Source: an uncultured Flavobacteriales bacterium
GTDB lineage: Bacteria; Bacteroidota; Bacteroidia; Flavobacteriales; Schleiferiaceae
Direction: 5' to 3'
Length of the DNA: 64,000 nucleotides
Assembly (NCBI GenBank): GCA_913055685.1
Contig: CAJXKC010000002.1
Coordinates: 744,001-808,000, forward strand
Made by a program: the position numbers and the translations under genes. Positions 1 to 64,000 of this stretch are shown here, piece after piece; position 1 is the stretch's first letter; each line of letters starts with the position of its first letter. The notes under the pieces are model-generated. The model did not search any database and had not been told where the DNA came from. It worked only from the letters and a program-made list of their open reading frames with translations.

Positions 1-810
1 GAAAGAGAGGCCTTAATGAACTTTGTAATTGTTGGCGCGGGTCCGACGGGAACTGAATTGGCAGGAGCCTTGGCGGAGCTAAAAAGTCATGTTTTACCGA
101 ATGATTACCCCGATTTAGATTTTCGGCGCATGAGTATTCACTTGGTAGAAATGGCCGATAAGGTATTACCTCCTATGTCGGAGTTTTCATCTACTAAAGC
201 CCTGCAATATCTCGAGAGCTTAGGCGTCCAAGTATGGCTTAATACTGCAGTAAAAGAATACAATGGCAAGGTGGTTAAAACCAATAAAAAAGACCTCCCC
301 GCCTCTACCCTTATCTGGGCAGCCGGAGTAAGTGGCAATATTATAAAGGGCTTAAAGCCTGATGAAGATTTTAAAGGTGGTCGCTACTTAGTGAATGAGT
401 ATAATCAAATCGGTGAACACCAATCTATTTACGCCTTAGGCGATGTCGCAGCGATGTGCAGTGAAGCCAAGCCTAAAGGCCACCCTATGCTCGCCCAGCT
501 TGCCATCCAACAAGGTCAGAATTTAGCTAAAAACCTTAATCGTTCTAAACAAGACAAAGACTGGCGGAAGTTTCAGTATAAAGACATGGGAACCATGGCT
601 ACTGTAGGTCGAAATAAAGCGGTTGCCGAGCTTTACAATAAAATCATGCTAAAGGGTTTCCCTGGCTGGGCGGTATGGATGCTGGTGCATTTAATCTCTC
701 TAGTTGGCTTTAGAAATAAGCTCGTAACGCTTATGAACTGGGTAATTAATTACTTTAGTTACGATCGTAAAATCAGACTTATTATTAGGCCTTGGAAGTC
801 GAAGCTCTAA
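1..810 (+). CDS. ndh: Type II NADH:quinone oxidoreductase (NDH-2), C-terminal part, 5' truncated by window edge
   Basis: Single-subunit flavoprotein that oxidises NADH and reduces the membrane quinone pool. The reading frame is open from base 1, so the gene starts before the window; the first Met here is internal. The visible part begins at the second nucleotide-binding fold (VIVGAGPTGTELAGAL) and contains the FAD-side motif YALGDVAA followed by a PMLAQLAIQQG segment typical of NDH-2. A hydrophobic stretch near the C-terminus (GWAVWMLVHLISLVG) and a basic amphipathic tail fit peripheral membrane attachment. The stop codon abuts the start of the next gene. Other pyridine nucleotide-disulfide oxidoreductases are less likely because of the C-terminal membrane region. 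Confidence 0.9.
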   Translation, partial: EREALMNFVIVGAGPTGTELAGALAELKSHVLPNDYPDLDFRRMSIHLVEMADKVLPPMSEFSSTKALQYLESLGVQVWLNTAVKEYNGKVVKTNKKDLPASTLIWAAGVSGNIIKGLKPDEDFKGGRYLVNEYNQIGEHQSIYALGDVAAMCSEAKPKGHPMLAQLAIQQGQNLAKNLNRSKQDKDWRKFQYKDMGTMATVGRNKAVAELYNKIMLKGFPGWAVWMLVHLISLVGFRNKLVTLMNWVINYFSYDRKIRLIIRPWKSKL

Positions 811-1512
811 ATGTGCAGCCTAAGCTACATACCAAAAAAGGGGGCATACATTTTAAGCCATAACCGCGATGAATTGCCACGTCGGGAAAGCTCCTCCAAG
901 CTAGTTAGGAAAGAATTGGAGGGTCGAGAACTGGTCTATCCAAAAGACTTAAGCGCTGGTGGCACTTGGATAGGTGCAGATAGTAATGGATTAAGTGCCT
1001 GTATTCTAAACGGAGGCTCACTAAGCTATTTACGAAACACTCCCTATCGCGCTAGTCGAGGGACGGTGATCCCTGCTCTTTTAGAATTAGGTAGTATCGA
1101 AAAATTTAAAGGTCAGTGGAGCAGCGAAGGTATCGAGCCCTTTACCTTAATCATCTGCGAAGGTCTAGAACTCTGGCAGCTTATTCATAATCCCAAAGAG
1201 GATATATGGCAAGCTCTTGATGCCCAGAAAGCCCATTTTTGGTCAAGCACCAAGCTTTACCATCCACAAATTCGAGCCAACCGCGCGACGCGGTTTAATC
1301 ATTGGCTTGAGCAAAATAAGAACCCGAGTGCTCAGGAGCTCCGCAACTTCCACCTTAGCACCCAGATAAATGAGCTCGAAGGCGGATTAGTTCTACCCCA
1401 AGGATTCCCACTGAAGACAATGAACTTTTGCCAGATTGAGAAATCTGTCGATAAGTATCAAATCAATTATCATTATCTAGATAAGGGGCTCCGCGATAGA
1501 CATATTTGGTGA
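811..1512 (+). CDS. NRDE family protein (TANGO2-like)
   Basis: A 233-residue member of the NRDE/TANGO2 family. Cys2 directly follows the initiator Met and is followed by the family signature HNRDE at residues 17-21, then a GGTWIG segment around residue 50. Members resemble Ntn-hydrolase-like proteins with an N-terminal Cys, but their bacterial substrate is unknown. The ATG follows the ndh stop codon with no spacer, so the two are probably co-transcribed. The gene is followed by a short imperfect hairpin (1508-1521) that overlaps its own stop codon and lacks a U-run. Confidence 0.82.
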   Translation: MCSLSYIPKKGAYILSHNRDELPRRESSSKLVRKELEGRELVYPKDLSAGGTWIGADSNGLSACILNGGSLSYLRNTPYRASRGTVIPALLELGSIEKFKGQWSSEGIEPFTLIICEGLELWQLIHNPKEDIWQALDAQKAHFWSSTKLYHPQIRANRATRFNHWLEQNKNPSAQELRNFHLSTQINELEGGLVLPQGFPLKTMNFCQIEKSVDKYQINYHYLDKGLRDRHIW

Positions 1513-1625
1513 AAATTCACCGACATTTTCCCTCCATTCAACTACGCTTCTTAGTCCTTTTTACCAGATTTTAAAATATCATGTAATTTTAAGTTACTGA
1601 TAAACAGTTACTTTAATTTTAATAT

Positions 1626-1648
1626 GGTACTTTGTTTTGCATAGTACC
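1626..1648. promoter_or_regulatory. Candidate PadR-type operator (inverted repeat GGTACT-N11-AGTACC)
   Basis: Perfect 6-bp arms at 1626-1631 and 1643-1648 overlap the likely -33 region of the promoter at 1661-1668 for the DUF4252-padR-pspC operon. PadR proteins are dimeric winged-helix repressors that commonly autoregulate by binding such dyads, so self-repression is inferred from position. A second repeat, AGTTACT, occurs directly at 1592-1598 and 1606-1612 just upstream. Confidence 0.55.
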
Positions 1649-1668
1649 TAAATATTGACATATCTTTG
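1635..1668 (+). promoter_or_regulatory. Bacteroidota-type promoter for the DUF4252-padR-pspC operon
   Basis: The -7 element TATCTTTG lies at 1661-1668 (consensus TAnnTTTG). A TTTTG at 1635-1639 lies 21 bases upstream, matching the -33 element. The DUF4252 start codon follows 20 bases later. Confidence 0.7.
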
Positions 1669-1688
1669 TAAAACAAAACAACATAAAA

Positions 1689-2162
1689 ATGAAAAAGCTT
1701 CTCTCTTTAAGTCTTCTATTAGTCCTCGGACTAGGAGCCTCTGCCCAGGGGGATGAACTCATTGAATCCATTTACCGCGAGTACAGCGGTAATAAATTAA
1801 GTCTCAATATAAATTTGGGAGAGGATTTTCTCGACGACATCGACCTGGACATTGACACAGACGAGCTTCGCCAAAATATAAGTGGCGAGGTACGTAAATT
1901 ACGCTTTATCAAATTCGATGATTTTGCTCCGGCCCTGCGGAATGAAAAAGAAATCATCGAAAGACTATTCGCGGGTGGATATGAATATGTGCCCGTAGAA
2001 AAAGACTGGGATATTGATGAAGACACTCAGATTCTCATCTTTAAAAAGGCGGGGACTAATCGTACCCCACATTTAATCCTTATGATCAATGATCGAGATG
2101 ATCGCGAAGCCTTGATGCTCATTTTTTCGGGGCAACTAGAATTTAAAACTGATGCCCTATGA
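1689..2162 (+). CDS. DUF4252-like secreted protein
   Basis: A 157-residue protein with a clean signal peptide (MKKLLSLSLLLVLGLGASAQ) and a mature part of mixed charge, rich in Asp/Glu around residues 48-60. Length, export signal and position before a PadR/PspC pair resemble the DUF4252 family of Bacteroidota; the function of that family is unknown. The stop overlaps the PadR start by four bases (ATGA), so translation is coupled. The assignment to DUF4252 rests on overall pattern, not on a diagnostic motif. Confidence 0.65.
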   Translation: MKKLLSLSLLLVLGLGASAQGDELIESIYREYSGNKLSLNINLGEDFLDDIDLDIDTDELRQNISGEVRKLRFIKFDDFAPALRNEKEIIERLFAGGYEYVPVEKDWDIDEDTQILIFKKAGTNRTPHLILMINDRDDREALMLIFSGQLEFKTDAL

Positions 2163-2485
2163 ATTTGGAAAACACCAAAGCGCAAATGCGCAAGGGCGTC
2201 TTAGAGCTCTGTATTTTAAACATGCTAAGTGAGAAAGATGCCTATGCCAATGAAATCATTGAAGAGCTAAAAAAGGCTGAACTCATTGTAGTGGAAGGCA
2301 CTTTATATCCCTTGCTTACACGTTTAAAAAACGGAGGCCTGTTGAGCTATCGCTGGGAAGAATCCACTAGTGGACCCCCGCGAAAGTACTATGCCTTAAC
2401 CGAACTAGGTAAGGCAGCCCTAAACGAATTAAGGCAGACTTGGGAAACCTTGCAAGATGCCGTGAATCAGAGTATCAATAATTAG
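2159..2485 (+). CDS. PadR family transcriptional regulator
   Basis: A 108-residue winged-helix regulator of the short PadR type. Signatures are the N-terminal KAQMRKGVLELCIL helix, the VVEGTLYPLLTRLKNGGLL recognition helix and the wing STSGPPRKYYALTELG. The C-terminal helix that usually dimerises the protein is complete. It lies between the DUF4252 and PspC genes, overlapping the first by four bases. The dyad at 1626-1648 is the obvious candidate operator. In this arrangement the regulator is expected to control its own operon, including the membrane PspC protein; the inducing signal is not evident. Confidence 0.93.
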   Translation: MNLENTKAQMRKGVLELCILNMLSEKDAYANEIIEELKKAELIVVEGTLYPLLTRLKNGGLLSYRWEESTSGPPRKYYALTELGKAALNELRQTWETLQDAVNQSINN

Positions 2486-2502
2486 ACGAAACCTAAAACA
2501 AG

Positions 2503-4251
2503 ATGAAAAAGACATTTAATATAAACCTGGGAGGCATGATCTTTCATATCGATGACGATGCCTTTAATAAACTCGAGGCCTATTTAAGCGCCTTACGCCA
2601 GCAATTCTCGTCCACTAGTGGAGGAGATGAAATTTTGGCGGATGTTGAAACACGTATTGCCGAATTATTTAAGGAGCGTACTTCTAACGCAAAAGAAGTT
2701 ATTAATCTTAAGGATGTAGATGAAGCCATTGCCATTATTGGTGAGCCTCAAGACTTCTGGCACGAGGAGGATGGTGAATCTCAAGCTTACTCCAGCAATA
2801 TGTCCTACGAAAAACGCGTAATGCGCGATGTAGATAATCGTGTATTGGGTGGTGTTGCTAGTGGACTAGCCGCATATTTCAATATCGACGTAATCTGGGT
2901 ACGATTACTATTTGTTGCCCTTATGTTCGCCGGATTTGGAGTTCTACTTTATATTATTCTTTGGCTAGTTGTACCAGCCGCTAGAACCACAACCGAGAAA
3001 TTGCAGATGCGGGGAAAGCCCGTAACTCTTAGCAATATTGAAAGTTTTGTTAAGGATGAGGCTCATGCTGTAGGAGCCAATATGTCTAAGCTAGGAGGAA
3101 AAGTGAAAAACTATGGCCAGCGTTCACCTAATATTATCGCACAGTTTTTTACCGCAATTTTCGATATCATAAAGATGATACTGCGCTTCTTCTTCAAGAT
3201 AATTGGCTTCTTCTTCTTGGGTATTGGCTTTATTGTCTTACTCAGTATCCTAACTGCGGTGTTTATTGGTATAGATATTAATGAGTACCATTACAGTTTA
3301 TACGAGGCCAGCGATTTATTGCAATTATTATCGATTGATAGCGGTATTTACAATGGTTTAGTATTTGGTACCGTCTTGCTTATCATTGGGCCGCTTTTCC
3401 TCATTATTTACTTTGGTCTTCGTCTTCTCTTTAGCGTTGAGCCTATAAATAAGGGAGTTCGTAATGGTTTATTACTGAGCACACTATTGGGTATTGTGAT
3501 CCTTTCAATTTCGGGAGGTCGAATGGCACGTCAATTTGACGACTCCAATACCATTAGTAGCGAGGAGCTTATTGACGCACCTAATGGGATGATCGTTCTA
3601 GAGGTTTTAAAGGACTCGATCTATGACCTAACTGATCATAGACACCGCGATGACTTCTGGACCTTTGTAGATGGCAAGTCCTTCTTTACTGATGTCGAAT
3701 TCGACATTCGTAAATCGGATAAAGATTATTCCTACCTGCTTATAAACACAACGGCCCGCGGAGTAAATCGTCATGAAGCGCGACGCAATGCCAGTGCCGT
3801 GAATCACTACCTGAAACTAGATTCCAATCGTATCAAAGCGGCGAACTATTTTACTATTAAGGATGGCGCTTATTACCGAGCTCATTCGATTAAGATGAAA
3901 CTTTATCTGGCCGAAGGTGACACCGTTTTCCTAAGTAAGGGTACCGACCGATTAATTTATGATGTGCATAATCTTCAGAATTATTGGGATGTGGATATGG
4001 CTGATCACTTCTGGACCATGACCGATAGAGGGCTGTTCTGTACCGACTGTAAAGATTCGGATGCCATCAAAAGAAAATGGGAAAAAGAAGAGATTGAGTC
4101 CGAAGACCAAAACCAAAAATCGGGCGAACAAGAAGTAATTATTGAGGACGATCGCATAATTATAAGGGAAGCCTACTTTGAAAAAGACGAAGCCAAAGAT
4201 CTAAAGCTTGCCTTGTTTCACCGGCAAGAGGCTTTGGCCACAATAATTTAA
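2503..4251 (+). CDS. PspC domain-containing membrane protein
   Basis: A 582-residue membrane protein. Residues 1-90 form the soluble N-terminal region usual in Bacteroidota PspC proteins (FNINLGGMIFHID, then DVETRIAELF). The PspC domain is at about 103-160, with RVLGGVASGLAAYFNID followed by two adjacent membrane helices. Three further hydrophobic segments lie near 222-258, 285-315 and 322-340, followed by a charged extracytoplasmic C-terminal region. E. coli PspC senses envelope stress; in Bacteroidota the role is inferred only. The gene is last in the PadR-controlled operon and is followed immediately by a strong terminator. Confidence 0.88.
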   Translation: MKKTFNINLGGMIFHIDDDAFNKLEAYLSALRQQFSSTSGGDEILADVETRIAELFKERTSNAKEVINLKDVDEAIAIIGEPQDFWHEEDGESQAYSSNMSYEKRVMRDVDNRVLGGVASGLAAYFNIDVIWVRLLFVALMFAGFGVLLYIILWLVVPAARTTTEKLQMRGKPVTLSNIESFVKDEAHAVGANMSKLGGKVKNYGQRSPNIIAQFFTAIFDIIKMILRFFFKIIGFFFLGIGFIVLLSILTAVFIGIDINEYHYSLYEASDLLQLLSIDSGIYNGLVFGTVLLIIGPLFLIIYFGLRLLFSVEPINKGVRNGLLLSTLLGIVILSISGGRMARQFDDSNTISSEELIDAPNGMIVLEVLKDSIYDLTDHRHRDDFWTFVDGKSFFTDVEFDIRKSDKDYSYLLINTTARGVNRHEARRNASAVNHYLKLDSNRIKAANYFTIKDGAYYRAHSIKMKLYLAEGDTVFLSKGTDRLIYDVHNLQNYWDVDMADHFWTMTDRGLFCTDCKDSDAIKRKWEKEEIESEDQNQKSGEQEVIIEDDRIIIREAYFEKDEAKDLKLALFHRQEALATII

Positions 4252-4256
4252 TAATT

Positions 4257-4280
4257 GCCACCTTCGGGTGGCTTTTTTTT
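4257..4280 (+). terminator. Rho-independent terminator after pspC-like gene
   Basis: Perfect 6-bp stem GCCACC/GGTGGC with a TTCG tetraloop followed by eight T residues, starting six bases after the stop codon. Confidence 0.92.
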
Positions 4281-4298
4281 GCGGTCTATTTGGAATTA

Positions 4299-4311
4299 TT
4301 TCAAATTGAAA
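4299..4311. promoter_or_regulatory. 13-bp perfect palindrome upstream of the HiPIP gene
   Basis: TTTCAA-A-TTGAAA lies about 50 bases before the HiPIP start. A weak -7-like TAACTTTA is at 4339-4346. It could be an operator, but AT-rich palindromes of this size also occur by chance. Confidence 0.3.
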
Positions 4312-4361
4312 ATGATCTTTTTCAAGCTTTTAGTTGACTAACTTTAATAAAAATTTGATCC

Positions 4362-4754
4362 ATGCAAAAAACCAACCGACGTGCCTTCTTAAGTAAAGCA
4401 GGTTTATTAGGAATTGGTGCTTTATCCGGTGCCGCTTTATTGCAAGCCTGTGGTGGCGGAGAGGCAAAAATTGAGGAAAACTCTAGTCCGGCCCCAAGTC
4501 CGATGGCGGCAAGTGAAGAAGCAGAAGCAGTGGCTGCCGATTGTGCCCGTCACAATGCCAAATTAAGCGAATCCGACCTCGAAGTACGCAAAAGCATCGG
4601 CTACCTGGAGCAAAGCGAAATGGCCGATCAAAATTGTCAAAACTGCCGCTTCTACCTGGCCGATAAGTTTGATGGGGACTGTGGTGGTTGTCAGCTCTTT
4701 GTTAATGGCTCTGTGAATCCAGATGCCTGGTGCAAATCCTGGGCTGCGAAATAA
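4362..4754 (+). CDS. High-potential iron-sulfur protein (HiPIP) with Tat-type signal and lipobox
   Basis: A 130-residue periplasmic electron carrier. The N-terminus has a twin-arginine motif (NRRAFLSK, residues 5-12), a hydrophobic run, and a lipobox LQAC with Cys30, so the protein is probably exported folded and then lipidated. An Ala/Glu/Pro-rich linker follows. The cluster region has Cys92, Cys95, Cys110 and Cys124 (CX2C-X14-C-X13-C, ending CKSW), matching the 4Fe-4S ligand spacing of HiPIPs. Cys61 and Cys107 are extra. It is a separate unit from its neighbours: a terminator precedes it and a convergent gene follows 10 bases after its stop. A redox partner is not encoded nearby. Confidence 0.87.
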   Translation: MQKTNRRAFLSKAGLLGIGALSGAALLQACGGGEAKIEENSSPAPSPMAASEEAEAVAADCARHNAKLSESDLEVRKSIGYLEQSEMADQNCQNCRFYLADKFDGDCGGCQLFVNGSVNPDAWCKSWAAK

Positions 4755-4764
4755 AATAAAAGTC

Positions 4765-5403
4765 TTAGAACTGTCTCAGACGTTCGAGGCTTGTTGCTTT
4801 TCCCCCCTCGAGATCGATTAATTTTAATCGGTTGAAAGAAGACTCTTCGATTTTATAAAATTGGAGGGTCTTTTTTTGATTCCAGGGAATTAAGGCTAAT
4901 TCGGGCTTATGAGGGTGATTTCGCCAAACACCATACTCTTTGCTGCCATCGGGAAGATATTTAACATAGGCGCGATCCCAGCGTAAGAAGAGACGGTACT
5001 CGTTTCCTGCCTGCCAGAGTCCGCGTAGGAAATCGCTCTGAGCCATGGGTAGCTCATTTATTCGTTTAAGCGACACTTTAATAGACTGACCGTCTTCCTT
5101 CCTTTCCCAAGTCATGGTCTTATTGTTTAGCATAACCTTAAAAGCACCAAATTCATCCCTTAAAGAAAGACTATCATTTAAAAGTAAGTCTTCCTCTTTG
5201 AATTCATAGGTCCCAGCACTATTCTGCAAAAAGCCATTGCCTCCTATAAACGAGCCATCGGCGGCCAATTGAATCCACTTGGCGTCAGGGGTATTCTCTT
5301 CAGCTCCCATCGATACCTTATCGATAAGCCATAAGCCCTCTAAAGACTGACCAAATAAGCCTTGTAGGCTAATACTAAGGATTAGAACGAGCGTATATTT
5401 CAT
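4765..5403 (-). CDS. Secreted protein with two lipocalin-like repeats, function unknown
   Basis: A 212-residue protein with an N-terminal signal peptide (MKYTLVLILSISLQGLFGQ). The mature part looks like two similar beta-rich halves, each beginning L(E/R)GLW and containing a DGS segment (ADGSFIGGNG near residue 50 and LPDGSKEYGVW near residue 150), as in lipocalin-like or copper-resistance-associated small beta-barrels. I do not recognise a named family. Its start lies 29 bases inside the upstream serine hydrolase gene, so the two are translationally linked and co-transcribed behind the LytTR gene. Confidence 0.6.
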   Translation of the reverse strand: MKYTLVLILSISLQGLFGQSLEGLWLIDKVSMGAEENTPDAKWIQLAADGSFIGGNGFLQNSAGTYEFKEEDLLLNDSLSLRDEFGAFKVMLNNKTMTWERKEDGQSIKVSLKRINELPMAQSDFLRGLWQAGNEYRLFLRWDRAYVKYLPDGSKEYGVWRNHPHKPELALIPWNQKKTLQFYKIEESSFNRLKLIDLEGGKATSLERLRQF

Positions 5404-6472
5404 ATAAAATTGCTTTGCTTAAATCAAAAACTTGACGGCCATTGCCAGAGTTGGATAAAATTACCAGCAGGGTTTCACCTTGGTTTACCGATACGGCAAC
5501 GGACTGGTATCCTTCAGTGCTACCACCATGAATAAAATAAGGGACATCGATTTCGAGGTCTCCCATTGTATAATGTTCGTAGGCTTGGTAAGGGACCCAT
5601 CCATAGCCGTAAGAAATAGTACTATCTAAATCCGCCACCTGGTTTTGAAAAACCTCTCTGGCTAGTGAATCGCTTAGCAGTTGGCTTCCTCCTTCTGCTT
5701 CCAACCACAATTGAATATCTCGCGCTGAAGCAAAAATCCGACGACCTAAGCTTAGGTCTATATAGTCATTTTGGTACCATTGTCCCCCTTTAAGCTCATA
5801 GGCAAGGGCCACATTAGCTCCCATATTTTGCCTATTATTTGGGGAGAAAATGCCTTCTAGCTTTAAGGGAAGGGCTATTTTTTCTTGGAGCAAACTATTA
5901 AAGTCCGTTTGGTATAGTTCTTCAAGCAAGATGGCTAATAGGTGGTAAGCAAAATTTGAGTAATGAAAGGCCTGATTAGGCTCATCCGAAGGCAGCTTGC
6001 TGATAAACTCTAGATACTCAGAATTAGCAAAATGCATCCGCTTAAATATGCGATAGTTATTTTCCTTTAGGTTTGATGGTAAAATATTGTAATCTGCTAA
6101 TCCAGAACGATGACTAAGCAAGTCCTTTAACCTAATCCCAGGTTTAAACAGCGAGTCGATATTTAAATCCTTTAAGATCTCATTCAATTCTTGGTCTAAA
6201 TGCCAATAGCCTTCATCAACCGCCTGTAAAACTAGGTTAGCAATGAAAGACTTATTGAGTGAGGCAATATCCATCCGTGCAGAATCACTCATCGCCACAT
6301 TCCAATTTCGATCGGCCTTGCCTCTTTCAAGCTGCCAAGCTGTATCCAGTAAATTGGACTTGAGAATTATCTGACCCGAGAAATTTGGCACGAGACTATC
6401 TTGGAGTTTACTAAAGTGATTTTGGCCATTTAAGGCAACACTAAACAAGACTAATGCCCAACATTTAATCAT
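5375..6472 (-). CDS. Beta-lactamase-fold serine hydrolase (class C / penicillin-binding protein-like)
   Basis: Numbering from the ATG at 6472, the protein has 365 residues with a signal peptide (MIKCWALVLFSVALNG). All three motifs of the family are present: SLNK (Ser71, Lys74), YSN (Tyr171) and HGGS (315-318). The LLSHRSGL segment seen in esterase/peptidase members is at about 118-125. Substrates of this family include D-Ala peptides, esters and other amides, so specificity cannot be assigned. A longer frame extends upstream to 6562 but would overlap the LytTR gene and bury the signal peptide; the ATG at 6472 is preferred. It lies 65 bases downstream of the LytTR regulator. Confidence 0.85.
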   Translation of the reverse strand: MIKCWALVLFSVALNGQNHFSKLQDSLVPNFSGQIILKSNLLDTAWQLERGKADRNWNVAMSDSARMDIASLNKSFIANLVLQAVDEGYWHLDQELNEILKDLNIDSLFKPGIRLKDLLSHRSGLADYNILPSNLKENNYRIFKRMHFANSEYLEFISKLPSDEPNQAFHYSNFAYHLLAILLEELYQTDFNSLLQEKIALPLKLEGIFSPNNRQNMGANVALAYELKGGQWYQNDYIDLSLGRRIFASARDIQLWLEAEGGSQLLSDSLAREVFQNQVADLDSTISYGYGWVPYQAYEHYTMGDLEIDVPYFIHGGSTEGYQSVAVSVNQGETLLVILSNSGNGRQVFDLSKAILYEIYARSNP

Positions 6473-6537
6473 GCCACAAAAAGAGCAGGCTTTTTCAATA
6501 AATGCAAGTCCCTGCCTAAGTTTGGGAGGAATCCCCA

Positions 6538-7311
6538 CTATTTGGGAGCAAAGTTTTGCCATGCCCTATTAAAATTTTCAAGGTAAGCCTGACCGACCGG
6601 AACCTTAAGCCCACCTTCTAAAATTAGACTAAGCTTTTGCCCTTTACGATCTAGGCTCTCGACCTTTTTTAAATTGACCAGGAACTGCTTATGAACGCGC
6701 AATAAATACCCTTTATCCTCAAAATCTTCGGCTTGAGCTTTTAATGATTTACGCAATAGTTTAGACTTCAAAGAATCACCAGAAATAGTCTCTAAAACCA
6801 AATAATTCCCATCGCTCTTAGCAAACAAAAATTGGCTGCTCTTTATCTCCAATCGATCCTTGCCGTTCTCCGCAATGAATTGCAGATACTCTTCCTTTTC
6901 TAAACTCCCCTTATCCTCACCTACTCTTCTAAATATAGCGCGATACAATAGAATTAAAAGAGCCGCTAATAAGGAACCTTGCCAGAACATCTCAAAAAAC
7001 ACTTCCAAACTCCAGTCATGTCCACCCCAGAAATAATTAAGGCTAAACAATAAGAACAGGTAAAGGCTGATAAACTGAAACAATCGCTTGAGCCAAAGTC
7101 GGTCAAGAATTTGCTCCCATGCAAAGAAGGCCCAAAAGGCCCAAAAGCCATAAATTAAGCTTCGCTCTACCAGTGTATGTCCGCTGTGTGATGTTCCCAG
7201 TTCTATCTGGAAGGGTTTAAGAAGAAAGAGGAATAGGAAAAAGCCTAGACCAATAAACAATGAAAGTCCGCCGGCAGAATTGTTTAATCCTTTTAAAATA
7301 TTGATTTTCAA
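6538..7311 (-). CDS. Membrane-bound LytTR-type DNA-binding regulator
   Basis: A 257-residue protein. The N-terminal half has about four hydrophobic segments (near 14-35, 50-70, 75-95 and 105-125). The C-terminal half (about 150-255) is a LytTR DNA-binding domain with FLFAKSDGNYLVLET and LLRVHKQFLVNLKKVE. There is no receiver domain; the membrane part probably replaces it as the signal input. The only plausible start is TTG at 7309-7311, because in-frame upstream codons run into non-start AT-rich sequence and no ATG follows until far inside. It heads an operon with the serine hydrolase and lipocalin-like gene, which are its most likely targets or partners. Confidence 0.85.
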   Translation of the reverse strand: MKINILKGLNNSAGGLSLFIGLGFFLFLFLLKPFQIELGTSHSGHTLVERSLIYGFWAFWAFFAWEQILDRLWLKRLFQFISLYLFLLFSLNYFWGGHDWSLEVFFEMFWQGSLLAALLILLYRAIFRRVGEDKGSLEKEEYLQFIAENGKDRLEIKSSQFLFAKSDGNYLVLETISGDSLKSKLLRKSLKAQAEDFEDKGYLLRVHKQFLVNLKKVESLDRKGQKLSLILEGGLKVPVGQAYLENFNRAWQNFAPK

Positions 7312-7363
7312 AATATTATTATCGAGTGTAACTTATAACACGAGTCAGTTCTAACGGCCTACT

Positions 7364-7371
7364 TAACTTTG
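7364..7371 (+). promoter_or_regulatory. -7 promoter element of trxA
   Basis: TAACTTTG matches TAnnTTTG and lies 18 bases before the ATG. No clear -33 TTG is present. Confidence 0.6.
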
Positions 7372-7389
7372 CCTCAAGAAAATTAAGCT

Positions 7390-7755
7390 ATGCCAACAGT
7401 TAAATTAAGCACCGAGCAATTTAAGAAGGATGTATTTGATTACACCCAACATAAGGAATGGAAATACCAAGGCGCTAAGCCAGCAATCATAGATTTCTAT
7501 GCCGATTGGTGTGGTCCTTGTAAAATGGTTGCCCCCATTTTTGAAGAATTAAGCGATGAATATGCAGATGAACTCATCATCTACAAGGTAGATACCGAGG
7601 TAGAGCAAGAGTTATCAGCCGCTTTTGGAATTCAGAGCATTCCTTCCATTCTTTTCATTCCCATGGAAGGAACACCGATGATGGCTAAGGGCGCGATGCC
7701 AAAGCATAACCTTAAAAATGTTATCGAAGAAGAACTTCTGGTAACCAAAGAATAA
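7390..7755 (+). CDS. trxA: Thioredoxin
   Basis: A 121-residue cytoplasmic dithiol oxidoreductase. The active site WCGPC has Cys41 and Cys44, preceded by IIDFYADW and followed by KMVAPIFEELS. The cis-Pro loop is SIPSILF. No signal peptide or lipobox is present, so this is the cytosolic reductant rather than a TlpA/ResA type. It is about 15 residues longer than E. coli TrxA, mainly at the N-terminus. It has its own -7 element and terminator and appears monocistronic. Confidence 0.93.
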   Translation: MPTVKLSTEQFKKDVFDYTQHKEWKYQGAKPAIIDFYADWCGPCKMVAPIFEELSDEYADELIIYKVDTEVEQELSAAFGIQSIPSILFIPMEGTPMMAKGAMPKHNLKNVIEEELLVTKE

Positions 7756-7778
7756 GATTGGTTAATTATTTAGGTTTA

Positions 7779-7812
7779 ATCCCCGTGGGCTAGAGGTTCA
7801 CGGGGATTTTTT
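7779..7812 (+). terminator. Rho-independent terminator after trxA
   Basis: Ten-base-pair stem AATCCCCGTG/CACGGGGATT with a 10-base loop, followed by a run of T residues. Confidence 0.92.
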
Positions 7813-7858
7813 AAAAAAATGCTCGGCTTATCCTGAGTCAAAAAGGACTAGAGTTATT

Positions 7859-9097
7859 TTAAGCCAGTGCTGCCCGCATATCGCTAATAAAGGTATCAAC
7901 TACTTTGCCAAGGGTATGCTGCATTACTACGATCTTCCACCAACGCGGCTCCCCTTCAAAATCATTACTTACCAAACGATACTTTTCCGGTATTCCAGCG
8001 GGCACCTGCTTGGCATTCATGCTCACAATGTTTAAGTGCGGATTGCGGAAATATTCAATACCCAATTGGTCCAATGCCTCACAAAGTTTATCGGTTTCCT
8101 GAATCAGCTTTAACATGGTATTGGCCCAACCTTGTGGTCCATGAGTCATAAGAATCATCCAAATTGAAATGGCCTGGGCTCCACTCCTGCTTCCCACCAT
8201 GGTATAATCCAAACCCTGTACGTATTTAGCTTCGGTGGTTGCAGCATAGTGCATCCAACCCTTTCGAATCAAAAAGACTCCGGTTCCATACGGCGCCATT
8301 AGCATTTTATGGGCATCGACAGTAATACTATTGATCCGAGGATTGGCAAAATGCAATTTAGAATCGGGATTCGTAAAGGGGTATATAAAGCCTCCAAAAG
8401 CTCCATCTACATGGATTTTATAAGGAAGGTTATACTCCTCAAAAGCGTCAGCAAGGAAATCCACATCATCAACCGAACCAAACATGGTAGTGCTCATGTT
8501 AGCGATACCAATTAGGTATTTAATGCCCTTAGCCTTGGCCTCTGCCAACTTTGTTTTTAAATCATCTTCACTAATGCTACGTTTATGCTCATCTACTGAA
8601 ACCGAAATCGCATTAATCGATAATAAATTGGCGCCCTTATAGAAACTATAGTGGCTATCCTCCGAGAATAGAACCGCTATTTCATTGAGTTTTGCTCCAT
8701 ATTCGGCCTTAAAGTAATTGCGATATATCCATAGTGCCTGAATGTTAGCCTCTGTTCCCCCTGGAGCCACGTATCCGTCTACACTTTTTGCTTCGGCTTT
8801 AAAAATCTCTTCAGAAATAAGGCGAATTAGCTCCACCTCAATTTTTTGGGTTCCCCGAAACATATCCTCCCCTTCATCCCCGGTAAGGGTATGGCAACCA
8901 ATGTGATTTGGGTTGTTTATAAAAGTGCGAAGGAAGGGCGCGTCTTCAAGAAAGTGGGCGTCGCGGTGAAATTGTGCAGTATCTAAATAGGTACCTGGAA
9001 TTCCTAAAATATAGTCGCTATCGTAATTTCGATTGGCGTCTAGAGCGTTAAAAATGCGCTCTTTTATTTCTCCTTTTGTCTGTTTCTTCCAAATCAT
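7859..9097 (-). CDS. PLP-dependent amino-acid decarboxylase (group II, glutamate/aspartate/aromatic type)
   Basis: Numbering from the ATG at 9097, the protein has 412 residues. The fold-type I signature is VDAHKMLMAPYGTG, with Lys264 the Schiff-base lysine. APGGTEANIQALW (cofactor phosphate region) and IHVDGAFGGF (Asp contacting the pyridine nitrogen) also fit group II decarboxylases. The substrate cannot be fixed from sequence; glutamate, aspartate and tyrosine decarboxylases share these motifs. The open frame extends to 9166, but the ATG at 9097 sits exactly where transcription from the -7 element at 9102-9109 should begin and gives the normal family N-terminus. It is divergent from the glycosyltransferase gene. 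Confidence 0.85.
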   Translation of the reverse strand: MIWKKQTKGEIKERIFNALDANRNYDSDYILGIPGTYLDTAQFHRDAHFLEDAPFLRTFINNPNHIGCHTLTGDEGEDMFRGTQKIEVELIRLISEEIFKAEAKSVDGYVAPGGTEANIQALWIYRNYFKAEYGAKLNEIAVLFSEDSHYSFYKGANLLSINAISVSVDEHKRSISEDDLKTKLAEAKAKGIKYLIGIANMSTTMFGSVDDVDFLADAFEEYNLPYKIHVDGAFGGFIYPFTNPDSKLHFANPRINSITVDAHKMLMAPYGTGVFLIRKGWMHYAATTEAKYVQGLDYTMVGSRSGAQAISIWMILMTHGPQGWANTMLKLIQETDKLCEALDQLGIEYFRNPHLNIVSMNAKQVPAGIPEKYRLVSNDFEGEPRWWKIVVMQHTLGKVVDTFISDMRAALA

Positions 9098-9101
9098 GCG
9101 G

Positions 9102-9109
9102 CAAAGGTA
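9102..9109 (-). promoter_or_regulatory. -7 promoter element of the PLP decarboxylase, directly abutting the start codon
   Basis: TACCTTTG (read on the minus strand) ends four bases before the ATG at 9095-9097. Transcription would start at or next to the A of the ATG, predicting a leaderless mRNA. Confidence 0.62.
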
Positions 9110-9177
9110 CATGGCCCCTTTTTCTTGAATATGATTTTTACCCATGAATTGACCCTTTTCAAGCATTTTCTAATCCT

Positions 9178-9185
9178 TACCTTCG
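9178..9185 (+). promoter_or_regulatory. Variant -7 element (TACCTTCG) of the glycosyltransferase gene
   Basis: One mismatch from TAnnTTTG. It lies 14 bases before the ATG at 9200 and is divergent from the element at 9102-9109. Confidence 0.4.
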
Positions 9186-9199
9186 CGGAAATTTCCTTC

Positions 9200-10297
9200 A
9201 TGAGTCTGAAAATTCTCGTAATCAGTAATTACCGAACGACCATTACCGTTAGGCCCGAGGCAGAAATTTTTATCGGCCTACAAAAAGCTGGTCATTCCGT
9301 TACCATTATGACCTACGGCGACAGTTGGTACCGGGAGAAATTTGAAGAAGCGGGAATTCGAGTAATTGATTTCCACCCAGAGAAAAAGTTTGACAAAAAG
9401 GAAATTGCCTTTATCCGCAATGAAATTTTAGAAGGTGCTTACGATGTGATGCATCTCTTTAATGGAAAGGCCATGATAAACGGAATACAGGCTGCCAAAG
9501 GGACGCCAGTAAAGGTGGTCCTTTACCGCGGATTCGAAGGCCACATTCACTGGTATGATCCCGCTGCTTATTGGAAATTCCTGCATCCAAGAGTAGATGC
9601 CATACTATGTAATTCGGAAGGCGTGGCGGAGCATATTGCTAAAGCCAGTCTCTTTGTGAAACCGAAATTGGTAACGGTTAACAAAGGACATCGTCTTGAA
9701 TGGTATGCCGAGGTAGAAGCAATGGTGCATGAAGAACTTGGCTTAGACCCTAAAGCCTTTTACGCTGTTTGTGCTGCTAATAATCGAAAGATGAAAGGGG
9801 TACCCTACCTTCTTAAAGCCTTTCAGCATATCAACCCAGAGTTTAATATCCATCTTCTTTTACTGGGTAAGGACATGGATACGCCTGAGAATTTAAAAAT
9901 AGTTGAGGCCTGTCCTCATCCCGAACGCATACATTTTATGGGCTGGCGAGGCGATAGCTTGCGCATCGTTAAAATGGCTCAAACCTTTATCCTATCTTCC
10001 CTTTATGGGGAGTCCATAACCAAGTCGGTGCTTGAAGGCATGTCCCTTGGTACTCCGGCCATTATTACCAATATTCCTGGTAATCGCGAAATGATTGTGG
10101 ATGGAGAAAGTGGTTATGTGGTGCCTAAAAAAGATCCGAAAGCCTTGGCCTTAGCTTTAGAAAAAATGTACCGCGACCCCGAAGCACCACAACGCATGGG
10201 AGCGGCGGCAAAAGAAAGGATACGCAATCGTTTCAGCTCCGAAAACTCCATTAAAGGTTACGAGGCCTTTTATCAAGATTTGGTGGCTTCTGATTAA
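9200..10297 (+). CDS. Family 4-type glycosyltransferase
   Basis: A 365-residue GT-B enzyme transferring a sugar from a nucleotide-sugar donor. The C-terminal domain shows the EX7E motif (Glu271 and Glu279 in GESITKSVLEGM) and the N-terminus is ILVISNYRTTITVRPEAEIF. The MGWRGD and GYVVPKKDP segments also fit GT4. There is no export signal or membrane helix. The open frame extends upstream to 9125, but the ATG at 9200 gives the family start and lies behind a -7-like element. Its stop overlaps the convergent namZ stop by four bases. Acceptor and product are unknown. Confidence 0.85.
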   Translation: MSLKILVISNYRTTITVRPEAEIFIGLQKAGHSVTIMTYGDSWYREKFEEAGIRVIDFHPEKKFDKKEIAFIRNEILEGAYDVMHLFNGKAMINGIQAAKGTPVKVVLYRGFEGHIHWYDPAAYWKFLHPRVDAILCNSEGVAEHIAKASLFVKPKLVTVNKGHRLEWYAEVEAMVHEELGLDPKAFYAVCAANNRKMKGVPYLLKAFQHINPEFNIHLLLLGKDMDTPENLKIVEACPHPERIHFMGWRGDSLRIVKMAQTFILSSLYGESITKSVLEGMSLGTPAIITNIPGNREMIVDGESGYVVPKKDPKALALALEKMYRDPEAPQRMGAAAKERIRNRFSSENSIKGYEAFYQDLVASD

Positions 10298-11508
10298 GGT
10301 CCGAAATCGGGATATAAAAGATACTTCCGACGTCTTAATTGAAACTCGCTTAGACCCTCTTGCCAAGACTCGCGAATTTCTTGGGGACTCTCCCCTGCTT
10401 CAATCTGCTTTTGCAAATCTTTTGTACCCGCTAAAAGGGTGAAGAAATTGGAAAAGAATTTATCCTTTTCCGGCGCCATTTTATAGGACTCTATTAACCA
10501 GTAGAGGTAAAGTTCTCCCAAACCATCTACATAGGCATTGGAGAAATCTTGCAATAGAAACCCTTTGCATTGCTCACCTTCATAGGGCGGGTTTTTGGCC
10601 CCTTCATTGGCTTTGGGTATGAAGTCGATATTGCCATCAGTAAACCAAGGCGCACCAATTAGTTGAAAAGGATAGTCGGTACCCCTACCAACACTCACGG
10701 TAGTGCCTTCAAAAAAGCAAAGTGAAGGATAGAGCGTAATGGCGGTATCGTTAGGTAAATTAGGCGAGGGCTTAATCGGTAAAGAATAGCGAGTATTGTG
10801 ATCGTAAGCATAGCAGGGAATCACTTCTAAATCACATATGAAACCGCCTCTTAACCAGCGTTCACCATTTAGCATTTGCGCGTATTCCCCCACCGTCATT
10901 CCGTGCACAACTGGTACCGTGTGCAAACCCACAAAAGACCGATGCTTAGGATCTAATATGGGTCCGTCTATATAATAGCCATGAGGATTAGGGCGATCGA
11001 GAATTATTATCTTCTTGCCTGTCTCAGCGATGGTCTCCATCATATAGGTCATGGTGCTTATATAAGTATAAAAGCGCACGCCCACATCTTGAATATCGAA
11101 AAGCACTAGGTCTAAATCAGCTACTTGCTCCTTCGTAGGTCGGCGATTATTGCCATATAGGGAAATAATGGGAAGGCCGGTTTTGGGATCTTTGCCATCT
11201 TTAACATGTTCTCCGGCCGAAGCTTTGCCTCGAAAACCATGTTCTGGGCTAAAGATTTTAACCACTTCTATGTCATTGGCTAACAAAAAATCGACCAAGT
11301 GCTGCCCATTCTGAAGCACAGAGGTTTGATTGACCAATAAACCCACTTTTTTTCCGTAAAGGCTTGGTAAATAGACTCCTGGTCGATCGGCAGCCACTAA
11401 TAATTCGGGAGATTCTTTTAATGGGGCCTGGCCGCAAAGCAGGCCTGCGTAAAGCATGAGCATTAATGTATATTTGGCAGGCCGAAACAGTTTAGTATAG
11501 CTCTTCAT
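10294..11508 (-). CDS. namZ: Exo-beta-N-acetylmuramidase, NamZ/DUF1343 family (GH171)
   Basis: A 404-residue protein with an N-terminal hydrophobic export segment ending near CGQAP. It matches DUF1343, now known as the NamZ family, which removes N-acetylmuramic acid from the ends of peptidoglycan fragments. Family motifs include GLLVNQTS (56-63), the SPEHGFRG motif with the conserved Glu89 (87-94), DIQDVGVRFYTYIS and LDRPNPHG. Such enzymes serve cell-wall recycling, consistent with a periplasmic location. The start codon shares its last base with the divergent permease start, so its promoter must lie inside that gene; I could not identify it. Confidence 0.88.
   Translation of the reverse strand: MKSYTKLFRPAKYTLMLMLYAGLLCGQAPLKESPELLVAADRPGVYLPSLYGKKVGLLVNQTSVLQNGQHLVDFLLANDIEVVKIFSPEHGFRGKASAGEHVKDGKDPKTGLPIISLYGNNRRPTKEQVADLDLVLFDIQDVGVRFYTYISTMTYMMETIAETGKKIIILDRPNPHGYYIDGPILDPKHRSFVGLHTVPVVHGMTVGEYAQMLNGERWLRGGFICDLEVIPCYAYDHNTRYSLPIKPSPNLPNDTAITLYPSLCFFEGTTVSVGRGTDYPFQLIGAPWFTDGNIDFIPKANEGAKNPPYEGEQCKGFLLQDFSNAYVDGLGELYLYWLIESYKMAPEKDKFFSNFFTLLAGTKDLQKQIEAGESPQEIRESWQEGLSEFQLRRRKYLLYPDFGP
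11469..11476 (+). promoter_or_regulatory. -7 promoter element of the permease gene, inside namZ
   Basis: TATATTTG matches TAnnTTTG and lies 31 bases before the TTG start at 11508. Since the divergent genes leave no intergenic space, this element lies within the namZ signal-peptide region. Confidence 0.45.
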
Positions 11509-12737
11509 TGAAGTTTGAATTTTTCATAGCCCGTAGAATCTTAAAAAACCCTTCTGCCGCTCGTAAGGTGGCTAAACCGGTTTTAAATATCTCGGTATGG
11601 GCCATTGCCCTAGGTCTCTTAATTATGATTCTTGCGGTTTCTACGGGTAATGGATTACGTAAAGCGATCCAAAACAAAGTAACCGGATTCGGTGGAGATA
11701 TTCAAATCCTTAATTATCGACCTAATCCAACTTATGAACAAGTCCCTCTGGCCCTTTCAGATAGCTTGTTGCAGGCTCTAAATGCAGATCCTCGCATTAA
11801 TTATATCCAAGCCTTCGGTCAAAGAGCCGGAATTTTAAAGAAAGACGATTTATTTGAAGGCGTGGTCTTAAAGGGCCTTTCGGCTGATTATAAATTAGAC
11901 TTCTTTCAAGAGTTCTTAATTGAAGGCAAAATTCCCTCTTTTAGTCGAGAGGGCTACCAGGATAGCGTGCTCATAAGCGACAAGCTGGCCCGCAAGTTAA
12001 AGTTAGAGCTCAACCAAAAGGTAGAGATGTTCTTTGTGCGCAACAACCAGGCCCCCTTGCGTCGGCGTTTTATCATTGCAGGATTGTTTCGCACCGATTT
12101 TGAAGAACTCGATGAAACTTTCATTCTAGGCGACTTAAAGCACGTGCGACGCTTGGCTAAATGGGAAGATTTTGAAGTTGGTGCCTATGAAGTGCACCTC
12201 AAGGAAAATGAAGATCCCGAAAATGTTGCCTCAGATATTCGCTATCTCTTGCCTTTCGAATACGACGCCCTTAGCGCACGTCGCCTAAATCTGCAGCTCT
12301 TTCAATGGCTCGATTTATTTGACCTCAATATCCTGATTATCATTGTCATAATTATCCTGGTGGCTACCATTAATATGTCCATTGCCTTATTAATTCTAAT
12401 AATGGAAAGAACTAGCATGATAGGCCTATTAAAAGCTTTAGGGGCAAAGGACTTTAGTATTCAGAAAATATTCCTGTTAAATGCCACCTATCTAATTGGT
12501 AAAGGACTTTTATGGGGGAATTTACTAGGTTTTGGACTCACCTTCCTTCAAAAGCAATTTGGCTTTATTAAGCTCGATCCAGAAACTTATTATGTGAGTG
12601 TGGTTAGCATCGACTTAAGTCCACTTCCTATCCTCGGATTAAATATCATCACCTTATTTATCGCCTTAGTCTGCCTACTCATTCCTTCTTATCTGGTAAG
12701 TCGGGTAAGTCCCAATAAAGCCATACGTTTTGATTAG
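11508..12737 (+). CDS. ABC transporter permease of the LolC/LolE (FtsX-like) family
   Basis: A 409-residue protein with one N-terminal transmembrane helix (about 26-46), a large periplasmic domain, and three C-terminal helices (about 273-298, 320-345 and 370-395), the LolC/LolE/FtsX layout. In this family the permease pair with the ATPase LolD extracts lipoproteins from the inner membrane. No LolD-like ATPase is in the window. The start is TTG at 11508-11510: the sequence FEFFIARRIL that follows is the conserved beginning of these proteins and no ATG is available. The last residues (SRVSPNKAIRFD) are the usual C-terminus, so the gene is complete. Confidence 0.85.
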   Translation: MKFEFFIARRILKNPSAARKVAKPVLNISVWAIALGLLIMILAVSTGNGLRKAIQNKVTGFGGDIQILNYRPNPTYEQVPLALSDSLLQALNADPRINYIQAFGQRAGILKKDDLFEGVVLKGLSADYKLDFFQEFLIEGKIPSFSREGYQDSVLISDKLARKLKLELNQKVEMFFVRNNQAPLRRRFIIAGLFRTDFEELDETFILGDLKHVRRLAKWEDFEVGAYEVHLKENEDPENVASDIRYLLPFEYDALSARRLNLQLFQWLDLFDLNILIIIVIIILVATINMSIALLILIMERTSMIGLLKALGAKDFSIQKIFLLNATYLIGKGLLWGNLLGFGLTFLQKQFGFIKLDPETYYVSVVSIDLSPLPILGLNIITLFIALVCLLIPSYLVSRVSPNKAIRFD

Positions 12738-12742
12738 CTTTG
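12735..12742 (+). promoter_or_regulatory. -7 promoter element of the cystathionine beta-synthase gene
   Basis: TAGCTTTG matches TAnnTTTG. It begins three bases before the end of the permease gene and lies 21 bases before the ATG at 12764. Confidence 0.5.
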
Positions 12743-12763
12743 CCGGCAAATTGAAATGATATT

Positions 12764-14137
12764 ATGCGTCCGGTAAAAAAGGTTTACGACAATATACTAG
12801 AGACTATTGGCAATACCCCCATGATCCGATTAAACAAGATTGTGGAAGATTTCCCTTGTGAAGTATTGGCCAAGGTAGAGTACTTCAATCCTGGTAATTC
12901 GGTAAAAGACCGTATGGCCCTAAAAATGATTGAAGATGCCGAAAAAGCAGGTAAGCTTAAACCGGGCGGAACTATTATAGAATGTACTTCTGGAAATACG
13001 GGCATGGGATTAGCTCTTGCCGCAATTGTAAAAGGTTACAAACTTATCTGTACCCTAAGCGATAAGCAGAGTAAGGAAAAAATGGACGTCTTACGCGCCA
13101 TGGGTGCAGAGCTGTATGTTTGTCCGACCAATGTACCGCCAGAACATCCAGAAAGTTATTACTCGGTAGCCGACCGTCTGCACAAAGAAATTCCCAATTC
13201 CTATTATCCCTATCAATACGATAACCCGGGAAATGCCCTGGCACATTACGAAAGTACCGGCCCCGAAATTTGGGAACAGACCGAAGGAAGAATCACTCAC
13301 TTTGTAGTGGGAGTTGGCACCGGCGGTACAATCTCTGGGGTTGGTAAATATCTAAAAGAGAAAAATCCCAATATTAAAATTTGGGGTATCGACTCCTATG
13401 GCTCAGTATTTAAAAAATACCATGAAACGGGCGAGTTCGACGAAAAGGAAATCTACAGCTATATAACCGAAGGAATCGGTGAAGATATTCTTCCCAAGAA
13501 TGTTGACTTCGGAGTAATTGACCATTTTGAAAAGGTGAGTGATAAAGATGGGGCTTTAGCCACGCGAGATTTAGCAAAAATGGAAGGTTTGTTCCTAGGC
13601 TACTCCTGCGGTTCTGCTATTCAAGGCTTACGTCAATTAAAAAATGAGCTCAAGCCTGATGATGTGGTAGTTGTTCTTTTCCACGACCATGGTAGTCGCT
13701 ATGTTGGGAAAATCTTTAATGATGACTGGATGCGGGATCGCGGCTTCTTAACCAATGAGAATAGCAGTGCCGGTGATCTAGTAAAAGCCCATGAGAATTT
13801 ACCTTTAGTTTCGGTAGCCCCCGATGAGGTTATTGCTTCGGCAATTCACAAAATGAAGCAGTTTTCCATCTCCCAAATTCCGGTACTAAAGGATGGGGAA
13901 ATGGTAGGTTCCCTGGACGACAGCCGTCTTTTTGCCGCGATTGTGGAAGACCCTAGTCGCAGCGAAAAGTTTGTGGAAGAAATCATGGATAAGCCCTTCC
14001 CGGTGGTTGCCCATAATGAGCCGGTTAAATCGGTAGCCTCTTTAATCAATAAAGATAATGCGGCCGTGATGGTAGAATTGTCGAGTGGCAATTTCCACAT
14101 TATCACCAAACAAGATTTGATCAATGCTCTAAGCTGA
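12764..14137 (+). CDS. Cystathionine beta-synthase (PLP enzyme with C-terminal CBS pair)
   Basis: A 457-residue enzyme. Residues 1-330 are the fold-type II PLP domain with the Schiff-base lysine Lys48 in NSVKDR, the SGNTGMG loop and GVGTGGTISG. Residues about 335-457 are two CBS domains (AIHKMKQFSISQIPVL and SLINKDNAAVMVE). Domain order and length match cystathionine beta-synthase (serine plus homocysteine to cystathionine) rather than a plain cysteine synthase, which lacks the CBS pair. No heme-binding N-terminal extension is present. The CBS pair probably binds an adenosyl ligand. Its stop overlaps the next gene start by one base (TGATG). Confidence 0.87.
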   Translation: MRPVKKVYDNILETIGNTPMIRLNKIVEDFPCEVLAKVEYFNPGNSVKDRMALKMIEDAEKAGKLKPGGTIIECTSGNTGMGLALAAIVKGYKLICTLSDKQSKEKMDVLRAMGAELYVCPTNVPPEHPESYYSVADRLHKEIPNSYYPYQYDNPGNALAHYESTGPEIWEQTEGRITHFVVGVGTGGTISGVGKYLKEKNPNIKIWGIDSYGSVFKKYHETGEFDEKEIYSYITEGIGEDILPKNVDFGVIDHFEKVSDKDGALATRDLAKMEGLFLGYSCGSAIQGLRQLKNELKPDDVVVVLFHDHGSRYVGKIFNDDWMRDRGFLTNENSSAGDLVKAHENLPLVSVAPDEVIASAIHKMKQFSISQIPVLKDGEMVGSLDDSRLFAAIVEDPSRSEKFVEEIMDKPFPVVAHNEPVKSVASLINKDNAAVMVELSSGNFHIITKQDLINALS

Positions 14138-14895
14138 TGCCTAGCTTTAAGGATCAGATTGGACGTGAATTAGATTTAAAGGGCCAGCCCAAGCGAGTTG
14201 TTTCCCTAGTCCCTTCTCTTAGTGAATTGGTGGTGGACTTAGTTGGGTCTGAGTCCCTTGTTGGCTGCACGGCTTGGTGCGTACACCCTAAAAGTTTACG
14301 CGAGAATAGTACCGTAATTGGCGGCACTAAGGATGTAAATATTGATTTGGTAAAAAGCCTTCAGCCCGATTTGATTTTGGCAAATAAGGAGGAAAACCAG
14401 GCCGAACAAGTAGAATCCCTGGCCCAAAACTTCCCGGTTTATGTGAGCGATGTGCGCAGCGTGGATCATTGCTTAAAGTTACTATCGGATTTAGGCAAAA
14501 TTTTAGCTTGCGAAAACCAAGCGATGGAGCTTATCCATCAGGCGAAAGCCTTAAGATCGAACTTGCCTAAAAAAGAGGCCACCTTCCTTTACTTTATCTG
14601 GAAAGACCCCTATATGGTCGCCAGCAAAGACAGCTATATTTCTGCCCTATTAGAGGAAAGAGGCTTTACTAATTTGGCCCCCGAGACTAATCGATATCCT
14701 AGTCTAAGTTGGTCCGAAATTGAAGCTCTAAAACCGGACCTGATATTACTCGGTTCCGAACCCTATGCCTTTAATGCTGGAGATAGCCTTGATTTTTTCA
14801 AAAGCGGATTCAAGACTAAAATTATCGATGGCGAATTAGTCAGTTGGTATGGTAGTCGCCTCATCAAAGGCTTAAAATATCTCAATAAACTCTAA
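14137..14895 (+). CDS. Helical-backbone metal receptor (BtuF/cobalamin-binding-like) without signal peptide
   Basis: A 252-residue protein of the periplasmic-binding-protein fold type III: RVVSLVPSLSELVVDLVG, VIGGTKDVNIDLVKSLQPDLILANKEEN and ALKPDLILLGSEPY are typical of BtuF-like receptors. These usually bind vitamin B12 or siderophore-type ligands. The N-terminus (MPSFKDQIGRELDLKG) carries no signal peptide or lipobox, and the start is fixed by overlap with the preceding gene, so it appears cytosolic as encoded. No ABC transporter genes accompany it. The coupling to cystathionine beta-synthase suggests a link to methionine/B12 metabolism, but that is only inference. Confidence 0.75.
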   Translation: MPSFKDQIGRELDLKGQPKRVVSLVPSLSELVVDLVGSESLVGCTAWCVHPKSLRENSTVIGGTKDVNIDLVKSLQPDLILANKEENQAEQVESLAQNFPVYVSDVRSVDHCLKLLSDLGKILACENQAMELIHQAKALRSNLPKKEATFLYFIWKDPYMVASKDSYISALLEERGFTNLAPETNRYPSLSWSEIEALKPDLILLGSEPYAFNAGDSLDFFKSGFKTKIIDGELVSWYGSRLIKGLKYLNKL

Positions 14896-14930
14896 ACATC
14901 CTTTAATTAAAAGTTCAGGTTTAGTAATTT

Positions 14931-14953
14931 AGGAGGGAAAGCTAATGGTATGA
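14931..14953 (+). promoter_or_regulatory. Strong Shine-Dalgarno plus two-codon upstream reading frame before the histidine kinase
   Basis: AGGAGGG at 14931-14937 is an unusually good ribosome-binding site for this phylum. The ATG at the best spacing (14945) opens only Met-Val-stop, and its TGA overlaps the kinase ATG at 14950. This may couple initiation by re-start, or the kinase may simply use the 12-base spacing. Confidence 0.35.
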
Positions 14954-16536
14954 ATGCATCTCCCTACAAATTACTAATCTATAGTGCGAGTGAAACACAG
15001 CTTAAGGACTTGTGTAAGCTTACCAGTCAGCTTGACTATAAATGTCAAAATCTCCGTGAGCTTAAATTACTTCCAAAGGTTGAAAGCCTTGATTACTATG
15101 ACCTTTTATTATTTTGCTTAGATAAGAGCAATACGGCAGCAGAAATTGCCACAATTAAAAAAATTAAGGAGCAGTTTCCAGGACTTGTTTTACCTATTAT
15201 TCTCTTTGGAGATGGCGACGGCTTAAAGAGCATTGGCAAATTAAATGGTCAATACATCCAAGATTATATTTCCCTGCCTATCACGAAAGAATTCCTAGAC
15301 TTTCGACTAAGACTGCATTTGGAAGTAAAACAGAGTTTTCTAGATATTAAGGAGCGCGAGGCTCAGCTATCCGAGGAAGTGATTTCCAAGACCCAAGCCT
15401 ATAAAACCGCCCAGCTCAAAGCCGAGGAGAGTGAACGCTTAAAAACAGCATTCTTAAATAATCTTTCGCATGAAATGCGTACGCCCATGAATGGGATTCT
15501 TGGATTTATCGATTATTTGGAGGATCCAGATTTGGAAGGTGAAACCCGTGCACGCTTTGTTCAGAACATTAAAACTAGTAGCGAGAGACTATTAAATACC
15601 CTAAGAGACCTCATTGAAATCTCCGAAATTGAGGCTGGGAGTATTAAAGCGGAAATTGGTCCTTGTGATTTAAAGGAAATCAACGGAAACCTTTTTGAAC
15701 GTTACCGATCACGCTGCGCGGAAAAAGGCTTACGCCTGATTCAGGAGTTTCAATTAGGGCCCGCTGAGAGTGTCGTTTTAAGTGATATCAATAAAATTAA
15801 AAGTGTTTTATACCACTTTCTTAATAATGCGATAAAGTTTAGCGAAAAAGGAAGTATTCGATATGGTTTTAGACGCGAAGGAAAGGATCTGGTAGCCTAT
15901 GTAAGCGATGAGGGTCCGGGTATTGCTAAAAAGGATCAAGAAAAACTAGTAGAATCTTTTACCCAAATCGAGGATCACCTTACGCGGAAGCACGACGGAT
16001 TAGGAATTGGCTTAAGTATCTCGAAGGCTTTTATCGAAAGCCTAAAAGGTAGGCTTGAGATTGAGTCGAATCTAGGTAAAGGCAGTACCTTTTCTTTCCG
16101 AATGCCTTATCAAGCCTATCAAGAACAAAAAATAGATTCATCCATAAAGGCTGGAAAACTACTGGCTGAAAAAGAGAACTTAGAGGTTATCATTGTGGAT
16201 GACGACCCGATTAACATCGCCTTAATGCGCAAGATTCTGGAGCAAAGAGCGGCTAAGATTCACGAAGCTTATAATGGCGTAGAGGCGCTTAAGGCCTATA
16301 AAGATTATCCTCAATCGGATTTAATCCTCATGGATTTGAAAATGCCAGTGATGGATGGCTACGAAGCGGTAGCTGAACTAAGGTCTGCAGGAGCCAAAAT
16401 CCCCATCATTGCCCAAACCGCCTACGCCATGGCCCCTGATAAACAACGAGCACTTGAGGCGGGCTGCAACGATTACATTTCTAAGCCGCTAAATAAAAGT
16501 CTGCTTTTAGATAAAATCAATCAATTAGCGCAATAG
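14950..16536 (+). CDS. Hybrid sensor histidine kinase / response regulator
   Basis: A 528-residue cytoplasmic protein. Residues 1-130 resemble a degenerate receiver domain (alternating beta strands, ending [16 protein letters not shown]) that lacks the phospho-acceptor Asp. A coiled linker (130-165) leads to the HisKA helix [15 protein letters not shown] with His174. The ATPase domain (about 275-388) has LNNAIKF, DEGPGI and [10 protein letters not shown]-terminal receiver (411-528) has VDDDP and Asp462 in [13 protein letters not shown], with KPL at its end. No transmembrane helix is present, so the stimulus is internal or protein-borne. Output is probably phosphotransfer. Its end overlaps the convergent pyrD by 12 bases. 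Confidence 0.9.
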
Positions 16537-17541
16537 ACTTTTTACTAAGCCCGGGCCTTGATAAATAAAGCCCGTATAGACTTGAACTAGGCTAGCGCCA
16601 GCCGCTAATTTAGCTTGGTAGTCCGCTTTGGTACTTACGCCCCCTACTGCTACTATTGGGAATTTACCAGCCGACTTTTGATGTAAATAGGCTATAACCT
16701 CAGTAGAACGCTCTCTTACTGGCTTGCCACTTAGTCCGCCTGCACCAATAGCCTCCACTTTTGCCGCTTCGGTTCTTAATCCGCTACGGTCAATGGTAGT
16801 ATTAGTGGCAATAATACCCGCGATTCCTGTTTCTTCTACAATCTCAATTATATCATCTAACTGGGTATTAGTTAAATCAGGTGCAATCTTGAGCAAGATA
16901 GGCTTAGGATTAACTTCGGCGGCATTATCGTCCATTAAGGCTTTTAAAATTCGCTTTAATGGTTCTTTTTCCTGTAAATCACGCAGATTGGGGGTGTTGG
17001 GAGAACTTACATTAACCACAAAATAATCTACCCATTGGTGCAAAGCCTTGCGGCAGATACGATAATCGTCTAGGGCCTTTTCATTGGGAGTCACTTTGTT
17101 TTTACCAATGTTACCACCGATTATTAAGTGCTTGTTCTTGCGCTTTTTCAAGCGTTCCACTAGGGCCTCTACCCCTTCATTATTAAAACCCATCCGGTTT
17201 ATAAGCGCTTCATCCTCAGGAAGGCGAAAGAGTCGCGGTTGAGGATTACCCGCTTGGGCCTTGGGGGTAACGGTACCGACTTCAATAAAACCAAAGCCAT
17301 AATTTGATAGTTCTTCAAAGAGCTTTCCATCCTTATCAAAGCCTGCCGCTAAACCAATGGGATTGGGAAACTTTAATCCGAAAACTTCCACTGCCTGCGC
17401 CTGCTTAGGGTAAAAGAGGGCCCGACTAAGGCTAGCAAAGCCCGGAATATGATGTAAGCTCTTTATCAATTTGAAAGTAAAGTGATGAGCTTGCTCCGCT
17501 TGAAGCTTAAAAAGAAGTGGTTTAATTAGCAGCTGGTACAT
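16525..17541 (-). CDS. pyrD: Dihydroorotate dehydrogenase (quinone), class 2
   Basis: A 338-residue FMN enzyme converting dihydroorotate to orotate in pyrimidine synthesis, with quinone as electron acceptor. Class 2 features are the N-terminal helical membrane-association region ([11 protein letters not shown]), [22 protein letters not shown], the [14 protein letters not shown] active-site segment with its catalytic Ser, and the FMN phosphate loops GAGGLSGKP and AVGGVST. The length matches E. coli PyrD (336). Transcribed alone from a promoter divergent to smpB; the 3' end overlaps the kinase gene tail to tail. Confidence 0.95.
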
Positions 17542-17554
17542 GCAAAATTTTCGG

Positions 17555-17562
17555 CAAAGATA
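17555..17562 (-). promoter_or_regulatory. -7 promoter element of pyrD
   Basis: TATCTTTG on the minus strand, 13 bases before the pyrD ATG at 17541. Confidence 0.62.
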
Positions 17563-17601
17563 ATTCGCTTATTTTCTATTTAGCCAGCAATGAGCTTTGA
17601 T

Positions 17602-17609
17602 TATCTTCG
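17602..17609 (+). promoter_or_regulatory. Variant -7 element (TATCTTCG) of smpB
   Basis: One mismatch to TAnnTTTG, ending seven bases before the preferred smpB ATG at 17617, so the mRNA would have almost no leader. Divergent from the pyrD element. Confidence 0.42.
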
Positions 17610-17616
17610 CGCTGCT

Positions 17617-18072
17617 ATGGCAGACCAAAAAATCAATATTAAGAACCGTAAAGCAAAGTTCAATTATGAGCTTCTCGATTTATATGAGGCGGGGATTAAA
17701 CTTTTAGGGACTGAGATAAAGTCCCTAAGAGCTGGTCAGGCTAGCCTGCAAGAAGCCTACTGTTATTTTGAAGGAGAAAATAAGCTCTGGATTAAGAATA
17801 TGCATATTGCCGAATACAGCCACGGTAATATTAATAACCACGAACCACTGCGTGAAAGGCTCTTGCTGCTGCATAAACGCGAACTAAAAAAGCTTGGCGC
17901 CGAAATTGAGAAAGGTAACCGTACCATTATACCGGTAAACCTTTACATCAATGAGCGCGGATTAGCTAAAGTAAAAATCGCCCTTGCTCAGGGTAAAAAG
18001 ACCTACGACAAGCGAGAAAGCATCAAAGAAAGGGATGTGAAGCGCGAGATGGACCGCGCCATGAAGCGTTAA
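17617..18072 (+). CDS. smpB: SsrA-binding protein (trans-translation)
   Basis: A 151-residue partner of tmRNA in ribosome rescue. Family motifs are the N-terminal [11 protein letters not shown], the ETEIKS-like [28 protein letters not shown] and the C-terminal [15 protein letters not shown] followed by a basic tail that enters the mRNA channel. The frame opens further upstream (17590), but the ATG at 17617 gives the canonical N-terminus and lies directly after a -7-like element. The tmRNA gene itself is not in this window. The stop overlaps the convergent gene by TTAA. Confidence 0.95.
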
Positions 18073-18395
18073 GTTAAATCATAGGTGTCGAGATGCATAT
18101 TATCGACTAAAATCCCCATTTCCATAGCCGTTTCAACCTTCGTACAGCAGGATTTCAGTTTTGCTTGTAAGGCTAAGGCAACTGGCGGCAAGCGCTGATC
18201 AGAAGATTTAAAAGCCTGAGCATCTGGCCACAAAGTATATACACAGAACTTCTGGTCATTTACCTTATGTAGCCGAGATCCATAGGAACCCGCATAGCGA
18301 TAGTAGAGATCTGCTACAGCCTTCCAGGCGGTAATAAAGGCACTTTCTTGGCCTTCTTTTAAATAATAACAACGAATGGTAGCGTAATGATTCAA
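18069..18395 (-). CDS. Small ABM-like (dimeric alpha/beta-barrel) protein
   Basis: A 108-residue cytoplasmic protein resembling the antibiotic-biosynthesis-monooxygenase superfamily: an initial beta strand ([18 protein letters not shown]), a helix with aromatic residues, [27 protein letters not shown] and a terminal strand. Members of this fold range from heme oxygenases to mono-oxygenases, and many have no assigned reaction. The only available start is TTG at 18393-18395, since an in-frame stop lies just upstream. It ends in a TTAA overlap with smpB. Confidence 0.55.
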
Positions 18396-18457
18396 GTCAG
18401 ATTTTTAAGCAAGATACGTAATTAATGCTATAAAATCTTATTTAATACGCTGATTTA

Positions 18458-18477
18458 TAAACAGTTAACTCTGTTTA
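18458..18477. repeat. Inverted repeat TAAACAG-N6-CTGTTTA in the folD/ABM intergenic region
   Basis: Perfect 7-bp arms at 18458-18464 and 18471-18477 with the palindromic-looking spacer TTAACT. TAAACAG recurs at 18486-18492. The 10-mer TAAACAGTTA also occurs at 1601-1610. It lies in the 226-base gap 18396-18621, which otherwise shows no gene; a regulatory or structural role is possible. Confidence 0.35.
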
Positions 18478-18621
18478 AAATGTGGTAAACAGTTTTTATG
18501 CGCCTGTGAAATGATAAGTTGCTGTCCTTTAACCTTTTTAAGTACAAATTAAAATATCACTCCAAAGGCATTGACCGAAAAGTGCAAAGAAAAAATGCCA
18601 ATTCTGTCGAAAAACCCGGAC

Positions 18622-19497
18622 TTACATTTTATGCCTAACGGCAAGTAAGGTGTTCTTGAGAAGGCTCACTCGAGTCATGGGGCCAACCCCTCCTGGAACA
18701 GGAGTGATATAGGAAGCCTTAGCTGCCACGCTATCAAATTCTACATCACCTACTAGACGGTGACCCGATTTTTTGCTTTTATCTACCACACGGGTGGTAC
18801 CCACATCGATAATCACTACCCCTTCTTTTACCATATCTCCGGTAATAAAGTTTGGCTTGCCAAGGGCCGCGATAATTATATCAGCGGATTTTAAAAGCTC
18901 TTTTAAGTTAGTCGTGCGACTGTGAGTTAAAGTCACAGTTGCATTACCAGGATAGTGATTCCGTCCCATTAGAATACTGGCCGGTAGACCCACAATGTGA
19001 GAGCGTCCTACTACCACGCAATGTTTCCCGCCCGTTTCTATATTATAGCGGTCCAAAAGATCCATGATACCCATGGGCGTTGCCGGAACGTAAGAAGGTA
19101 AGTTAAGCGCCATTTTACCCAGGTTAGCGGGATGAAAGCCATCCACATCTTTTTCGGGGTCGATTGCCATTAAGACCTTTTGCTCATTGATATGCTTGGG
19201 GAGTGGAAGTTGAACGATGAAGCCATCTACATCTTCATCCTGATTTAATTTTTCTACCTCTGCTAAAAGTTCTTTCTCGGTAATGGTTTCCGAAAGCTTA
19301 ATTAAAGATGACTTATAGCCTACTTCCTCGCAGTCTTTAATTTTAGCGTTCACATAAGTTACACTAGCACCATTGTTACCAACTAATACAGCCGCTAAAT
19401 GAGGGGTCTTCCCTCCTTTCTCCTTTATAGCCTTTACTTCTTCGGCTATTTCATTACGAATTTCTTGGGAGGTCTTCTTACCGTCAATGATAATCAT
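18622..19497 (-). CDS. folD: Bifunctional methylenetetrahydrofolate dehydrogenase / methenyltetrahydrofolate cyclohydrolase
   Basis: A 291-residue cytosolic enzyme interconverting methylene-, methenyl- and formyl-tetrahydrofolate with NADP. Signatures are the catalytic [13 protein letters not shown] (Tyr and Lys), the second conserved block [15 protein letters not shown], the nucleotide-binding [11 protein letters not shown] and the C-terminal [10 protein letters not shown]. Length is normal. It starts behind its own -7 element at 19518-19525 and is separated from the gene upstream. The one-carbon units feed purine synthesis, where purH at 50 kb acts. Confidence 0.96.
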
Positions 19498-19517
19498 GAT
19501 GCGAGCTGTTTAGGCTA

Positions 19518-19525
19518 CAAAGGTA
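19518..19525 (-). promoter_or_regulatory. -7 promoter element of folD
   Basis: TACCTTTG on the minus strand, 20 bases before the folD ATG at 19497. Confidence 0.6.
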
Positions 19526-19542
19526 AGAAGCAGGGATGGAGC

Positions 19543-19788
19543 TTAGAAATTTTTACCTCTTCTTCTTAAAGAAGCACCGGTTCCCCATAGAATAGCGGGA
19601 ATAACTAAGTGTAATATCCACATTAAAAGTTTATCCATGTCGTCTTTCATCATAAACTCATCGGGATCCTTTTTGTAGTTCTCATACATAATAGGCGCTT
19701 CCTCATAAATCTCTGGAGAGAGATACAATAGGTGTAAAAGGATACCAATAGAAATGATAATGATTAAGGTACCGATGAATCTTTTCAT
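19543..19788 (-). CDS. Small two-helix membrane protein, function unknown
   Basis: An 81-residue protein with a hydrophobic helix at residues 4-23, an acidic loop (about 27-52) and a second helix at about 54-73, ending in a basic tail RRRGKNF that should face the cytoplasm. I do not recognise a family. It lies 61 bases downstream of ffh on the same strand and 45 bases upstream of folD, and could be co-transcribed with ffh. Confidence 0.55.
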   Translation of the reverse strand: MKRFIGTLIIIISIGILLHLLYLSPEIYEEAPIMYENYKKDPDEFMMKDDMDKLLMWILHLVIPAILWGTGASLRRRGKNF

Positions 19789-19849
19789 CTAATCTTAGGG
19801 TTTGGTTCTTAGACGCTAAGATAGAATAATTGCGGAATAGTCGCGATAA

Positions 19850-21193
19850 CTAGAAAGGGCCCCTTCCGCCCATGCCTTTCATCATATTAGCCATCTTTTT
19901 AGCGCCCCCACCTTGCATCATTTTCATCATTTTGCTCATTTCCGAAAACTGCTTCATCAGCTGGTTCACCTCCTGGATACTAGTACCAGAGCCACTAGCA
20001 ATGCGCTGGCGACGACTACCATTAATTAATTTAGGATTAGCCCTTTCCTCTTTAGTCATCGATTGAATAATAGCCTCTACTCCTTTAAAGGCATCATCAT
20101 CGATATCTACATTTTTCATCATTTTACCCATTCCAGGGATCATACCCATTAGGTCCTTCACATTACCCATTTTCTTAATCTGGGAAATCTGACCTAGGAA
20201 ATCATCAAAATCGAACTGATTCTTGGCTATTTTCTTTTGAACGCGACGGGCTTCATCTTCATCGAACTGTTCTTGGGCGCGCTCTACTAAAGAGACCACA
20301 TCACCCATGCCCAAAATTCGATCGGCCATACGACTTGGATGGAAAACATCAAGGGCATCCATTTTCTCGCCGGTACCGATAAATTTAATTGGCTTGTTTA
20401 CTACTGTACGGATGGTTAATGCTGCACCACCACGAGTATCACCATCTAATTTGGTAAGGATAACCCCTTCATAATCCAGTACATCATTAAAGGCCTTGGC
20501 GGTGTTTACGGCATCCTGACCCGTCATGGAGTCAACCACAAATAAGGTTTCCTGCGGTTTCACCGCTTCATGGATATTCCGAATTTCGGTCATCATCTCC
20601 TGATCAATTGCCAAACGACCAGCGGTATCCACGATCACTACATTATGACCATTCTGCTTTGCGTGAGCAATAGCCTTTTCGGCAATATCAACCGGATTCT
20701 TATTCTCCTTATCGGAAAATACTTCTACTCCAATTTGCTCGCCTACGACGTGCAACTGATCAATCGCTGCCGGACGGTAAACATCACAAGCTACCAGAAG
20801 TACTTTTTTAGTGCGCTTTCTTTTAAGGTGATTGGCTAGTTTACCCGAATGAGTTGTTTTACCCGAACCCTGCAAGCCCGCCATTAAGATTACGCTCGGT
20901 TTGCCTTCTAAGTTTAGGTCAACCGCATCACCGCCCATCAATCGAGCCATTTCGTCGTGTACCACCTTGGTTAGCACCTGACCTGGCTTAAGACTAGTTA
21001 AAACCTTTTCACCGAGGGCTTTTTCCTTAACGGTGTTGGTAAATTCCTTGGCAATTTTAAAACTCACATCGGCATCCACCAAGGCGCGACGAATCTCTTT
21101 TAAAGTATCGGCAACATTAACTTCGGTAATTTGTCCGTGGCCTTTTAATACGTGAAAGGCCTTATCGAGTTTATCCTGTAAATTGTCAAACAT
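19850..21193 (-). CDS. ffh: Signal recognition particle protein (Ffh/SRP54)
   Basis: A 447-residue GTPase that binds signal sequences and SRP RNA for co-translational membrane targeting. The N domain precedes the G domain, whose P-loop is GLQGSGKTT (106-114), with DVYRPAAIDQL, DTAGRL, TKLDGD and GTGEK motifs. The Met-rich M domain begins near 300 and ends MMKGMGGRGPF. Length and order are normal. The SRP RNA and FtsY genes are not here. A -7 element lies at 21218-21225. Confidence 0.97.
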   Translation of the reverse strand: MFDNLQDKLDKAFHVLKGHGQITEVNVADTLKEIRRALVDADVSFKIAKEFTNTVKEKALGEKVLTSLKPGQVLTKVVHDEMARLMGGDAVDLNLEGKPSVILMAGLQGSGKTTHSGKLANHLKRKRTKKVLLVACDVYRPAAIDQLHVVGEQIGVEVFSDKENKNPVDIAEKAIAHAKQNGHNVVIVDTAGRLAIDQEMMTEIRNIHEAVKPQETLFVVDSMTGQDAVNTAKAFNDVLDYEGVILTKLDGDTRGGAALTIRTVVNKPIKFIGTGEKMDALDVFHPSRMADRILGMGDVVSLVERAQEQFDEDEARRVQKKIAKNQFDFDDFLGQISQIKKMGNVKDLMGMIPGMGKMMKNVDIDDDAFKGVEAIIQSMTKEERANPKLINGSRRQRIASGSGTSIQEVNQLMKQFSEMSKMMKMMQGGGAKKMANMMKGMGGRGPF

Positions 21194-21217
21194 AACTAGC
21201 TATTCCTCTAATGGGCG

Positions 21218-21225
21218 CAAATTTA
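21218..21225 (-). promoter_or_regulatory. -7 promoter element of ffh
   Basis: TAAATTTG on the minus strand, 24 bases before the ffh ATG at 21193. Confidence 0.55.
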
Positions 21226-21273
21226 ATAAAGATGAAGCTCTTAAAAGATTTCAGGAGCAGGGATTCGGGCTTA

Positions 21274-23340
21274 TTACATACGATCCGGCACGCCAATACC
21301 CAATAGACGCATAGCGTTCTTGATAACAGTTGCCGTTTTCTTGGAAAGATCCACTCTAAAAGCAACGGCCGCCCGATCCTCATCATTAAGGATAGAAAGC
21401 TGCTGATACATAGAGTTATAAGATTTAACCAAATCGTAGGTGTAATTAGCAATTACTGAAGGAGCCTTATCAGACGCAGCTTCTTGAACCACTTCTGGAA
21501 ACTTCAGGATAGACTGGATAAGGGTTCTTTCGTGCTCATGCAGCTGATTGTAAGTACCTGAGTGATCAAGTCCCATTTCTTCCGCTTTACGCAGAAGTGA
21601 CTGGATACGAGCATGAGTATATTGAATGAAGGGTCCTGTATTCCCTTGGAAATCTATCGACTCCTCAGGATTGAAAAGCATACGCTTCCGTGGATCTACT
21701 TTTAGAATAAAGTATTTTAAGGCACCCATACCAATCATATGGTAAAGCCCTTGTTTATCCTCTTCAGCAATACCATCTGTTTTGCCTAATTCCTCCGATA
21801 TTTCTCGGGCAGTAGCCTCCATCTGATCTATTAAATCATCGGCATCAACCACGGTTCCTTCCCGAGATTTCATCTTACCGCTGGGTAAATCGACCATACC
21901 ATAACTAAGATGGTACAATTGTTCGGCCCAAGTGTAGCCTAATTTATTGAGAATAGCGAAGAGTACCTTAAAATGATGATCCTGCTCATTTCCAACGGTA
22001 TAAATCATTCCATCTAAACCAAAGTCCTCATAACGCTGAATAGCAGTTCCAATATCCTGCGTCATGTAAACCGAAGTACCATCTTTACGCAAAAGTAGCT
22101 TTTCACCGAGCTTCTCCTCTTCTAGATCACACCATACCGATCCGTCTTCCTTTCTAAAGAAAACTCCTTTGGCCAAGCCTTCTTCTACCACTTCTTTACC
22201 TAATAGATAGGTATTACTCTCGTAGTAGTTTTTATCAAAATCAACTCCCAATCGCTGGTAAGTAGTTTCAAAACCATCATAAACCCATTGGTTCATTTTT
22301 TCCCATAAAGCCACGGTATCGGCATCGCCTTGCTCCCATAAAAAAAGCATTAGCTGAGCCTCGGACAATAATTGAGTTGAGTTTTTAAATACAGCTTTTA
22401 ATGCATCTTCAATATTTAGGTCTGCATCTCCTTTATCTGCATGAATTTTAAATAAATTATGGTAATCAGCAGTTGATTGATATAATAGACTTTGGTCAAT
22501 AGTTAATCCATCAATTAAATCCTTTAATATTTCTCTGGATGGGAAACTTCCACTATATATATCTGTCCAATTAACTGAACCTGCCCCTTCTGTTAAAAGA
22601 AGCTCGTATTGTTTTACAAGACCAGCATTTCGAGCTAACTTGATTGAGCCCGAATTGTAGTCTTCATTTGGGTCAAATGGAAATAATGCTTTATAAATCT
22701 CAAGTAAGAAATTAACCTCTTTATTATTTCTTGTTTCAAACTCAACATAGTACTTGCCTACCAGATGATCCCCCTTCAAATTTGCGCTATCGGGTGTTTC
22801 TCCTCCGGCAAATTTTTGCCAAGCTACCATGGACTTACAAATATGGATACCGCGATCATTTATGATCTGAACCTTCTTAATATCCTTTCCGGCAGCCTTT
22901 AAGATTTCGGCCACTGAGTAGCCCAATAAATTATTGCGGATATGACCTAGATGCAAAGGCTTGTTGGTATTGGGTGAACTGTATTCAACCAAGACGGTCT
23001 CCTTGCCTTGCGGCTGATAACCGTAGTCTTCTAAATCCTGAATACCATGCAAACAAGCCGCCCAATAAGTATCAGCGATACTGATATTTAGGAAGCCTTT
23101 GATAACATTAAATGACTGAACCTCAGCCAAGCGCTCCTGAATTGCAATACCGATTTCCTCAGCGGTGGCCTCGGGCTTCTTTTTACTCGCACGGAGGTAT
23201 GGAAATACCACTAGGGTTAAATCTCCATCAAACTCTTTTCGGGTAGGCTGCCAATCGATAGGTGCTTGCTCCAGATTATAGAGATCCTTTAAAATCTCCG
23301 CCGCCGCTTGGTTTAATTGCTCCAGGATATTATGCTGCAT
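21274..23340 (-). CDS. argS: Arginyl-tRNA synthetase with a large internal insertion
   Basis: Class I aminoacyl-tRNA synthetase charging tRNA-Arg. The N-terminal Arg-tRNA-synthetase domain (1-110), SSPNTNKPLHLGHIRNN (HIGH motif HLGH, 130-133), KMKSREG (489-495, KMSKS equivalent) and the anticodon-binding C-terminal helical domain ending in VPDRM are all intact. At 688 residues it is about 90 longer than the usual 590-600 of Bacteroidota. The excess lies between GKYYVEFE (195-202) and LLSEAQLMLFLWEQGD (324-339), where relatives have a short linker of roughly 30 residues. That block is AT-rich. No stop or frameshift interrupts it. Arginase starts the operon three bases upstream. Confidence 0.95.
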   Translation of the reverse strand: MQHNILEQLNQAAAEILKDLYNLEQAPIDWQPTRKEFDGDLTLVVFPYLRASKKKPEATAEEIGIAIQERLAEVQSFNVIKGFLNISIADTYWAACLHGIQDLEDYGYQPQGKETVLVEYSSPNTNKPLHLGHIRNNLLGYSVAEILKAAGKDIKKVQIINDRGIHICKSMVAWQKFAGGETPDSANLKGDHLVGKYYVEFETRNNKEVNFLLEIYKALFPFDPNEDYNSGSIKLARNAGLVKQYELLLTEGAGSVNWTDIYSGSFPSREILKDLIDGLTIDQSLLYQSTADYHNLFKIHADKGDADLNIEDALKAVFKNSTQLLSEAQLMLFLWEQGDADTVALWEKMNQWVYDGFETTYQRLGVDFDKNYYESNTYLLGKEVVEEGLAKGVFFRKEDGSVWCDLEEEKLGEKLLLRKDGTSVYMTQDIGTAIQRYEDFGLDGMIYTVGNEQDHHFKVLFAILNKLGYTWAEQLYHLSYGMVDLPSGKMKSREGTVVDADDLIDQMEATAREISEELGKTDGIAEEDKQGLYHMIGMGALKYFILKVDPRKRMLFNPEESIDFQGNTGPFIQYTHARIQSLLRKAEEMGLDHSGTYNQLHEHERTLIQSILKFPEVVQEAASDKAPSVIANYTYDLVKSYNSMYQQLSILNDEDRAAVAFRVDLSKKTATVIKNAMRLLGIGVPDRM
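22375..22734 (-). other. AT-rich in-frame insertion inside argS (about 120 codons replacing a short linker)
   Basis: Encodes roughly residues 203-322 of ArgS. Counting bases 22381-22740 gives 111 G+C of 360 (31%), against 28/60, 26/60 and 27/60 in the adjoining lines 22741-22800, 22801-22860 and 22321-22380. The encoded peptide is mixed hydrophobic and acidic, with segments such as EIYKALFPFDPNEDY and GSVNWTDIYSGSFPSRE. I do not recognise it. It has no stop codon in the argS frame, which at this composition would be improbable for non-coding DNA, so it is translated as part of ArgS. It lacks the conserved ends of an intein. Confidence 0.75.
22376..22746. repeat. 9-bp perfect inverted repeat bounding the argS insertion
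   Basis: GTTGAGTTT at 22376-22384 and its exact reverse complement AAACTCAAC at 22738-22746 coincide with the edges of the AT-rich block. No target-site duplication is apparent just outside. The arms could be terminal repeats of an element that inserted in frame, or coincidence, since the right arm encodes the VEF of the conserved YVEFE stretch. Confidence 0.4.
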
Positions 23341-23342
23341 TT

Positions 23343-24293
23343 CTAGCTATTCTTTGCTTCAATTTTTTCGTGGACCGGCTTCATAATTCGGAAGGCGGCT
23401 TCGGCCATACTATTGCCCTTCTTATCTAATAGAGGGTTAATCTCCACCATTTCAAAACATACCAATCGAGGGTCTTCGATTAGGGCCAATAAAATCTCCT
23501 TGGCTTCTTCTTCATCAAAGCCTCCGGGAACAGGCGTACCGGTACCTTCACTAACGCTTGGGTCCATACTGTCGACATCGAATGAAACGTATAAGATATC
23601 GCAATCTTTAAGGTGCGCCAAACTTTTAGCTACCACCTCAGCAACACCAATTTCACGAACCTCTGGCACTCTAAAAACCGGGATATTATAGCGCTCAATA
23701 ATCGCATCCTCGGGTTCCTCGGTGCTGCGCAAACCGATAAATACCAAATCCTCAGGTTTCACCCTTGCGTTAGGGCCTTTCATCACATTCCAGTGCCATT
23801 TAGTCTCATTTTCCGGCTCGTTGTTCTGGCACTCTAAGTTATCTTCATGGATTGCCGTTGCTAATGGCATACCATGTACATTGCCACTCGGACTAGTGTA
23901 AGGACTGTGTAAATCGGCGTGAGCGTCGACCCAGATCACCCCTAAACGCTTATTCGGATATGCCTTTTTAATACCGGCAATGGTTCCTCCTGCACTGCTG
24001 TGGTCACCAGCAATAACAAAAGGGAAATTCCCCTTTTCCAAAGTTTTACTCACCTTGGTTTCGATGCGCCCATACATTTCAGCAATGCCATCCAAACGCT
24101 TGGCATAAGGCATTTCGACCTTTTTGAAGAGTAGGTTATTAACCGTTTTTAAGCTTTTAATCTTATTGCGTAGAAAAAAACTACGGTCGTATTTTAAGGA
24201 AGCCACCTGGAGGGCATCTAAGCCTAGGGATGAACCGCGTGTTCCAGCGCCCAATTCTGAGGTGTTTCCGAGTATTTCAATCTTGTGAGCCAT
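23343..24293 (-). CDS. rocF: Arginase (ureohydrolase family)
   Basis: A 316-residue binuclear manganese hydrolase, by family cleaving arginine to ornithine and urea. Metal ligands are visible in GDHS (96-99, His98), DAHADLH (123-129, Asp123, His125, Asp127) and SFDVDSMDP (Asp239, Asp241). The SPSGNVHGMPLA segment is the arginase-type substrate loop, which favours arginase over agmatinase or formimidoylglutamase. The length is close to the canonical arginases. It has its own -7 element and precedes argS with a three-base gap, so arginine breakdown and tRNA-Arg charging share a transcript. Confidence 0.87.
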   Translation of the reverse strand: MAHKIEILGNTSELGAGTRGSSLGLDALQVASLKYDRSFFLRNKIKSLKTVNNLLFKKVEMPYAKRLDGIAEMYGRIETKVSKTLEKGNFPFVIAGDHSSAGGTIAGIKKAYPNKRLGVIWVDAHADLHSPYTSPSGNVHGMPLATAIHEDNLECQNNEPENETKWHWNVMKGPNARVKPEDLVFIGLRSTEEPEDAIIERYNIPVFRVPEVREIGVAEVVAKSLAHLKDCDILYVSFDVDSMDPSVSEGTGTPVPGGFDEEEAKEILLALIEDPRLVCFEMVEINPLLDKKGNSMAEAAFRIMKPVHEKIEAKNS

Positions 24294-24312
24294 ATACTTT
24301 TTTGAGAGTGCG

Positions 24313-24320
24313 CAAAATTA
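24313..24320 (-). promoter_or_regulatory. -7 promoter element of the arginase-argS operon
   Basis: TAATTTTG on the minus strand, 19 bases before the arginase ATG at 24293. Confidence 0.55.
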
Positions 24321-24500
24321 GGGAAAGGCGCTCAGTGGCGAAATTATTTGAAGGATTTTATAAGCTCAGTAAATATCTGTCTTCAAAGTGCATACCTAAA
24401 ATAAAAATTAACGTTTCCTAAGTATTCGGCTTCCAACCCTAAAGCTATTTTCGCCGTCTAATGCTAAAACACCAATACCTTCCCAACCCTACTTTGGCCT

Positions 24501-26837
24501 ATGCGCTTTACCTTTCTCACCCTTGTTCTCCTGCTTAGTTCTAATCTTTGCTTTGCCCAGTCTACCTTTACCGTTAGCGGCTATGTAGAAGATGCCGATT
24601 CCCGAGAACGAATCATCGGTGTAAACCTTTATTTAGAAGGTAGTACAACCGGTACCATTAGCAATACTTTTGGTTTTTACTCCTTGTCCTTAAAGCCCGG
24701 TGACTACACTATTGTGGCCTCCTTTATTGGCTACAAGACAATTAAAAAACAAATTAGCATAGACTCAAAAAACCTTAAGCTGGATATAAGTTTACAGGAA
24801 TTAGTAGAAGAGTTGGATGAGGTGGTGGTAACTGCCGAGGAGCAACAAGTAGAACGGGTGCAGATGAGTCAGATCCAACTTAGTACCGCCGAAATAAAAA
24901 AGATTCCTGCCTTTCTTGGAGAAGTAGATATTATCCGCGCCATCCAACTATTGCCAGGCGTACAATCGGGAAATGAGGGCACCACCGGCTTTTATGTACG
25001 CGGAGGGAGCCCCGATCAAAACCTTATTCTACTCGACGGGGTTCCGGTTTATAATGCCTCGCACCTCTTTGGTTTCTTCTCTGTATTTAATGCCGATGCC
25101 ATTAAAAACGTGAATCTCACTAAGGGTGGCTTTCCTGCACGCTTTGGAGGCCGACTCTCCTCGGTCTTAGAAATAGATATGAAAGAAGGCAATTTACGTG
25201 AGTTTCAAGGCGAAGGGTCTTTGGGGTTAATTTCCAGTAAATTCACCTTTGAAGGACCGATTTGGAAAGATCGAACCTCCTTTATTGTAAGTGGCCGAAG
25301 AACCTATTACGACATTCTAGCGAAGCCTTTTATTCCTGAAGGTCAGGATTTTGGCTATTACTTTGCGGATCTCAACCTGAAATTGAATCACATTATAAGT
25401 CGCAAAGACCGCTTATATGCCAGCTATTACAATGGTATCGATGACTTTTCTTTTCGTGAAGAATACCAAAACGACCCCTTCTTTGGGGGCGGTGGCGAAG
25501 GTTATGATGAATCAGGTTTAAACTGGGGAAATCATACTGCTGCCTTGCGCTGGAATCACCTCTTTAACGACAAGCTCTTTAGTAATCTAACCGCGACCTT
25601 TTCCCAATACAAGTTCTCAATCGGTTTTGAGTCCTATTATAATGATGGCATCGAAGAAAGCAATAGCGGCTTCGAATACTTCTCTATGATTAGAGATTAT
25701 GGCTTACGTTACGACCTTGAATACAGTCTAAATAATGCCCACAAATTAAAGTATGGGGCCTCTTACACGCATCACACCTTCCGACCAGGAGTAGCGCAAA
25801 TTGAAGAAAGTTTTAATGGCGAGAAAATCGACTCTATTTTGGATCTATCGGTTCCGGTGCAAGCACATGATGCTTTTATTTACCTAGAAGATGATTGGCG
25901 CATTAGCGATCGCTGGCGCTTGAATGCAGGTTTACATTATTCAATGTACCTCACCGATGACAATGCCTTTTACCACAGCCTGCAGCCACGTATTTCTACC
26001 CGCTATTTATTTAGAGATGATTGGTCCTTTAAAGCCTCTTATGCAATAATGAATCAATACGTGCACCTACTCTCCAATTCCGGAATCGGCTTACCGACCG
26101 ATTTATGGGTAAGCTCTACCGCAAGAGTAAAACCGCAATGGTCGCAGCAAGTGGCGATTGGCTCCAGCAAAAGCTTATTCAACAATAAGTTTGAACTGAG
26201 TACGGAGGCCTATTATAAAACCATGCACAACCTAATTGAATACAAAGAGGGAGCTTCCTTCATTGCAACCACCGATTGGCAGAACACCGTTGAAACTGAT
26301 GGTCAGGGTGAAGCGTATGGCTTTGAACTACTATTCCGTAAAAAGAAGGGTAAAACTACGGGGTGGATTGGTTACACTTTAGCTTGGTCTAACCGACAAT
26401 TCTCCAATCTTAATAATGGAGAGTGGTTCCCTTACCGCTACGATCGTCGCCACGATATATCGGTAGTCCTAAACCATCAATTTAGCGAGAGCTTTGATAT
26501 CGGACTCACCTGGGTTTATGGTACCGGTAATACCTTTACGGCTCCCGTCGCTCGAATTCTTTTGCCTGGACAAGGGAATTTCGGACAAGTTTTCGAGCGG
26601 TTTAGCGATCGTAATGGCTTGAGAATGCCCGCCTATCACCGCATGGACCTTGGTTTTAACTGGCACAAAAAGACTTCTTGGGGTGAGCGTACCTGGAATA
26701 TTTCCATCTATAATGTCTATTCCAGAAATAACCCATTCTTCCTTTACATCTCCGAAAATTTCCAAGGCGACAAACGGGTTAACCAAGTAAGCCTCTTCCC
26801 TATTATCCCGTCTATTTCTTATCAATTCAAGTTTTAA
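24501..26837 (+). CDS. TonB-dependent outer-membrane receptor with N-terminal carboxypeptidase-regulatory-like domain
   Basis: A 778-residue outer-membrane transporter energised by TonB. Signal peptide at 1-20 (ending CFAQ), a CarboxypepD_reg-like beta domain at about 23-110 (VSGYVEDADSRERIIGVNLYLEG, then GFYSLSLKPGDY), a plug domain at about 120-235 (EVDIIRAIQLLPGVQSG, FYVRGGSPDQNLILLDGVPVYN) and a C-terminal barrel ending in the aromatic strand SISYQFKF. It is short for a SusC and has no SusD beside it. Instead it is followed one base later by a DUF4249 lipoprotein, a pairing frequent in this phylum. The ligand is unknown. A possible shortened -7 (TACTTTG) lies just before the ATG. Confidence 0.9.
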   Translation: MRFTFLTLVLLLSSNLCFAQSTFTVSGYVEDADSRERIIGVNLYLEGSTTGTISNTFGFYSLSLKPGDYTIVASFIGYKTIKKQISIDSKNLKLDISLQELVEELDEVVVTAEEQQVERVQMSQIQLSTAEIKKIPAFLGEVDIIRAIQLLPGVQSGNEGTTGFYVRGGSPDQNLILLDGVPVYNASHLFGFFSVFNADAIKNVNLTKGGFPARFGGRLSSVLEIDMKEGNLREFQGEGSLGLISSKFTFEGPIWKDRTSFIVSGRRTYYDILAKPFIPEGQDFGYYFADLNLKLNHIISRKDRLYASYYNGIDDFSFREEYQNDPFFGGGGEGYDESGLNWGNHTAALRWNHLFNDKLFSNLTATFSQYKFSIGFESYYNDGIEESNSGFEYFSMIRDYGLRYDLEYSLNNAHKLKYGASYTHHTFRPGVAQIEESFNGEKIDSILDLSVPVQAHDAFIYLEDDWRISDRWRLNAGLHYSMYLTDDNAFYHSLQPRISTRYLFRDDWSFKASYAIMNQYVHLLSNSGIGLPTDLWVSSTARVKPQWSQQVAIGSSKSLFNNKFELSTEAYYKTMHNLIEYKEGASFIATTDWQNTVETDGQGEAYGFELLFRKKKGKTTGWIGYTLAWSNRQFSNLNNGEWFPYRYDRRHDISVVLNHQFSESFDIGLTWVYGTGNTFTAPVARILLPGQGNFGQVFERFSDRNGLRMPAYHRMDLGFNWHKKTSWGERTWNISIYNVYSRNNPFFLYISENFQGDKRVNQVSLFPIIPSISYQFKF

Positions 26838-26838
26838 G

Positions 26839-27693
26839 ATGAAAAAAGCTCTAGTCTTACTAGCAACCCTAGTTGCTCTCTCCTGTGAAAAGGAGATTGA
26901 ATACGAAATCCCTAATCCGGGGGATAAAATTGTTATTGGTGGAAATCTAGAGGAAGGAAAGCCGGTGGCAATCTATTTAAGTAAATCGGTTTATTCGATG
27001 TCCAATGATTATCCGGTTACCAATAATACTTTTACTGCGAAATTATATACCGATGACCCCGCTAGTCCTTTTACTCTGCAGGCGGTACAGGTGAATACTT
27101 ACGAACCTAAATACGAGTATCAAAGTAATCATGTAATTGAATCCGGTAAGGCGTATCGACTGGAGGTAAGTGCTGCAGATTTACCCACTGCCCAAGTAAA
27201 TACCTCGGTACCAAAAAATGCCGTAGTGCAGAATTTGGTCTACAATAGCACCACCAAGGACATTGAGTTCGAGATCAAGGATGAAGGAAAGGAAGAAAAC
27301 TTCTACATGATTACCTTAAGCGACGACGCCAATAATAGCGTCTACCTTTCCTCCTTAGATCTGGAATTGGAATTTCTAGAATTTGACATTTTTATTGGTG
27401 ACGACGATTATGATGGTCGACGCTATGGTGATCGAGCCTACATAGCCGATCAAAAATGGGATGGCAATAGCCGGAAGTTTAACATCCGTATCGAAATAGA
27501 ACCCATGTTTAATCGCTTTTATCTGAATGTGTATAGCATATCTAAAAGCTACTATCGCCATGAAATTACTAAAGCCGCATACTATAATAGCGATGGTTTC
27601 TTTAGTGAACCAGTTCAATTGCATTCTAATGTAGAAGGCGGATACGGAATTTTAGGTGCCGCGGCAAAAAACTCGACCCTTATTCAGTATTAG
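26839..27693 (+). CDS. DUF4249 lipoprotein, partner of the TonB-dependent receptor
   Basis: A 284-residue surface or periplasmic lipoprotein. The N-terminus MKKALVLLATLVALSCEKEIEYEIP carries a lipobox with Cys at residue 16 followed by the CEKEI typical of DUF4249. The body is beta-rich with GDKIVIGGNLEEGKPVAIYLSKS near the start. It starts one base after the receptor stop, so the two form a transcription and translation unit. DUF4249 proteins may help capture ligands for the receptor, which is not proven. Confidence 0.85.
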   Translation: MKKALVLLATLVALSCEKEIEYEIPNPGDKIVIGGNLEEGKPVAIYLSKSVYSMSNDYPVTNNTFTAKLYTDDPASPFTLQAVQVNTYEPKYEYQSNHVIESGKAYRLEVSAADLPTAQVNTSVPKNAVVQNLVYNSTTKDIEFEIKDEGKEENFYMITLSDDANNSVYLSSLDLELEFLEFDIFIGDDDYDGRRYGDRAYIADQKWDGNSRKFNIRIEIEPMFNRFYLNVYSISKSYYRHEITKAAYYNSDGFFSEPVQLHSNVEGGYGILGAAAKNSTLIQY

Positions 27694-27745
27694 CAAATCT
27701 GTTGATTACAATTTGTAAAGGCCTTAGTGCACGCAATAATGTTCT

Positions 27746-27753
27746 TATTTTTG
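27746..27753 (+). promoter_or_regulatory. -7 promoter element of the ftsK-ribBA operon
   Basis: TATTTTTG matches TAnnTTTG and lies 14 bases before the ftsK ATG at 27768. No other match is seen before ribBA, so it may drive the whole six-gene unit. Confidence 0.55.
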
Positions 27754-27767
27754 CATTAGCATAGGCC

Positions 27768-30239
27768 ATGGCGAAAAAGAAAAACACCAAACCAAAAAAG
27801 AAAGTTGTTCTCGAAAGAGCGACTAATTTTAAAAACTTCCTTGAACGTCCTAATACCAAGCTGGTCTTAGGACTATTTGCTTTATTCTTAGCCATTTATC
27901 TGGCAGCTTCCTTTATCTCCTATCTGCGATCTTGGGCCTATGATCAATCCTTTATGGCACAGTCCTTTTCGGAGGTTTTGGCTCGTCCAGAATTGCAGGC
28001 TAAAAATGCCTTAGGTAAACTGGGGGCAGGTATTGCGCATCAATTTATCCATCGTTGGTTTGGTCTTGCGGCTTTCATTATACCATGGCTTTTAATCCTA
28101 TTAGGCTTACGCCTGAGTTTAAACTTTAAACGCCTTCCGCTAAACCGATCACTGGCAACAAGTTTATTCTTCCTCATTTGGCTACCTACGGCCTTTGCCA
28201 CCTTAATTCCCTTCCAAAAGCACTGGGCCGGAGCACTCGGCTACTTTTTCAATCAGTGGCTTCAAAGCTTAGCGGGGGGCTTGGGAAGTATTATGGTGCT
28301 CGCTATTAGTCTACTTCTTTTCCTAAGCATACGTTTCAAGTGGACCAGTGAAACCTTGATAAACTTTTTCCAAAAGTTTAAGAAGGAAGCGAAGACAGAA
28401 AACGATAATGTCGTTGATGAAAAAGAAGCCATTATTACAGATCATGCTGAGGATATTGTTCCGCAGAAAGAGCAAGCGGCCCCTAGCTTTGACTTAGTAG
28501 ATGACTTTCAAGAAGAAAATGAAGATCCAGAAGAGGAGGATAATGAGCTTCCGGAGCCAATTCTAAAGGAAGAACCAACTAGTCTTGAATTAGAAACTGA
28601 GAGCACAGCAGAAGAAGCAGAGTCTGAGGAGGACAATACCGATTTCGAAATTGAGCAAAAAGAGGAAGAAGAAGCTTTAAGTGCCAAGGAATTAAACCGA
28701 AAAGTAAAGGAGTTTGGCGAATACGATCCAACTTTGGACTTATCCCGTTTTAAGCTTCCTACCCTAGACCTGCTTAAGGATTTTGGCTCTACCAATATCA
28801 CCATCAACGAGGAAGAGCTTTCAGAAAACAAGAATAAGATTGTTAATACCCTTAACAATTATAAGATTGAAATCGCCAAGATTAAGGCCACTATTGGTCC
28901 CACCGTTACGCTCTACGAAATCGTTCCAGCACCGGGAGTGCGGATTTCAAAAATTAAAAACCTCGAAGACGACATCGCGCTAAGTCTCTCGGCCTTAGGA
29001 ATACGAATTATTGCCCCTATTCCGGGTAGAGGTACCATTGGTATTGAAGTACCGAATACCAATCCGCAAATGGTACCAATGCGCAACCTCATCGCTGGGG
29101 AAAAATTCCAAGACAGCAAAATGGAACTGCCCATTGCTTTTGGTAAAACCATTAGCAATGAGACTTATGTGGCCGATTTGGCGAAAATGCCTCACTTATT
29201 AATGGCGGGTGCTACGGGTCAGGGTAAGTCGGTCGGACTAAATGTAATTCTAACTTCCCTACTTTATAAGAAGCACCCATCGCAGGTAAAGTTCGTATTG
29301 GTTGACCCTAAAAAGGTGGAGCTTACCCTGTTTAATAAAATTGAACGTCATTATTTGGCCAAGCTTCCAGATACTGAAGAGGCCATAATTACTGATACTA
29401 CTAAGGTTATCAATACCTTAAACTCGCTTTGTATTGAAATGGATGACCGTTATGAATTGCTGAAAAATGCGATGGTGCGGAATATCAAAGAATACAATGC
29501 TAAATTCATTCAGCGCAAGCTTAACCCTGAAGAGGGTCATCGTTACCTGCCCTATATTGTTTTGGTAATTGATGAGTTTGCCGACCTAATTATGACCGCC
29601 GGAAAAGAGGTGGAAACACCCATTGCTCGATTAGCACAGTTAGCCCGTGCGATTGGCATTCACCTTATTGTTGCTACTCAGAGACCTTCGGTAAACGTAA
29701 TTACCGGTATTATCAAAGCTAACTTCCCGGCGCGATGTGCCTTTAGGGTGACCTCGAAAATTGATTCACGCACTATCCTCGATGCGGGGGGCGCAGAGCA
29801 ATTGATAGGTAAGGGTGACATGTTGTTGTCTCAGGGCTCTGACCTTATCCGTTTGCAATGTGCCTTTGTGGACACCCCTGAAGTTGAAAACATCACTGAT
29901 TATATTGGTTCCCAGCAAGCCTACCCAGAAGCTTATAAACTACCTGAGTACAAAGGTGCCGATGAGGATGGCAATGTAGGTGTGGACCTGCTTGATCCGA
30001 GCGAAAGAGATGCACTATTTCAGGATGCCGCTCGTTTAGTAGTGCAGAGTCAGCAAGGCAGCACTTCCATGCTTCAGCGTAAGCTTAAATTGGGTTATAA
30101 CCGAGCCGGAAGAATTGTCGATCAGCTAGAAGCAGCAGGTATTATAGGTCCATTCGAAGGCTCAAAAGCAAGAGAAGTACTAATCCCTGACGAATATGCT
30201 TTGGAACAATTATTGAATAATGAAGCGAATAAAGAATAG
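27768..30239 (+). CDS. ftsK: DNA translocase FtsK
   Basis: An 823-residue septal motor that pumps the chromosome through the closing septum and activates dimer resolution at dif. About four N-terminal transmembrane helices lie between residues 30 and 190. An acidic Glu/Asp/Ser-rich linker (about 205-305) follows. The motor domain has Walker A GATGQGKSV at about 480, VLVDPKKVELTLF, and Walker B VLVIDEFADLIM. The C-terminal winged-helix gamma domain (STSMLQRKLKLGYNRAGRIVDQLEAAGIIGP) recognises KOPS sites. Complete. It starts a plus-strand operon. Confidence 0.96.
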   Translation: MAKKKNTKPKKKVVLERATNFKNFLERPNTKLVLGLFALFLAIYLAASFISYLRSWAYDQSFMAQSFSEVLARPELQAKNALGKLGAGIAHQFIHRWFGLAAFIIPWLLILLGLRLSLNFKRLPLNRSLATSLFFLIWLPTAFATLIPFQKHWAGALGYFFNQWLQSLAGGLGSIMVLAISLLLFLSIRFKWTSETLINFFQKFKKEAKTENDNVVDEKEAIITDHAEDIVPQKEQAAPSFDLVDDFQEENEDPEEEDNELPEPILKEEPTSLELETESTAEEAESEEDNTDFEIEQKEEEEALSAKELNRKVKEFGEYDPTLDLSRFKLPTLDLLKDFGSTNITINEEELSENKNKIVNTLNNYKIEIAKIKATIGPTVTLYEIVPAPGVRISKIKNLEDDIALSLSALGIRIIAPIPGRGTIGIEVPNTNPQMVPMRNLIAGEKFQDSKMELPIAFGKTISNETYVADLAKMPHLLMAGATGQGKSVGLNVILTSLLYKKHPSQVKFVLVDPKKVELTLFNKIERHYLAKLPDTEEAIITDTTKVINTLNSLCIEMDDRYELLKNAMVRNIKEYNAKFIQRKLNPEEGHRYLPYIVLVIDEFADLIMTAGKEVETPIARLAQLARAIGIHLIVATQRPSVNVITGIIKANFPARCAFRVTSKIDSRTILDAGGAEQLIGKGDMLLSQGSDLIRLQCAFVDTPEVENITDYIGSQQAYPEAYKLPEYKGADEDGNVGVDLLDPSERDALFQDAARLVVQSQQGSTSMLQRKLKLGYNRAGRIVDQLEAAGIIGPFEGSKAREVLIPDEYALEQLLNNEANKE

Positions 30240-30882
30240 TATGTCCTTCCGTCTTTTATTCATCCTTGGAATTTTGAGTTTGCCCTTACACAGTCAGACT
30301 CACGTTGAAGCTAAAAACCTATTGCAAGAAGCTTCTAAAACCATGAAGTCGTTTCCAGCTTTAGAAATAGACTTTGAATATAATTTTGAAAACACCCGTG
30401 TAGATCCTCCAATCGTGCAAAAACAGAGCGGTACCATTGCCATAAAGGGTGATGACTATCGCCTCAAAGTGGGTGGTTTAGAACAATTAAGAGTGGGTAA
30501 CAAACTTTACAATATTCTTCATGATGATGAAGAGGTTCAAGTAAGTACTTACGATGAAGAAGAGGAAGATCAAGGCCTTACCCCTTCTAAACTGCTCAAT
30601 TTATTTGAAAAAGGCTACAGCTATAAGTTGGGCGGAAAGGAAAGCATTGATTCAAAAGTGATTCAATACATCATCCTCAAACCAATTGCTTCGGAAGAAA
30701 TTGATAAGATTCAAATCGGAATCCTAAAGGGATCGAATGAGGTTTACTCCATGAAACAATGGGGCACCAACGGTACCGTTACCACCTTAAAAGTGAAGGC
30801 CCTGCGCAAAGCGGCTAAATGGCCGGCGAATTACTTTAGCTTTAATCGCAGCCAATACGCCGATTACTACATCTCGGAATAA
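30220..30882 (+). CDS. LolA-like outer-membrane lipoprotein carrier protein
   Basis: A 220-residue periplasmic protein with a signal peptide ending LHSQ and a LolA-like half-barrel: ALEIDFEYNFENTRVDPPIVQKQSG, GDDYRLKVGG, then alternating strands. It corresponds to the LolA-family proteins found downstream of ftsK in Flavobacteriia. The ATG at 30220 lies inside ftsK by 20 bases and gives a positively charged signal-peptide start; ATG at 30241, just after the ftsK stop, is a possible alternative. It abuts the LptF/G-like gene directly. Confidence 0.78.
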   Translation: MKRIKNSMSFRLLFILGILSLPLHSQTHVEAKNLLQEASKTMKSFPALEIDFEYNFENTRVDPPIVQKQSGTIAIKGDDYRLKVGGLEQLRVGNKLYNILHDDEEVQVSTYDEEEEDQGLTPSKLLNLFEKGYSYKLGGKESIDSKVIQYIILKPIASEEIDKIQIGILKGSNEVYSMKQWGTNGTVTTLKVKALRKAAKWPANYFSFNRSQYADYYISE

Positions 30883-32331
30883 ATGAAAACCCTCGACCGC
30901 TTTGTATTAAAGTCATACCTCCGCCCCTTTATCATCACTTTTTTAGTGATGATTTTGTTTCTGCTTATGCAGTTTGTGTGGAAGTACATCGACGATTTAG
31001 CCGGTCGCGGAGTGGAGTGGTATTACATTGCCGAACTTTTGTTTTACACCAGTGCTACCTTGGTTCCAATGGCCCTGCCCCTAGCGGTATTGTTAAGCTC
31101 GGTTATGGTCTTAGGTACCTTGGGAGAAAACAATGAGTTAGCGGCGATGAAGTCTTCAGGCATAAGCCTTATGCGGGTTATGCGCCCCTTGCTGGTTTTT
31201 GTTTCTATTTTGGCGGTTTCCGCATTTCTCTTCGCCAATTATGTGATTCCAGTAGCAAACCTTAAAAGTGCCACCCTTCGTCGGAATATCACCAATAAGA
31301 AACCAGCCCTTAGTATTCGTGAAGGGGTTTTCTATTCGGGTATTGATGGTTATTCGATAAAGATTGGAAAAAAGATGGGACCGAATCAAAACCTCTTAAA
31401 GGAGGTGTTGATCTACGACCATACTCAGAAGAATGGTAATACCAAGGTTATCGTTGCCGATAGCGGTAAAATGCAGGTAACAAGCGACGAGCAATTCCTA
31501 GAAATTACCCTTTACGATGGTCACAGTTATGAGGACCTTATCCCTAAGAAAAGTAAGGATCGTGACAATCGGCCCTTTGTACGCTCCAATTTTGAGGAAA
31601 GTCTAATCCGTTTTAACCTTAGTGTCTTTCAGGCAGGCGACTTACGTAAATCGGGTCGCAAGGAGTTCGACATGCTTAATGTGAAGCAATTAGAGGTAGC
31701 CGTAGATAGCCTGAATAAAAGTCTAGCCGAGGTACGGGATGAGTTCTCGGAGCAAATGGTAAAAAGGTTGGCTTACGATGACCTTAAAGACATCCCAAAG
31801 GAAGATACCGTCTTTGTTTCCCAAAAAGAATGGAACAATAACCTTCTGCTCAACTTCGAAGAACGTATGCGCTCACGGATTCTTCAAAATTCTTTACGTA
31901 TCGCTAATTCCTATCGTGCCTATTACAGTAATGCCAATGCGATGCAAAGCTGGCGCAAAACAATCATTACCCGGCATGTCTTAGAATGGCAGAAGAAATT
32001 CTCCGTTTCCTTTGCCGTAATCGTATTGTTTTTTGTGGGCGCACCTTTGGGAGCAATCATCCGTAAGGGCGGTATGGGCATGCCAGTGGTGGTGAGTGTC
32101 TTTATCTTTATCGTGTATCACGTCACCAGCTTTTCCTTTGAGAAATTAGGTCGCTTTATGTATTGGTCGCCTTTTCAAGCGATGTGGACCGCTAACTTTA
32201 TTCTCTTACCGATCGGACTCTGGCTTACTTATAAATCGGCAACCGATTCAGTCATCTTTAATGCAGAAGTTTATTTGAAGCCTTTTCAAAAAATGGGAGA
32301 TTTTTTCAAAAAGCTATTTAATAAATCCTAG
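30883..32331 (+). CDS. LptF/LptG-family permease (YjgP/YjgQ)
   Basis: A 482-residue inner-membrane protein of the lipopolysaccharide-export ABC transporter. It has three N-terminal helices (about 16-37, 49-75 and 97-117), a periplasmic jellyroll-like region (about 130-360) and three C-terminal helices (about 365-450). Family motifs are LDRFVLKSYLRPF at the start, the ELAAMKSSGIS coupling helix and FFVGAPLGAIIRKGGMG. In Bacteroidota a single large LptF/G-like protein of this kind is common. The ATPase LptB is not nearby. The start codon follows the lolA-like stop with no gap. Confidence 0.92.
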   Translation: MKTLDRFVLKSYLRPFIITFLVMILFLLMQFVWKYIDDLAGRGVEWYYIAELLFYTSATLVPMALPLAVLLSSVMVLGTLGENNELAAMKSSGISLMRVMRPLLVFVSILAVSAFLFANYVIPVANLKSATLRRNITNKKPALSIREGVFYSGIDGYSIKIGKKMGPNQNLLKEVLIYDHTQKNGNTKVIVADSGKMQVTSDEQFLEITLYDGHSYEDLIPKKSKDRDNRPFVRSNFEESLIRFNLSVFQAGDLRKSGRKEFDMLNVKQLEVAVDSLNKSLAEVRDEFSEQMVKRLAYDDLKDIPKEDTVFVSQKEWNNNLLLNFEERMRSRILQNSLRIANSYRAYYSNANAMQSWRKTIITRHVLEWQKKFSVSFAVIVLFFVGAPLGAIIRKGGMGMPVVVSVFIFIVYHVTSFSFEKLGRFMYWSPFQAMWTANFILLPIGLWLTYKSATDSVIFNAEVYLKPFQKMGDFFKKLFNKS

Positions 32332-32333
32332 GC

Positions 32334-33533
32334 GTGAAAGTGCTCCTACTTTGCAATAAGGTTCCCTACCCGGCCAAGGATGGCTCTAGCATAGCTATAA
32401 AGTCAATGACCGAGGGCTTATTAGTCAATGATGCTAAGGTGCATTTATTAAGCCTTAACACCCGTAAGCATTACCGCAGCGAGAAGGATTACTTGGAGCA
32501 TTTACCCGATGGACTAGTATTTGAAAAAGTAGATGTTAATACCGACATCCACCCCTGGGGAGCTTTCTTAAATATAATAAGCGGAAAAGCCTATCATGTA
32601 AGTCGTTTTCTACAAAAGGACTACAGCCTAAGACTGAAGGAAACTTTAAGGAATAATCACTTCGATATTATTCAGTTAGAAGGCCTAAGCATGGCGGTTT
32701 ACATACCTCTAATTCGAAAGTATTCTACCGCTAGCATAGTTTTACGGGCACATAATATTGAATTCAAGATTTGGGAACGCCATACCAAACACGAGCCTTC
32801 CTTTTGGAAAAGGCAATATTTAAACCTACAGACTAAGAGGCTTAAAAAATTTGAAAAACAAAGCTTTAAAGCGGTGGAAGCGGCCTTGTTTATCACTAAG
32901 CGAGACCAAAAGCTTTACCGCGAATGGGGTGGTCAGACCATTTCCTTAGTGGCACCTTGCGGCTTGGATTTAAAAGCCTATCGACCGATTAAAAATGAGG
33001 ATGAGCCAAGCTTTGATGTAGTTCACTTGGCCAGCCTAGACTGGTTGCCAAATGAACAAGGCGCGCTGTGGTTCCTGGAAGAGGTTTGGCCTTTAATTTT
33101 AGAAGCAAGACCCAATACTCGCCTAGCCTTTGGCGGACGCCACATGTCCAAGGCCATTATTGAAAAGGCCAGTGACTTGGTTTGGCTCTATCCAGAAGTA
33201 AAAGATGCCAAAGAATTTATAAGTCGGGCTAAAATCGCCATTGTTCCTCTGCTCGCTGGCAGTGGCATGCGCATTAAGCTTTTGGAATATTTAGCCTGGG
33301 GAAAAGCAGTAGTGAGCACTCCTTTAGGCGCAGAAGGAATAGAGGTTAAGAATGGTAAAGAAATGCTTTTAGCCGATGATGCCGAAAGCTTTGCCGCTGG
33401 GGTGGTATATTTGCTCGATGATCAGGAGAGTCGCGAGGCCATGCAAAGAGCGGCCCGTCGCTTTTTTGAGACACACTTTAATAATCAAAAATTGGGGCAG
33501 GAAATTCTCCAGTTTTATGCCACTCTCTTATGA
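32334..33533 (+). CDS. Family 4-type glycosyltransferase
   Basis: A 399-residue GT-B enzyme. The start is GTG at 32334, two bases after the lptG-like stop, giving MKVLLLCNKVPYPAKDGSSIA, a standard GT4 N-terminus. The C-terminal domain has VVHLASLDWLPNEQGALWFLEEVWP, PLLAGSGMRIKLLEYLAWGKAVVSTPLGAEG, the usual donor-binding region. Its place between an LPS-export permease and another glycosyltransferase suggests surface-polysaccharide or lipopolysaccharide assembly, as inference. It overlaps the next gene by four bases. Confidence 0.87.
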   Translation: MKVLLLCNKVPYPAKDGSSIAIKSMTEGLLVNDAKVHLLSLNTRKHYRSEKDYLEHLPDGLVFEKVDVNTDIHPWGAFLNIISGKAYHVSRFLQKDYSLRLKETLRNNHFDIIQLEGLSMAVYIPLIRKYSTASIVLRAHNIEFKIWERHTKHEPSFWKRQYLNLQTKRLKKFEKQSFKAVEAALFITKRDQKLYREWGGQTISLVAPCGLDLKAYRPIKNEDEPSFDVVHLASLDWLPNEQGALWFLEEVWPLILEARPNTRLAFGGRHMSKAIIEKASDLVWLYPEVKDAKEFISRAKIAIVPLLAGSGMRIKLLEYLAWGKAVVSTPLGAEGIEVKNGKEMLLADDAESFAAGVVYLLDDQESREAMQRAARRFFETHFNNQKLGQEILQFYATLL

Positions 33534-34708
33534 CCTTATTCTGGCAAATTCTCTTTTGGATTAGTTTAGGCGGCCTAAGTATTGCTTATGTCTTCTACCC
33601 TGCCCTAGTAATAGTATTGAGTCGTTTTAAGAGTCAAAGAGCTACGACTGAAATACTTCCAGAAAACTGGCCCGAAGTGGATATTGTCTTCGCGGCTTTT
33701 AATGAAGAGGCAGTTTTACAAGATAAAATCGAGACGCTACTGGCTCTTAACTATCCGCCCGAAAAACTGAACTTCAGGATTGGATCAGATAATAGCACCG
33801 ATGCCACCAATACCATCCTAAAACAATGGGCGAAAAAAGATGATCGTTTCAAGATTAAGCTTTTTAAAAGTCGCCAAGGGAAAAGTAATATTATAAATCA
33901 ATTAGTGCCCGAAAGCACAGCCGACTTTCTCTTCCTAACCGATGCTAACATTCTATTTCACCCCGACTCACTGCGCAAGTTGGTTTTAAAATTAGTATCC
34001 AATCGAAAAACTGGAGCGGTAGGTGCGGAGATCTTTTATACTAGTCCCAGTAAGCAAGGCATAAGCAAGCAGGAAAACACCTATCTACAAATTGAAAACA
34101 AGGTAAAACTTGGTGAAAGTAATTTGTGGAAAGCGGCCATGGGTCTCGAAGGCGGGGCCTACCTGATTCGTCGCGAACTTTTTCCAGAAATCCCTCCCCT
34201 CTTTTTTATGGAGGACTTCTTTGTGAGTATGCACCTGTTTAAACATCGCTATCAAGTACTCTGGGAGCCACAAGCCCAGGTCTTTGAAGATGTAAGTGTT
34301 TCTCCCCAAGAAGAATACCGCCGCAAAGTGCGAATCTCCATCGGCAACTTCCAAAACCTCGCCTATTACAAAGGGCTCATTTTAAAAAGGTTTTGGCCAA
34401 TTGGCCTTAGCTTTATTGGTCATAAAGTCCTGCGTTGGTTTAGTCCCTTCTTCTTATTATTACTATTAATAAGTGCCCCCCAGTTGGCTTTAGACCATTG
34501 GTTCTACAGCTTAACTGCAGGATTTTATATGTTATTTATAGGCTTAGGACTTTTTGGAATCCTATTTTCGCAAAAAAATAAAGCTGGAGTATTAAAATAC
34601 CCTGGTCACTTCATTTACATGAACCTTGCTCTCTTAGACGGGTTCTTAACCTATATCAAAGGAATAAAGACAAATGCCTGGCAGCCCACAGCAAGAAAAC
34701 AAGTTTGA
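33530..34708 (+). CDS. Membrane-anchored family 2 glycosyltransferase
   Basis: A 392-residue GT-A enzyme. An N-terminal helix (about 5-28) anchors it. The catalytic domain starts VDIVFAAFNEEAVLQDKIETLLALNYP, with GSDNSTDATN, FLFLTDANILFHPDSL in place of a classical DXD, MEDFFVS and a QEEYRRKVR segment. Two or three C-terminal helices follow (about 300-365). This resembles the processive or polysaccharide-type GT2 enzymes. It shares a four-base overlap with the GT4 gene and the start of ribBA lies 35 bases inside its end. Confidence 0.87.
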   Translation: MTLFWQILFWISLGGLSIAYVFYPALVIVLSRFKSQRATTEILPENWPEVDIVFAAFNEEAVLQDKIETLLALNYPPEKLNFRIGSDNSTDATNTILKQWAKKDDRFKIKLFKSRQGKSNIINQLVPESTADFLFLTDANILFHPDSLRKLVLKLVSNRKTGAVGAEIFYTSPSKQGISKQENTYLQIENKVKLGESNLWKAAMGLEGGAYLIRRELFPEIPPLFFMEDFFVSMHLFKHRYQVLWEPQAQVFEDVSVSPQEEYRRKVRISIGNFQNLAYYKGLILKRFWPIGLSFIGHKVLRWFSPFFLLLLLISAPQLALDHWFYSLTAGFYMLFIGLGLFGILFSQKNKAGVLKYPGHFIYMNLALLDGFLTYIKGIKTNAWQPTARKQV

Positions 34709-35822
34709 GCTCAATACCATTGAAGAGGCTATTGCCGATATCAAAGCAGGTAAAGTAGTTATTGTAGTAGACGATGAAGATCGTGAGAATGAAGGCGATT
34801 TTGTGGCTGCTGCCGAGATGGTGAGCCCAGAGATGATCAACTTTATGACCAAGGAAGGCCGCGGTCTAATCTGTGCCCCTCTAATTGATGAGCGCTGCAA
34901 GGACTTGGAATTGGAACCCATGGTGACAAAAAATACCGATCCCATGCATACGCAGTTTACCGTTTCGGTTGATCTGATGGGGAACGGCGTTACCACCGGT
35001 ATTTCGGCTGCCGATAGAGCAAAGACCATTCAAGCTTTAGTAGACCCCAATACCAAACCCGAGGATTTAAACCGACCTGGACATATATTCCCGCTGATTG
35101 CTAAACCAGGTGGGGTGCTCCGAAGAACTGGTCACACAGAAGCGGCTATCGATTTGGCTCGCTTGGCAGGGAAAAAGCCAGCAGGAGTTATTGTTGAGAT
35201 CATGAATGAGGATGGCAGCATGGCGCGCCTTCCCCAATTGCTTGAAATAGCTAAAAAGCACGACCTTAAGCTCATTAGCATCGAAGATTTGGTTGCCTAC
35301 CGTATGCAAGCCGAATCACTAATTCACTTGGAAGAACAATTTGAATTAGAAACGGAATACGGCCACTTTTGCCTGCGCGCTTTCCGTCAGACCACCAATG
35401 ATCAGATTCATATCGCACTTAGCATGGGGGAATGGACTAAAGATGAGGATGTTTTAGTGCGCATGCACTCCGCTTCGGTAGCGAACGATATCTTCGAGAT
35501 TTTAACCGCCGACACCTCCCATCAATTAGGCAAGGCTTTGGCCAAGGTGGCAGAAGAAGGAAAAGGTGCCGTAGTTTACATGAATCAAGAGATGAATCGC
35601 GGTAAACTTTTAGAAAGAATTCGCGACTATCGCATAAACCTCGAAAGCAAGGATCAAACTAAAAAAGTGAGTTTCAATAAAGACGCTCGTGACTTTGGTA
35701 TTGGCGCTCAGATATTGCATCAATTGGGGATTAGCAGAGTTAAACTCCTTACCAATAATCCCATTAAACGAGTAGGCATCACTGGTTATGGGCTCACCAT
35801 TACCGAAAACGTTAGGATGTAA
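34674..35822 (+). CDS. ribB: RibBA-like protein: intact DHBP synthase fused to a degenerate GTP cyclohydrolase II domain
   Basis: A 382-residue riboflavin-pathway protein. Residues 1-210 are 3,4-dihydroxy-2-butanone-4-phosphate synthase, with the acidic loop DDEDRENEGD (33-42), THEDP-like NTDPMHTQF and RTGHTEAA, all as in active enzymes. Residues 215-382 align with GTP cyclohydrolase II, but the three zinc cysteines are replaced: Ser268, Ala279 and Thr281 stand where relatives have Cys, and the QEGRNIGL loop reads QEMNRGKL. The C-terminal LLTNNPIKRVGI is kept. The second domain is probably structural or regulatory. The start overlaps the GT2 gene by 35 bases. Confidence 0.88.
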   Translation: MPGSPQQENKFELNTIEEAIADIKAGKVVIVVDDEDRENEGDFVAAAEMVSPEMINFMTKEGRGLICAPLIDERCKDLELEPMVTKNTDPMHTQFTVSVDLMGNGVTTGISAADRAKTIQALVDPNTKPEDLNRPGHIFPLIAKPGGVLRRTGHTEAAIDLARLAGKKPAGVIVEIMNEDGSMARLPQLLEIAKKHDLKLISIEDLVAYRMQAESLIHLEEQFELETEYGHFCLRAFRQTTNDQIHIALSMGEWTKDEDVLVRMHSASVANDIFEILTADTSHQLGKALAKVAEEGKGAVVYMNQEMNRGKLLERIRDYRINLESKDQTKKVSFNKDARDFGIGAQILHQLGISRVKLLTNNPIKRVGITGYGLTITENVRM

Positions 35823-36689
35823 TTAATCCTCACAACTAGCTGACTGATATTCGAACTGTAAGGTATGATGGCTTAGATTAAAGCCTTCCAAAGCCTGTAT
35901 TAATTCCTTTCGCAAAGCATCGAGTTCCTTCACGCCCACGGTTTCACTTATCTGAATGTGCGCGGTTAAAACATGCTGATGTCCATCAAGCGACCATAGA
36001 TGCACATGGTGCAATCCTTTTACTTTCTGATGGGCCAATAAGCGTGATTCTATTTCCGCTAAAGACAAGCCTGCGGGTACCTTTTGCAAAAGTAAATCTA
36101 CCGTCTCTTTAAGGCGATGATATACTCCCTTTAAGATGTAAAGGCTTATTACTACCGACAAGAGAGGATCGATAAAATACCAATCGGTAAACTGCAAAAG
36201 AATGCTGCCAATTAGTACCGCCAGCCAACCAAGTATATCTTCCAAAAGGTGCATGCGCACCATCTTCTGGTTTAAGGACCCACCTTCTAAGCGATAAAAA
36301 GCAATGCCATTAAAGAAAAGACCCACTAGGGCCATAATTAGCATTAAATCAGCTTGAGGTTCTATTTGATGCTCGAAACGACTAATGGCCTCTATTAAAA
36401 TGAAAACCGAACCTAAGACCAGAATTAGCGAGTTTAATAAAGCCCCCATCAAGCGTAAGCGGGCAAAACCGTAGGAATAATCTTTCGTGGGCTTCAGACC
36501 TTCTGCCTTTCGTTCTAAAAACCAAGCTAAAGCTAGGGCTAGACTATCTCCCAAATCGTGTAAGGCATCCGAAAGTATCGCAACACTATTACTGAATAGA
36601 CCACCAATAAACTCCAAAATCGCAAAGAAGAAGTTTAATAGAAAGGCCTCCTTTATTCTTTTGCTATTATGTGTGTGCTGGTGTGGCAA
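35823..36689 (-). CDS. Cation diffusion facilitator (CzcD/ZitB-like) metal exporter
   Basis: A 288-residue inner-membrane proton antiporter for Zn2+ or similar divalent cations. His-rich N-terminus (MPHQHTHN), six helices, and the metal-site pairs NSVAILSDALHDLGDS (helix 2, HXXXD) and HLLEDILGW (helix 5, HXXXD). A cytosolic ferredoxin-like domain follows (about 208-285) with HVHLWSLDGHQHVLTAHI. The histidine content suggests zinc. It is the last gene of a seven-gene minus-strand operon and its stop adjoins that of the convergent ribBA. Confidence 0.92.
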   Translation of the reverse strand: MPHQHTHNSKRIKEAFLLNFFFAILEFIGGLFSNSVAILSDALHDLGDSLALALAWFLERKAEGLKPTKDYSYGFARLRLMGALLNSLILVLGSVFILIEAISRFEHQIEPQADLMLIMALVGLFFNGIAFYRLEGGSLNQKMVRMHLLEDILGWLAVLIGSILLQFTDWYFIDPLLSVVISLYILKGVYHRLKETVDLLLQKVPAGLSLAEIESRLLAHQKVKGLHHVHLWSLDGHQHVLTAHIQISETVGVKELDALRKELIQALEGFNLSHHTLQFEYQSASCED

Positions 36690-36977
36690 TTAGAGTAAGT
36701 CTCGGTACTTATCCAGATTATTATACATCACATTTTTAGCAAAGGGACAGACTGGTAGGATCTTGTATTCGTGTTTACGCGCGTAATCGAAGACATATTT
36801 TAATAAGGCCTTACCTATGCCCTGCCCTTCTAATGCAGGATCAACTTCCGTATGGCGAATTACAATTTTACCCGCCTCGGTTTTTAAAAGATCAATATAG
36901 GCTTGCACCGGAGCATCCTCCTCTTTACGGTATTCAATATTGGCCTCGCTATTAGATCGCCAGTTTTCAGATATCAT
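36690..36977 (-). CDS. Short GNAT-family acetyltransferase-like protein
   Basis: A 95-residue protein of the compact GNAT subfamily (YidJ/GtrA-like short acetyltransferases), with IVIRHTEVDPALEGQGIGKALLKYVFDYARKHEYKILPVCPF: the QGIGKAL loop is the acetyl-CoA pyrophosphate-binding motif and the last strand carries the conserved CPF. The substrate is unknown. It overlaps the upstream dehydrogenase by four bases and adjoins the CDF gene with no gap. Confidence 0.8.
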   Translation of the reverse strand: MISENWRSNSEANIEYRKEEDAPVQAYIDLLKTEAGKIVIRHTEVDPALEGQGIGKALLKYVFDYARKHEYKILPVCPFAKNVMYNNLDKYRDLL

Positions 36978-37903
36978 CGTATGTCCTTTATTTTATCAAT
37001 TAACACCCGCGCCAATTCTAGCTTACTTTCGACCGACCAACCAGCTACATGCGGACTAAACAAGACTTTATTGCTGCTTAGGATAAACTTAAAATCGTCT
37101 GGCAGATTGGAATCGTACAAGTTTTCAAAACTGCTCTTTTCGTATTCTAAAACGTCTAAGCAGGCCCCGATAATTTTTCCCGATTTAAGACCATCTACCA
37201 AAGCCTTAGTTTCAACATTTTTCCCTCTAGCAGTATTGATAAGATAAAAGGGCTTGGTGCATACATCAATAAAGGCCTGATTGATGTAGTACTTTGTTTC
37301 TTCATTTTCGGGAAGGTGTAGACTAATAACATCCGCTTGGGCCTGCAATTGCGCTAGTTCCACTTCCTCTACATAGCTAGGACTATAATTGCTTTTATAC
37401 TTATCGTAGGCCAAAATTCGACAGGACATTCCTTGCAATTTTTCGGCAAAAGCGCTGCCCATGTGTCCAAAGCCAATGATTCCGACCGTTTTTCCACGTA
37501 ACTCATGACCGCGGTTTTCTTCTCTCAGCCACAAACCGGAGCGCACTTCTTTATCGGCTAAAATGAGTCGGTTAAAGAGAGCTAAAAGCATCCCTAGAGC
37601 ATGTTCACCCAAGGCATGCCTATTCCCTTCAGGAGCGGCTAAGACCCTAATACCCTTCGATTTGGCAAATTCCACATCGATATTTTCTAGACCAGCCCCT
37701 ACCCGAGCAATAAAGCGCAAATTAGTCGCCTGCTCTAAAATTGCCTGGTCAATGGGCATTCGGCTACGCAAGATTAGGCCACGATACTCTTCCCAATTAA
37801 TCGCATCTGCAGAAGCTTTATACTCCTCCACTAATTGATAGCCCAATTCTGGAAGTTCCTTGAAGAAGAGTTCATGAACGGTGTCGAGTACTAATACCTT
37901 CAT
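36974..37903 (-). CDS. D-2-hydroxyacid dehydrogenase (phosphoglycerate dehydrogenase-like)
   Basis: Using the ATG at 37903, the protein has 309 residues. The NAD-binding Rossmann domain carries VGIIGFGHMGSAFAEKL, and the catalytic residues are in NTARGKNV (Arg), LDVLEYE (Glu) and FSPHVAGWS (His). It lacks the ACT domain of long SerA enzymes. Substrate could be phosphoglycerate, glyoxylate or another 2-ketoacid. The frame opens four codons earlier, but the ATG at 37903 overlaps the preceding stop as ATGA, as elsewhere in this operon. Confidence 0.85.
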   Translation of the reverse strand: MKVLVLDTVHELFFKELPELGYQLVEEYKASADAINWEEYRGLILRSRMPIDQAILEQATNLRFIARVGAGLENIDVEFAKSKGIRVLAAPEGNRHALGEHALGMLLALFNRLILADKEVRSGLWLREENRGHELRGKTVGIIGFGHMGSAFAEKLQGMSCRILAYDKYKSNYSPSYVEEVELAQLQAQADVISLHLPENEETKYYINQAFIDVCTKPFYLINTARGKNVETKALVDGLKSGKIIGACLDVLEYEKSSFENLYDSNLPDDFKFILSSNKVLFSPHVAGWSVESKLELARVLIDKIKDIR

Positions 37904-38631
37904 CGTATACGCCAAGTGAATCCGGTATTAATGAAATAGGTATTGTATAATCCCACAGCCGGCCCCACACCTAGTTGATTACCGGCAAACAACTCCAACT
38001 GAAAGGTTGGACTAAGCATGTAAGCGAAACCACCATCAAAGGCTAGGTAATCGCTATTCGCACTATTTAAACTTAGGCCGTAAACCTCAACAAAGGAAGA
38101 CCATTTATCCTGACTATAAGCCAAGTTTAAAGTCCATTGCACCGTAAATGAAGTAGCTCTATCGCTGTAAATTCCAAGGTTTCCTGATAGTGACCAAGCG
38201 CCTAAAGCCAAGGAAGCCATTCCTCTTAAATCGTAGGCATCGAAATTACTTCTACCCAAAAAGCCCCATTGCAAAGGGTCCTCTGCCTTACTAAAGCTAT
38301 AACGCAACATAATCCATGGCTGCCCTGAGTTAAAGCTGAAGTCATCGTTAAGCTGGGGCTGATTAAAATAATCGAAACCATAAGCTGCCCCTGCTTCTAA
38401 ACCTCCACCCAAGCCGTATCGAAATTCGGTAAAAGAGGATAAATAACGCTGTGAAATAAAATCCCCTTCACGGAAGTCCTGCCATTGAAAGCCTTGCTGA
38501 ACCTGCATTTCATGCAAATCTAAGCTCAGGGCGGAATAGGATTGCCCCGGACGATCGGAGCTAAAAGGGCTCTGAGCAAAAACAGGTGAAGCACAAAATG
38601 CGATGCAAACAAGAACAACTAGCTTCCTCAT
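37900..38631 (-). CDS. Outer-membrane beta-barrel protein (transporter / phenol-degradation MetA-like family)
   Basis: A 243-residue protein with a signal peptide ending VFAQ. The mature protein begins SDRPGQSYSALSLDLHEMQVQQGFQW, the T/SDRP...E.G motif of the MetA-pathway phenol transporter-like family, and continues with alternating amphipathic strands ending in TGFTWRIR. These form small outer-membrane barrels of uncertain substrate. It sits one base after mgtE and overlaps the dehydrogenase by four bases. Confidence 0.7.
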   Translation of the reverse strand: MRKLVVLVCIAFCASPVFAQSPFSSDRPGQSYSALSLDLHEMQVQQGFQWQDFREGDFISQRYLSSFTEFRYGLGGGLEAGAAYGFDYFNQPQLNDDFSFNSGQPWIMLRYSFSKAEDPLQWGFLGRSNFDAYDLRGMASLALGAWSLSGNLGIYSDRATSFTVQWTLNLAYSQDKWSSFVEVYGLSLNSANSDYLAFDGGFAYMLSPTFQLELFAGNQLGVGPAVGLYNTYFINTGFTWRIR

Positions 38632-38632
38632 A

Positions 38633-39985
38633 TTATAGACCTAGGATTAACTGACCGATTTGAAAGTAAAGAAAAAGGCCAATGATATCATTAAGGGTTG
38701 TGATAAAGGGGCCGGTTGCCAAGGCCGGATCTATCTTATAATTATTTAAAACGAGCGGTACAAAAGTTCCTATTAAAGCGGCTACAATAACCACCGATAC
38801 CAGAGAAACGGAAACGGTCAAAGCCAATTCGGTTCCATATCCCAAGAAGAGGCTAGCGCCAACTATAATTATCCCTAATATTAAGGCATTAACCACCGCT
38901 ACCCCAAGCTCCTTAGTAAGGCGAGCCATAGTGCTGCCGTCTATTGAATTGCTGGCTAAACCCTGAACAATAATTGCCGATGATTGCACCCCCACATTAC
39001 CGCCCATCGCGGCGATTAGCGGAATAAAAAAGGCCAAAGCTGGTATGGAGGCTAGGTCACCTTCATAGCGTCTAATTACTGAAGCCGCTAGCAATCCACC
39101 GAAAAGTCCAATTAAAAGCCAAGGCAAACGTGCTTTGGTAATAGACCAAATCGTATCGTCGGCTTCTACTTCATCGGTAAGACCAGAGGCAAGGTTGTAA
39201 TCCTCTTTGGCTTCATCCCTTATAATATCAACCACATCATCAATGGTAATACGCCCCACTAAGTGCCCTAGTGGATCCACCACCGGGATAACCACCAAGT
39301 CGTATTTCTGCATCAAATTGGCCACTTCCTCGGCCTCGGTGGTTACCTCTACCGACTGTACCTTCTGAGAATAAACCTCCGAGATAGGGGTTTTGGTAGA
39401 CGTAGTAAGCAGCTTTTTCAAACTGAGGGTTCCCAGCAAGACATTGTCATCACTAACCACATAAACCGCATGCACATGCTCTACATCTTCCGCTTGTTTG
39501 CGCATTTCTTTTACGCATTGCAAAACCCGCCAACTATCCTTAACCTTAATTAACTCGGTTCCCATTAAAGAACCGGCGGTTCCCTCTGGATAAACCAATA
39601 ATCGGGCTATATCTCGGGCTTGCTCTTGATCTTCAATACCACTTAAAACCTCCTTTCGTTGTTCTAGAGGCAATTCATTAATTAAATCCGCGGCATCATC
39701 AGAATCCAAGTTCTCAATGAGTTCCTTAGCAATTTCCTCACCCGTATAATCCTCCAAAAACTTAGCTCGTAGGTCATCATCAAGCTCCATGAGCACCTCT
39801 GCTGCCGTTTCGTCAGGGATTTGCTCAAAAAGTAATTTCGCTTCTGCGAGGTCCAGCTTACTAATGATTTCCGCTAAATCGGCCGGGTGCCCTTCATTAT
39901 AAAGCTCCTCATGATTTTGCAAGCGACCCTCGCGAAGGTCTAATTCCAAGTCTTCGATATAGTCTTTGGTAATTTCCTGACTCAT
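38633..39985 (-). CDS. mgtE: Magnesium transporter MgtE
   Basis: A 450-residue Mg2+ channel. The acidic N domain (about 1-130, with EELYNEGHPADLAEIISKL), two CBS domains (about 135-255), the connecting helix and five C-terminal helices (about 285-450) are in the normal order. The pore region contains FIPLIAAMGGNVGVQSSAIIVQGLA. Mg2+ binding at the N/CBS interface gates the channel. It overlaps rsmA by four bases. Confidence 0.95.
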   Translation of the reverse strand: MSQEITKDYIEDLELDLREGRLQNHEELYNEGHPADLAEIISKLDLAEAKLLFEQIPDETAAEVLMELDDDLRAKFLEDYTGEEIAKELIENLDSDDAADLINELPLEQRKEVLSGIEDQEQARDIARLLVYPEGTAGSLMGTELIKVKDSWRVLQCVKEMRKQAEDVEHVHAVYVVSDDNVLLGTLSLKKLLTTSTKTPISEVYSQKVQSVEVTTEAEEVANLMQKYDLVVIPVVDPLGHLVGRITIDDVVDIIRDEAKEDYNLASGLTDEVEADDTIWSITKARLPWLLIGLFGGLLAASVIRRYEGDLASIPALAFFIPLIAAMGGNVGVQSSAIIVQGLASNSIDGSTMARLTKELGVAVVNALILGIIIVGASLFLGYGTELALTVSVSLVSVVIVAALIGTFVPLVLNNYKIDPALATGPFITTLNDIIGLFLYFQIGQLILGL

Positions 39986-40746
39986 GCTTGTTCCAAGCTT
40001 TGGGTTAGATCAATAAATTCTTGATAGGACAGCTGCTCTGCCCTCTTCTGTAAAAGGCTATCAGACAGACCGTCGAGGGGTAAATTTAGACTTTTCAAGG
40101 CATTACGAAGGGTTTTACGCCTTTGATTAAAAGCCGCTTTCACTATTCGCTTTAATAAGGCCTCATTAAAATTAGCCCGGTAGTTCGCCTTTCGGCGGAA
40201 GCGAATTACGCCGGACCTCACCTTGGGAGGCGGACTAAACTCCTCTTTCTCTACCGTAAATAAATACTCCCTTTCGTAGTAAACGGCGCTTAGTACGCTT
40301 AAAATCCCGTAGGTCTTTGACCCTGGTTCTGCGCATAAACGATCGGCTACTTCCTTTTGGAACATGCCCGCCATTTCGGGAATTAGATCCACGTAGTCGA
40401 GCATTTTGAAAATAATCTGACTACTGATATTGTAGGGATAGTTTCCAATAAGGGCAAAGGGCTCCTGCATTAATTCTGATAAATCCAATTGCAAGAAATC
40501 AGCTGGAACAATATGACCTTGAAGTTTAGGAAAGTTTTGTTCTAAATAATGTACCGATTCGGTATCGATTTCAACTACATATAGTTCGGTATCCCGAGCC
40601 AAAAGGTGTTGCGTAAGCACGCCCATACCCGGACCAATTTCTAAAACTTTCTTATAGCCTTGAAAACTTAAGGCATCGCCTATGCGAGCTGCGGTTTCAC
40701 TGCTCTTTAGAAAATGTTGTCCTAGGTGTTTTTTTGCTCTAACCAT
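39982..40746 (-). CDS. rsmA: 16S rRNA dimethyladenosine transferase
   Basis: A 254-residue S-adenosylmethionine-dependent enzyme that dimethylates A1518 and A1519 of 16S rRNA (E. coli numbering). N-terminal AKKHLGQHFL, SAM-binding LEIGPGMGV (35-43), the catalytic GNYPYNIS (101-108) and the C-terminal helical domain with AAFNQRRKTLRNAL are all present. Complete. It starts on the last base of the M3 peptidase gene. Confidence 0.96.
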   Translation of the reverse strand: MVRAKKHLGQHFLKSSETAARIGDALSFQGYKKVLEIGPGMGVLTQHLLARDTELYVVEIDTESVHYLEQNFPKLQGHIVPADFLQLDLSELMQEPFALIGNYPYNISSQIIFKMLDYVDLIPEMAGMFQKEVADRLCAEPGSKTYGILSVLSAVYYEREYLFTVEKEEFSPPPKVRSGVIRFRRKANYRANFNEALLKRIVKAAFNQRRKTLRNALKSLNLPLDGLSDSLLQKRAEQLSYQEFIDLTQSLEQA

Positions 40747-42776
40747 TAATCCTTAATTAATCCCGCCCTGCGTAATAAAGCCTTAGGGTCAGGATCTTGT
40801 CCGCGGAATTTACGATATACTTTGGCAGGATGATCTGTCCCCCCTGCAGCTAATAAAGCTCTGAATTTCTCGGCAGTTTCTGAATCAAAAATGCCTTTTT
40901 CTTGAAAGAGCTCAAAGGCATCAGCATCTAAAACCTCAGCCCACTTGTAGCTATAATAACCGGCCGAATAACCACCTTGGAAAATGTGACTAAAACTACA
41001 AGACATATTCGTTTCCGGGCTAGCTGGGAATAAGGCGGTCTCTTTAAATACTGCATCTTCAAAACTGGCCACATCCTCTTGGCCCCTTGCCTTATGATGC
41101 CAAGCCATGTCTAGTTTAGCAAAACTCAATTGTCGTACCGTGGCATATCCTTCCATAAAACTTGCCGAATCCTTGAGCTTCTGAACATATTCGGCGGGAA
41201 TCTTAGTTCCGTCCTTATAGTGCACTGCGAAAAGATCTAAACATTCTTTCTCATAGCACCAGTTTTCAAGAATCTGCGAGGGTAATTCGACGAAGTCCCA
41301 ATATACATTGGTACCGCTAAGGCTTGAGTATTTACTTTTTGCCAAGATTCCGTGCAGGCTGTGACCAAATTCATGGAATAAGGTTAGGACCTCATTAAAG
41401 GTTAGTAAAGATGGGCTATCCTTGCCCGGCTTAGTAAAGTTGCACACGATACTAACGTGTGGTCTTTGGTCTTCACCATTAATCATCTTTTGGGGTCGGT
41501 ATGAGGTCATCCAGGCTCCATTACGCTTTCCGGCACGAGGGAAAAAATCGGCATAGAAGACCGCTAAATGAGAGCCGTCTTTGTCGATCACCTCATAGCT
41601 AATCACCTCGGGGTGATACTTCTGGATATCCTTACGCTCCTTAAAGCTAATGCCGTAAAGTTTTTTGGCCACTTGAAATGCTCCGTCAATTACCCTTTCC
41701 AGCTCGAAATAAGGTTTTAGCATATTGTCGTCAATGGCGTATCGCTTTTGCTTTAGCTTTTCTTTATAATACATTAGGTCCCAAGCCCTAAAATCTTCTA
41801 AGCTGTCTAATTCCTTAGCAAAGGCCCTAAGCTCTTCCAGCTCTCGACGGGCCGCTGGCATCGCTACTTCTTCTAATTCTGCTAGGAAAGACCATACCTT
41901 ATCAGGGCTTTCGGCCATTCGCTCAGCTAGGGTGAAGTCGGCATGACTATCATAGGTCAGTAACTGTGCTCTTTCTCTACGAAGCTTAACGAGCTTCTGA
42001 ATATTAGTCTTATTATCAAATTCCCCATCCTTGAAAGCCTTGCTTCCAAAGGCAAGAAAAAGCTCTTCTCTCCGCTTCCGATTACTGCAATAGGTCATAA
42101 AGGGGATAAAGCTTGGCGCTTGAAGACCAAAATAATATTTACCGCCCTGCCCTTTTTCTTCCGCCTCCGAAGCAGCGGCTTCGAGAGCGTATTCGGGCAA
42201 ACCATCTAATTCGGATTTATCTAAGAAAAGAGCATAGTTATTGGTTTCGGCAAGTACATTCTCCCCAAAACTTAGACAAAGCTGCGCCAATTCCTGGTCG
42301 ATTTGCCTTAAACGATCTCTTTCCTCCCCTTTCAACTTTGCCCCATTACGAGCAAAGGATCGGTAGGTTTTTTCCAATAGCATTTGGTCCTCTGGATCCA
42401 GGTTTAGAGCCTCCTTTTCCTGGTAAACGGCCTCAACCCTTTTAAATAAATCCGCATTGAGAATAACATCATTTCGATAGTCACTGAGCAAAGGAGAAAA
42501 CTCTCGAGCTAACTTTTGAATCTCCTCATTGGTCTCAGCCGAATTTAGGTTAAAGAATACCTCAGCTACCCGACTTACCCCTTCACCTGCATTCTCCAGG
42601 GCTACTATTGTATTATCAAAATTGGGCTTATCTGGATTTTCACAAATCGCTTTAACCTCTTCCAATCCGATATCAATGGACTGCTTTAAAGCCGGTAAAA
42701 AATGTTGGTTTTCTATCTCTTCAAAAGGAACAGTTTGGAAAGGTCCTTTAAAATCCTCCAGTAAGGGGTTGTTCAT
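40746..42776 (-). CDS. M3-family metallopeptidase (oligopeptidase A / Dcp-like)
   Basis: A 676-residue cytosolic zinc oligopeptidase. The zinc motif FHEFGHSLHG places His468, Glu469 and His472, with the third ligand Glu in the following VELPSQILENW. The N-terminus (PFEEIENQHFLPALKQSIDIGLEEV) and PVWGVQ-like helices fit the oligopeptidase A/Dcp branch. It has no signal peptide. It heads a seven-gene operon and its -7 element at 42794-42801 is the only strong one visible for that unit. Confidence 0.93.
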   Translation of the reverse strand: MNNPLLEDFKGPFQTVPFEEIENQHFLPALKQSIDIGLEEVKAICENPDKPNFDNTIVALENAGEGVSRVAEVFFNLNSAETNEEIQKLAREFSPLLSDYRNDVILNADLFKRVEAVYQEKEALNLDPEDQMLLEKTYRSFARNGAKLKGEERDRLRQIDQELAQLCLSFGENVLAETNNYALFLDKSELDGLPEYALEAAASEAEEKGQGGKYYFGLQAPSFIPFMTYCSNRKRREELFLAFGSKAFKDGEFDNKTNIQKLVKLRRERAQLLTYDSHADFTLAERMAESPDKVWSFLAELEEVAMPAARRELEELRAFAKELDSLEDFRAWDLMYYKEKLKQKRYAIDDNMLKPYFELERVIDGAFQVAKKLYGISFKERKDIQKYHPEVISYEVIDKDGSHLAVFYADFFPRAGKRNGAWMTSYRPQKMINGEDQRPHVSIVCNFTKPGKDSPSLLTFNEVLTLFHEFGHSLHGILAKSKYSSLSGTNVYWDFVELPSQILENWCYEKECLDLFAVHYKDGTKIPAEYVQKLKDSASFMEGYATVRQLSFAKLDMAWHHKARGQEDVASFEDAVFKETALFPASPETNMSCSFSHIFQGGYSAGYYSYKWAEVLDADAFELFQEKGIFDSETAEKFRALLAAGGTDHPAKVYRKFRGQDPDPKALLRRAGLIKD

Positions 42777-42793
42777 TGCTGTAATCTTTCTCG

Positions 42794-42801
42794 CAAAGGT
42801 A
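42794..42801 (-). promoter_or_regulatory. -7 promoter element of the M3 peptidase-rsmA-mgtE operon
   Basis: TACCTTTG on the minus strand, 17 bases before the M3 peptidase ATG at 42776. Confidence 0.6.
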
Positions 42802-42860
42802 AAGGATAGGTCAAGGAAATACGATCTACAGCGAAGGATCTCTGATAAGCTTTAGTGATT

Positions 42861-42868
42861 TACTTTTG
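42861..42868 (+). promoter_or_regulatory. -7 promoter element of the DinB-like gene, directly abutting the start codon
   Basis: TACTTTTG ends four bases before the ATG at 42873, predicting a leaderless mRNA. It is divergent from the element at 42794-42801. Confidence 0.62.
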
Positions 42869-42872
42869 CAGA

Positions 42873-43442
42873 ATGGAAGATCTAAAAAACTTGAAGGAAT
42901 CTCTTTTAGGTGAATGGCAAGAATTGAGGGACACCATTGACCAGGTGTTTTACTATTTAGAAGAAGAGGATTACCAAAGAAAAGGTAGTCAAGAAAATTC
43001 TTGGACCCTAGCAGAGGTACTTTTTCATATTAACCTATTAAATCGTCATTTCTTAAGTCAGATCAGCGATCTCAAGCCAGAAATGAAGGAAGTTAAAAAG
43101 CTTCCTAAAAGCTTTTATGCCAAAATGCTTCTGCCTACTATGCCCGCTGCGACTAAGGGTAAATCGAAAAAGAACTACAAAACTCCGCGCAGCACCGATC
43201 CCAAACATTGGGTCGCTAAGGGCCATGCAATTGTCCCTAAGGTTGTCTTCGCCGACTTACTTGCAGATCTCGATGAGTTGAAAGCCTATATTAACAAAAT
43301 CGAAGAAGGAAATTTTGCCCGCTTAAAGCTGAAGGGCATAATCAAGGTCTTTAAACTTTATGTGCATGAAGCCCTATTAATTATGATAAGGCATAGTAGG
43401 AGACATATTTTGCAAGCTGAAAACATCCTTGCTGGAAAATAA
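42873..43442 (+). CDS. DinB-family four-helix protein
   Basis: A 189-residue protein, from the ATG at 42873. Helical throughout, with the DinB metal-site pattern: an early His in TLAEVLFHINLLN and the C-terminal MIRHSRRHILQAENI. DinB/YfiT folds include metal-dependent thiol transferases and proteins of unknown role. The frame opens six codons earlier, but the chosen ATG fits the promoter spacing. A bidirectional terminator begins at its stop codon. Confidence 0.75.
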   Translation: MEDLKNLKESLLGEWQELRDTIDQVFYYLEEEDYQRKGSQENSWTLAEVLFHINLLNRHFLSQISDLKPEMKEVKKLPKSFYAKMLLPTMPAATKGKSKKNYKTPRSTDPKHWVAKGHAIVPKVVFADLLADLDELKAYINKIEEGNFARLKLKGIIKVFKLYVHEALLIMIRHSRRHILQAENILAGK

Positions 43443-43471
43443 AAAAGGGCCGCAAATCGCGGCCCTTTTTT
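43441..43471. terminator. Bidirectional rho-independent terminator between the DinB-like and PorP/SprF genes
   Basis: AAAAAAGGGCCGC/GCGGCCCTTTTTT: a perfect 7-bp GC stem extended by six A-T pairs around a 5-base loop. It can stop both the plus-strand DinB gene and the minus-strand T9SS pair. Confidence 0.93.
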
Positions 43472-43488
43472 ATTGTATGGAGATAGAT

Positions 43489-45003
43489 CTACTTTACAAT
43501 TTTGATCCATAAATCGCCTTGGTATGCACCGTTTAATCCGCTCGACTTAGCTTGATCAGCTTCTTGGTAACTATTGAATTTCAATAAGTACACATAGTAG
43601 AAGTTATTGCTATTGTCTTGGAATACGCGGGCGTCTAAGCCTTGGCTATTCAATTTATTCATTAGACGGGTGGCGTTCGCCTGATTACCAAATACACCAG
43701 CGGTAACGTAGTACCCGGCAGAGCCTGGAGTTACGTTAGAGGCACGATTCGACTCAGGGTAAGAAGTTTGTCCACCACCAGTATTCTGATCGGCAGTATT
43801 ATTCTGCTGATTGTTATCGAATGGCCTTGGAGGCAATTGACGACCATTATTAGCATTCTGCTGATTGCTATTGTTCTGGTTATTGGTGTTCTGGTTGCCA
43901 CCATTCTGAGCCGCTTGCTGACGAAGATCTTCCAGTTCTTTCTGCATTTTCTTCTTCTCTTCTTCAAGCGCTTTCTTCATTTCGCCTTTGTAGCTATCCT
44001 TGAATTCCTTCAATTTCTCATCTACCGTTTCTTCAACTTCGTCTTTCTGACGACGTTGCATAAGTTTCAAGCGCTTGATTTCATTCTTCATACGCTCATT
44101 CTCCTTATTGCTACCAAAGCGATAGGTAAGCATGAACTCATGACTAGTACCAAAGCTAGAGCCATAAGTATTAGTAGAGAAGTCATAGGCATAACCCAAG
44201 GTTAACTCCTCAGTAAGGTTAACCCCAACATTGGCAGTAACCCCATAATCAGAACGATACATGGCACCGATATAACCGTACTCAGTCATACGATACAATA
44301 ATCCAGCATCAATCTGGAAGGGAACCGACTCGGCTGCGCGTACCATAATAATGGGACTTAAAACTTGCTTGTCGCCAGCAAATTTGAAGTCATATTGCAA
44401 AGTGGCCACGTAGTGACGAATCAAATTGTAATTGATATCGCTTGGATTACGAGCAAAGTTTACATTCTGACTTAATAGCTGTGGCGCCGCAAACCCTAAG
44501 GTAAACTCCTGGACTTTTAAGCTCAATCCTAGGTTTATATCAAAGGTTCCCCGGTTCGGGGCCACTACCGAATAGATATCACCTAAGTCACGGGCACGCA
44601 CGGCATTTTGATCAATGCTTTGATTCACGTAACCCGCGCCAATACCACCTGAAAAGCTGATATCGTCGCTGAGACGCACGTAATAGGCATAGTTACCGTA
44701 GGCCCCTAATCGGCTAAGGATATCGGTTTTATCGCTAAAACCATAAATACTCCAACCTACTTTCTGGTCATTTAATGAGCCATTTACCCCAATTGCGGAG
44801 GTTTCAGGTGAGCCCTGAATACCGCTCCACTGACGGCGATGCAACATGGTTGCTTCGGTTACTCCAGCACTTCCCGATAAAGCCGGATTATAAATATATG
44901 GAGTAAAGAAGTAATTACTATAGAGTGGAATTTGCTGGGCTTTTGCCACAGTTACCATTAGTCCAACTCCAATCAAAAAGGCTAATTTCTTCATCTTGTT
45001 CAT
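43489..45003 (-). CDS. PorP/SprF-family T9SS-type outer-membrane protein fused to a SPOR domain
   Basis: A 504-residue protein. Signal peptide at about 1-22, then the PorP/SprF barrel (QIPLYSNYFFTPYIYNPALSGS, RRQWSGIQGSPETSAIG, LGYAYDF), about 25-305. A charged coiled-coil (about 305-370), an Asn/Gln-rich linker (about 370-425) and a C-terminal SPOR domain (about 428-504, GYYVTAGVFGNQANATRLMNKL) follow. SPOR domains bind denuded peptidoglycan glycans, so this protein probably tethers the outer membrane to the cell wall. It follows the T9SS-signal protein by one base, the usual PorP/SprF arrangement next to gliding-type adhesin genes. Confidence 0.9.
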   Translation of the reverse strand: MNKMKKLAFLIGVGLMVTVAKAQQIPLYSNYFFTPYIYNPALSGSAGVTEATMLHRRQWSGIQGSPETSAIGVNGSLNDQKVGWSIYGFSDKTDILSRLGAYGNYAYYVRLSDDISFSGGIGAGYVNQSIDQNAVRARDLGDIYSVVAPNRGTFDINLGLSLKVQEFTLGFAAPQLLSQNVNFARNPSDINYNLIRHYVATLQYDFKFAGDKQVLSPIIMVRAAESVPFQIDAGLLYRMTEYGYIGAMYRSDYGVTANVGVNLTEELTLGYAYDFSTNTYGSSFGTSHEFMLTYRFGSNKENERMKNEIKRLKLMQRRQKDEVEETVDEKLKEFKDSYKGEMKKALEEEKKKMQKELEDLRQQAAQNGGNQNTNNQNNSNQQNANNGRQLPPRPFDNNQQNNTADQNTGGGQTSYPESNRASNVTPGSAGYYVTAGVFGNQANATRLMNKLNSQGLDARVFQDNSNNFYYVYLLKFNSYQEADQAKSSGLNGAYQGDLWIKIVK

Positions 45004-45004
45004 C

Positions 45005-47974
45005 TTATTGTTGGTTACGGATTATGGTGACTGCATTTCGCATGCGTATTTCTCCACCACAGTCTAATACATAGTAATAAGTTCCGTCCGGAAGTTCATT
45101 ACCACCATTATCTACCCCGGTCCATAGGCCGTTGAAATTATCATCGCTGTAGACCACCGATCCCCAACGGTTCATGATTTCAATGGAACAAGCGTCGCCA
45201 TCCAGCAATTCTCGAATATCCCAAACATCATTTAAGCCATCATTATTAGGCGTAAAGATGTTATAGGCCTTATTAATCAAATTGATCTGATCGGGGAAGG
45301 TCTTATTAATTATCAGCTGAAGTGAATCAATACCCACACAACCACGAGAGTTTGTTACTTCCACATAAATCCATACTGTATCCGAAAGCACACCGTCTTC
45401 TAAGACCTTACTCACTTGGATACTCTGACTTAAGAAGTCGCTAAACTCAATTGGCTTACTTGCCCACCAACGGTAATTGGTACCTCCAAAAGCGGTAAGG
45501 GTTGCGGTTTCTCCAGACTCAATTACTTGATCTGGACCGGCAGCAGCATTAACCACTAAAGGATAAACAATTACGGTATCTCTGGTAATACAACCATTAA
45601 CACCGGTTGCCTCCACTGGATAACTACCCGGAATATTGATGTAACGAGTAGCACCATTTACTTGACCACCTTGCCAAGTAACCTGGTTAAAGTTTCCTTG
45701 CGCAACGAATAGGATGCTGTCACCCGGACATAAACCTACTGAATCGCCAGGGAAGAAGTTTAAGCTCGGTGGTTCATAGAATACAACCATCACACTATCG
45801 GCACGGAAGTCACATAATTGGTTTCCAAAACGATTCACGTAGCTGGTACGTAATTGGAAATACAGGGTATCAAATCCGCTAATCGAATAGGTGGTATCCA
45901 AAACCAAACTCGGATTAGTATCGGTTTGAAGGATGGCCCAGTTATTTCCATTAGGGTTCCACTGATACCATTGATAGTCCCAAGGAAGCAGTCCTAACAT
46001 GGTATCGGTGGCCGTAACCAAAGCACTGTCGTATAGACAGAGATTTAAGCCAGTTAAACCACTATTAGTACCAGGGAATTGGACCTCAATTACTTGGGTT
46101 TCTGGCACCGTATCTACAAAACTGCGGAACACTCTCGATGTATCCGAACAGATTCCATCATCAATAGATACAAACCAACGGCCCGATTCTTTGATAACTA
46201 AAGTTTGATTGGTTTCACCCACCAAGGGGTATTTTACTCTTAATCCACTAATAGGATCAATAGAGTCGGTTAACCATTGGTAACTGTAATTATAGCCGAA
46301 ATTACTTAAGGTAGTAGGCGTACTTGGCGCCGATAAAATCGCTGAATCAGTTTCACAGAAGTTAACCGAGTCGAGGCCTAAGATGAAGGCATTGGGAGAG
46401 TTCACCACTGTTACGTCAAATTCTGGGAACCAACGTACCGCCACACTATCGGAGAAGAACACACAAGTTTCTATACCGGTAAAGGTGGTCCGGCGAGCAA
46501 TTCGTACCCTAAAATAACGCAATGCAGGTTTAGGGTTTTGGAAGTAAGGTTGTCCTGCGTCCGATAAACTGGTATCTACCACTAAGGTAGGCAGGGTATC
46601 AAAACTTAGGTTATTTAGCGGCTGACCAGAAACTGATTTCCAAGGATTTGCTCCCGCAGGAACGGTTGGATCATACCACTGCCAGCGGTAAGAAACGTCC
46701 TGTGGCCAACTCTGAGAAGGAATGGTAGTTAGTAATACCGAATCCTTCATACATATTTCGTTAAATACTGTGGGTCCGGCTAAACCGGGGAAAGGCACCC
46801 CAGCAATTACCGCATTCGGAACCGAGTCGATATTCACCCAAAACTTATTCACTTCGGGAGTAGTATCGGTACAATAGCCATCGTTAACTACTAGGCGATA
46901 ATGGTTCCAACCTCTAACTGAAGAGTTCTGGTTAATTTGTAAGATACGCTGGGTCGCGGTGGCAGTAGTTAAGGCGTACCAATCGCGCAGACCTGTAACC
47001 GGATTAAAGGAATCGGTTAGCCACTGATAGGTAAATGTTAGATTAGGCGGAGGAAGAGGCCCGTTTAATAAGGCTATATCCGACTCACATAATTCAATCG
47101 AATCACGCGGTGAATTATTACCGGCCACAGGATTATCTACCCGGTAGGCATTAGCATTAGCCGCATTTGCGGCGTCAAATGTTATTGTTGTAGGGGTGTT
47201 TATCGGCGTAACCAGCACGGTATCCGAGTAAATTGGACAATTACCATTATTGGTTAATCGAGCATAATAAGCACCCTGTCCGTAGCCTACTTTCAAAGAG
47301 TCTTTGGTTTCGCCTTGCAGCTGAAAAGCACCATTAAACCACTGAATAGCAGTACCATCAGTAGTAACTCGTATGTAGATCGAATCTCCAAAACAAACCC
47401 CTAAATCTACCGAGGTTGAATAGGGGTTATCTACAGTGTCAATTTTAACGCCATTACGGATAGTAGCAACCGAATCAATAAAACCAACCGTAGGAATACG
47501 GTTTATCTGACGGAAAGTGGTATCACTAAATCCGTCGATCGGAGTAATTGTTCCATTGCTATTGCGGTTGATTATGCGGAAGCCATAAATGCCAATAGGC
47601 GTATTACATGGCATTACTAAAGAAGCCCATTTTTTACCACTACTAAAGGTATCCGAAGGTAAGGTTACCGCTACCGGTGGATCATTCTTCTCCAACTTAG
47701 TTAGCTCCAGCAAAGTAGCAGAGCCCCAATTGAGAGCTGGACTAGTCGCTAATTGATATTCAAAACTGGAGTTAGAAGGAAAGTTGGCATTCGGCTTAAT
47801 CTCGTATTCAATCACAATGGTATCACACTGACAAGTAGCGTCCGCGAAATTGACATTGGTGGTACCATTTAGAATGTCAATTTTACCGGCCGAAACAATG
47901 TTTTGAGCCCAGAGTGAGGAAGAAAAGCTTATGCCTAAAAGGAAGACAAAATACTTTAACAGGTTCTTCTTCAT
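45005..47974 (-). CDS. Large secreted protein with T9SS type-B (gliding motility-associated) C-terminal domain
   Basis: A 989-residue protein from the ATG at 47974 (an upstream in-frame TTG at 47992 is less likely). Signal peptide ends LWAQ. The C-terminus (about 902-989) is the type-B sorting domain: NIFTPNNDGLNDVWDI, EIMNRWGSVVYSDDNFNGLWTG and LPDGTYYYVLDCGG. The body is a chain of Ig-like modules; two tandem blocks of about 200-250 residues are similar (near 295 and 539 onward), sharing a C(E)xD start, YQWLTDS, a second C-x-x-DS and a DSV ending. It should be exported by T9SS and act as a surface adhesin or structural protein. Confidence 0.9.
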   Translation of the reverse strand: MKKNLLKYFVFLLGISFSSSLWAQNIVSAGKIDILNGTTNVNFADATCQCDTIVIEYEIKPNANFPSNSSFEYQLATSPALNWGSATLLELTKLEKNDPPVAVTLPSDTFSSGKKWASLVMPCNTPIGIYGFRIINRNSNGTITPIDGFSDTTFRQINRIPTVGFIDSVATIRNGVKIDTVDNPYSTSVDLGVCFGDSIYIRVTTDGTAIQWFNGAFQLQGETKDSLKVGYGQGAYYARLTNNGNCPIYSDTVLVTPINTPTTITFDAANAANANAYRVDNPVAGNNSPRDSIELCESDIALLNGPLPPPNLTFTYQWLTDSFNPVTGLRDWYALTTATATQRILQINQNSSVRGWNHYRLVVNDGYCTDTTPEVNKFWVNIDSVPNAVIAGVPFPGLAGPTVFNEICMKDSVLLTTIPSQSWPQDVSYRWQWYDPTVPAGANPWKSVSGQPLNNLSFDTLPTLVVDTSLSDAGQPYFQNPKPALRYFRVRIARRTTFTGIETCVFFSDSVAVRWFPEFDVTVVNSPNAFILGLDSVNFCETDSAILSAPSTPTTLSNFGYNYSYQWLTDSIDPISGLRVKYPLVGETNQTLVIKESGRWFVSIDDGICSDTSRVFRSFVDTVPETQVIEVQFPGTNSGLTGLNLCLYDSALVTATDTMLGLLPWDYQWYQWNPNGNNWAILQTDTNPSLVLDTTYSISGFDTLYFQLRTSYVNRFGNQLCDFRADSVMVVFYEPPSLNFFPGDSVGLCPGDSILFVAQGNFNQVTWQGGQVNGATRYINIPGSYPVEATGVNGCITRDTVIVYPLVVNAAAGPDQVIESGETATLTAFGGTNYRWWASKPIEFSDFLSQSIQVSKVLEDGVLSDTVWIYVEVTNSRGCVGIDSLQLIINKTFPDQINLINKAYNIFTPNNDGLNDVWDIRELLDGDACSIEIMNRWGSVVYSDDNFNGLWTGVDNGGNELPDGTYYYVLDCGGEIRMRNAVTIIRNQQ

Positions 47975-48022
47975 AATAGTTGTTGTTTGCAAAATGTTGG
48001 CAATTTAACTTAATCGCTCCTA

Positions 48023-48030
48023 CAAATGTA
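48023..48030 (-). promoter_or_regulatory. -7 promoter element of the T9SS-type pair
   Basis: TACATTTG on the minus strand, 48 bases before the ATG at 47974. The bases TACAAATGTA around it are themselves a palindrome. Confidence 0.5.
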
Positions 48031-48121
48031 GGTCAATTAGTAGCAAATCCCTGTAAATTAGTAACCGCTTTATCCACGATATACAAGGAATTGACAGTAT
48101 TACGAATAAAATATTATAAAG

Positions 48122-48487
48122 GTGGGGTTTCTAAAACAAAGGCTTAGAGCATTTTACTTTGCAATAGAGGGAATAAAAACCTTCTTCCGGGAGAGTCCGC
48201 ACGCTAAAATTCATGGACTAGCCGCCCTTCTCGTCATCGCCTTAGGAGCTTACTTGGAGTGCACAATTCATGAGTGGCTTGCCCTTATTGTCTCTATAGC
48301 TTTGGTTCTTGGGATGGAAGCCCTGAATTCGGCTATCGAATATACGGTTGACCTAATTAGTCCGGAACAACATCCTTTAGCTAAAAAAGCCAAAGACGTT
48401 GCCGCGGCAGCCGTGCTTATTTGTGCGTTATTTGCCTTGGTAATTGGAATTATAATCTTTGTCCCAAAAATTATTCATGCATTCTGA
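48122..48487 (+). CDS. dgkA: Diacylglycerol kinase family protein (DgkA; lipid or undecaprenol kinase)
   Basis: A 121-residue inner-membrane enzyme with three helices. The catalytic motif EALNSAIEYTVDLI carries the conserved Glu and Asn; AKIHGLAALLVIALG is helix 1. Gram-positive homologues phosphorylate undecaprenol and E. coli DgkA diacylglycerol, so the substrate is open. The start is GTG at 48122. It overlaps the GAF gene by 11 bases. Confidence 0.87.
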   Translation: MGFLKQRLRAFYFAIEGIKTFFRESPHAKIHGLAALLVIALGAYLECTIHEWLALIVSIALVLGMEALNSAIEYTVDLISPEQHPLAKKAKDVAAAAVLICALFALVIGIIIFVPKIIHAF

Positions 48488-48962
48488 GGTTTTAAACTCC
48501 ATCAAACAAAGTCTCCAGCAGGAGCTTAGTGTTAAAGAAGCTTTGTATCGCATTTGCAGTATCATAGAGATACAGCTCGACAAATACAATTGGGTAGGCT
48601 TTTACTTTATGAATCATCAAAGTAGAAAGCTGCATCTAGGTCCTTATATAGGTGCACCCACCGACCACACTATTATTGATTTCGGAAAAGGTATTTGCGG
48701 ACAAGTAGCAGAAAGTGGTGAAAGCTTTTTAGTAGATGATGTAAATGCCCAAAGCAATTACATCGCCTGTAGCATCGATGTGAAATCTGAGATTGTAGTT
48801 CCCATGTATTATAAAGATCAGTTAATTGGTCAGATTGATATTGACAGTAATACCATTGCCGCATTCGATCACCGTGATGATGCCTTTCTTAAGGAGGTAA
48901 ACCGATTAATTGTTGACCGTTACCAAGAGGAACTAATTGAATACCTCGAGGAACTCATTTAA
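48477..48962 (+). CDS. GAF-domain protein resembling free methionine-R-sulfoxide reductase
   Basis: A 161-residue single GAF domain. NWVGFYFM, LGPYIG, FGKGICGQ, SNYIACS and SEIVVPMYYKDQLIGQIDIDS follow the fRMsr (YebR) pattern. Two of the three fRMsr cysteines are present (in GICG and YIACS), but the resolving Cys expected shortly after LGPYIG is missing (APTDH instead), so the reductase activity is uncertain; other GAF functions are possible. An earlier in-frame TTG at 48459 exists, but the ATG at 48477 is preferred. It overlaps dgkA and its stop adjoins the convergent permease stop. Confidence 0.7.
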   Translation: MHSEVLNSIKQSLQQELSVKEALYRICSIIEIQLDKYNWVGFYFMNHQSRKLHLGPYIGAPTDHTIIDFGKGICGQVAESGESFLVDDVNAQSNYIACSIDVKSEIVVPMYYKDQLIGQIDIDSNTIAAFDHRDDAFLKEVNRLIVDRYQEELIEYLEELI

Positions 48963-50219
48963 TTATTGACCGGTACGAATTGCGTCTACCGGATTGAGTC
49001 GGGAGGCGCTAAGAGCTGGGATAAAGCCTGATACCAAGCCAATTACCACTGAAATCCCCATTCCTTGGATTAGATTCTTACTGCTTAGTTGAATTTGGAA
49101 ACTCATGTCTTCCATAAAGAAGGGTAAGGCAAGCTGACCCAAGTAAACCATAAATATCCCGAGTCCGCCCCCGATTACACAAAGGATAACCGATTCCAGC
49201 AAGAACTGCATCAAGATAAAAATGCGCTTGGCGCCTAAACTCATTTGTATTCCAATTTGGTTGGTGCGCTCCTTTACGCTCACGAACATAATATTAGCGA
49301 TTCCAAAACCACCGACCAGTACCGAAAAGCCACCGATAACCAATCCCGCTAGACCAATCACTGAAAAAAGTTGATCGAGATTATTGGAAATCATCGATAT
49401 TTCATTGAGGGCAAAGTCATTGTCTGCCTTAGGCTTTAAGCGCCGAATCGAGCGCATGGTACCTATTATTTCATCGCGTAATTCCGACATCTCCACTCCT
49501 TCTTTAGCAGAAATCATAATGGTAGACCCATTCTGATTTTTAAGACTCATCAGGTTACCTACATATTGGATAGGAACAAAAATGCTCCCATCAAAATCAT
49601 TTCCAATAAGGCTTTTACCCTGTTTGGCCACCACGCCAATAACCTTGAGCTTTCGGCCCAAAACACTAAAGGTGCGACCCACTGGATTGACCCCAGGAAA
49701 AAGCCCCTGGGCAACATCATAACCTAAAATGGCAATTGGAGAACCTTTGCGTGATTCTAATTCCGAGAAATAACGACCCTCTTCAATTTCAAAATTCCAG
49801 ATATAGTTATAGGCGTGGGAAACGCACATCACATTTACCCCTTCTACGCTGTTAAGCCCATATTTTAAAGTTTGTTGAACCCCAAAGAGATAAGCGACAT
49901 GCTCCGCATTATTCATGCGGCTGGCCAGTTTCTCCATTTCATAATAATTAGGCTCTGGCCTTTGAAAATAGTGCCACCATTTGTATTCACCGCCGCCTCC
50001 ACCCCAAGGCCACTTCTGAATGTATACCACATTGGAACCAAGGTTCTGAACGCTAGAACGTATCGAACGTTCCAAAGAGTCTACCATCGTGAAAACGGCT
50101 ACAATGGTTAAAATGCCAATGGTTACTCCCAACAAAGAAAGGAAGGTGCGTAAACGATTTACCCTAAGCGCGTGTAGAGCAAAATTGAGACTTTCTTTTA
50201 AGATCCGAAGGTATAGCAT
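48963..50219 (-). CDS. MacB-like ABC transporter permease
   Basis: A 418-residue permease with one N-terminal helix (about 23-45), a periplasmic MacB-type domain and three C-terminal helices (about 290-315, 333-360 and 377-405). LRTFLSLLGVTIGILTIVAVF near the start and KERTNQIGIQMSLGAKRIFILMQFLLESVILC before the last helices are characteristic. The conventional C-terminus is RLNPVDAIRTGQ. No ATPase or membrane-fusion gene is adjacent. Its promoter is at 50231-50238. Confidence 0.87.
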   Translation of the reverse strand: MLYLRILKESLNFALHALRVNRLRTFLSLLGVTIGILTIVAVFTMVDSLERSIRSSVQNLGSNVVYIQKWPWGGGGGEYKWWHYFQRPEPNYYEMEKLASRMNNAEHVAYLFGVQQTLKYGLNSVEGVNVMCVSHAYNYIWNFEIEEGRYFSELESRKGSPIAILGYDVAQGLFPGVNPVGRTFSVLGRKLKVIGVVAKQGKSLIGNDFDGSIFVPIQYVGNLMSLKNQNGSTIMISAKEGVEMSELRDEIIGTMRSIRRLKPKADNDFALNEISMISNNLDQLFSVIGLAGLVIGGFSVLVGGFGIANIMFVSVKERTNQIGIQMSLGAKRIFILMQFLLESVILCVIGGGLGIFMVYLGQLALPFFMEDMSFQIQLSSKNLIQGMGISVVIGLVSGFIPALSASRLNPVDAIRTGQ

Positions 50220-50230
50220 ATGCGGTTGCT

Positions 50231-50238
50231 CAAATGTA
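50231..50238 (-). promoter_or_regulatory. -7 promoter element of the MacB-like permease
   Basis: TACATTTG on the minus strand, 11 bases before the ATG at 50219. Confidence 0.55.
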
Positions 50239-50281
50239 CGAGATAATTGAATTCTGGATTCAAAAGCACCTAAAAAAGCCC

Positions 50282-50289
50282 TAATTTTG
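50282..50289 (+). promoter_or_regulatory. -7 promoter element of the purH-mreBCD-mrdA-rodA operon
   Basis: TAATTTTG, 20 bases before the purH ATG at 50310. It is the only strong match ahead of the six genes. Confidence 0.55.
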
Positions 50290-50309
50290 CCCCTCTAAAA
50301 AATCATAGG

Positions 50310-51818
50310 ATGTCCCATAATTCAGAAGCGCCTAGAGCCTTAATTTCAGTATTTTACAAAGATCACTTAAACGAGCTAGCTAAGGCACTGGTTGCCAAAG
50401 GTTACCAATTACTTTCTACCGGCGGTACTCGCCAATTTTTGGAGGATCATGGTCACCAAGTAGAGGCTGTCGAAGACCTTACTGGTTATCCTTCTATTTT
50501 AGGTGGTAGAGTAAAAACTTTACACCCCAAGGTTTTTGGTGGAATTTTAGGACGTCGTTCATTGAGCTCTGATCAGACTGAAATGCAAGAATTTGGTCTA
50601 CCAAATATTGACGTTGTAGTCGTAGATCTATATCCTTTTGAGGAAACCCTAGCTTCTGGTGCCGAGCACCAAGACATCATTGAAAAGATTGATATCGGCG
50701 GTATATCTTTGATTCGTGCGGCAGCTAAAAATTACCAGGATTGCTGGATTATCCCCAGTCGTGACTTATACCAAGATGCCATAGAAGTTTTAGAGAAGGG
50801 AGAGCAGAATATCGAAACGCGTAAGCGCTATGCTGCCGAGGCTTTCCGGATTTCTTCGCAATACGATACCCATATCCAAGCTTACCTAAGTGGTGATTAC
50901 CAAAACCTTATTCTAGGCAAGGCCAATGGCCTACGCTACGGAGAAAACCCACATCAAAAAGGTACCTTCTACGGTAAGATGGAAGAGGTTTTTGAGCAAT
51001 TGCATGGAAAAGCTCTTTCCTACAATAATTTGCTTGACGCTGATGCGGCAGTAAACTTATTGGATGAGTTTGAAGACTGTACCGTAGCGGTATTAAAACA
51101 CAATAATGCCTGTGGTATTGCTAGTCGCCCATCAGTATTAGAAGCTTGGCAAGATGCATTAGCTGGCGATCCTGTTTCGGCCTTCGGAGGAGTATTGATC
51201 TCTAATCGCGAAATTGATGCAGCAACCGCTGAGGAAATGCATAAAATCTTCTTCGAGATTGTAATCGCCCCCTCTTACAGCGCAGAAGCCCTTGAAATAC
51301 TAAAGCAGAAGAAAAACCGCATCATTTTGATTTTGAAGGATTTCGACCGCCCAAAAATGCAATACCGCACCCTTCTTAACGGAATCTTAGCGCAAGAAAA
51401 AGACCATCACACCGATAGTAGAGCAGATTTAAAGAACGTTACCAAGGCCCAAGCATCTGAGCAAGAAATTGAAGATTTACTTTTTGCTTCCAAAATTTGT
51501 AAGCATACCAAATCAAATACTATTATCTTAGCGAAGAACAAGCAATTGATCGCGGGGGGTACCGGTCAGACTTCTAGAGTAGACGCCTTAAGACAAGCAA
51601 TTGTTAAAGCTAAAGCCTTTAAATTTGACCTCCAAGGAGCCGTAATGGCCTCCGACGCTTTCTTCCCATTCCCTGACTGTGTTGAAATTGCCAATGAAGA
51701 AGGAATTAAAGCTGTGATCCAGCCTGGTGGCTCTATCAAGGATCAATTGTCGATTGACTTTTGTGATGAGCACCAAATGAAAATGGTATTCACAGGAGTA
51801 AGACATTTTAAACATTAA
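50310..51818 (+). CDS. purH: Bifunctional phosphoribosylaminoimidazolecarboxamide formyltransferase / IMP cyclohydrolase
   Basis: A 502-residue enzyme for the last two steps of IMP synthesis. Residues 1-200 are the IMP cyclohydrolase (MGS-like) domain, with RALISVFYKDHLNELAKAL, LLSTGGTRQFLED and GGRVKTLHPKVFGGIL; the rest is the AICAR transformylase with LRYGENPHQKG, LKHNNACGIA, DPVSAFGGVL and CKHTKSNTIILAK. Complete. It starts the operon; mreB follows six bases later. The formyl donor is supplied by folate enzymes such as FolD. Confidence 0.97.
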   Translation: MSHNSEAPRALISVFYKDHLNELAKALVAKGYQLLSTGGTRQFLEDHGHQVEAVEDLTGYPSILGGRVKTLHPKVFGGILGRRSLSSDQTEMQEFGLPNIDVVVVDLYPFEETLASGAEHQDIIEKIDIGGISLIRAAAKNYQDCWIIPSRDLYQDAIEVLEKGEQNIETRKRYAAEAFRISSQYDTHIQAYLSGDYQNLILGKANGLRYGENPHQKGTFYGKMEEVFEQLHGKALSYNNLLDADAAVNLLDEFEDCTVAVLKHNNACGIASRPSVLEAWQDALAGDPVSAFGGVLISNREIDAATAEEMHKIFFEIVIAPSYSAEALEILKQKKNRIILILKDFDRPKMQYRTLLNGILAQEKDHHTDSRADLKNVTKAQASEQEIEDLLFASKICKHTKSNTIILAKNKQLIAGGTGQTSRVDALRQAIVKAKAFKFDLQGAVMASDAFFPFPDCVEIANEEGIKAVIQPGGSIKDQLSIDFCDEHQMKMVFTGVRHFKH

Positions 51819-51824
51819 GACAAA

Positions 51825-52850
51825 TTGGGACTTTTTGATTTTTTACGGGAGGACATTGCAATTGACCTAGGAACGGCTAACACCCTAATCATTCACAATG
51901 ATAAAGTGGTAGTAGATGCGCCTTCAATTGTAGCAAAAGACCGTGCCAGCGGAAAGATTATTGCCGTGGGGCAAACCGCTCGCCAAATGCATGGTAAAAC
52001 GCATGAAAACATTAAAACCATTCGTCCTTTAAAGGACGGAGTTATAGCCGACTTCGAGGCCTCTGAAGCCATGATTCGCGAAATGATAAAAAGCATTCCG
52101 GCCTTGCAGAAACGCTTGGTCCCTCCTGCTCTACGGATGGTTATTTGTATTCCCTCTGGAATTACTGAAGTAGAAAAAAGAGCGGTTAAAGATTCTGCTC
52201 AGCATGCAGGCGCACGCGAGGTGTACCTTATCCACGAACCCATGGCCGCTGCTATTGGTACGGGAGTAGATGTGCAAGAGCCCAAAGGAAATATGATTAT
52301 TGATATCGGTGGAGGTACTACCGAGATTGCAGTTTTAGCTTTAGGGGGTATTGTCGCCGACAAAAGCATAAAAGTTGCTGGTGATGTATTCACCAATGAT
52401 ATTGCCTATTACATGCGAACCCAACACAATCTTTTTGTGGGTGAGCGCACTGCCGAGGAAATCAAAATTCAAATTGGATCTGCTTTAGATGATTTGGAGA
52501 ATCCACCTGAAGAGATGCCCGTACAGGGTCGTGACCTATTAACCGGAAAGCCAAAGCAATTAATAATTACCTACAAGGAGATCGCTAAGGCCCTCGATAA
52601 GTCCATTATACGTATTGAGGACGCTATCATGGAAGCACTTTCCATGACGCCACCAGAATTAGCCGCGGATATATACAATAGTGGTATTTACCTTGCTGGT
52701 GGTGGTTCGATGTTAAGAGGATTAGATAAACGGATTAGCATGAAAACTGATTTACCAGTTTACGTAGCCGAAGATCCTTTAAGAGCCGTAGTACGTGGTA
52801 CTGGTATTGCGCTCAAAAACATTGGTAAGTATAACTTCCTGATGACCTAA
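51825..52850 (+). CDS. mreB: Rod-shape-determining protein MreB
   Basis: A 341-residue actin homologue that organises lateral wall synthesis. IAIDLGTANTLI (phosphate loop 1), NMIIDIGGGTTEIAVLALGG, GERTAEEIKIQIGSA and YLAGGGSMLRGLD match MreB closely. The start codon is TTG at 51825, since the conserved GLFDFLREDIAIDLG begins there and no ATG precedes it. It sits in the mre operon behind purH. Confidence 0.97.
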   Translation: MGLFDFLREDIAIDLGTANTLIIHNDKVVVDAPSIVAKDRASGKIIAVGQTARQMHGKTHENIKTIRPLKDGVIADFEASEAMIREMIKSIPALQKRLVPPALRMVICIPSGITEVEKRAVKDSAQHAGAREVYLIHEPMAAAIGTGVDVQEPKGNMIIDIGGGTTEIAVLALGGIVADKSIKVAGDVFTNDIAYYMRTQHNLFVGERTAEEIKIQIGSALDDLENPPEEMPVQGRDLLTGKPKQLIITYKEIAKALDKSIIRIEDAIMEALSMTPPELAADIYNSGIYLAGGGSMLRGLDKRISMKTDLPVYVAEDPLRAVVRGTGIALKNIGKYNFLMT

Positions 52851-52856
52851 TTTAAT

Positions 52857-53681
52857 ATGCGCTACTTCCTACTGCTGCTCAATCGGAGCCGAGTACTGAT
52901 CCTTTTTTTGGTTCTGGAAGTAATCGCATTGACTTGGATTAGTTCTAGTCGTTCCTACCCTCGCGCTGCGGTTAAAAGTAAAACGGCGGAAATAAGTGGC
53001 CGCTTTAACACTTGGGGTCAAGAATGGCGTAACTTCCTAAATCTTCGTATTGAAAACGAGCATTTAGCCAAAGAAAACGCCCAGCTTAGAGCATTGATTG
53101 ATGCATCTATACTAGCGCAAAACTATGGTGCGGATACCATTCGCGACAGTGTTATTGGTCAGCATTATACCTATATCCCCGCTCAAGTAGTTAATAGCAG
53201 CTTTTTAAAAGTCAATAATTACATCCTCATTGATAAAGGAGCACGTAGTGGTTTGCGCAGCAATATGGGGGTCATAAATAATAAAGGTATCGTTGGAGTA
53301 ATAACCAGTGTTAGTGAAAACTTTGCGAGAGTATTACCCCTAATTCATCCCAATATTAGCTTAAGTGCCGCGCTAAAAAATAATGGCTTTTATGGTCCAT
53401 TAAAATGGGATGGTAAAAGCTATCGACAAGCCCAACTCTACGATATCCCTCGTTATGCGGAGGTTAGCCAGGGTGATACAATAATCACCGATGGACGCTC
53501 CAATATTTTCCCACCCAATATTCAAATTGGAACAGTTATAAGCGGCAGCCTCCAGGCAGACCAAAACTTTTATCGATTGGAAGTGGAGCTAAGCACGGAC
53601 TTTGCCAAAATTGATAATGTATACGTGGTAAAAAACCTTCTATCTGAAGAAGCTGACTCCCTAATGCAAGAGCAAGAATGA
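52857..53681 (+). CDS. mreC: Rod-shape-determining protein MreC
   Basis: A 274-residue bitopic elongasome protein. An N-terminal helix (about 11-30), a coiled coil (about 50-82, ENEHLAKENAQLRALID) and the periplasmic beta domains (VNNYILIDKGARSGLRSNMGVINNKGIVGVI) follow the family layout. It is thought to scaffold the PBP2-RodA pair. It is six bases after mreB and overlaps mreD by four. Confidence 0.92.
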   Translation: MRYFLLLLNRSRVLILFLVLEVIALTWISSSRSYPRAAVKSKTAEISGRFNTWGQEWRNFLNLRIENEHLAKENAQLRALIDASILAQNYGADTIRDSVIGQHYTYIPAQVVNSSFLKVNNYILIDKGARSGLRSNMGVINNKGIVGVITSVSENFARVLPLIHPNISLSAALKNNGFYGPLKWDGKSYRQAQLYDIPRYAEVSQGDTIITDGRSNIFPPNIQIGTVISGSLQADQNFYRLEVELSTDFAKIDNVYVVKNLLSEEADSLMQEQE

Positions 53682-54175
53682 AATTTCTAAAAGACTTCAT
53701 ATTGTTCTTAGTGATTATCCTGTTGCAGGTTAGCATCTTCAATAACTTTTTGTTTTTCGGCTACATGAACCCCTATCTGTATGTTTATTGGCTCTTAAGC
53801 AGAAATAATGAAGATCAAAGGGCACTTTACTTGATTCTAGCCTTTGTTTTGGGGGCAAGCATCGACATCTTCGAAGGAAGCGGGGGGATGCATGCTTTGG
53901 CCACCACTTTTATTGCCTTTATACAGCCTTATTTATGGCGCCTGGTGCATAAGCATGGAGAAGAAGACGAGGAGGCTCCTTGGCTTCAGCAATTAAGCTT
54001 AGACCGTAGACTGGTTTTTTTAATCCTTGCTCTTTTCCTTCACCACCTAGTGCTCTTTACGGCCGAAAACTTCGGTTTTAACAATGTGGGTATCTTATTA
54101 AAGCGAAGCCTTTACAGCTCTATCTTCTCCTTTATATTTGTAGGTATCTATCAATTTTGGAAGGCTCGCCGTTAA
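53678..54175 (+). CDS. mreD: Rod-shape-determining protein MreD
   Basis: A 165-residue polytopic membrane protein with about five helices, including FILFLVIILLQVSIFNNFLFF and YLILAFVLGASIDIFEGSGGMHALATTFIAFIQPYL. Weak sequence conservation is normal for MreD, so position between mreC and mrdA is part of the evidence. It directly abuts mrdA. Confidence 0.87.
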   Translation: MKFLKDFILFLVIILLQVSIFNNFLFFGYMNPYLYVYWLLSRNNEDQRALYLILAFVLGASIDIFEGSGGMHALATTFIAFIQPYLWRLVHKHGEEDEEAPWLQQLSLDRRLVFLILALFLHHLVLFTAENFGFNNVGILLKRSLYSSIFSFIFVGIYQFWKARR

Positions 54176-56047
54176 ATGCAACGTAAGCACCTACTTTTCT
54201 TCTTCTTTCTTAGTGTGGCCTTGGTTTTTATTGGTCGGCTTTTTTACATCCAAATTTTAAAGGACGATTACAAACTATCGGCTTTAAACAATGTGATTCG
54301 CAAGGAAAAAATTTACCCAGGTCGTGGACTTATCTATGATCGAAATGGGGTGCTATTGGTAGGGAATCAGAGTGCCTATGATCTCATGGTAATTCCAAGC
54401 CAAATCAAAAAATTGGATACCATTGCCTTTTGTGACTTATTGGACATAGACAAAGACCGCCTCATCCAAAATCTTAAAAAAGCTAAGGCATATAGCTACC
54501 TAAAACCATCCATCTTCATGAAGCAGATTTCCAAGGAGAAGTTTGCTTTCATTCAGGAAAAGCTGCACGAATTTCAAGGCTTTTACCCCCAGAAAAGGAT
54601 TCTCAGATCCTATAACTTTAACTCGGCCTCAAATGTAGTAGGGTTTATCGGCGAAGCCTCGGTGGGTTTCATAAAAGAAAATCCAAGTTATAGCCAGGGT
54701 GACCTTATCGGTAAAACCGGAATTGAAAAGGCCTATGAGAAAGAATTAAGGGGTAAAGCCGGAGCAGAGTACCATTTGGTGGACGTACACAATCGCAGTA
54801 AAGGATCTTATCAGAATGGTATCTACGATACCTTACCCGTGCCAGGTTCCGACTTACACAGCACCATTGATATTTACCTTCAGGCTTATGGGGAACAATT
54901 AATGCAAAACAAGAGAGGGTCGGTCGTAGCCATTGAACCAGAAAGTGGTGAGATTCTAGCATTAGTTACCAGCCCTAATTACGACCCTAGTCTAATGATT
55001 GGACGTGATCGCACCCGAAACTACAGCGAACTATATTTAGACAGCATTAATAAGCCCCTCTTTGATCGTGGTTTATTGGCAGAATATCCGCCGGGCTCTC
55101 CCTTTAAGGTTATTAATGCCCTGATTGGTTTACAAGAAGGGACCCTAACTCCACGCAGCACCTATACCTGTCATCATGGATTCCATTGGGGAAGTTTACA
55201 CGTAGCTTGTCACTGCGACACCTACTCACCTATTGCTCTACGTACTGCTATTAGTAAAAGTTGCAATAATTACTTCTGTCGGGTATTTAAGGGGGTTATA
55301 GAGAAATATCCTAGTGCTCAGGAAGGAATGAACGCGTGGAGTAATCACGTAAAGAGCTTTAATCTTGGGCGGTATTTAAACAACGACCTACCCACCGGCC
55401 GTAAAGGTCTAGTGCCTAATGCCGATTATTACGATCGCGCCTTCGGATATACCGGTTGGAAAGCGGTGAGCACCATCTCATTAGGTATTGGTCAGGGTGA
55501 ATTACTTCTAACGCCCATTCAAATGGCGAATATGACTGCTGCCATTGCTAACCGAGGTTATTACTACACCCCGCACATCGTCAAAAGAATCGGTGATAAA
55601 CCTAGCCAGGATACTAACTTCACCAAAGCTAAATACACCACCATTGATAGTGTTCATTTTTCGACGGTCATTGAGGGGATGTTTGACGTTTTTGAAAGTG
55701 GTACTGCCCGAGGTTCTCGCATGGAAAACATTGAAATGTGTGGCAAAACGGGTACGGCAGAAAACCCGCATGGCCAAGATCACTCCATCTTTGTGGCTTT
55801 TGCCCCTAAAGACAATCCTAAAATCGCTATTTCCATCATAGTTGAAAACGGATATTGGGGTAGCCGCTGGGCAGCTCCTATTGCTAGTCTTATGATTGAG
55901 CGGTATTTAACCGATACCATTAGTAGGCCAAATCTCGAAAAGAGAATGTTGCAAGGTGATTTGAGCGATGAATACGAATCCCAATTAGTGAAGATCTACG
56001 GAGAAGAAGTAGTTGATAAACTGAAAGTGCCGGATGAGACAGAATGA
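54176..56047 (+). CDS. mrdA: Penicillin-binding protein 2 (elongasome transpeptidase)
   Basis: A 623-residue class B PBP anchored by a helix at about 6-25. The dimerisation domain (RLFYIQILKDDYKLSALNNVIRKEKIYPGRGLIYDRNG) precedes the transpeptidase domain. The active-site SXXK is Ser308-Pro-Phe-Lys311 in PPGSPFK, the SXN motif is Ser-Cys-Asn in SKSCNNYF, and KTG is in CGKTGTAENPHG. Several Cys (CHHGFHWGSLHVACHC) cluster near 340, as in many PBP2 enzymes. It crosslinks peptidoglycan together with RodA, whose gene overlaps it by 14 bases. Confidence 0.96.
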   Translation: MQRKHLLFFFFLSVALVFIGRLFYIQILKDDYKLSALNNVIRKEKIYPGRGLIYDRNGVLLVGNQSAYDLMVIPSQIKKLDTIAFCDLLDIDKDRLIQNLKKAKAYSYLKPSIFMKQISKEKFAFIQEKLHEFQGFYPQKRILRSYNFNSASNVVGFIGEASVGFIKENPSYSQGDLIGKTGIEKAYEKELRGKAGAEYHLVDVHNRSKGSYQNGIYDTLPVPGSDLHSTIDIYLQAYGEQLMQNKRGSVVAIEPESGEILALVTSPNYDPSLMIGRDRTRNYSELYLDSINKPLFDRGLLAEYPPGSPFKVINALIGLQEGTLTPRSTYTCHHGFHWGSLHVACHCDTYSPIALRTAISKSCNNYFCRVFKGVIEKYPSAQEGMNAWSNHVKSFNLGRYLNNDLPTGRKGLVPNADYYDRAFGYTGWKAVSTISLGIGQGELLLTPIQMANMTAAIANRGYYYTPHIVKRIGDKPSQDTNFTKAKYTTIDSVHFSTVIEGMFDVFESGTARGSRMENIEMCGKTGTAENPHGQDHSIFVAFAPKDNPKIAISIIVENGYWGSRWAAPIASLMIERYLTDTISRPNLEKRMLQGDLSDEYESQLVKIYGEEVVDKLKVPDETE

Positions 56048-57293
56048 TCGACTTTTTTATAATGTAGATTGGATTAGCATCCTATTGTTCTTCCTGCTGG
56101 CATTTTTAGGTTGGGCCAATATTTATGCCGCAGTATACGACGAAAATCACGCAAGTATCTTTGACCTAAGCCAACGCTACGGTAAACAATTGCTTTGGAT
56201 TGGTACCTCGGTCCTAATAATCATATTCCTTTTCATTTTAGACGGTAACCTCTTTCAAACTCTGGCTTATCCTATTTATATCCTCAGTATGCTTAGTCTC
56301 TTAGGGGTACTCCTATTTGGAAAGGAAATTGCAGGCGCTCGTTCCTGGTTTGTCTTTGGCGGCTTTAGCTTACAGCCCTCGGAGTTTGCAAAATTTGCCA
56401 CAGCCCTGGCTTTAGGGGCATTCTTAAATAAACAAGGGAGGGACCTTAGTAGGTGGAAGGATAAGATAATGGCCTTTATCATTATAGGTCTGCCGGCAAT
56501 TTTAATTATCCCTCAACCTGATCCAGGATCGGCCTTGGTTTACTTTAGCCTGATTTTGGTACTGTACCGAGAGGGCTTGTCTGGCTCCTATATTTTCCTA
56601 GGGATAAGTGTAGCCGTCTTATTTATTCTTAGTTTACTAATACCCACCCTCTATTTACAAATTGGATTAGCCCTTATCGCTTTATTAATCGCCTACCTCG
56701 GTCGAAGAAGCAAAGGCTTCTGGATTAGAGTTTTGGCGATTCTTAGCATGGCTTTACTTTTGGTAAACTCAGTTGATTACGCCTTTAATAATATTCTTGA
56801 AGATCGACATCGAAATCGTATCAATATACTTCTAGGAAAGGCCCACGACCCCAAAGGAATTGGTTATAATACTACTCAGTCTATGATTGCGATTGGTTCG
56901 GGAGGATTTAGTGGCAAAGGCTATTTGAATGGTACCCAAACTAAATTTGACTTTGTGCCCGAACAGAGTACCGATTTTATTTTCTGTACCGTAGGCGAGG
57001 AATGGGGGTTTCTAGGCAGCAGCCTATTAATTCTGCTTTTTGTTCTACTGTTTTTTAGGATTGTCCAGCTTGCTGAAAGGCAGAAAAACCGCTTCGCTCG
57101 TGCTTATGGCTATGCCGTGGTGAGCATATTGTTCTTCCATTTTACCATTAATATTGCCATGACCATTGGCCTGGCCCCGGTAATTGGCATTCCCCTACCC
57201 TTTTTCAGTTATGGTGGTTCCTCACTCTGGGGCTTTACCTTCTTGCTATTTATATTGATAAAGCTAGACAGTTTCCGCTGGCAAACCCTGTAA
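56034..57293 (+). CDS. rodA: Peptidoglycan glycosyltransferase RodA (SEDS family)
   Basis: A 419-residue polytopic membrane protein with about ten helices. SEDS motifs are GARSWFVFGGFSLQPSEFAKFA, the substrate-cavity region GIGYNTTQSMIAIGSGGFSGKGY, EQSTDFIFCTVGEEWGFLGS and the ending PLPFFSYGGSSLWGF. It polymerises lipid II with its partner PBP2. Last gene of the operon; a hairpin follows at 57327. Confidence 0.96.
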   Translation: MRQNDRLFYNVDWISILLFFLLAFLGWANIYAAVYDENHASIFDLSQRYGKQLLWIGTSVLIIIFLFILDGNLFQTLAYPIYILSMLSLLGVLLFGKEIAGARSWFVFGGFSLQPSEFAKFATALALGAFLNKQGRDLSRWKDKIMAFIIIGLPAILIIPQPDPGSALVYFSLILVLYREGLSGSYIFLGISVAVLFILSLLIPTLYLQIGLALIALLIAYLGRRSKGFWIRVLAILSMALLLVNSVDYAFNNILEDRHRNRINILLGKAHDPKGIGYNTTQSMIAIGSGGFSGKGYLNGTQTKFDFVPEQSTDFIFCTVGEEWGFLGSSLLILLFVLLFFRIVQLAERQKNRFARAYGYAVVSILFFHFTINIAMTIGLAPVIGIPLPFFSYGGSSLWGFTFLLFILIKLDSFRWQTL

Positions 57294-57320
57294 AGCTAAG
57301 ACGAAATCTTAGGTCAAGTA

Positions 57321-57348
57321 AAAAAAAAGTCCCCTCGAAGGGGGACTT
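57321..57348 (-). terminator. Rho-independent terminator for the sigma factor-small protein operon
   Basis: Perfect 8-bp stem at 57327-57334 and 57341-57348 (AAGTCCCC/GGGGACTT) followed, on the minus strand, by a run of T residues. The U-run is on the minus-strand side, so it ends the unit that contains the 48-residue gene, directly after that gene's stop codon. The plus-strand rodA transcript lacks a comparable U-run. Confidence 0.87.
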
Positions 57349-57349
57349 G

Positions 57350-57496
57350 TTAGTTCTGGATCATTTCAAAGCTAAGACCGTTATCCAATTCTTGGCGGTG
57401 GTAGGACCGCGAAAAGTTTAGGATATTTTGAATGGTCTGCGGATTTGGTTTAGCGTTAATCTGATACTCATGTTTAAGAATAGTAGTGTTATCCAT
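57350..57496 (-). CDS. 48-residue small protein encoded behind the ECF sigma factor
   Basis: ATG at 57494-57496 to TAA at 57350-57352. The protein is hydrophilic with a central segment NILNFSRSYHRQEL and a C-terminal LSFEMIQN; it has no signal peptide, transmembrane helix or Cys. It lies 51 bases after the sigma-factor gene on the same strand, and the terminator starts two bases after its stop. This placement makes it more than a chance frame. I have a vague impression that similar short proteins occur near flavobacterial sigma factors, but cannot confirm it. A role with the sigma factor is possible but unproven. Confidence 0.68.
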   Translation of the reverse strand: MDNTTILKHEYQINAKPNPQTIQNILNFSRSYHRQELDNGLSFEMIQN

Positions 57497-57547
57497 GCAC
57501 CTTGTATTAGTTAGACAAGTATCTAACGAAAGGGGCAGAATATTATT

Positions 57548-58135
57548 TTAGGAACTAGTCAAAGAAACATGATTTTTCTCCATCAGCTTACGCAGATTAA
57601 TAAGGGCATAACGCATCCGGCCTAGAGCCGTATTGATCGAAACCCCAGTTTGATCCGCAATTTCTTTAAAGCTTAATCCGCTAAAATGGCGCAATTTCAA
57701 TACCTCTAATTGCTCTTCTGGTAACTCTAAAATAAGGCGGTGTAAATCCTTCTCAATCTGCTCACGAATCATTTCTGACTCCGCATCCGGTGAACCGTCT
57801 TTGATAATCTTGAAAATATCGTACTCATCATTAGGAGCCACCGTAGGCATACGTTTTTGCTTACGGAAGTGATCGATCACCAAATTGTGGGCAATACGCA
57901 GAGACCAGTTCAAAAACTTGCCTTCCTCGTTATACTTGCCACGGCGCAGAGTTTTGATGATTTTAACAAATGTGTCTTGAAATACATCATTCGCTAAATC
58001 GCGATCTTGAATTTTACTCAGGATATAAGAGAAAATTCTTTGTTCGTGCTTGGAAATTAAAAAGGCTAAACCTTGCTCTTCACCTTCCAAATACAGCCTG
58101 ATTAGCTGTGCGTCAGTCATTGCTTTGTAGTCCAT
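57548..58135 (-). CDS. RNA polymerase sigma factor, ECF/sigma-70 family
   Basis: A 195-residue sigma factor from the ATG at 58135. Region 2 is at about 20-85 (ISKHEQRIFSYILSKIQDRDLANDVFQDTFVKIIKTL, then FLNWSLRIAHNLVIDHFRK). Region 4 is at about 125-185 (LPEEQLEVLKLRHFSGLSFKEIADQTGVSINTALGRMRYALINLRK). No anti-sigma gene adjoins it, unlike many ECF factors. A TTG six bases upstream is not preferred. A leader of about 115 bases with inverted repeats separates it from its promoter. Confidence 0.93.
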   Translation of the reverse strand: MDYKAMTDAQLIRLYLEGEEQGLAFLISKHEQRIFSYILSKIQDRDLANDVFQDTFVKIIKTLRRGKYNEEGKFLNWSLRIAHNLVIDHFRKQKRMPTVAPNDEYDIFKIIKDGSPDAESEMIREQIEKDLHRLILELPEEQLEVLKLRHFSGLSFKEIADQTGVSINTALGRMRYALINLRKLMEKNHVSLTSS

Positions 58136-58142
58136 AGTCAAC

Positions 58143-58182
58143 CTTGATTGGGTTAGTAATTCAATCTATAAATTCAATCAAG
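58143..58182 (-). promoter_or_regulatory. Inverted repeat in the 5' leader of the ECF sigma gene
   Basis: CTTGATTG (58143-58150) and CAATCAAG (58175-58182) are exact complements around a 24-base loop that itself holds a second AATTCAATC copy (58158-58166 against 58171-58179), so alternative stems are possible. The hairpin ends seven bases before the sigma-factor ATG and could affect its translation. Confidence 0.4.
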
Positions 58183-58256
58183 TAACTATGCTTCTATAGG
58201 CAAAGAGTCTTTAAATGTGATTTGCAAAACGGCCAATTATTGTGCCGTGCTTAAAA

Positions 58257-58289
58257 CAAATATATAATTTTCTTTGTCAATCCTGCAAA
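58257..58289 (-). promoter_or_regulatory. Promoter of the ECF sigma-small protein operon
   Basis: On the minus strand, TTTG at 58286-58289 (-33) and TATATTTG at 58257-58264 (-7) with a 21-base spacer. This is the best two-part promoter on the minus strand. The sigma-factor ATG lies about 120 bases downstream. Confidence 0.68.
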
Positions 58290-58303
58290 CGGAAGCAAAT
58301 TGA

Positions 58304-58311
58304 TACTTTTG
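58304..58311 (+). promoter_or_regulatory. -7 promoter element of uvrA
   Basis: TACTTTTG, 24 bases before the uvrA ATG at 58336; divergent from the sigma-operon promoter. Confidence 0.58.
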
Positions 58312-58335
58312 AACGAGCTATTTCTCCCCTATTAA

Positions 58336-61125
58336 ATGAGTACGAAAAAGGCAAGCAGCAAGGACTGGATTGACATCCAAGGCGCAAGAGTGCACAACCT
58401 AAAAAATATTGATCTCAAGATCCCTCATCAAAAATTAACCGTTATTACGGGATTGTCGGGTTCGGGTAAGTCATCATTAGCATTCGACACCCTCTATGCC
58501 GAAGGGCAACGTCGTTATGTGGAAAGCTTATCTTCCTATGCCCGTCAATTTTTGGGGCGCTTAGATAAACCGGAGGTAGACAGCATAAAAGGTATATCGC
58601 CAGCGGTAGCGATTGAACAGAAGGTAATTTCGCGTAATCCTCGGTCAACGGTAGGAACCAGCACAGAGATTTATGACTACTTAAAAGTCTTATACGCTCG
58701 TATTGGCAAGACTTATTCTCCTATTAGCGGGGAAGAAGTAAAAAAGCATCAAATTGAAGATGCTATCACTTTTGTGAAGTCATTAGAGCCCCAAACCCGG
58801 GTTTTACTCAAAAGCCCTTTCCTACTTCACGATCGTTCATTAAAGGGTCAATTAGCGATATTAGAACAACAGGGCTTCTCTCGGTTAAGCTATAAGGGGG
58901 AAACCTTGCTCATTTCGGAACTTGAGCTTAAAGAAGTAAAGAATCCTGAGGAAGATTTAGAAATTGTGGTTGACCGCCTAACGGCGGAGATGGATACTGA
59001 TGATCAAGTCAACCGCTGGACTGATTCCTTACAGACTGCTTTCTTCGAAGGCCGAGGTATTTGTCGAATTGAAATTTACCCGAGTGGCGAAAGCACCGAG
59101 TTTAGCAATAAGTTTGAGGCAGATGGAATCGAATTTGAAGAGCCCAGTCCTCACCTCTTCAGTTTCAACAATCCTTATGGTGCCTGTCCTAAATGCGAAG
59201 GATTTGGTAATATCATGGGGATTGATGAAGACTTAGTTATTCCGGATACAAGCCTTTCAGTTTATGAAGATGCGATTTTTCCCTGGCGAGGAGAAAAGAT
59301 GCAGGAATGGAAGGAACAGCTCTTAAGAGGAGCAGAAAAGGCAAATTTCCCTATTCATAGACCCATATTTGAATTGAGTCAGGCTGAATACGATCTACTT
59401 TGGGACGGATGCAGCCACTTCAAAGGCTTACACCAATTTTTCAATTACTTAGAGTCAAAATCCTACAAGATTCAGTTTCGCGTTATGCTTTCCCGATACC
59501 GTGGCAAAACGCGTTGCACTAGCTGCAAAGGCAGTCGCTTACGCAAAGAAGCTTCCTACGTGAAAGTCGCAGGAAAAGCGATAAGCGAATTGGTGAATTG
59601 GCCTATAGATAAGCTGAGAGATCATTTCGAACAGCTCGAATTATCCGAATCAGACCAGAAGATTGCCAAACGACTCTTGGTGGAAATTCGTAGTCGCCTC
59701 AATTATCTATGCGAGGTTGGATTACCTTACCTCAACTTAAACCGAGTTTCGAATAGTTTATCTGGAGGTGAGTCGCAACGAATAAATCTAGCAACCAGCT
59801 TAGGAAGTGCCTTAGTGGGCTCTACCTACATTTTAGATGAGCCCAGCATTGGACTGCATCCACGCGATACCGAGAAGCTTATTAAAGTGGTGAAGAGTCT
59901 GCGTGATTTGGGTAATACCGTGGTTGTAGTTGAGCACGATGAGGAACTTATGGAAGCTGCCGACTACTTAGTGGATATTGGGCCAGATGCAGGCATTCAT
60001 GGCGGTGAAGTGATTTACGCTGGCGAAGCGCAAGGGGTTAAGGAGCAAACTGAGTCCTATACGGCACGCTACCTTAACGGACTGGAAAAAATTGAGATTC
60101 CCACGAAAAAAACTCCGCGAAAATTTATCAGCCTTAAAGGCGCGCGCGAAAACAATTTAAAAAACATCGATATTGATATACCCTTACACTGCTTTAGCGT
60201 AGTGACCGGTGTAAGCGGTTCGGGTAAATCGAGTTTAATTCGAAAAATACTTTATCCTGCCCTTAAAAAGCGCTTAGGAGCTTATGCGGATAAGACCGGT
60301 AAGTTTGCCGCCTTGGAAGGTTCCATCGAAAGTTTAAGCGATGTAGAATTTGTGGATCAAAATCCGATTGGGAAAAGCTCGCGCAGTAACCCCGTTACCT
60401 ATCTTAAGGCCTATGACGATATCAGAGCATTATTTGCCGCACAACCCTTAGCCAAGACTCGAAAATATAAACCGGGCTTTTTCTCCTTTAATATTGATGG
60501 TGGTCGCTGCGAGAAATGTCAGGGCGAAGGTGAAATCACCATTGAAATGCAGTTTATGGCTGATGTGCATTTACGTTGTGATGAATGTGAAGGAAAGCGG
60601 TTTAAAAAAGAAATTCTTGACGTTCAATTCGAAGGGAAGTCGATATTCGATATCCTTGAAATGACAGTAGATGAGGCGATGGACTTCTTCCGAAATTCGG
60701 ATCAACATAAGATTGCCGATAAAATAAAACCCTTGCAAGACGTAGGTTTGGGTTATGTGAGCCTGGGGCAAAGCTCCTCCACCCTTTCTGGTGGGGAAGC
60801 CCAAAGGGTAAAATTAGCCACCTTCCTCGGCAAAGGAAGCGCTCAGAACCCGGTGCTCTTCATTTTTGATGAGCCCACTACTGGACTGCATTTCCACGAT
60901 ATCAAAAAGCTACTTCAAAGCTTTTATGCTTTAATAAAAAATGGGCATTCGGTTTTGGTTATCGAACATCATCCAGATGTCATGAAATGTGCGGATTGGA
61001 TAATTGACCTTGGACCCGAAGGCGGTGAAATGGGGGGGCAATTAGTTTTTCAAGGGAAACCGGAAGACTTAGTGAAATCAGAAAACTCCTATACTGCCAA
61101 ATACCTTCGAGAAAAACTAAAATAG
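58336..61125 (+). CDS. uvrA: UvrA excinuclease ABC subunit A
   Basis: A 929-residue DNA-damage sensor with two ABC ATPase modules. The first P-loop GLSGSGKSS is at about 38-46 and the second GVSGSGKSS at about 635. Signature motifs are NSLSGGESQRINLA and TLSGGEAQRVKLA, with Walker B segments ILDEPSIGLHP and IFDEPTTGLHF. Zinc sites are visible as CPKCEGFG (about 281), CTSCKGSRL (about 395), CEKCQGEGE and CDECEGKRF (about 720-755). It recruits UvrB in nucleotide excision repair. Complete; some relatives carry a second uvrA paralogue, which cannot be judged here. Confidence 0.96.
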   Translation: MSTKKASSKDWIDIQGARVHNLKNIDLKIPHQKLTVITGLSGSGKSSLAFDTLYAEGQRRYVESLSSYARQFLGRLDKPEVDSIKGISPAVAIEQKVISRNPRSTVGTSTEIYDYLKVLYARIGKTYSPISGEEVKKHQIEDAITFVKSLEPQTRVLLKSPFLLHDRSLKGQLAILEQQGFSRLSYKGETLLISELELKEVKNPEEDLEIVVDRLTAEMDTDDQVNRWTDSLQTAFFEGRGICRIEIYPSGESTEFSNKFEADGIEFEEPSPHLFSFNNPYGACPKCEGFGNIMGIDEDLVIPDTSLSVYEDAIFPWRGEKMQEWKEQLLRGAEKANFPIHRPIFELSQAEYDLLWDGCSHFKGLHQFFNYLESKSYKIQFRVMLSRYRGKTRCTSCKGSRLRKEASYVKVAGKAISELVNWPIDKLRDHFEQLELSESDQKIAKRLLVEIRSRLNYLCEVGLPYLNLNRVSNSLSGGESQRINLATSLGSALVGSTYILDEPSIGLHPRDTEKLIKVVKSLRDLGNTVVVVEHDEELMEAADYLVDIGPDAGIHGGEVIYAGEAQGVKEQTESYTARYLNGLEKIEIPTKKTPRKFISLKGARENNLKNIDIDIPLHCFSVVTGVSGSGKSSLIRKILYPALKKRLGAYADKTGKFAALEGSIESLSDVEFVDQNPIGKSSRSNPVTYLKAYDDIRALFAAQPLAKTRKYKPGFFSFNIDGGRCEKCQGEGEITIEMQFMADVHLRCDECEGKRFKKEILDVQFEGKSIFDILEMTVDEAMDFFRNSDQHKIADKIKPLQDVGLGYVSLGQSSSTLSGGEAQRVKLATFLGKGSAQNPVLFIFDEPTTGLHFHDIKKLLQSFYALIKNGHSVLVIEHHPDVMKCADWIIDLGPEGGEMGGQLVFQGKPEDLVKSENSYTAKYLREKLK

Positions 61126-61145
61126 ATTTTTGGGGTTAAGCAATT

Positions 61146-61559
61146 ATGGAAAACCCCGAACGTCGATTCAGATTAAGGCAAGACGACAAAATTGTAGGCT
61201 ATATGCGAAAGCTTAGTCAATCCATGGTCTTGTATTCTAGTGATGGATTCTGGTGGCGTGGTCATAAGCCCAGTTATAACTTAGTAGACGAGTACACCGG
61301 ACTGCGCGATCGCAATAATCGCTATATCTACGAATGGGATATTCTTTACTTCAAAATCGATCCGGATGGGGAATATTCCAAAGGCGTTATACTTTGGGAA
61401 GGACGCCAAGAAATATTCGGAATTAAAGCGATAGATGAAGGTAGTTTTATTCCCCTCTTTGTGGAAGGAATCGCCATGTTCAATTCCTATCAGTTGGAAG
61501 TATTCTCACACTTATGGTTAAACCCAAAGTTAAAAGAGTACTTAGGCGTTAAAGATTAA
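61146..61559 (+). CDS. YopX-family-like protein
   Basis: A 137-residue cytoplasmic protein. RFRLRQDDKIVGYMRK at the N-terminus and LVDEYTGLRDRNNRYIYEWDILYFK (about 46-70) match the YopX pattern, in which QYTGLKDKNGKEIYEGDI is the hallmark; VILWEGRQEIFGI also fits. YopX proteins are best known from phages and have no known activity. No other phage genes are nearby, so this is probably a chromosomal relative. It follows uvrA by 20 bases and its stop overlaps the convergent gene by TTAA. Confidence 0.72.
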   Translation: MENPERRFRLRQDDKIVGYMRKLSQSMVLYSSDGFWWRGHKPSYNLVDEYTGLRDRNNRYIYEWDILYFKIDPDGEYSKGVILWEGRQEIFGIKAIDEGSFIPLFVEGIAMFNSYQLEVFSHLWLNPKLKEYLGVKD

Positions 61560-63028
61560 TTAAATCCTTTCGTCGGCATTTTCTCTTCGCTAGGCTTAAA
61601 CAGTTTTGTTTCAAAAGCTAAGGTATCGAGTTGAAGCCTTACCCTCAGCCAATCCGAAATTTTAGCACTTTCTGCATGTAAACCTTGGGTATCTGGGGTA
61701 GCCCATTTTAACTTGGCAATCATTAAAGTGTCCATTTCCCCACGATGGTATTCAACCATTCTTGCCATGGAAAGGGAGTATAATCGAGGGTGCATTACCT
61801 TTAACTCGCGACTTAGTTGTTCCAGGGGCAAGTGCAGAGAACGTTCTTTAGACAATGCATTCTGCAAATTAGCGATTGCAACATTTTTATCTTGGAGCTC
61901 AAGCTGACTCTTGGAGAAAACATCTACCAATTTATTAACCTCATCCGAGTTCATCTGTTCCAAATTCTGAGGTTGTACTACCTTAATTCTAGCTCCCTCA
62001 AGGCTGTACAAACCCAGTTTAGAGCGCCATGAGTCAATAACACTATTGGGAATCGGTTCTCCGAAAAAGACGAGGTTTATTTCTACCTCCTTCCCTTCGG
62101 CTCTTCTAATTTCTTTCTTTACCAGCTCAGCCCCTTCGAAATAGACATTCTCGGCAATAAATGAGTCTACCCGCCGATTGAAGTAAGATTCGGTCACCAC
62201 ATTGTAAAAGGTGTAGGCACTCGGAATCATTATTATAAACAAAACCATTACCAGATATCGACGTGCACGTTTCGCTCTAGCAGGGTCAACGAAATCTTTA
62301 ATTGGAAACTTTAAAAAGCGGACAATCACGAAAGTGGCCAGGCTAATAAAGATGGAATTGATTAGGAATAAGTAAAAAGCACCTAAGAAGAAAGACCATT
62401 CGCCATTGGCTATGCCGTAACCAGCAGTACATAGCGGAGGCATCAAAGCTGTGGCGATGGCTACTCCAGGTACCACATTGGATTTAATCTTTCGGTTGGC
62501 CGCTAAAATCCCTGCTAAACCACCTATGAAGGCAACGAAAACATCCAGTAAGGTTGGTCGAACTCTTGCTAATAGTTCAGACTGAGCATCTTCCAAGGGG
62601 GTTAATACAAAATATAAGGTACTGGTAATAATACTCACCGTAAACATGATGGCGAAGTTTCGGAGTGAGCGTTTCATAGTTGCCCAATCATTAATTCCCA
62701 AACTAAGCCCTACCCCTAAAATTGGACCCATTAATGGAGAAATAAGCATAGCGCCAATAACCACCGCTCCGGAGTTCACGTTTAATCCGATAGAGGCAAT
62801 TAGGATACTAAAGATCAGAATCCAAACATTATAGCCCTGGAAATCAATATCATTCTTAATAGACTCAATGGTCTCCTGCGGCTTAGCATTACCCTGAATC
62901 TGCAGAGTTTTAGTGAGAAAAATCCGCATAGACCTTAAAGAAATGGCTAAGTAATTCTCATGATTACTCTGCCCCTGGTTTTGCTCTTTACCAGACTTTG
63001 AACCCGATTGATTCGCTTTACTTTCCAT
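61556..63028 (-). CDS. DUF389 family membrane protein
   Basis: A 490-residue polytopic protein. The DUF389 core (about 50-260) has VWILIFSILIASIGLNVNSGAVVIGAMLISPLMGPILGVGLSLGIND, PTLLDVFVAFIGGLAGILA and GVAIATALMPPLCTAGYGIA, followed by a soluble C-terminal region with a coiled segment (about 360-400). Function is unknown; transport has been suggested from the hydrophobic symmetry. It is the last gene of a minus-strand group with the ArsC-like and methyltransferase genes. Confidence 0.87.
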   Translation of the reverse strand: MESKANQSGSKSGKEQNQGQSNHENYLAISLRSMRIFLTKTLQIQGNAKPQETIESIKNDIDFQGYNVWILIFSILIASIGLNVNSGAVVIGAMLISPLMGPILGVGLSLGINDWATMKRSLRNFAIMFTVSIITSTLYFVLTPLEDAQSELLARVRPTLLDVFVAFIGGLAGILAANRKIKSNVVPGVAIATALMPPLCTAGYGIANGEWSFFLGAFYLFLINSIFISLATFVIVRFLKFPIKDFVDPARAKRARRYLVMVLFIIMIPSAYTFYNVVTESYFNRRVDSFIAENVYFEGAELVKKEIRRAEGKEVEINLVFFGEPIPNSVIDSWRSKLGLYSLEGARIKVVQPQNLEQMNSDEVNKLVDVFSKSQLELQDKNVAIANLQNALSKERSLHLPLEQLSRELKVMHPRLYSLSMARMVEYHRGEMDTLMIAKLKWATPDTQGLHAESAKISDWLRVRLQLDTLAFETKLFKPSEEKMPTKGFN

Positions 63029-63051
63029 ACTGAAATGTAGCTAATAAATGA

Positions 63052-63408
63052 CTAAAGGCCTTTGAGGTAAGTTATCAAAGCCTCGCTATTGGCCTTGGAA
63101 TTACCAATGAAAATACGATCGCCAATAAGGACAATCGGGCGAGCTAAGAAGCTATAATGCTCCAGTAAAAGAGATTTGAAGTCTGCTTCCTTAAGATCTT
63201 TAGCCTTTAAGCCTCGTTCCCTTAGGAGTCGTGCACGCTTATTAAAAAGTGATTCATAGGATCTAGTTCGGACATAAAGCTCCTGTAGGTCATTAGCATT
63301 TATTGGATCCTTTTTTAGGTCGATTTTCTGAAAGGAGTCATCTAGTTTCCAGTCTTTTAACAAACGTTTACAGGTGTCACAAGTACTTAAGTAATAAAGC
63401 TTTCTCAT
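63052..63408 (-). CDS. ArsC/Spx-like thioredoxin-fold protein
   Basis: A 118-residue protein of the ArsC/Spx/MgsR family: YYLSTCDTCKRLLKDW with a redox CXXC (Cys10, Cys13), FQKIDLKKDPI, and RPIVLIGDRIFIGNSKANSEAL near the C-terminus. The arsenate-reductase Arg triad cannot be verified, so it could be a reductase or a transcription-interacting Spx-type protein. It overlaps the methyltransferase gene by four bases (ATGA) and is followed 23 bases later by DUF389. Confidence 0.83.
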   Translation of the reverse strand: MRKLYYLSTCDTCKRLLKDWKLDDSFQKIDLKKDPINANDLQELYVRTRSYESLFNKRARLLRERGLKAKDLKEADFKSLLLEHYSFLARPIVLIGDRIFIGNSKANSEALITYLKGL

Positions 63409-64000
63409 TTTGATTTACTTAACCAGTCTTCTTCAATTTTTCGTTTTATCGGCCCAGCAGAATCACCGAGCCGTTTCATTACCCAATCCAATTCCAATTC
63501 TATTCGTTCTTCTTCGCTTAGCTGATAGGGGAAATCTGAAGCACGCATGACGGCGTTAATCCGGTTCAAAATTAAGGCAGCTGCTACCGAAACATTAAAA
63601 CTCTGGGTAAAACCATATTGGGGAATTCGTATCCGATGTTTTGCTGCGGCTTTCGCTTGCGGAGAAACCCCTTCCCATTCCGAGCCCATGAGCAATGCAA
63701 TAGGTTCGCCTTGGTAGCTAAAATCTTCTAGCGCAGTTTCGCCTTCGGGATCAGCTACCATCAATTGATAACCTTGGGTATTGAGGCTTTCTAAGCAGTG
63801 ATCTAAATTATTCTCATCTCTTTCCTGATAACGGAAGAGACTAACCCATTTTGTAGATCCTTTGGCAATGGCCTTTGCCAAACGCGCCTCATACTTCTGG
63901 CTCACCAAATGAACATCTTGAATTCCCAAAATATCAGCGGTTCGAAGAAGAGCCCCAATATTATGTTCCTGACGAATATCCTCTAAAACCAAACAGAGTT
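63405..64000 (-). CDS. TrmH/SpoU-family tRNA/rRNA methyltransferase, 5' end beyond the window
   Basis: A SPOUT-class 2'-O-methyltransferase truncated by the window edge, since the frame stays open to base 64000 and the first visible possible start (TTG at 63992) is inside the conserved VLEDIRQEHNIGALLRTADILGI segment. The knot region has PIALLMGSEWEGVS and IPQYGFTQSFNVSVAAALIL, which bind S-adenosylmethionine. The C-terminal tail is helical, as in TrmH; the E. coli enzyme methylates G18 of tRNA, so that is the likely but unproven target. Confidence 0.92.
   Translation of the reverse strand, partial: LCLVLEDIRQEHNIGALLRTADILGIQDVHLVSQKYEARLAKAIAKGSTKWVSLFRYQERDENNLDHCLESLNTQGYQLMVADPEGETALEDFSYQGEPIALLMGSEWEGVSPQAKAAAKHRIRIPQYGFTQSFNVSVAAALILNRINAVMRASDFPYQLSEEERIELELDWVMKRLGDSAGPIKRKIEEDWLSKSK

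Follow-up and report, generated by a model that had tools for sequence, protein, structure and literature searches.

The gene argS, for arginyl-tRNA synthetase, in the stretch of DNA analysed here (64,000 nucleotides, referred to as the window) has foreign-looking sequence in its middle. It occupies 21274..23340 on the minus strand and encodes, in one open frame, a protein of 688 amino acids that matches the family model TIGR00456. Within it lies an AT-rich block (22375..22734, minus strand; residues 203–322), flanked on one side by the anchor YYVEFE (22735..22752, minus strand; residues 197–202), whose codons are conserved and where the likeness to relatives ends, and on the other by the anchor LLSEAQ (22354..22371, minus strand; residues 324–329), where this likeness starts again. 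Protein length and both anchors are as reported in the first-pass annotation, which had also placed the block outside the catalytic core of an enzyme with intact motifs. Our analysis agrees with this placement. Both class I signatures are present, HIGH in the form of HLGH (residues 130–133) and the KMSKS-like motif in the form of KMKSR (residues 489–493), at positions that are invariant across 44 aligned ArgS proteins. The TIGR00456 score is 412.6 bits against a cut-off of 261.65, and PF00750 and PF05746 both exceed their cut-offs. As this gene is the only ArgS match in the genome (n = 1), it is the 688-residue form that presumably carries out aminoacylation.

Directly upstream of argS, an arginase-like gene is present at 23343..24293 on the minus strand, identified by a motif match only. 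The two genes are paired on the same strand in 13 of 13 loci from the family (L002–L014) and also in a stretch of genome G005 (L263). From this arrangement, ArgS may be co-expressed with arginine breakdown.

The block stands apart from its surroundings in composition. The linker stretch has a G+C content of 0.309, compared with 0.446 before and 0.416 after it, in agreement with the earlier figures of 31% against 43–47%. By codon position, the G+C of the block is 0.446, 0.314 and 0.174, an order that points to translated-type coding DNA from an AT-rich source. Third-position GC (GC3) along argS is 0.475 before the block, 0.174 in it and 0.385 after it, and among 1296 stretches of 120 codons drawn from the remaining long ORFs, none falls as low as the block (mean 0.426, SD 0.043, minimum 0.292).

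Alignment with Flavobacteriales homologues, the check that the first-pass annotation had proposed, reveals that the block is missing from all six congeners (two of them with ArgS flanks identical to those of the MAGs Flavobacteriales bacterium UBA7878 and ih4) and from 29 aligned relatives, one of which (G019) carries a different insert. Counted from the first Met, ArgS of two named congeners is 592 amino acids long, giving the window protein a net excess of 96. Protein identity between the window ArgS and its congeners is 70–77% before the block and 75–80% after it. The congener linker reads YYVxFDKAYKxEx..L...GKTEEEAKxxAPI..EA or nearly so, while the window protein has lost this motif and carries some 120 unrelated residues between YYVEF and LLSEAQ. 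Because the relatives' linker (FDKAYK...GKTEEEAK..AP) is absent from the window, the block takes the place of the usual hairpin linker (about 30 residues) and is not a mere lengthening of it. Measured from YV to the GD-type end, the standard Bacteroidia linker has 49–50 residues, against 145 in the window, where the FDxxYK / EEEAKK.AP motif is lacking. Thus the lineage-specific, in-frame and foreign character claimed for the block stands, given its absence from 6 of 6 congeners, its open frame and a GC3 below all 1296 windows. The description of it as an added domain has to be revised, since the native hairpin has been replaced and, as described below, the site has been exchanged recurrently in the order, with linker families common to several genera. 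The first-pass annotation is right about the foreign nature of the block and the intactness of the enzyme, yet this is not an isolated addition.

An AlphaFold2 model built with 44 ArgS sequences has a mean pLDDT of 88.7, and its best match in the PDB is 6ao8 (Z 40.0, rmsd 3.9, 555 residues aligned), corresponding to the arginyl-tRNA synthetase fold. The block is predicted, at low confidence, to be helical and to extend the native hairpin, with block means of 46–75 in residues 231–310; modelled alone, its mean pLDDT is 46. In the model, therefore, the block is likely to form a helical protrusion. Compared with known arginyl-tRNA synthetases (TIGR00456; PDB 6ao8, 1f7u), the window enzyme is alike outside the block and differs in having the standard linker swapped for about 120 residues for which no homologue was detected.

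Sequence searches of the block against Pfam, PHROGs, NCBIfam, PADLOC and PDB sequences returned nothing significant, consistent with the initial impression that no described domain resembles it. In its own genome, at protein and DNA level, the block finds only itself and short chance matches. No homologue was detected in 88 genomes of the family, 383 of the order and 395 of the phylum; the weak matches (two in the family, nine places in eight genomes of the phylum, and two in the order at E of about 1e-3) belong to proteins that look unrelated on reading. A scan of genome contigs with six exact 8-residue patterns from the block produced 123 stretches, none of which was confirmed, and two scans of viral contigs with block patterns produced none. 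A tblastn search of phages and plasmids gave no match apart from one at E 0.2, which was ignored. With BLAST, the window matches the linker L146 at E 9e-6 owing to the anchors; without them there is no match at E 0.05. A perfect 9-nt inverted repeat at the block edges (22376–22384 and 22738–22746) was dropped, because the copy at 22738–22746 encodes the conserved VEF codons and, by our estimate, such a pair would arise by chance in 700 bp. No donor, antagonist or linked partner gene was found in these searches. Among the genomes compared, the window also has no close sister for a comparison of flanks, the nearest relatives being about 70–80% identical in protein; together with the singleton status of the module, this leaves its exchange undatable.

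ArgS also turns up in records filed as mobile DNA. A 26.9-kb contig filed as viral (L170, IMGVR_UViG_3300011600_000009) encodes an ArgS 59% identical to that of the window, and 89 plasmid records have an argS match. Two annotated Bacteroidales records that were opened, from Bacteroides finegoldii (L172) and Parabacteroides distasonis (L173), show an HU-argS-topA neighbourhood. We take these candidates for a plasmid-borne argS to be chromosomal contigs filed as plasmids, because the neighbourhood of an HU gene, argS, topA and secDF is chromosome-like. A third record that was opened is without annotation.

A long linker at this site is uncommon but recurrent. The linker segment is 49 or 50 residues long in 65 of 68 parsed ArgS proteins (the window included; 13 of 80 fetched loci were left unparsed), and the exceptions are the window (145), Salegentibacter holothuriorum (167) and Flavobacterium sp. 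PMG_227 (104). The whole ArgS of S. holothuriorum DSM 23405 has a predicted length of 709 amino acids, counted from the first Met. A standard congener query of 288 residues around the linker matched 390 of 393 sampled Flavobacteriales genomes, and the match was split at the linker in 10 of the 390 (G000, G019, G038, G164, G391, G441, G645, G660, G770 and G771), a count that leaves aside inserts too small to split a match. Three other genomes of this sample have two matches, the second one weak only, and G059 and G067 have partial matches only. In the genus of G391, taken to be Flavobacterium from the named members that it has in the tree, the match is split at the linker in 11 of the 248 genomes that have one; one extra genome has a partial match (G821) and one has three matches (G921). 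Outside the order, six of 52 same-class genomes listed are split (G140, G148, G171, G264, G268 and G284). Four of these belong to family f19, which has one native longer linker type in the five genomes read.

Insertions in ArgS are largely restricted to this place. Among 115 ArgS proteins (truncated rows excluded), 22 of 23 insertions of at least 8 residues are located at window residues 209–323, and in a second set of 86 rows 37 of 40 are located in the linker, both sets being enriched for long linkers. None of 70 standard rows has an insertion of this size. The three non-linker insertions among the 86 rows belong to two long-linker species. G818 has one of 84 residues close to the C-terminus and one of 10 in the N-terminal region, and G834 has one of 10 residues before the linker. 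The linker is thus the main insertion site of ArgS, though not the sole one (G818). The ArgS frame of G818 (L178) extends to 819 codons and combines a family B linker, as defined below, with these extra N-terminal and C-terminal residues. Long linkers are also consistently AT-rich. Their GC3 is below that of the flanks in 16 of 16 cases (duplicates L140 and L143 omitted) versus 66 of 102 standard linkers, and the mean linker-flank difference in G+C is −0.080 for long linkers against +0.002 for standard ones (p 3e-8). Nine further long linkers all have GC3 below their flanks.

On profile comparison, the long linkers resolve into three families, A, B and C, none of which is confined to a single genus, and a number of singletons. 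The nine members of family B come from two bacterial families, seven of them belonging to the genus of G391 and two to family f6; leave-one-out hhalign E values range from 1e-26 to 2e-8, with the nearest relative also removed for six members. Searches with the nine B members against PHROGs, Pfam and PDB gave scattered matches, those to PHROGs and Pfam with one member each and the best Pfam match being CorA at E 2.1e-5. One B member searched against phages and plasmids gave none, and Pfam searches of six long linkers other than that of the window gave only matches below curated cut-offs. Two longer linkers from the same class outside the order, L164 (G148) and L163 (G140), match family B weakly, with hhalign probabilities of 30% and 18%, respectively, and are perhaps short B-type relatives.

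Family A in Flavobacterium consists of L059, L147 and L148, to which L184 is joined by BLAST through L148. These linkers match the native linker of f19 and a Saprospiraceae MAG with an E value of 1.6e-14. This native class A linker (L136, L165–L169) is a donor-like match for L059, L147 and L148, and for L184 via L148, whereas the module of the window does not match it (hhalign probability 0.1%). Family C comprises S. holothuriorum and G966 (E 8.3e-6; 20 shuffles reach at most 3.6% probability). G854 (L185) perhaps belongs here as well, judging from a probability of 65.5% against the two-member C profile and pairwise identities of only 20–27% over 33–41 residues, and family C thus has two or three members. 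By the same profile test the window, G019, G645 and G038 are singletons. The window block scores 0.1% against the family A profile, 0.5% against family B (nine members; 30 shuffled window sequences gave a background of 0.1–5.9% against a three-member B profile) and 0.1% against family C (L071, L182).

Distribution of the linker types was compared with a tree built from the ArgS flanks only. In a quick tree of 86 rows without bootstrap, drawn from a non-random sample with 60 hand-picked standard species and 10 others, family B requires at least 8 changes for its 9 rows, A requires 4 for 4 and C requires 3 for 3. With all labels considered, there are 15 changes against a shuffled mean of 15.6, and 68 of 200 shuffles are as low. 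Within this Flavobacterium sample, long-linker type is independent of the flank tree. In a wider quick tree of 111 rows, likewise without bootstrap, with hand-picked standard rows and with near-identical rows omitted, the labels do cluster (13 changes, compared with 18.6 after shuffling, and none of 200 shuffles as low), a consequence of family A being native to one clade.

Closely related genomes reveal how local the change is. DNA identity between argS of S. holothuriorum and that of eight congeners is high except in the linker; against the nearest congener it is 83–98% per 20-codon bin, bins touching the linker and one bin of 77% aside. G441 (family B) and G815 (standard) are collinear over about 17 kb at 93.5–94.8% identity, with a sole break of 395 versus 77 bp at the linker and no extra gene beside argS. 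G856 (family A) and G826 differ by about 230 versus 66 bp at the linker and, over 18 kb, by a further indel of about 440 bp. The neighbourhoods of G818 and G874 show several breaks. A swapped centre between near-identical flanks is thus found in G441/G815, in G856/G826 and in S. holothuriorum. When all ORFs of at least 120 codons were compared (200 kb per genome in the first pair, 100 versus 140 kb in the second), exactly one protein per pair, ArgS, had a replaced internal block between near-identical flanks, among 156 reciprocal pairs in G441/G815 (median identity 0.98) and 78 in G856/G826 (median identity 0.95). Since both pairs were picked for their differing ArgS, the informative part is that no other such protein occurs in those stretches.

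Taken together, it is very probable that the block is a horizontally exchanged surface module. In Bacteroidia ArgS, a helical hairpin of about 30 residues connects the catalytic-domain half that bears HIGH with the remainder. In a minority of species a longer AT-rich coding segment from elsewhere stands in its place, in frame and between the same conserved codons (..YYVxF and ..EA..ML..WE), which might have served as recombination edges at both ends. The module might move by itself, without neighbouring genes, as the absence of an extra gene beside argS in G441/G815 suggests. The full-length protein would then be made and fold with a longer helical protrusion. The module might be kept because it alters a surface used by an antagonist, be it a phage, a mobile element or the toxin of a rival. 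Conservation of the hairpin in most lineages, but its complete replacement in a few by unrelated, widely exchanged pieces, is the pattern that such a surface would be expected to show.

In eight pairs, long linkers are 0.26–0.81 identical compared with 0.74–0.90 for their flanks, and their dN/dS is 0.15–0.70 (seven of eight pairs estimable) versus 0.04–0.11 in six estimable flanks, with several dS values near saturation. For L142 and L179, both of family B, the flanks are 90% identical and the linkers only 26%, so that even members of the same family look independently acquired. Linker dS is lower than flank dS in L180/L181 (0.67 against 1.26, bootstrap P 0.016) and not significantly lower in L145/L146 (P 0.31). 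Standard linkers also evolve faster than flanks, with a mean identity of 0.62–0.84 (160 random pairs, in flank-identity bins from 0.75 up). Fast evolution of this kind, the lower GC3 of long linkers (16 of 16 and 9 of 9), the position at the hairpin in the model and the existence of several singletons would all suit a permissive hairpin tip, at which foreign fragments arrive by illegitimate recombination and persist as harmless passengers. However, the length of the standard linker is constrained (49–50 residues in 65 of 68), the same linker families occur in unrelated species, no other protein has such a block in the two sister pairs, and a dN/dS of 0.15 in two B pairs implies constraint. We regard tolerated neutral exchange as rather unlikely.

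The same constraint on some long linkers, and the presence of linker families in different bacterial families, could instead mean that each module binds a protein, RNA or regulator useful to its species and that good modules spread. Against such a gain of function, the unrelated modules at one site and the loss of the conserved hairpin with no common successor do not suggest a single partner, and no partner gene is linked to argS in G441/G815. It appears to us less probable than neutral exchange.

A mobile intervening sequence (an intein, an intron or a bypassed mRNA element) that is removed before the enzyme works would explain an in-frame AT-rich block absent from relatives. But its removal would leave no linker, as the native hairpin is absent. 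The first residue of the block is Thr, where an intein would have Cys or Ser, its last residues (..KNST) lack the HN motif of an intein, its single Rfam match is far under the gathering score, and its codon-position pattern is that of translated DNA, which makes this explanation very improbable. An assembly artefact or chimaeric contig is the least credible explanation, for although the assembly is unverified and the block of the window has no second witness, it is in frame inside an 835-kb contig, the assembly has a rated completeness of 99.93% and contamination of 0.04%, and events of the same kind occur in other assemblies, among them that of the named strain S. holothuriorum DSM 23405.

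The best overall explanation is thus a surface module, translated and helical, that passes horizontally in one piece, and to this account we assign a probability of roughly 60%. Escape from an antagonist is the driver of exchange that we prefer tentatively, at somewhat less than even odds. Somewhat more speculatively, the ArgS hairpin might be an intracellular arms-race surface, where a widespread antagonist (a phage protein, a mobile element or the toxin of a rival) docks on the conserved hairpin and lineages escape by swapping in modules from a pool common to different genera and families. If so, a cytosolic essential enzyme of translation would have exchangeable, antigen-like alleles.

Aminoacyl-tRNA synthetases serve to trace vertical descent and are also targets of drugs. 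The presence of unrelated modules at one site of an essential synthetase, in sisters otherwise a few percent apart, points to a strong local selective force. The linker offers a definite starting point in the search for a phage factor or toxin directed at ArgS in Bacteroidota, and the long-linker species are natural chimaeras for testing how far arginyl-tRNA synthetase tolerates domain replacement. Our search of the literature, which covered titles and the starts of abstracts with most subscription journals outside its scope, found no description of such an ArgS module and no named ArgS-directed antagonist. An integrative and conjugative element inserted near an arginyl-tRNA synthetase gene (PMC6491836) was judged unrelated.

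Extra domains in an essential information-processing protein are also known from RNA polymerase, where lineage-specific insertional domains (BEAN, HABAS) reportedly follow the Tree of Life (PMC11515920). The ArgS module is different in that it is independent of the flank tree within one genus and replaces a native segment. A tree-following distribution is not seen for long linkers A, B and C in our Flavobacterium sample, and the wider tree is clustered. A likeness is also offered by flagellin and by the recognition domains of HsdS, in which central regions are swapped horizontally between conserved ends. As in ArgS, the flanks are conserved, the variable centre is exchanged as a unit and sister lineages carry unrelated centres. 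However, flagellin and HsdS are exposed antigens or specificity subunits, whereas ArgS is a cytosolic essential enzyme. The module described here is of a known kind, a horizontally exchanged variable module between conserved ends, in a new setting, that of a cytosolic essential tRNA synthetase.
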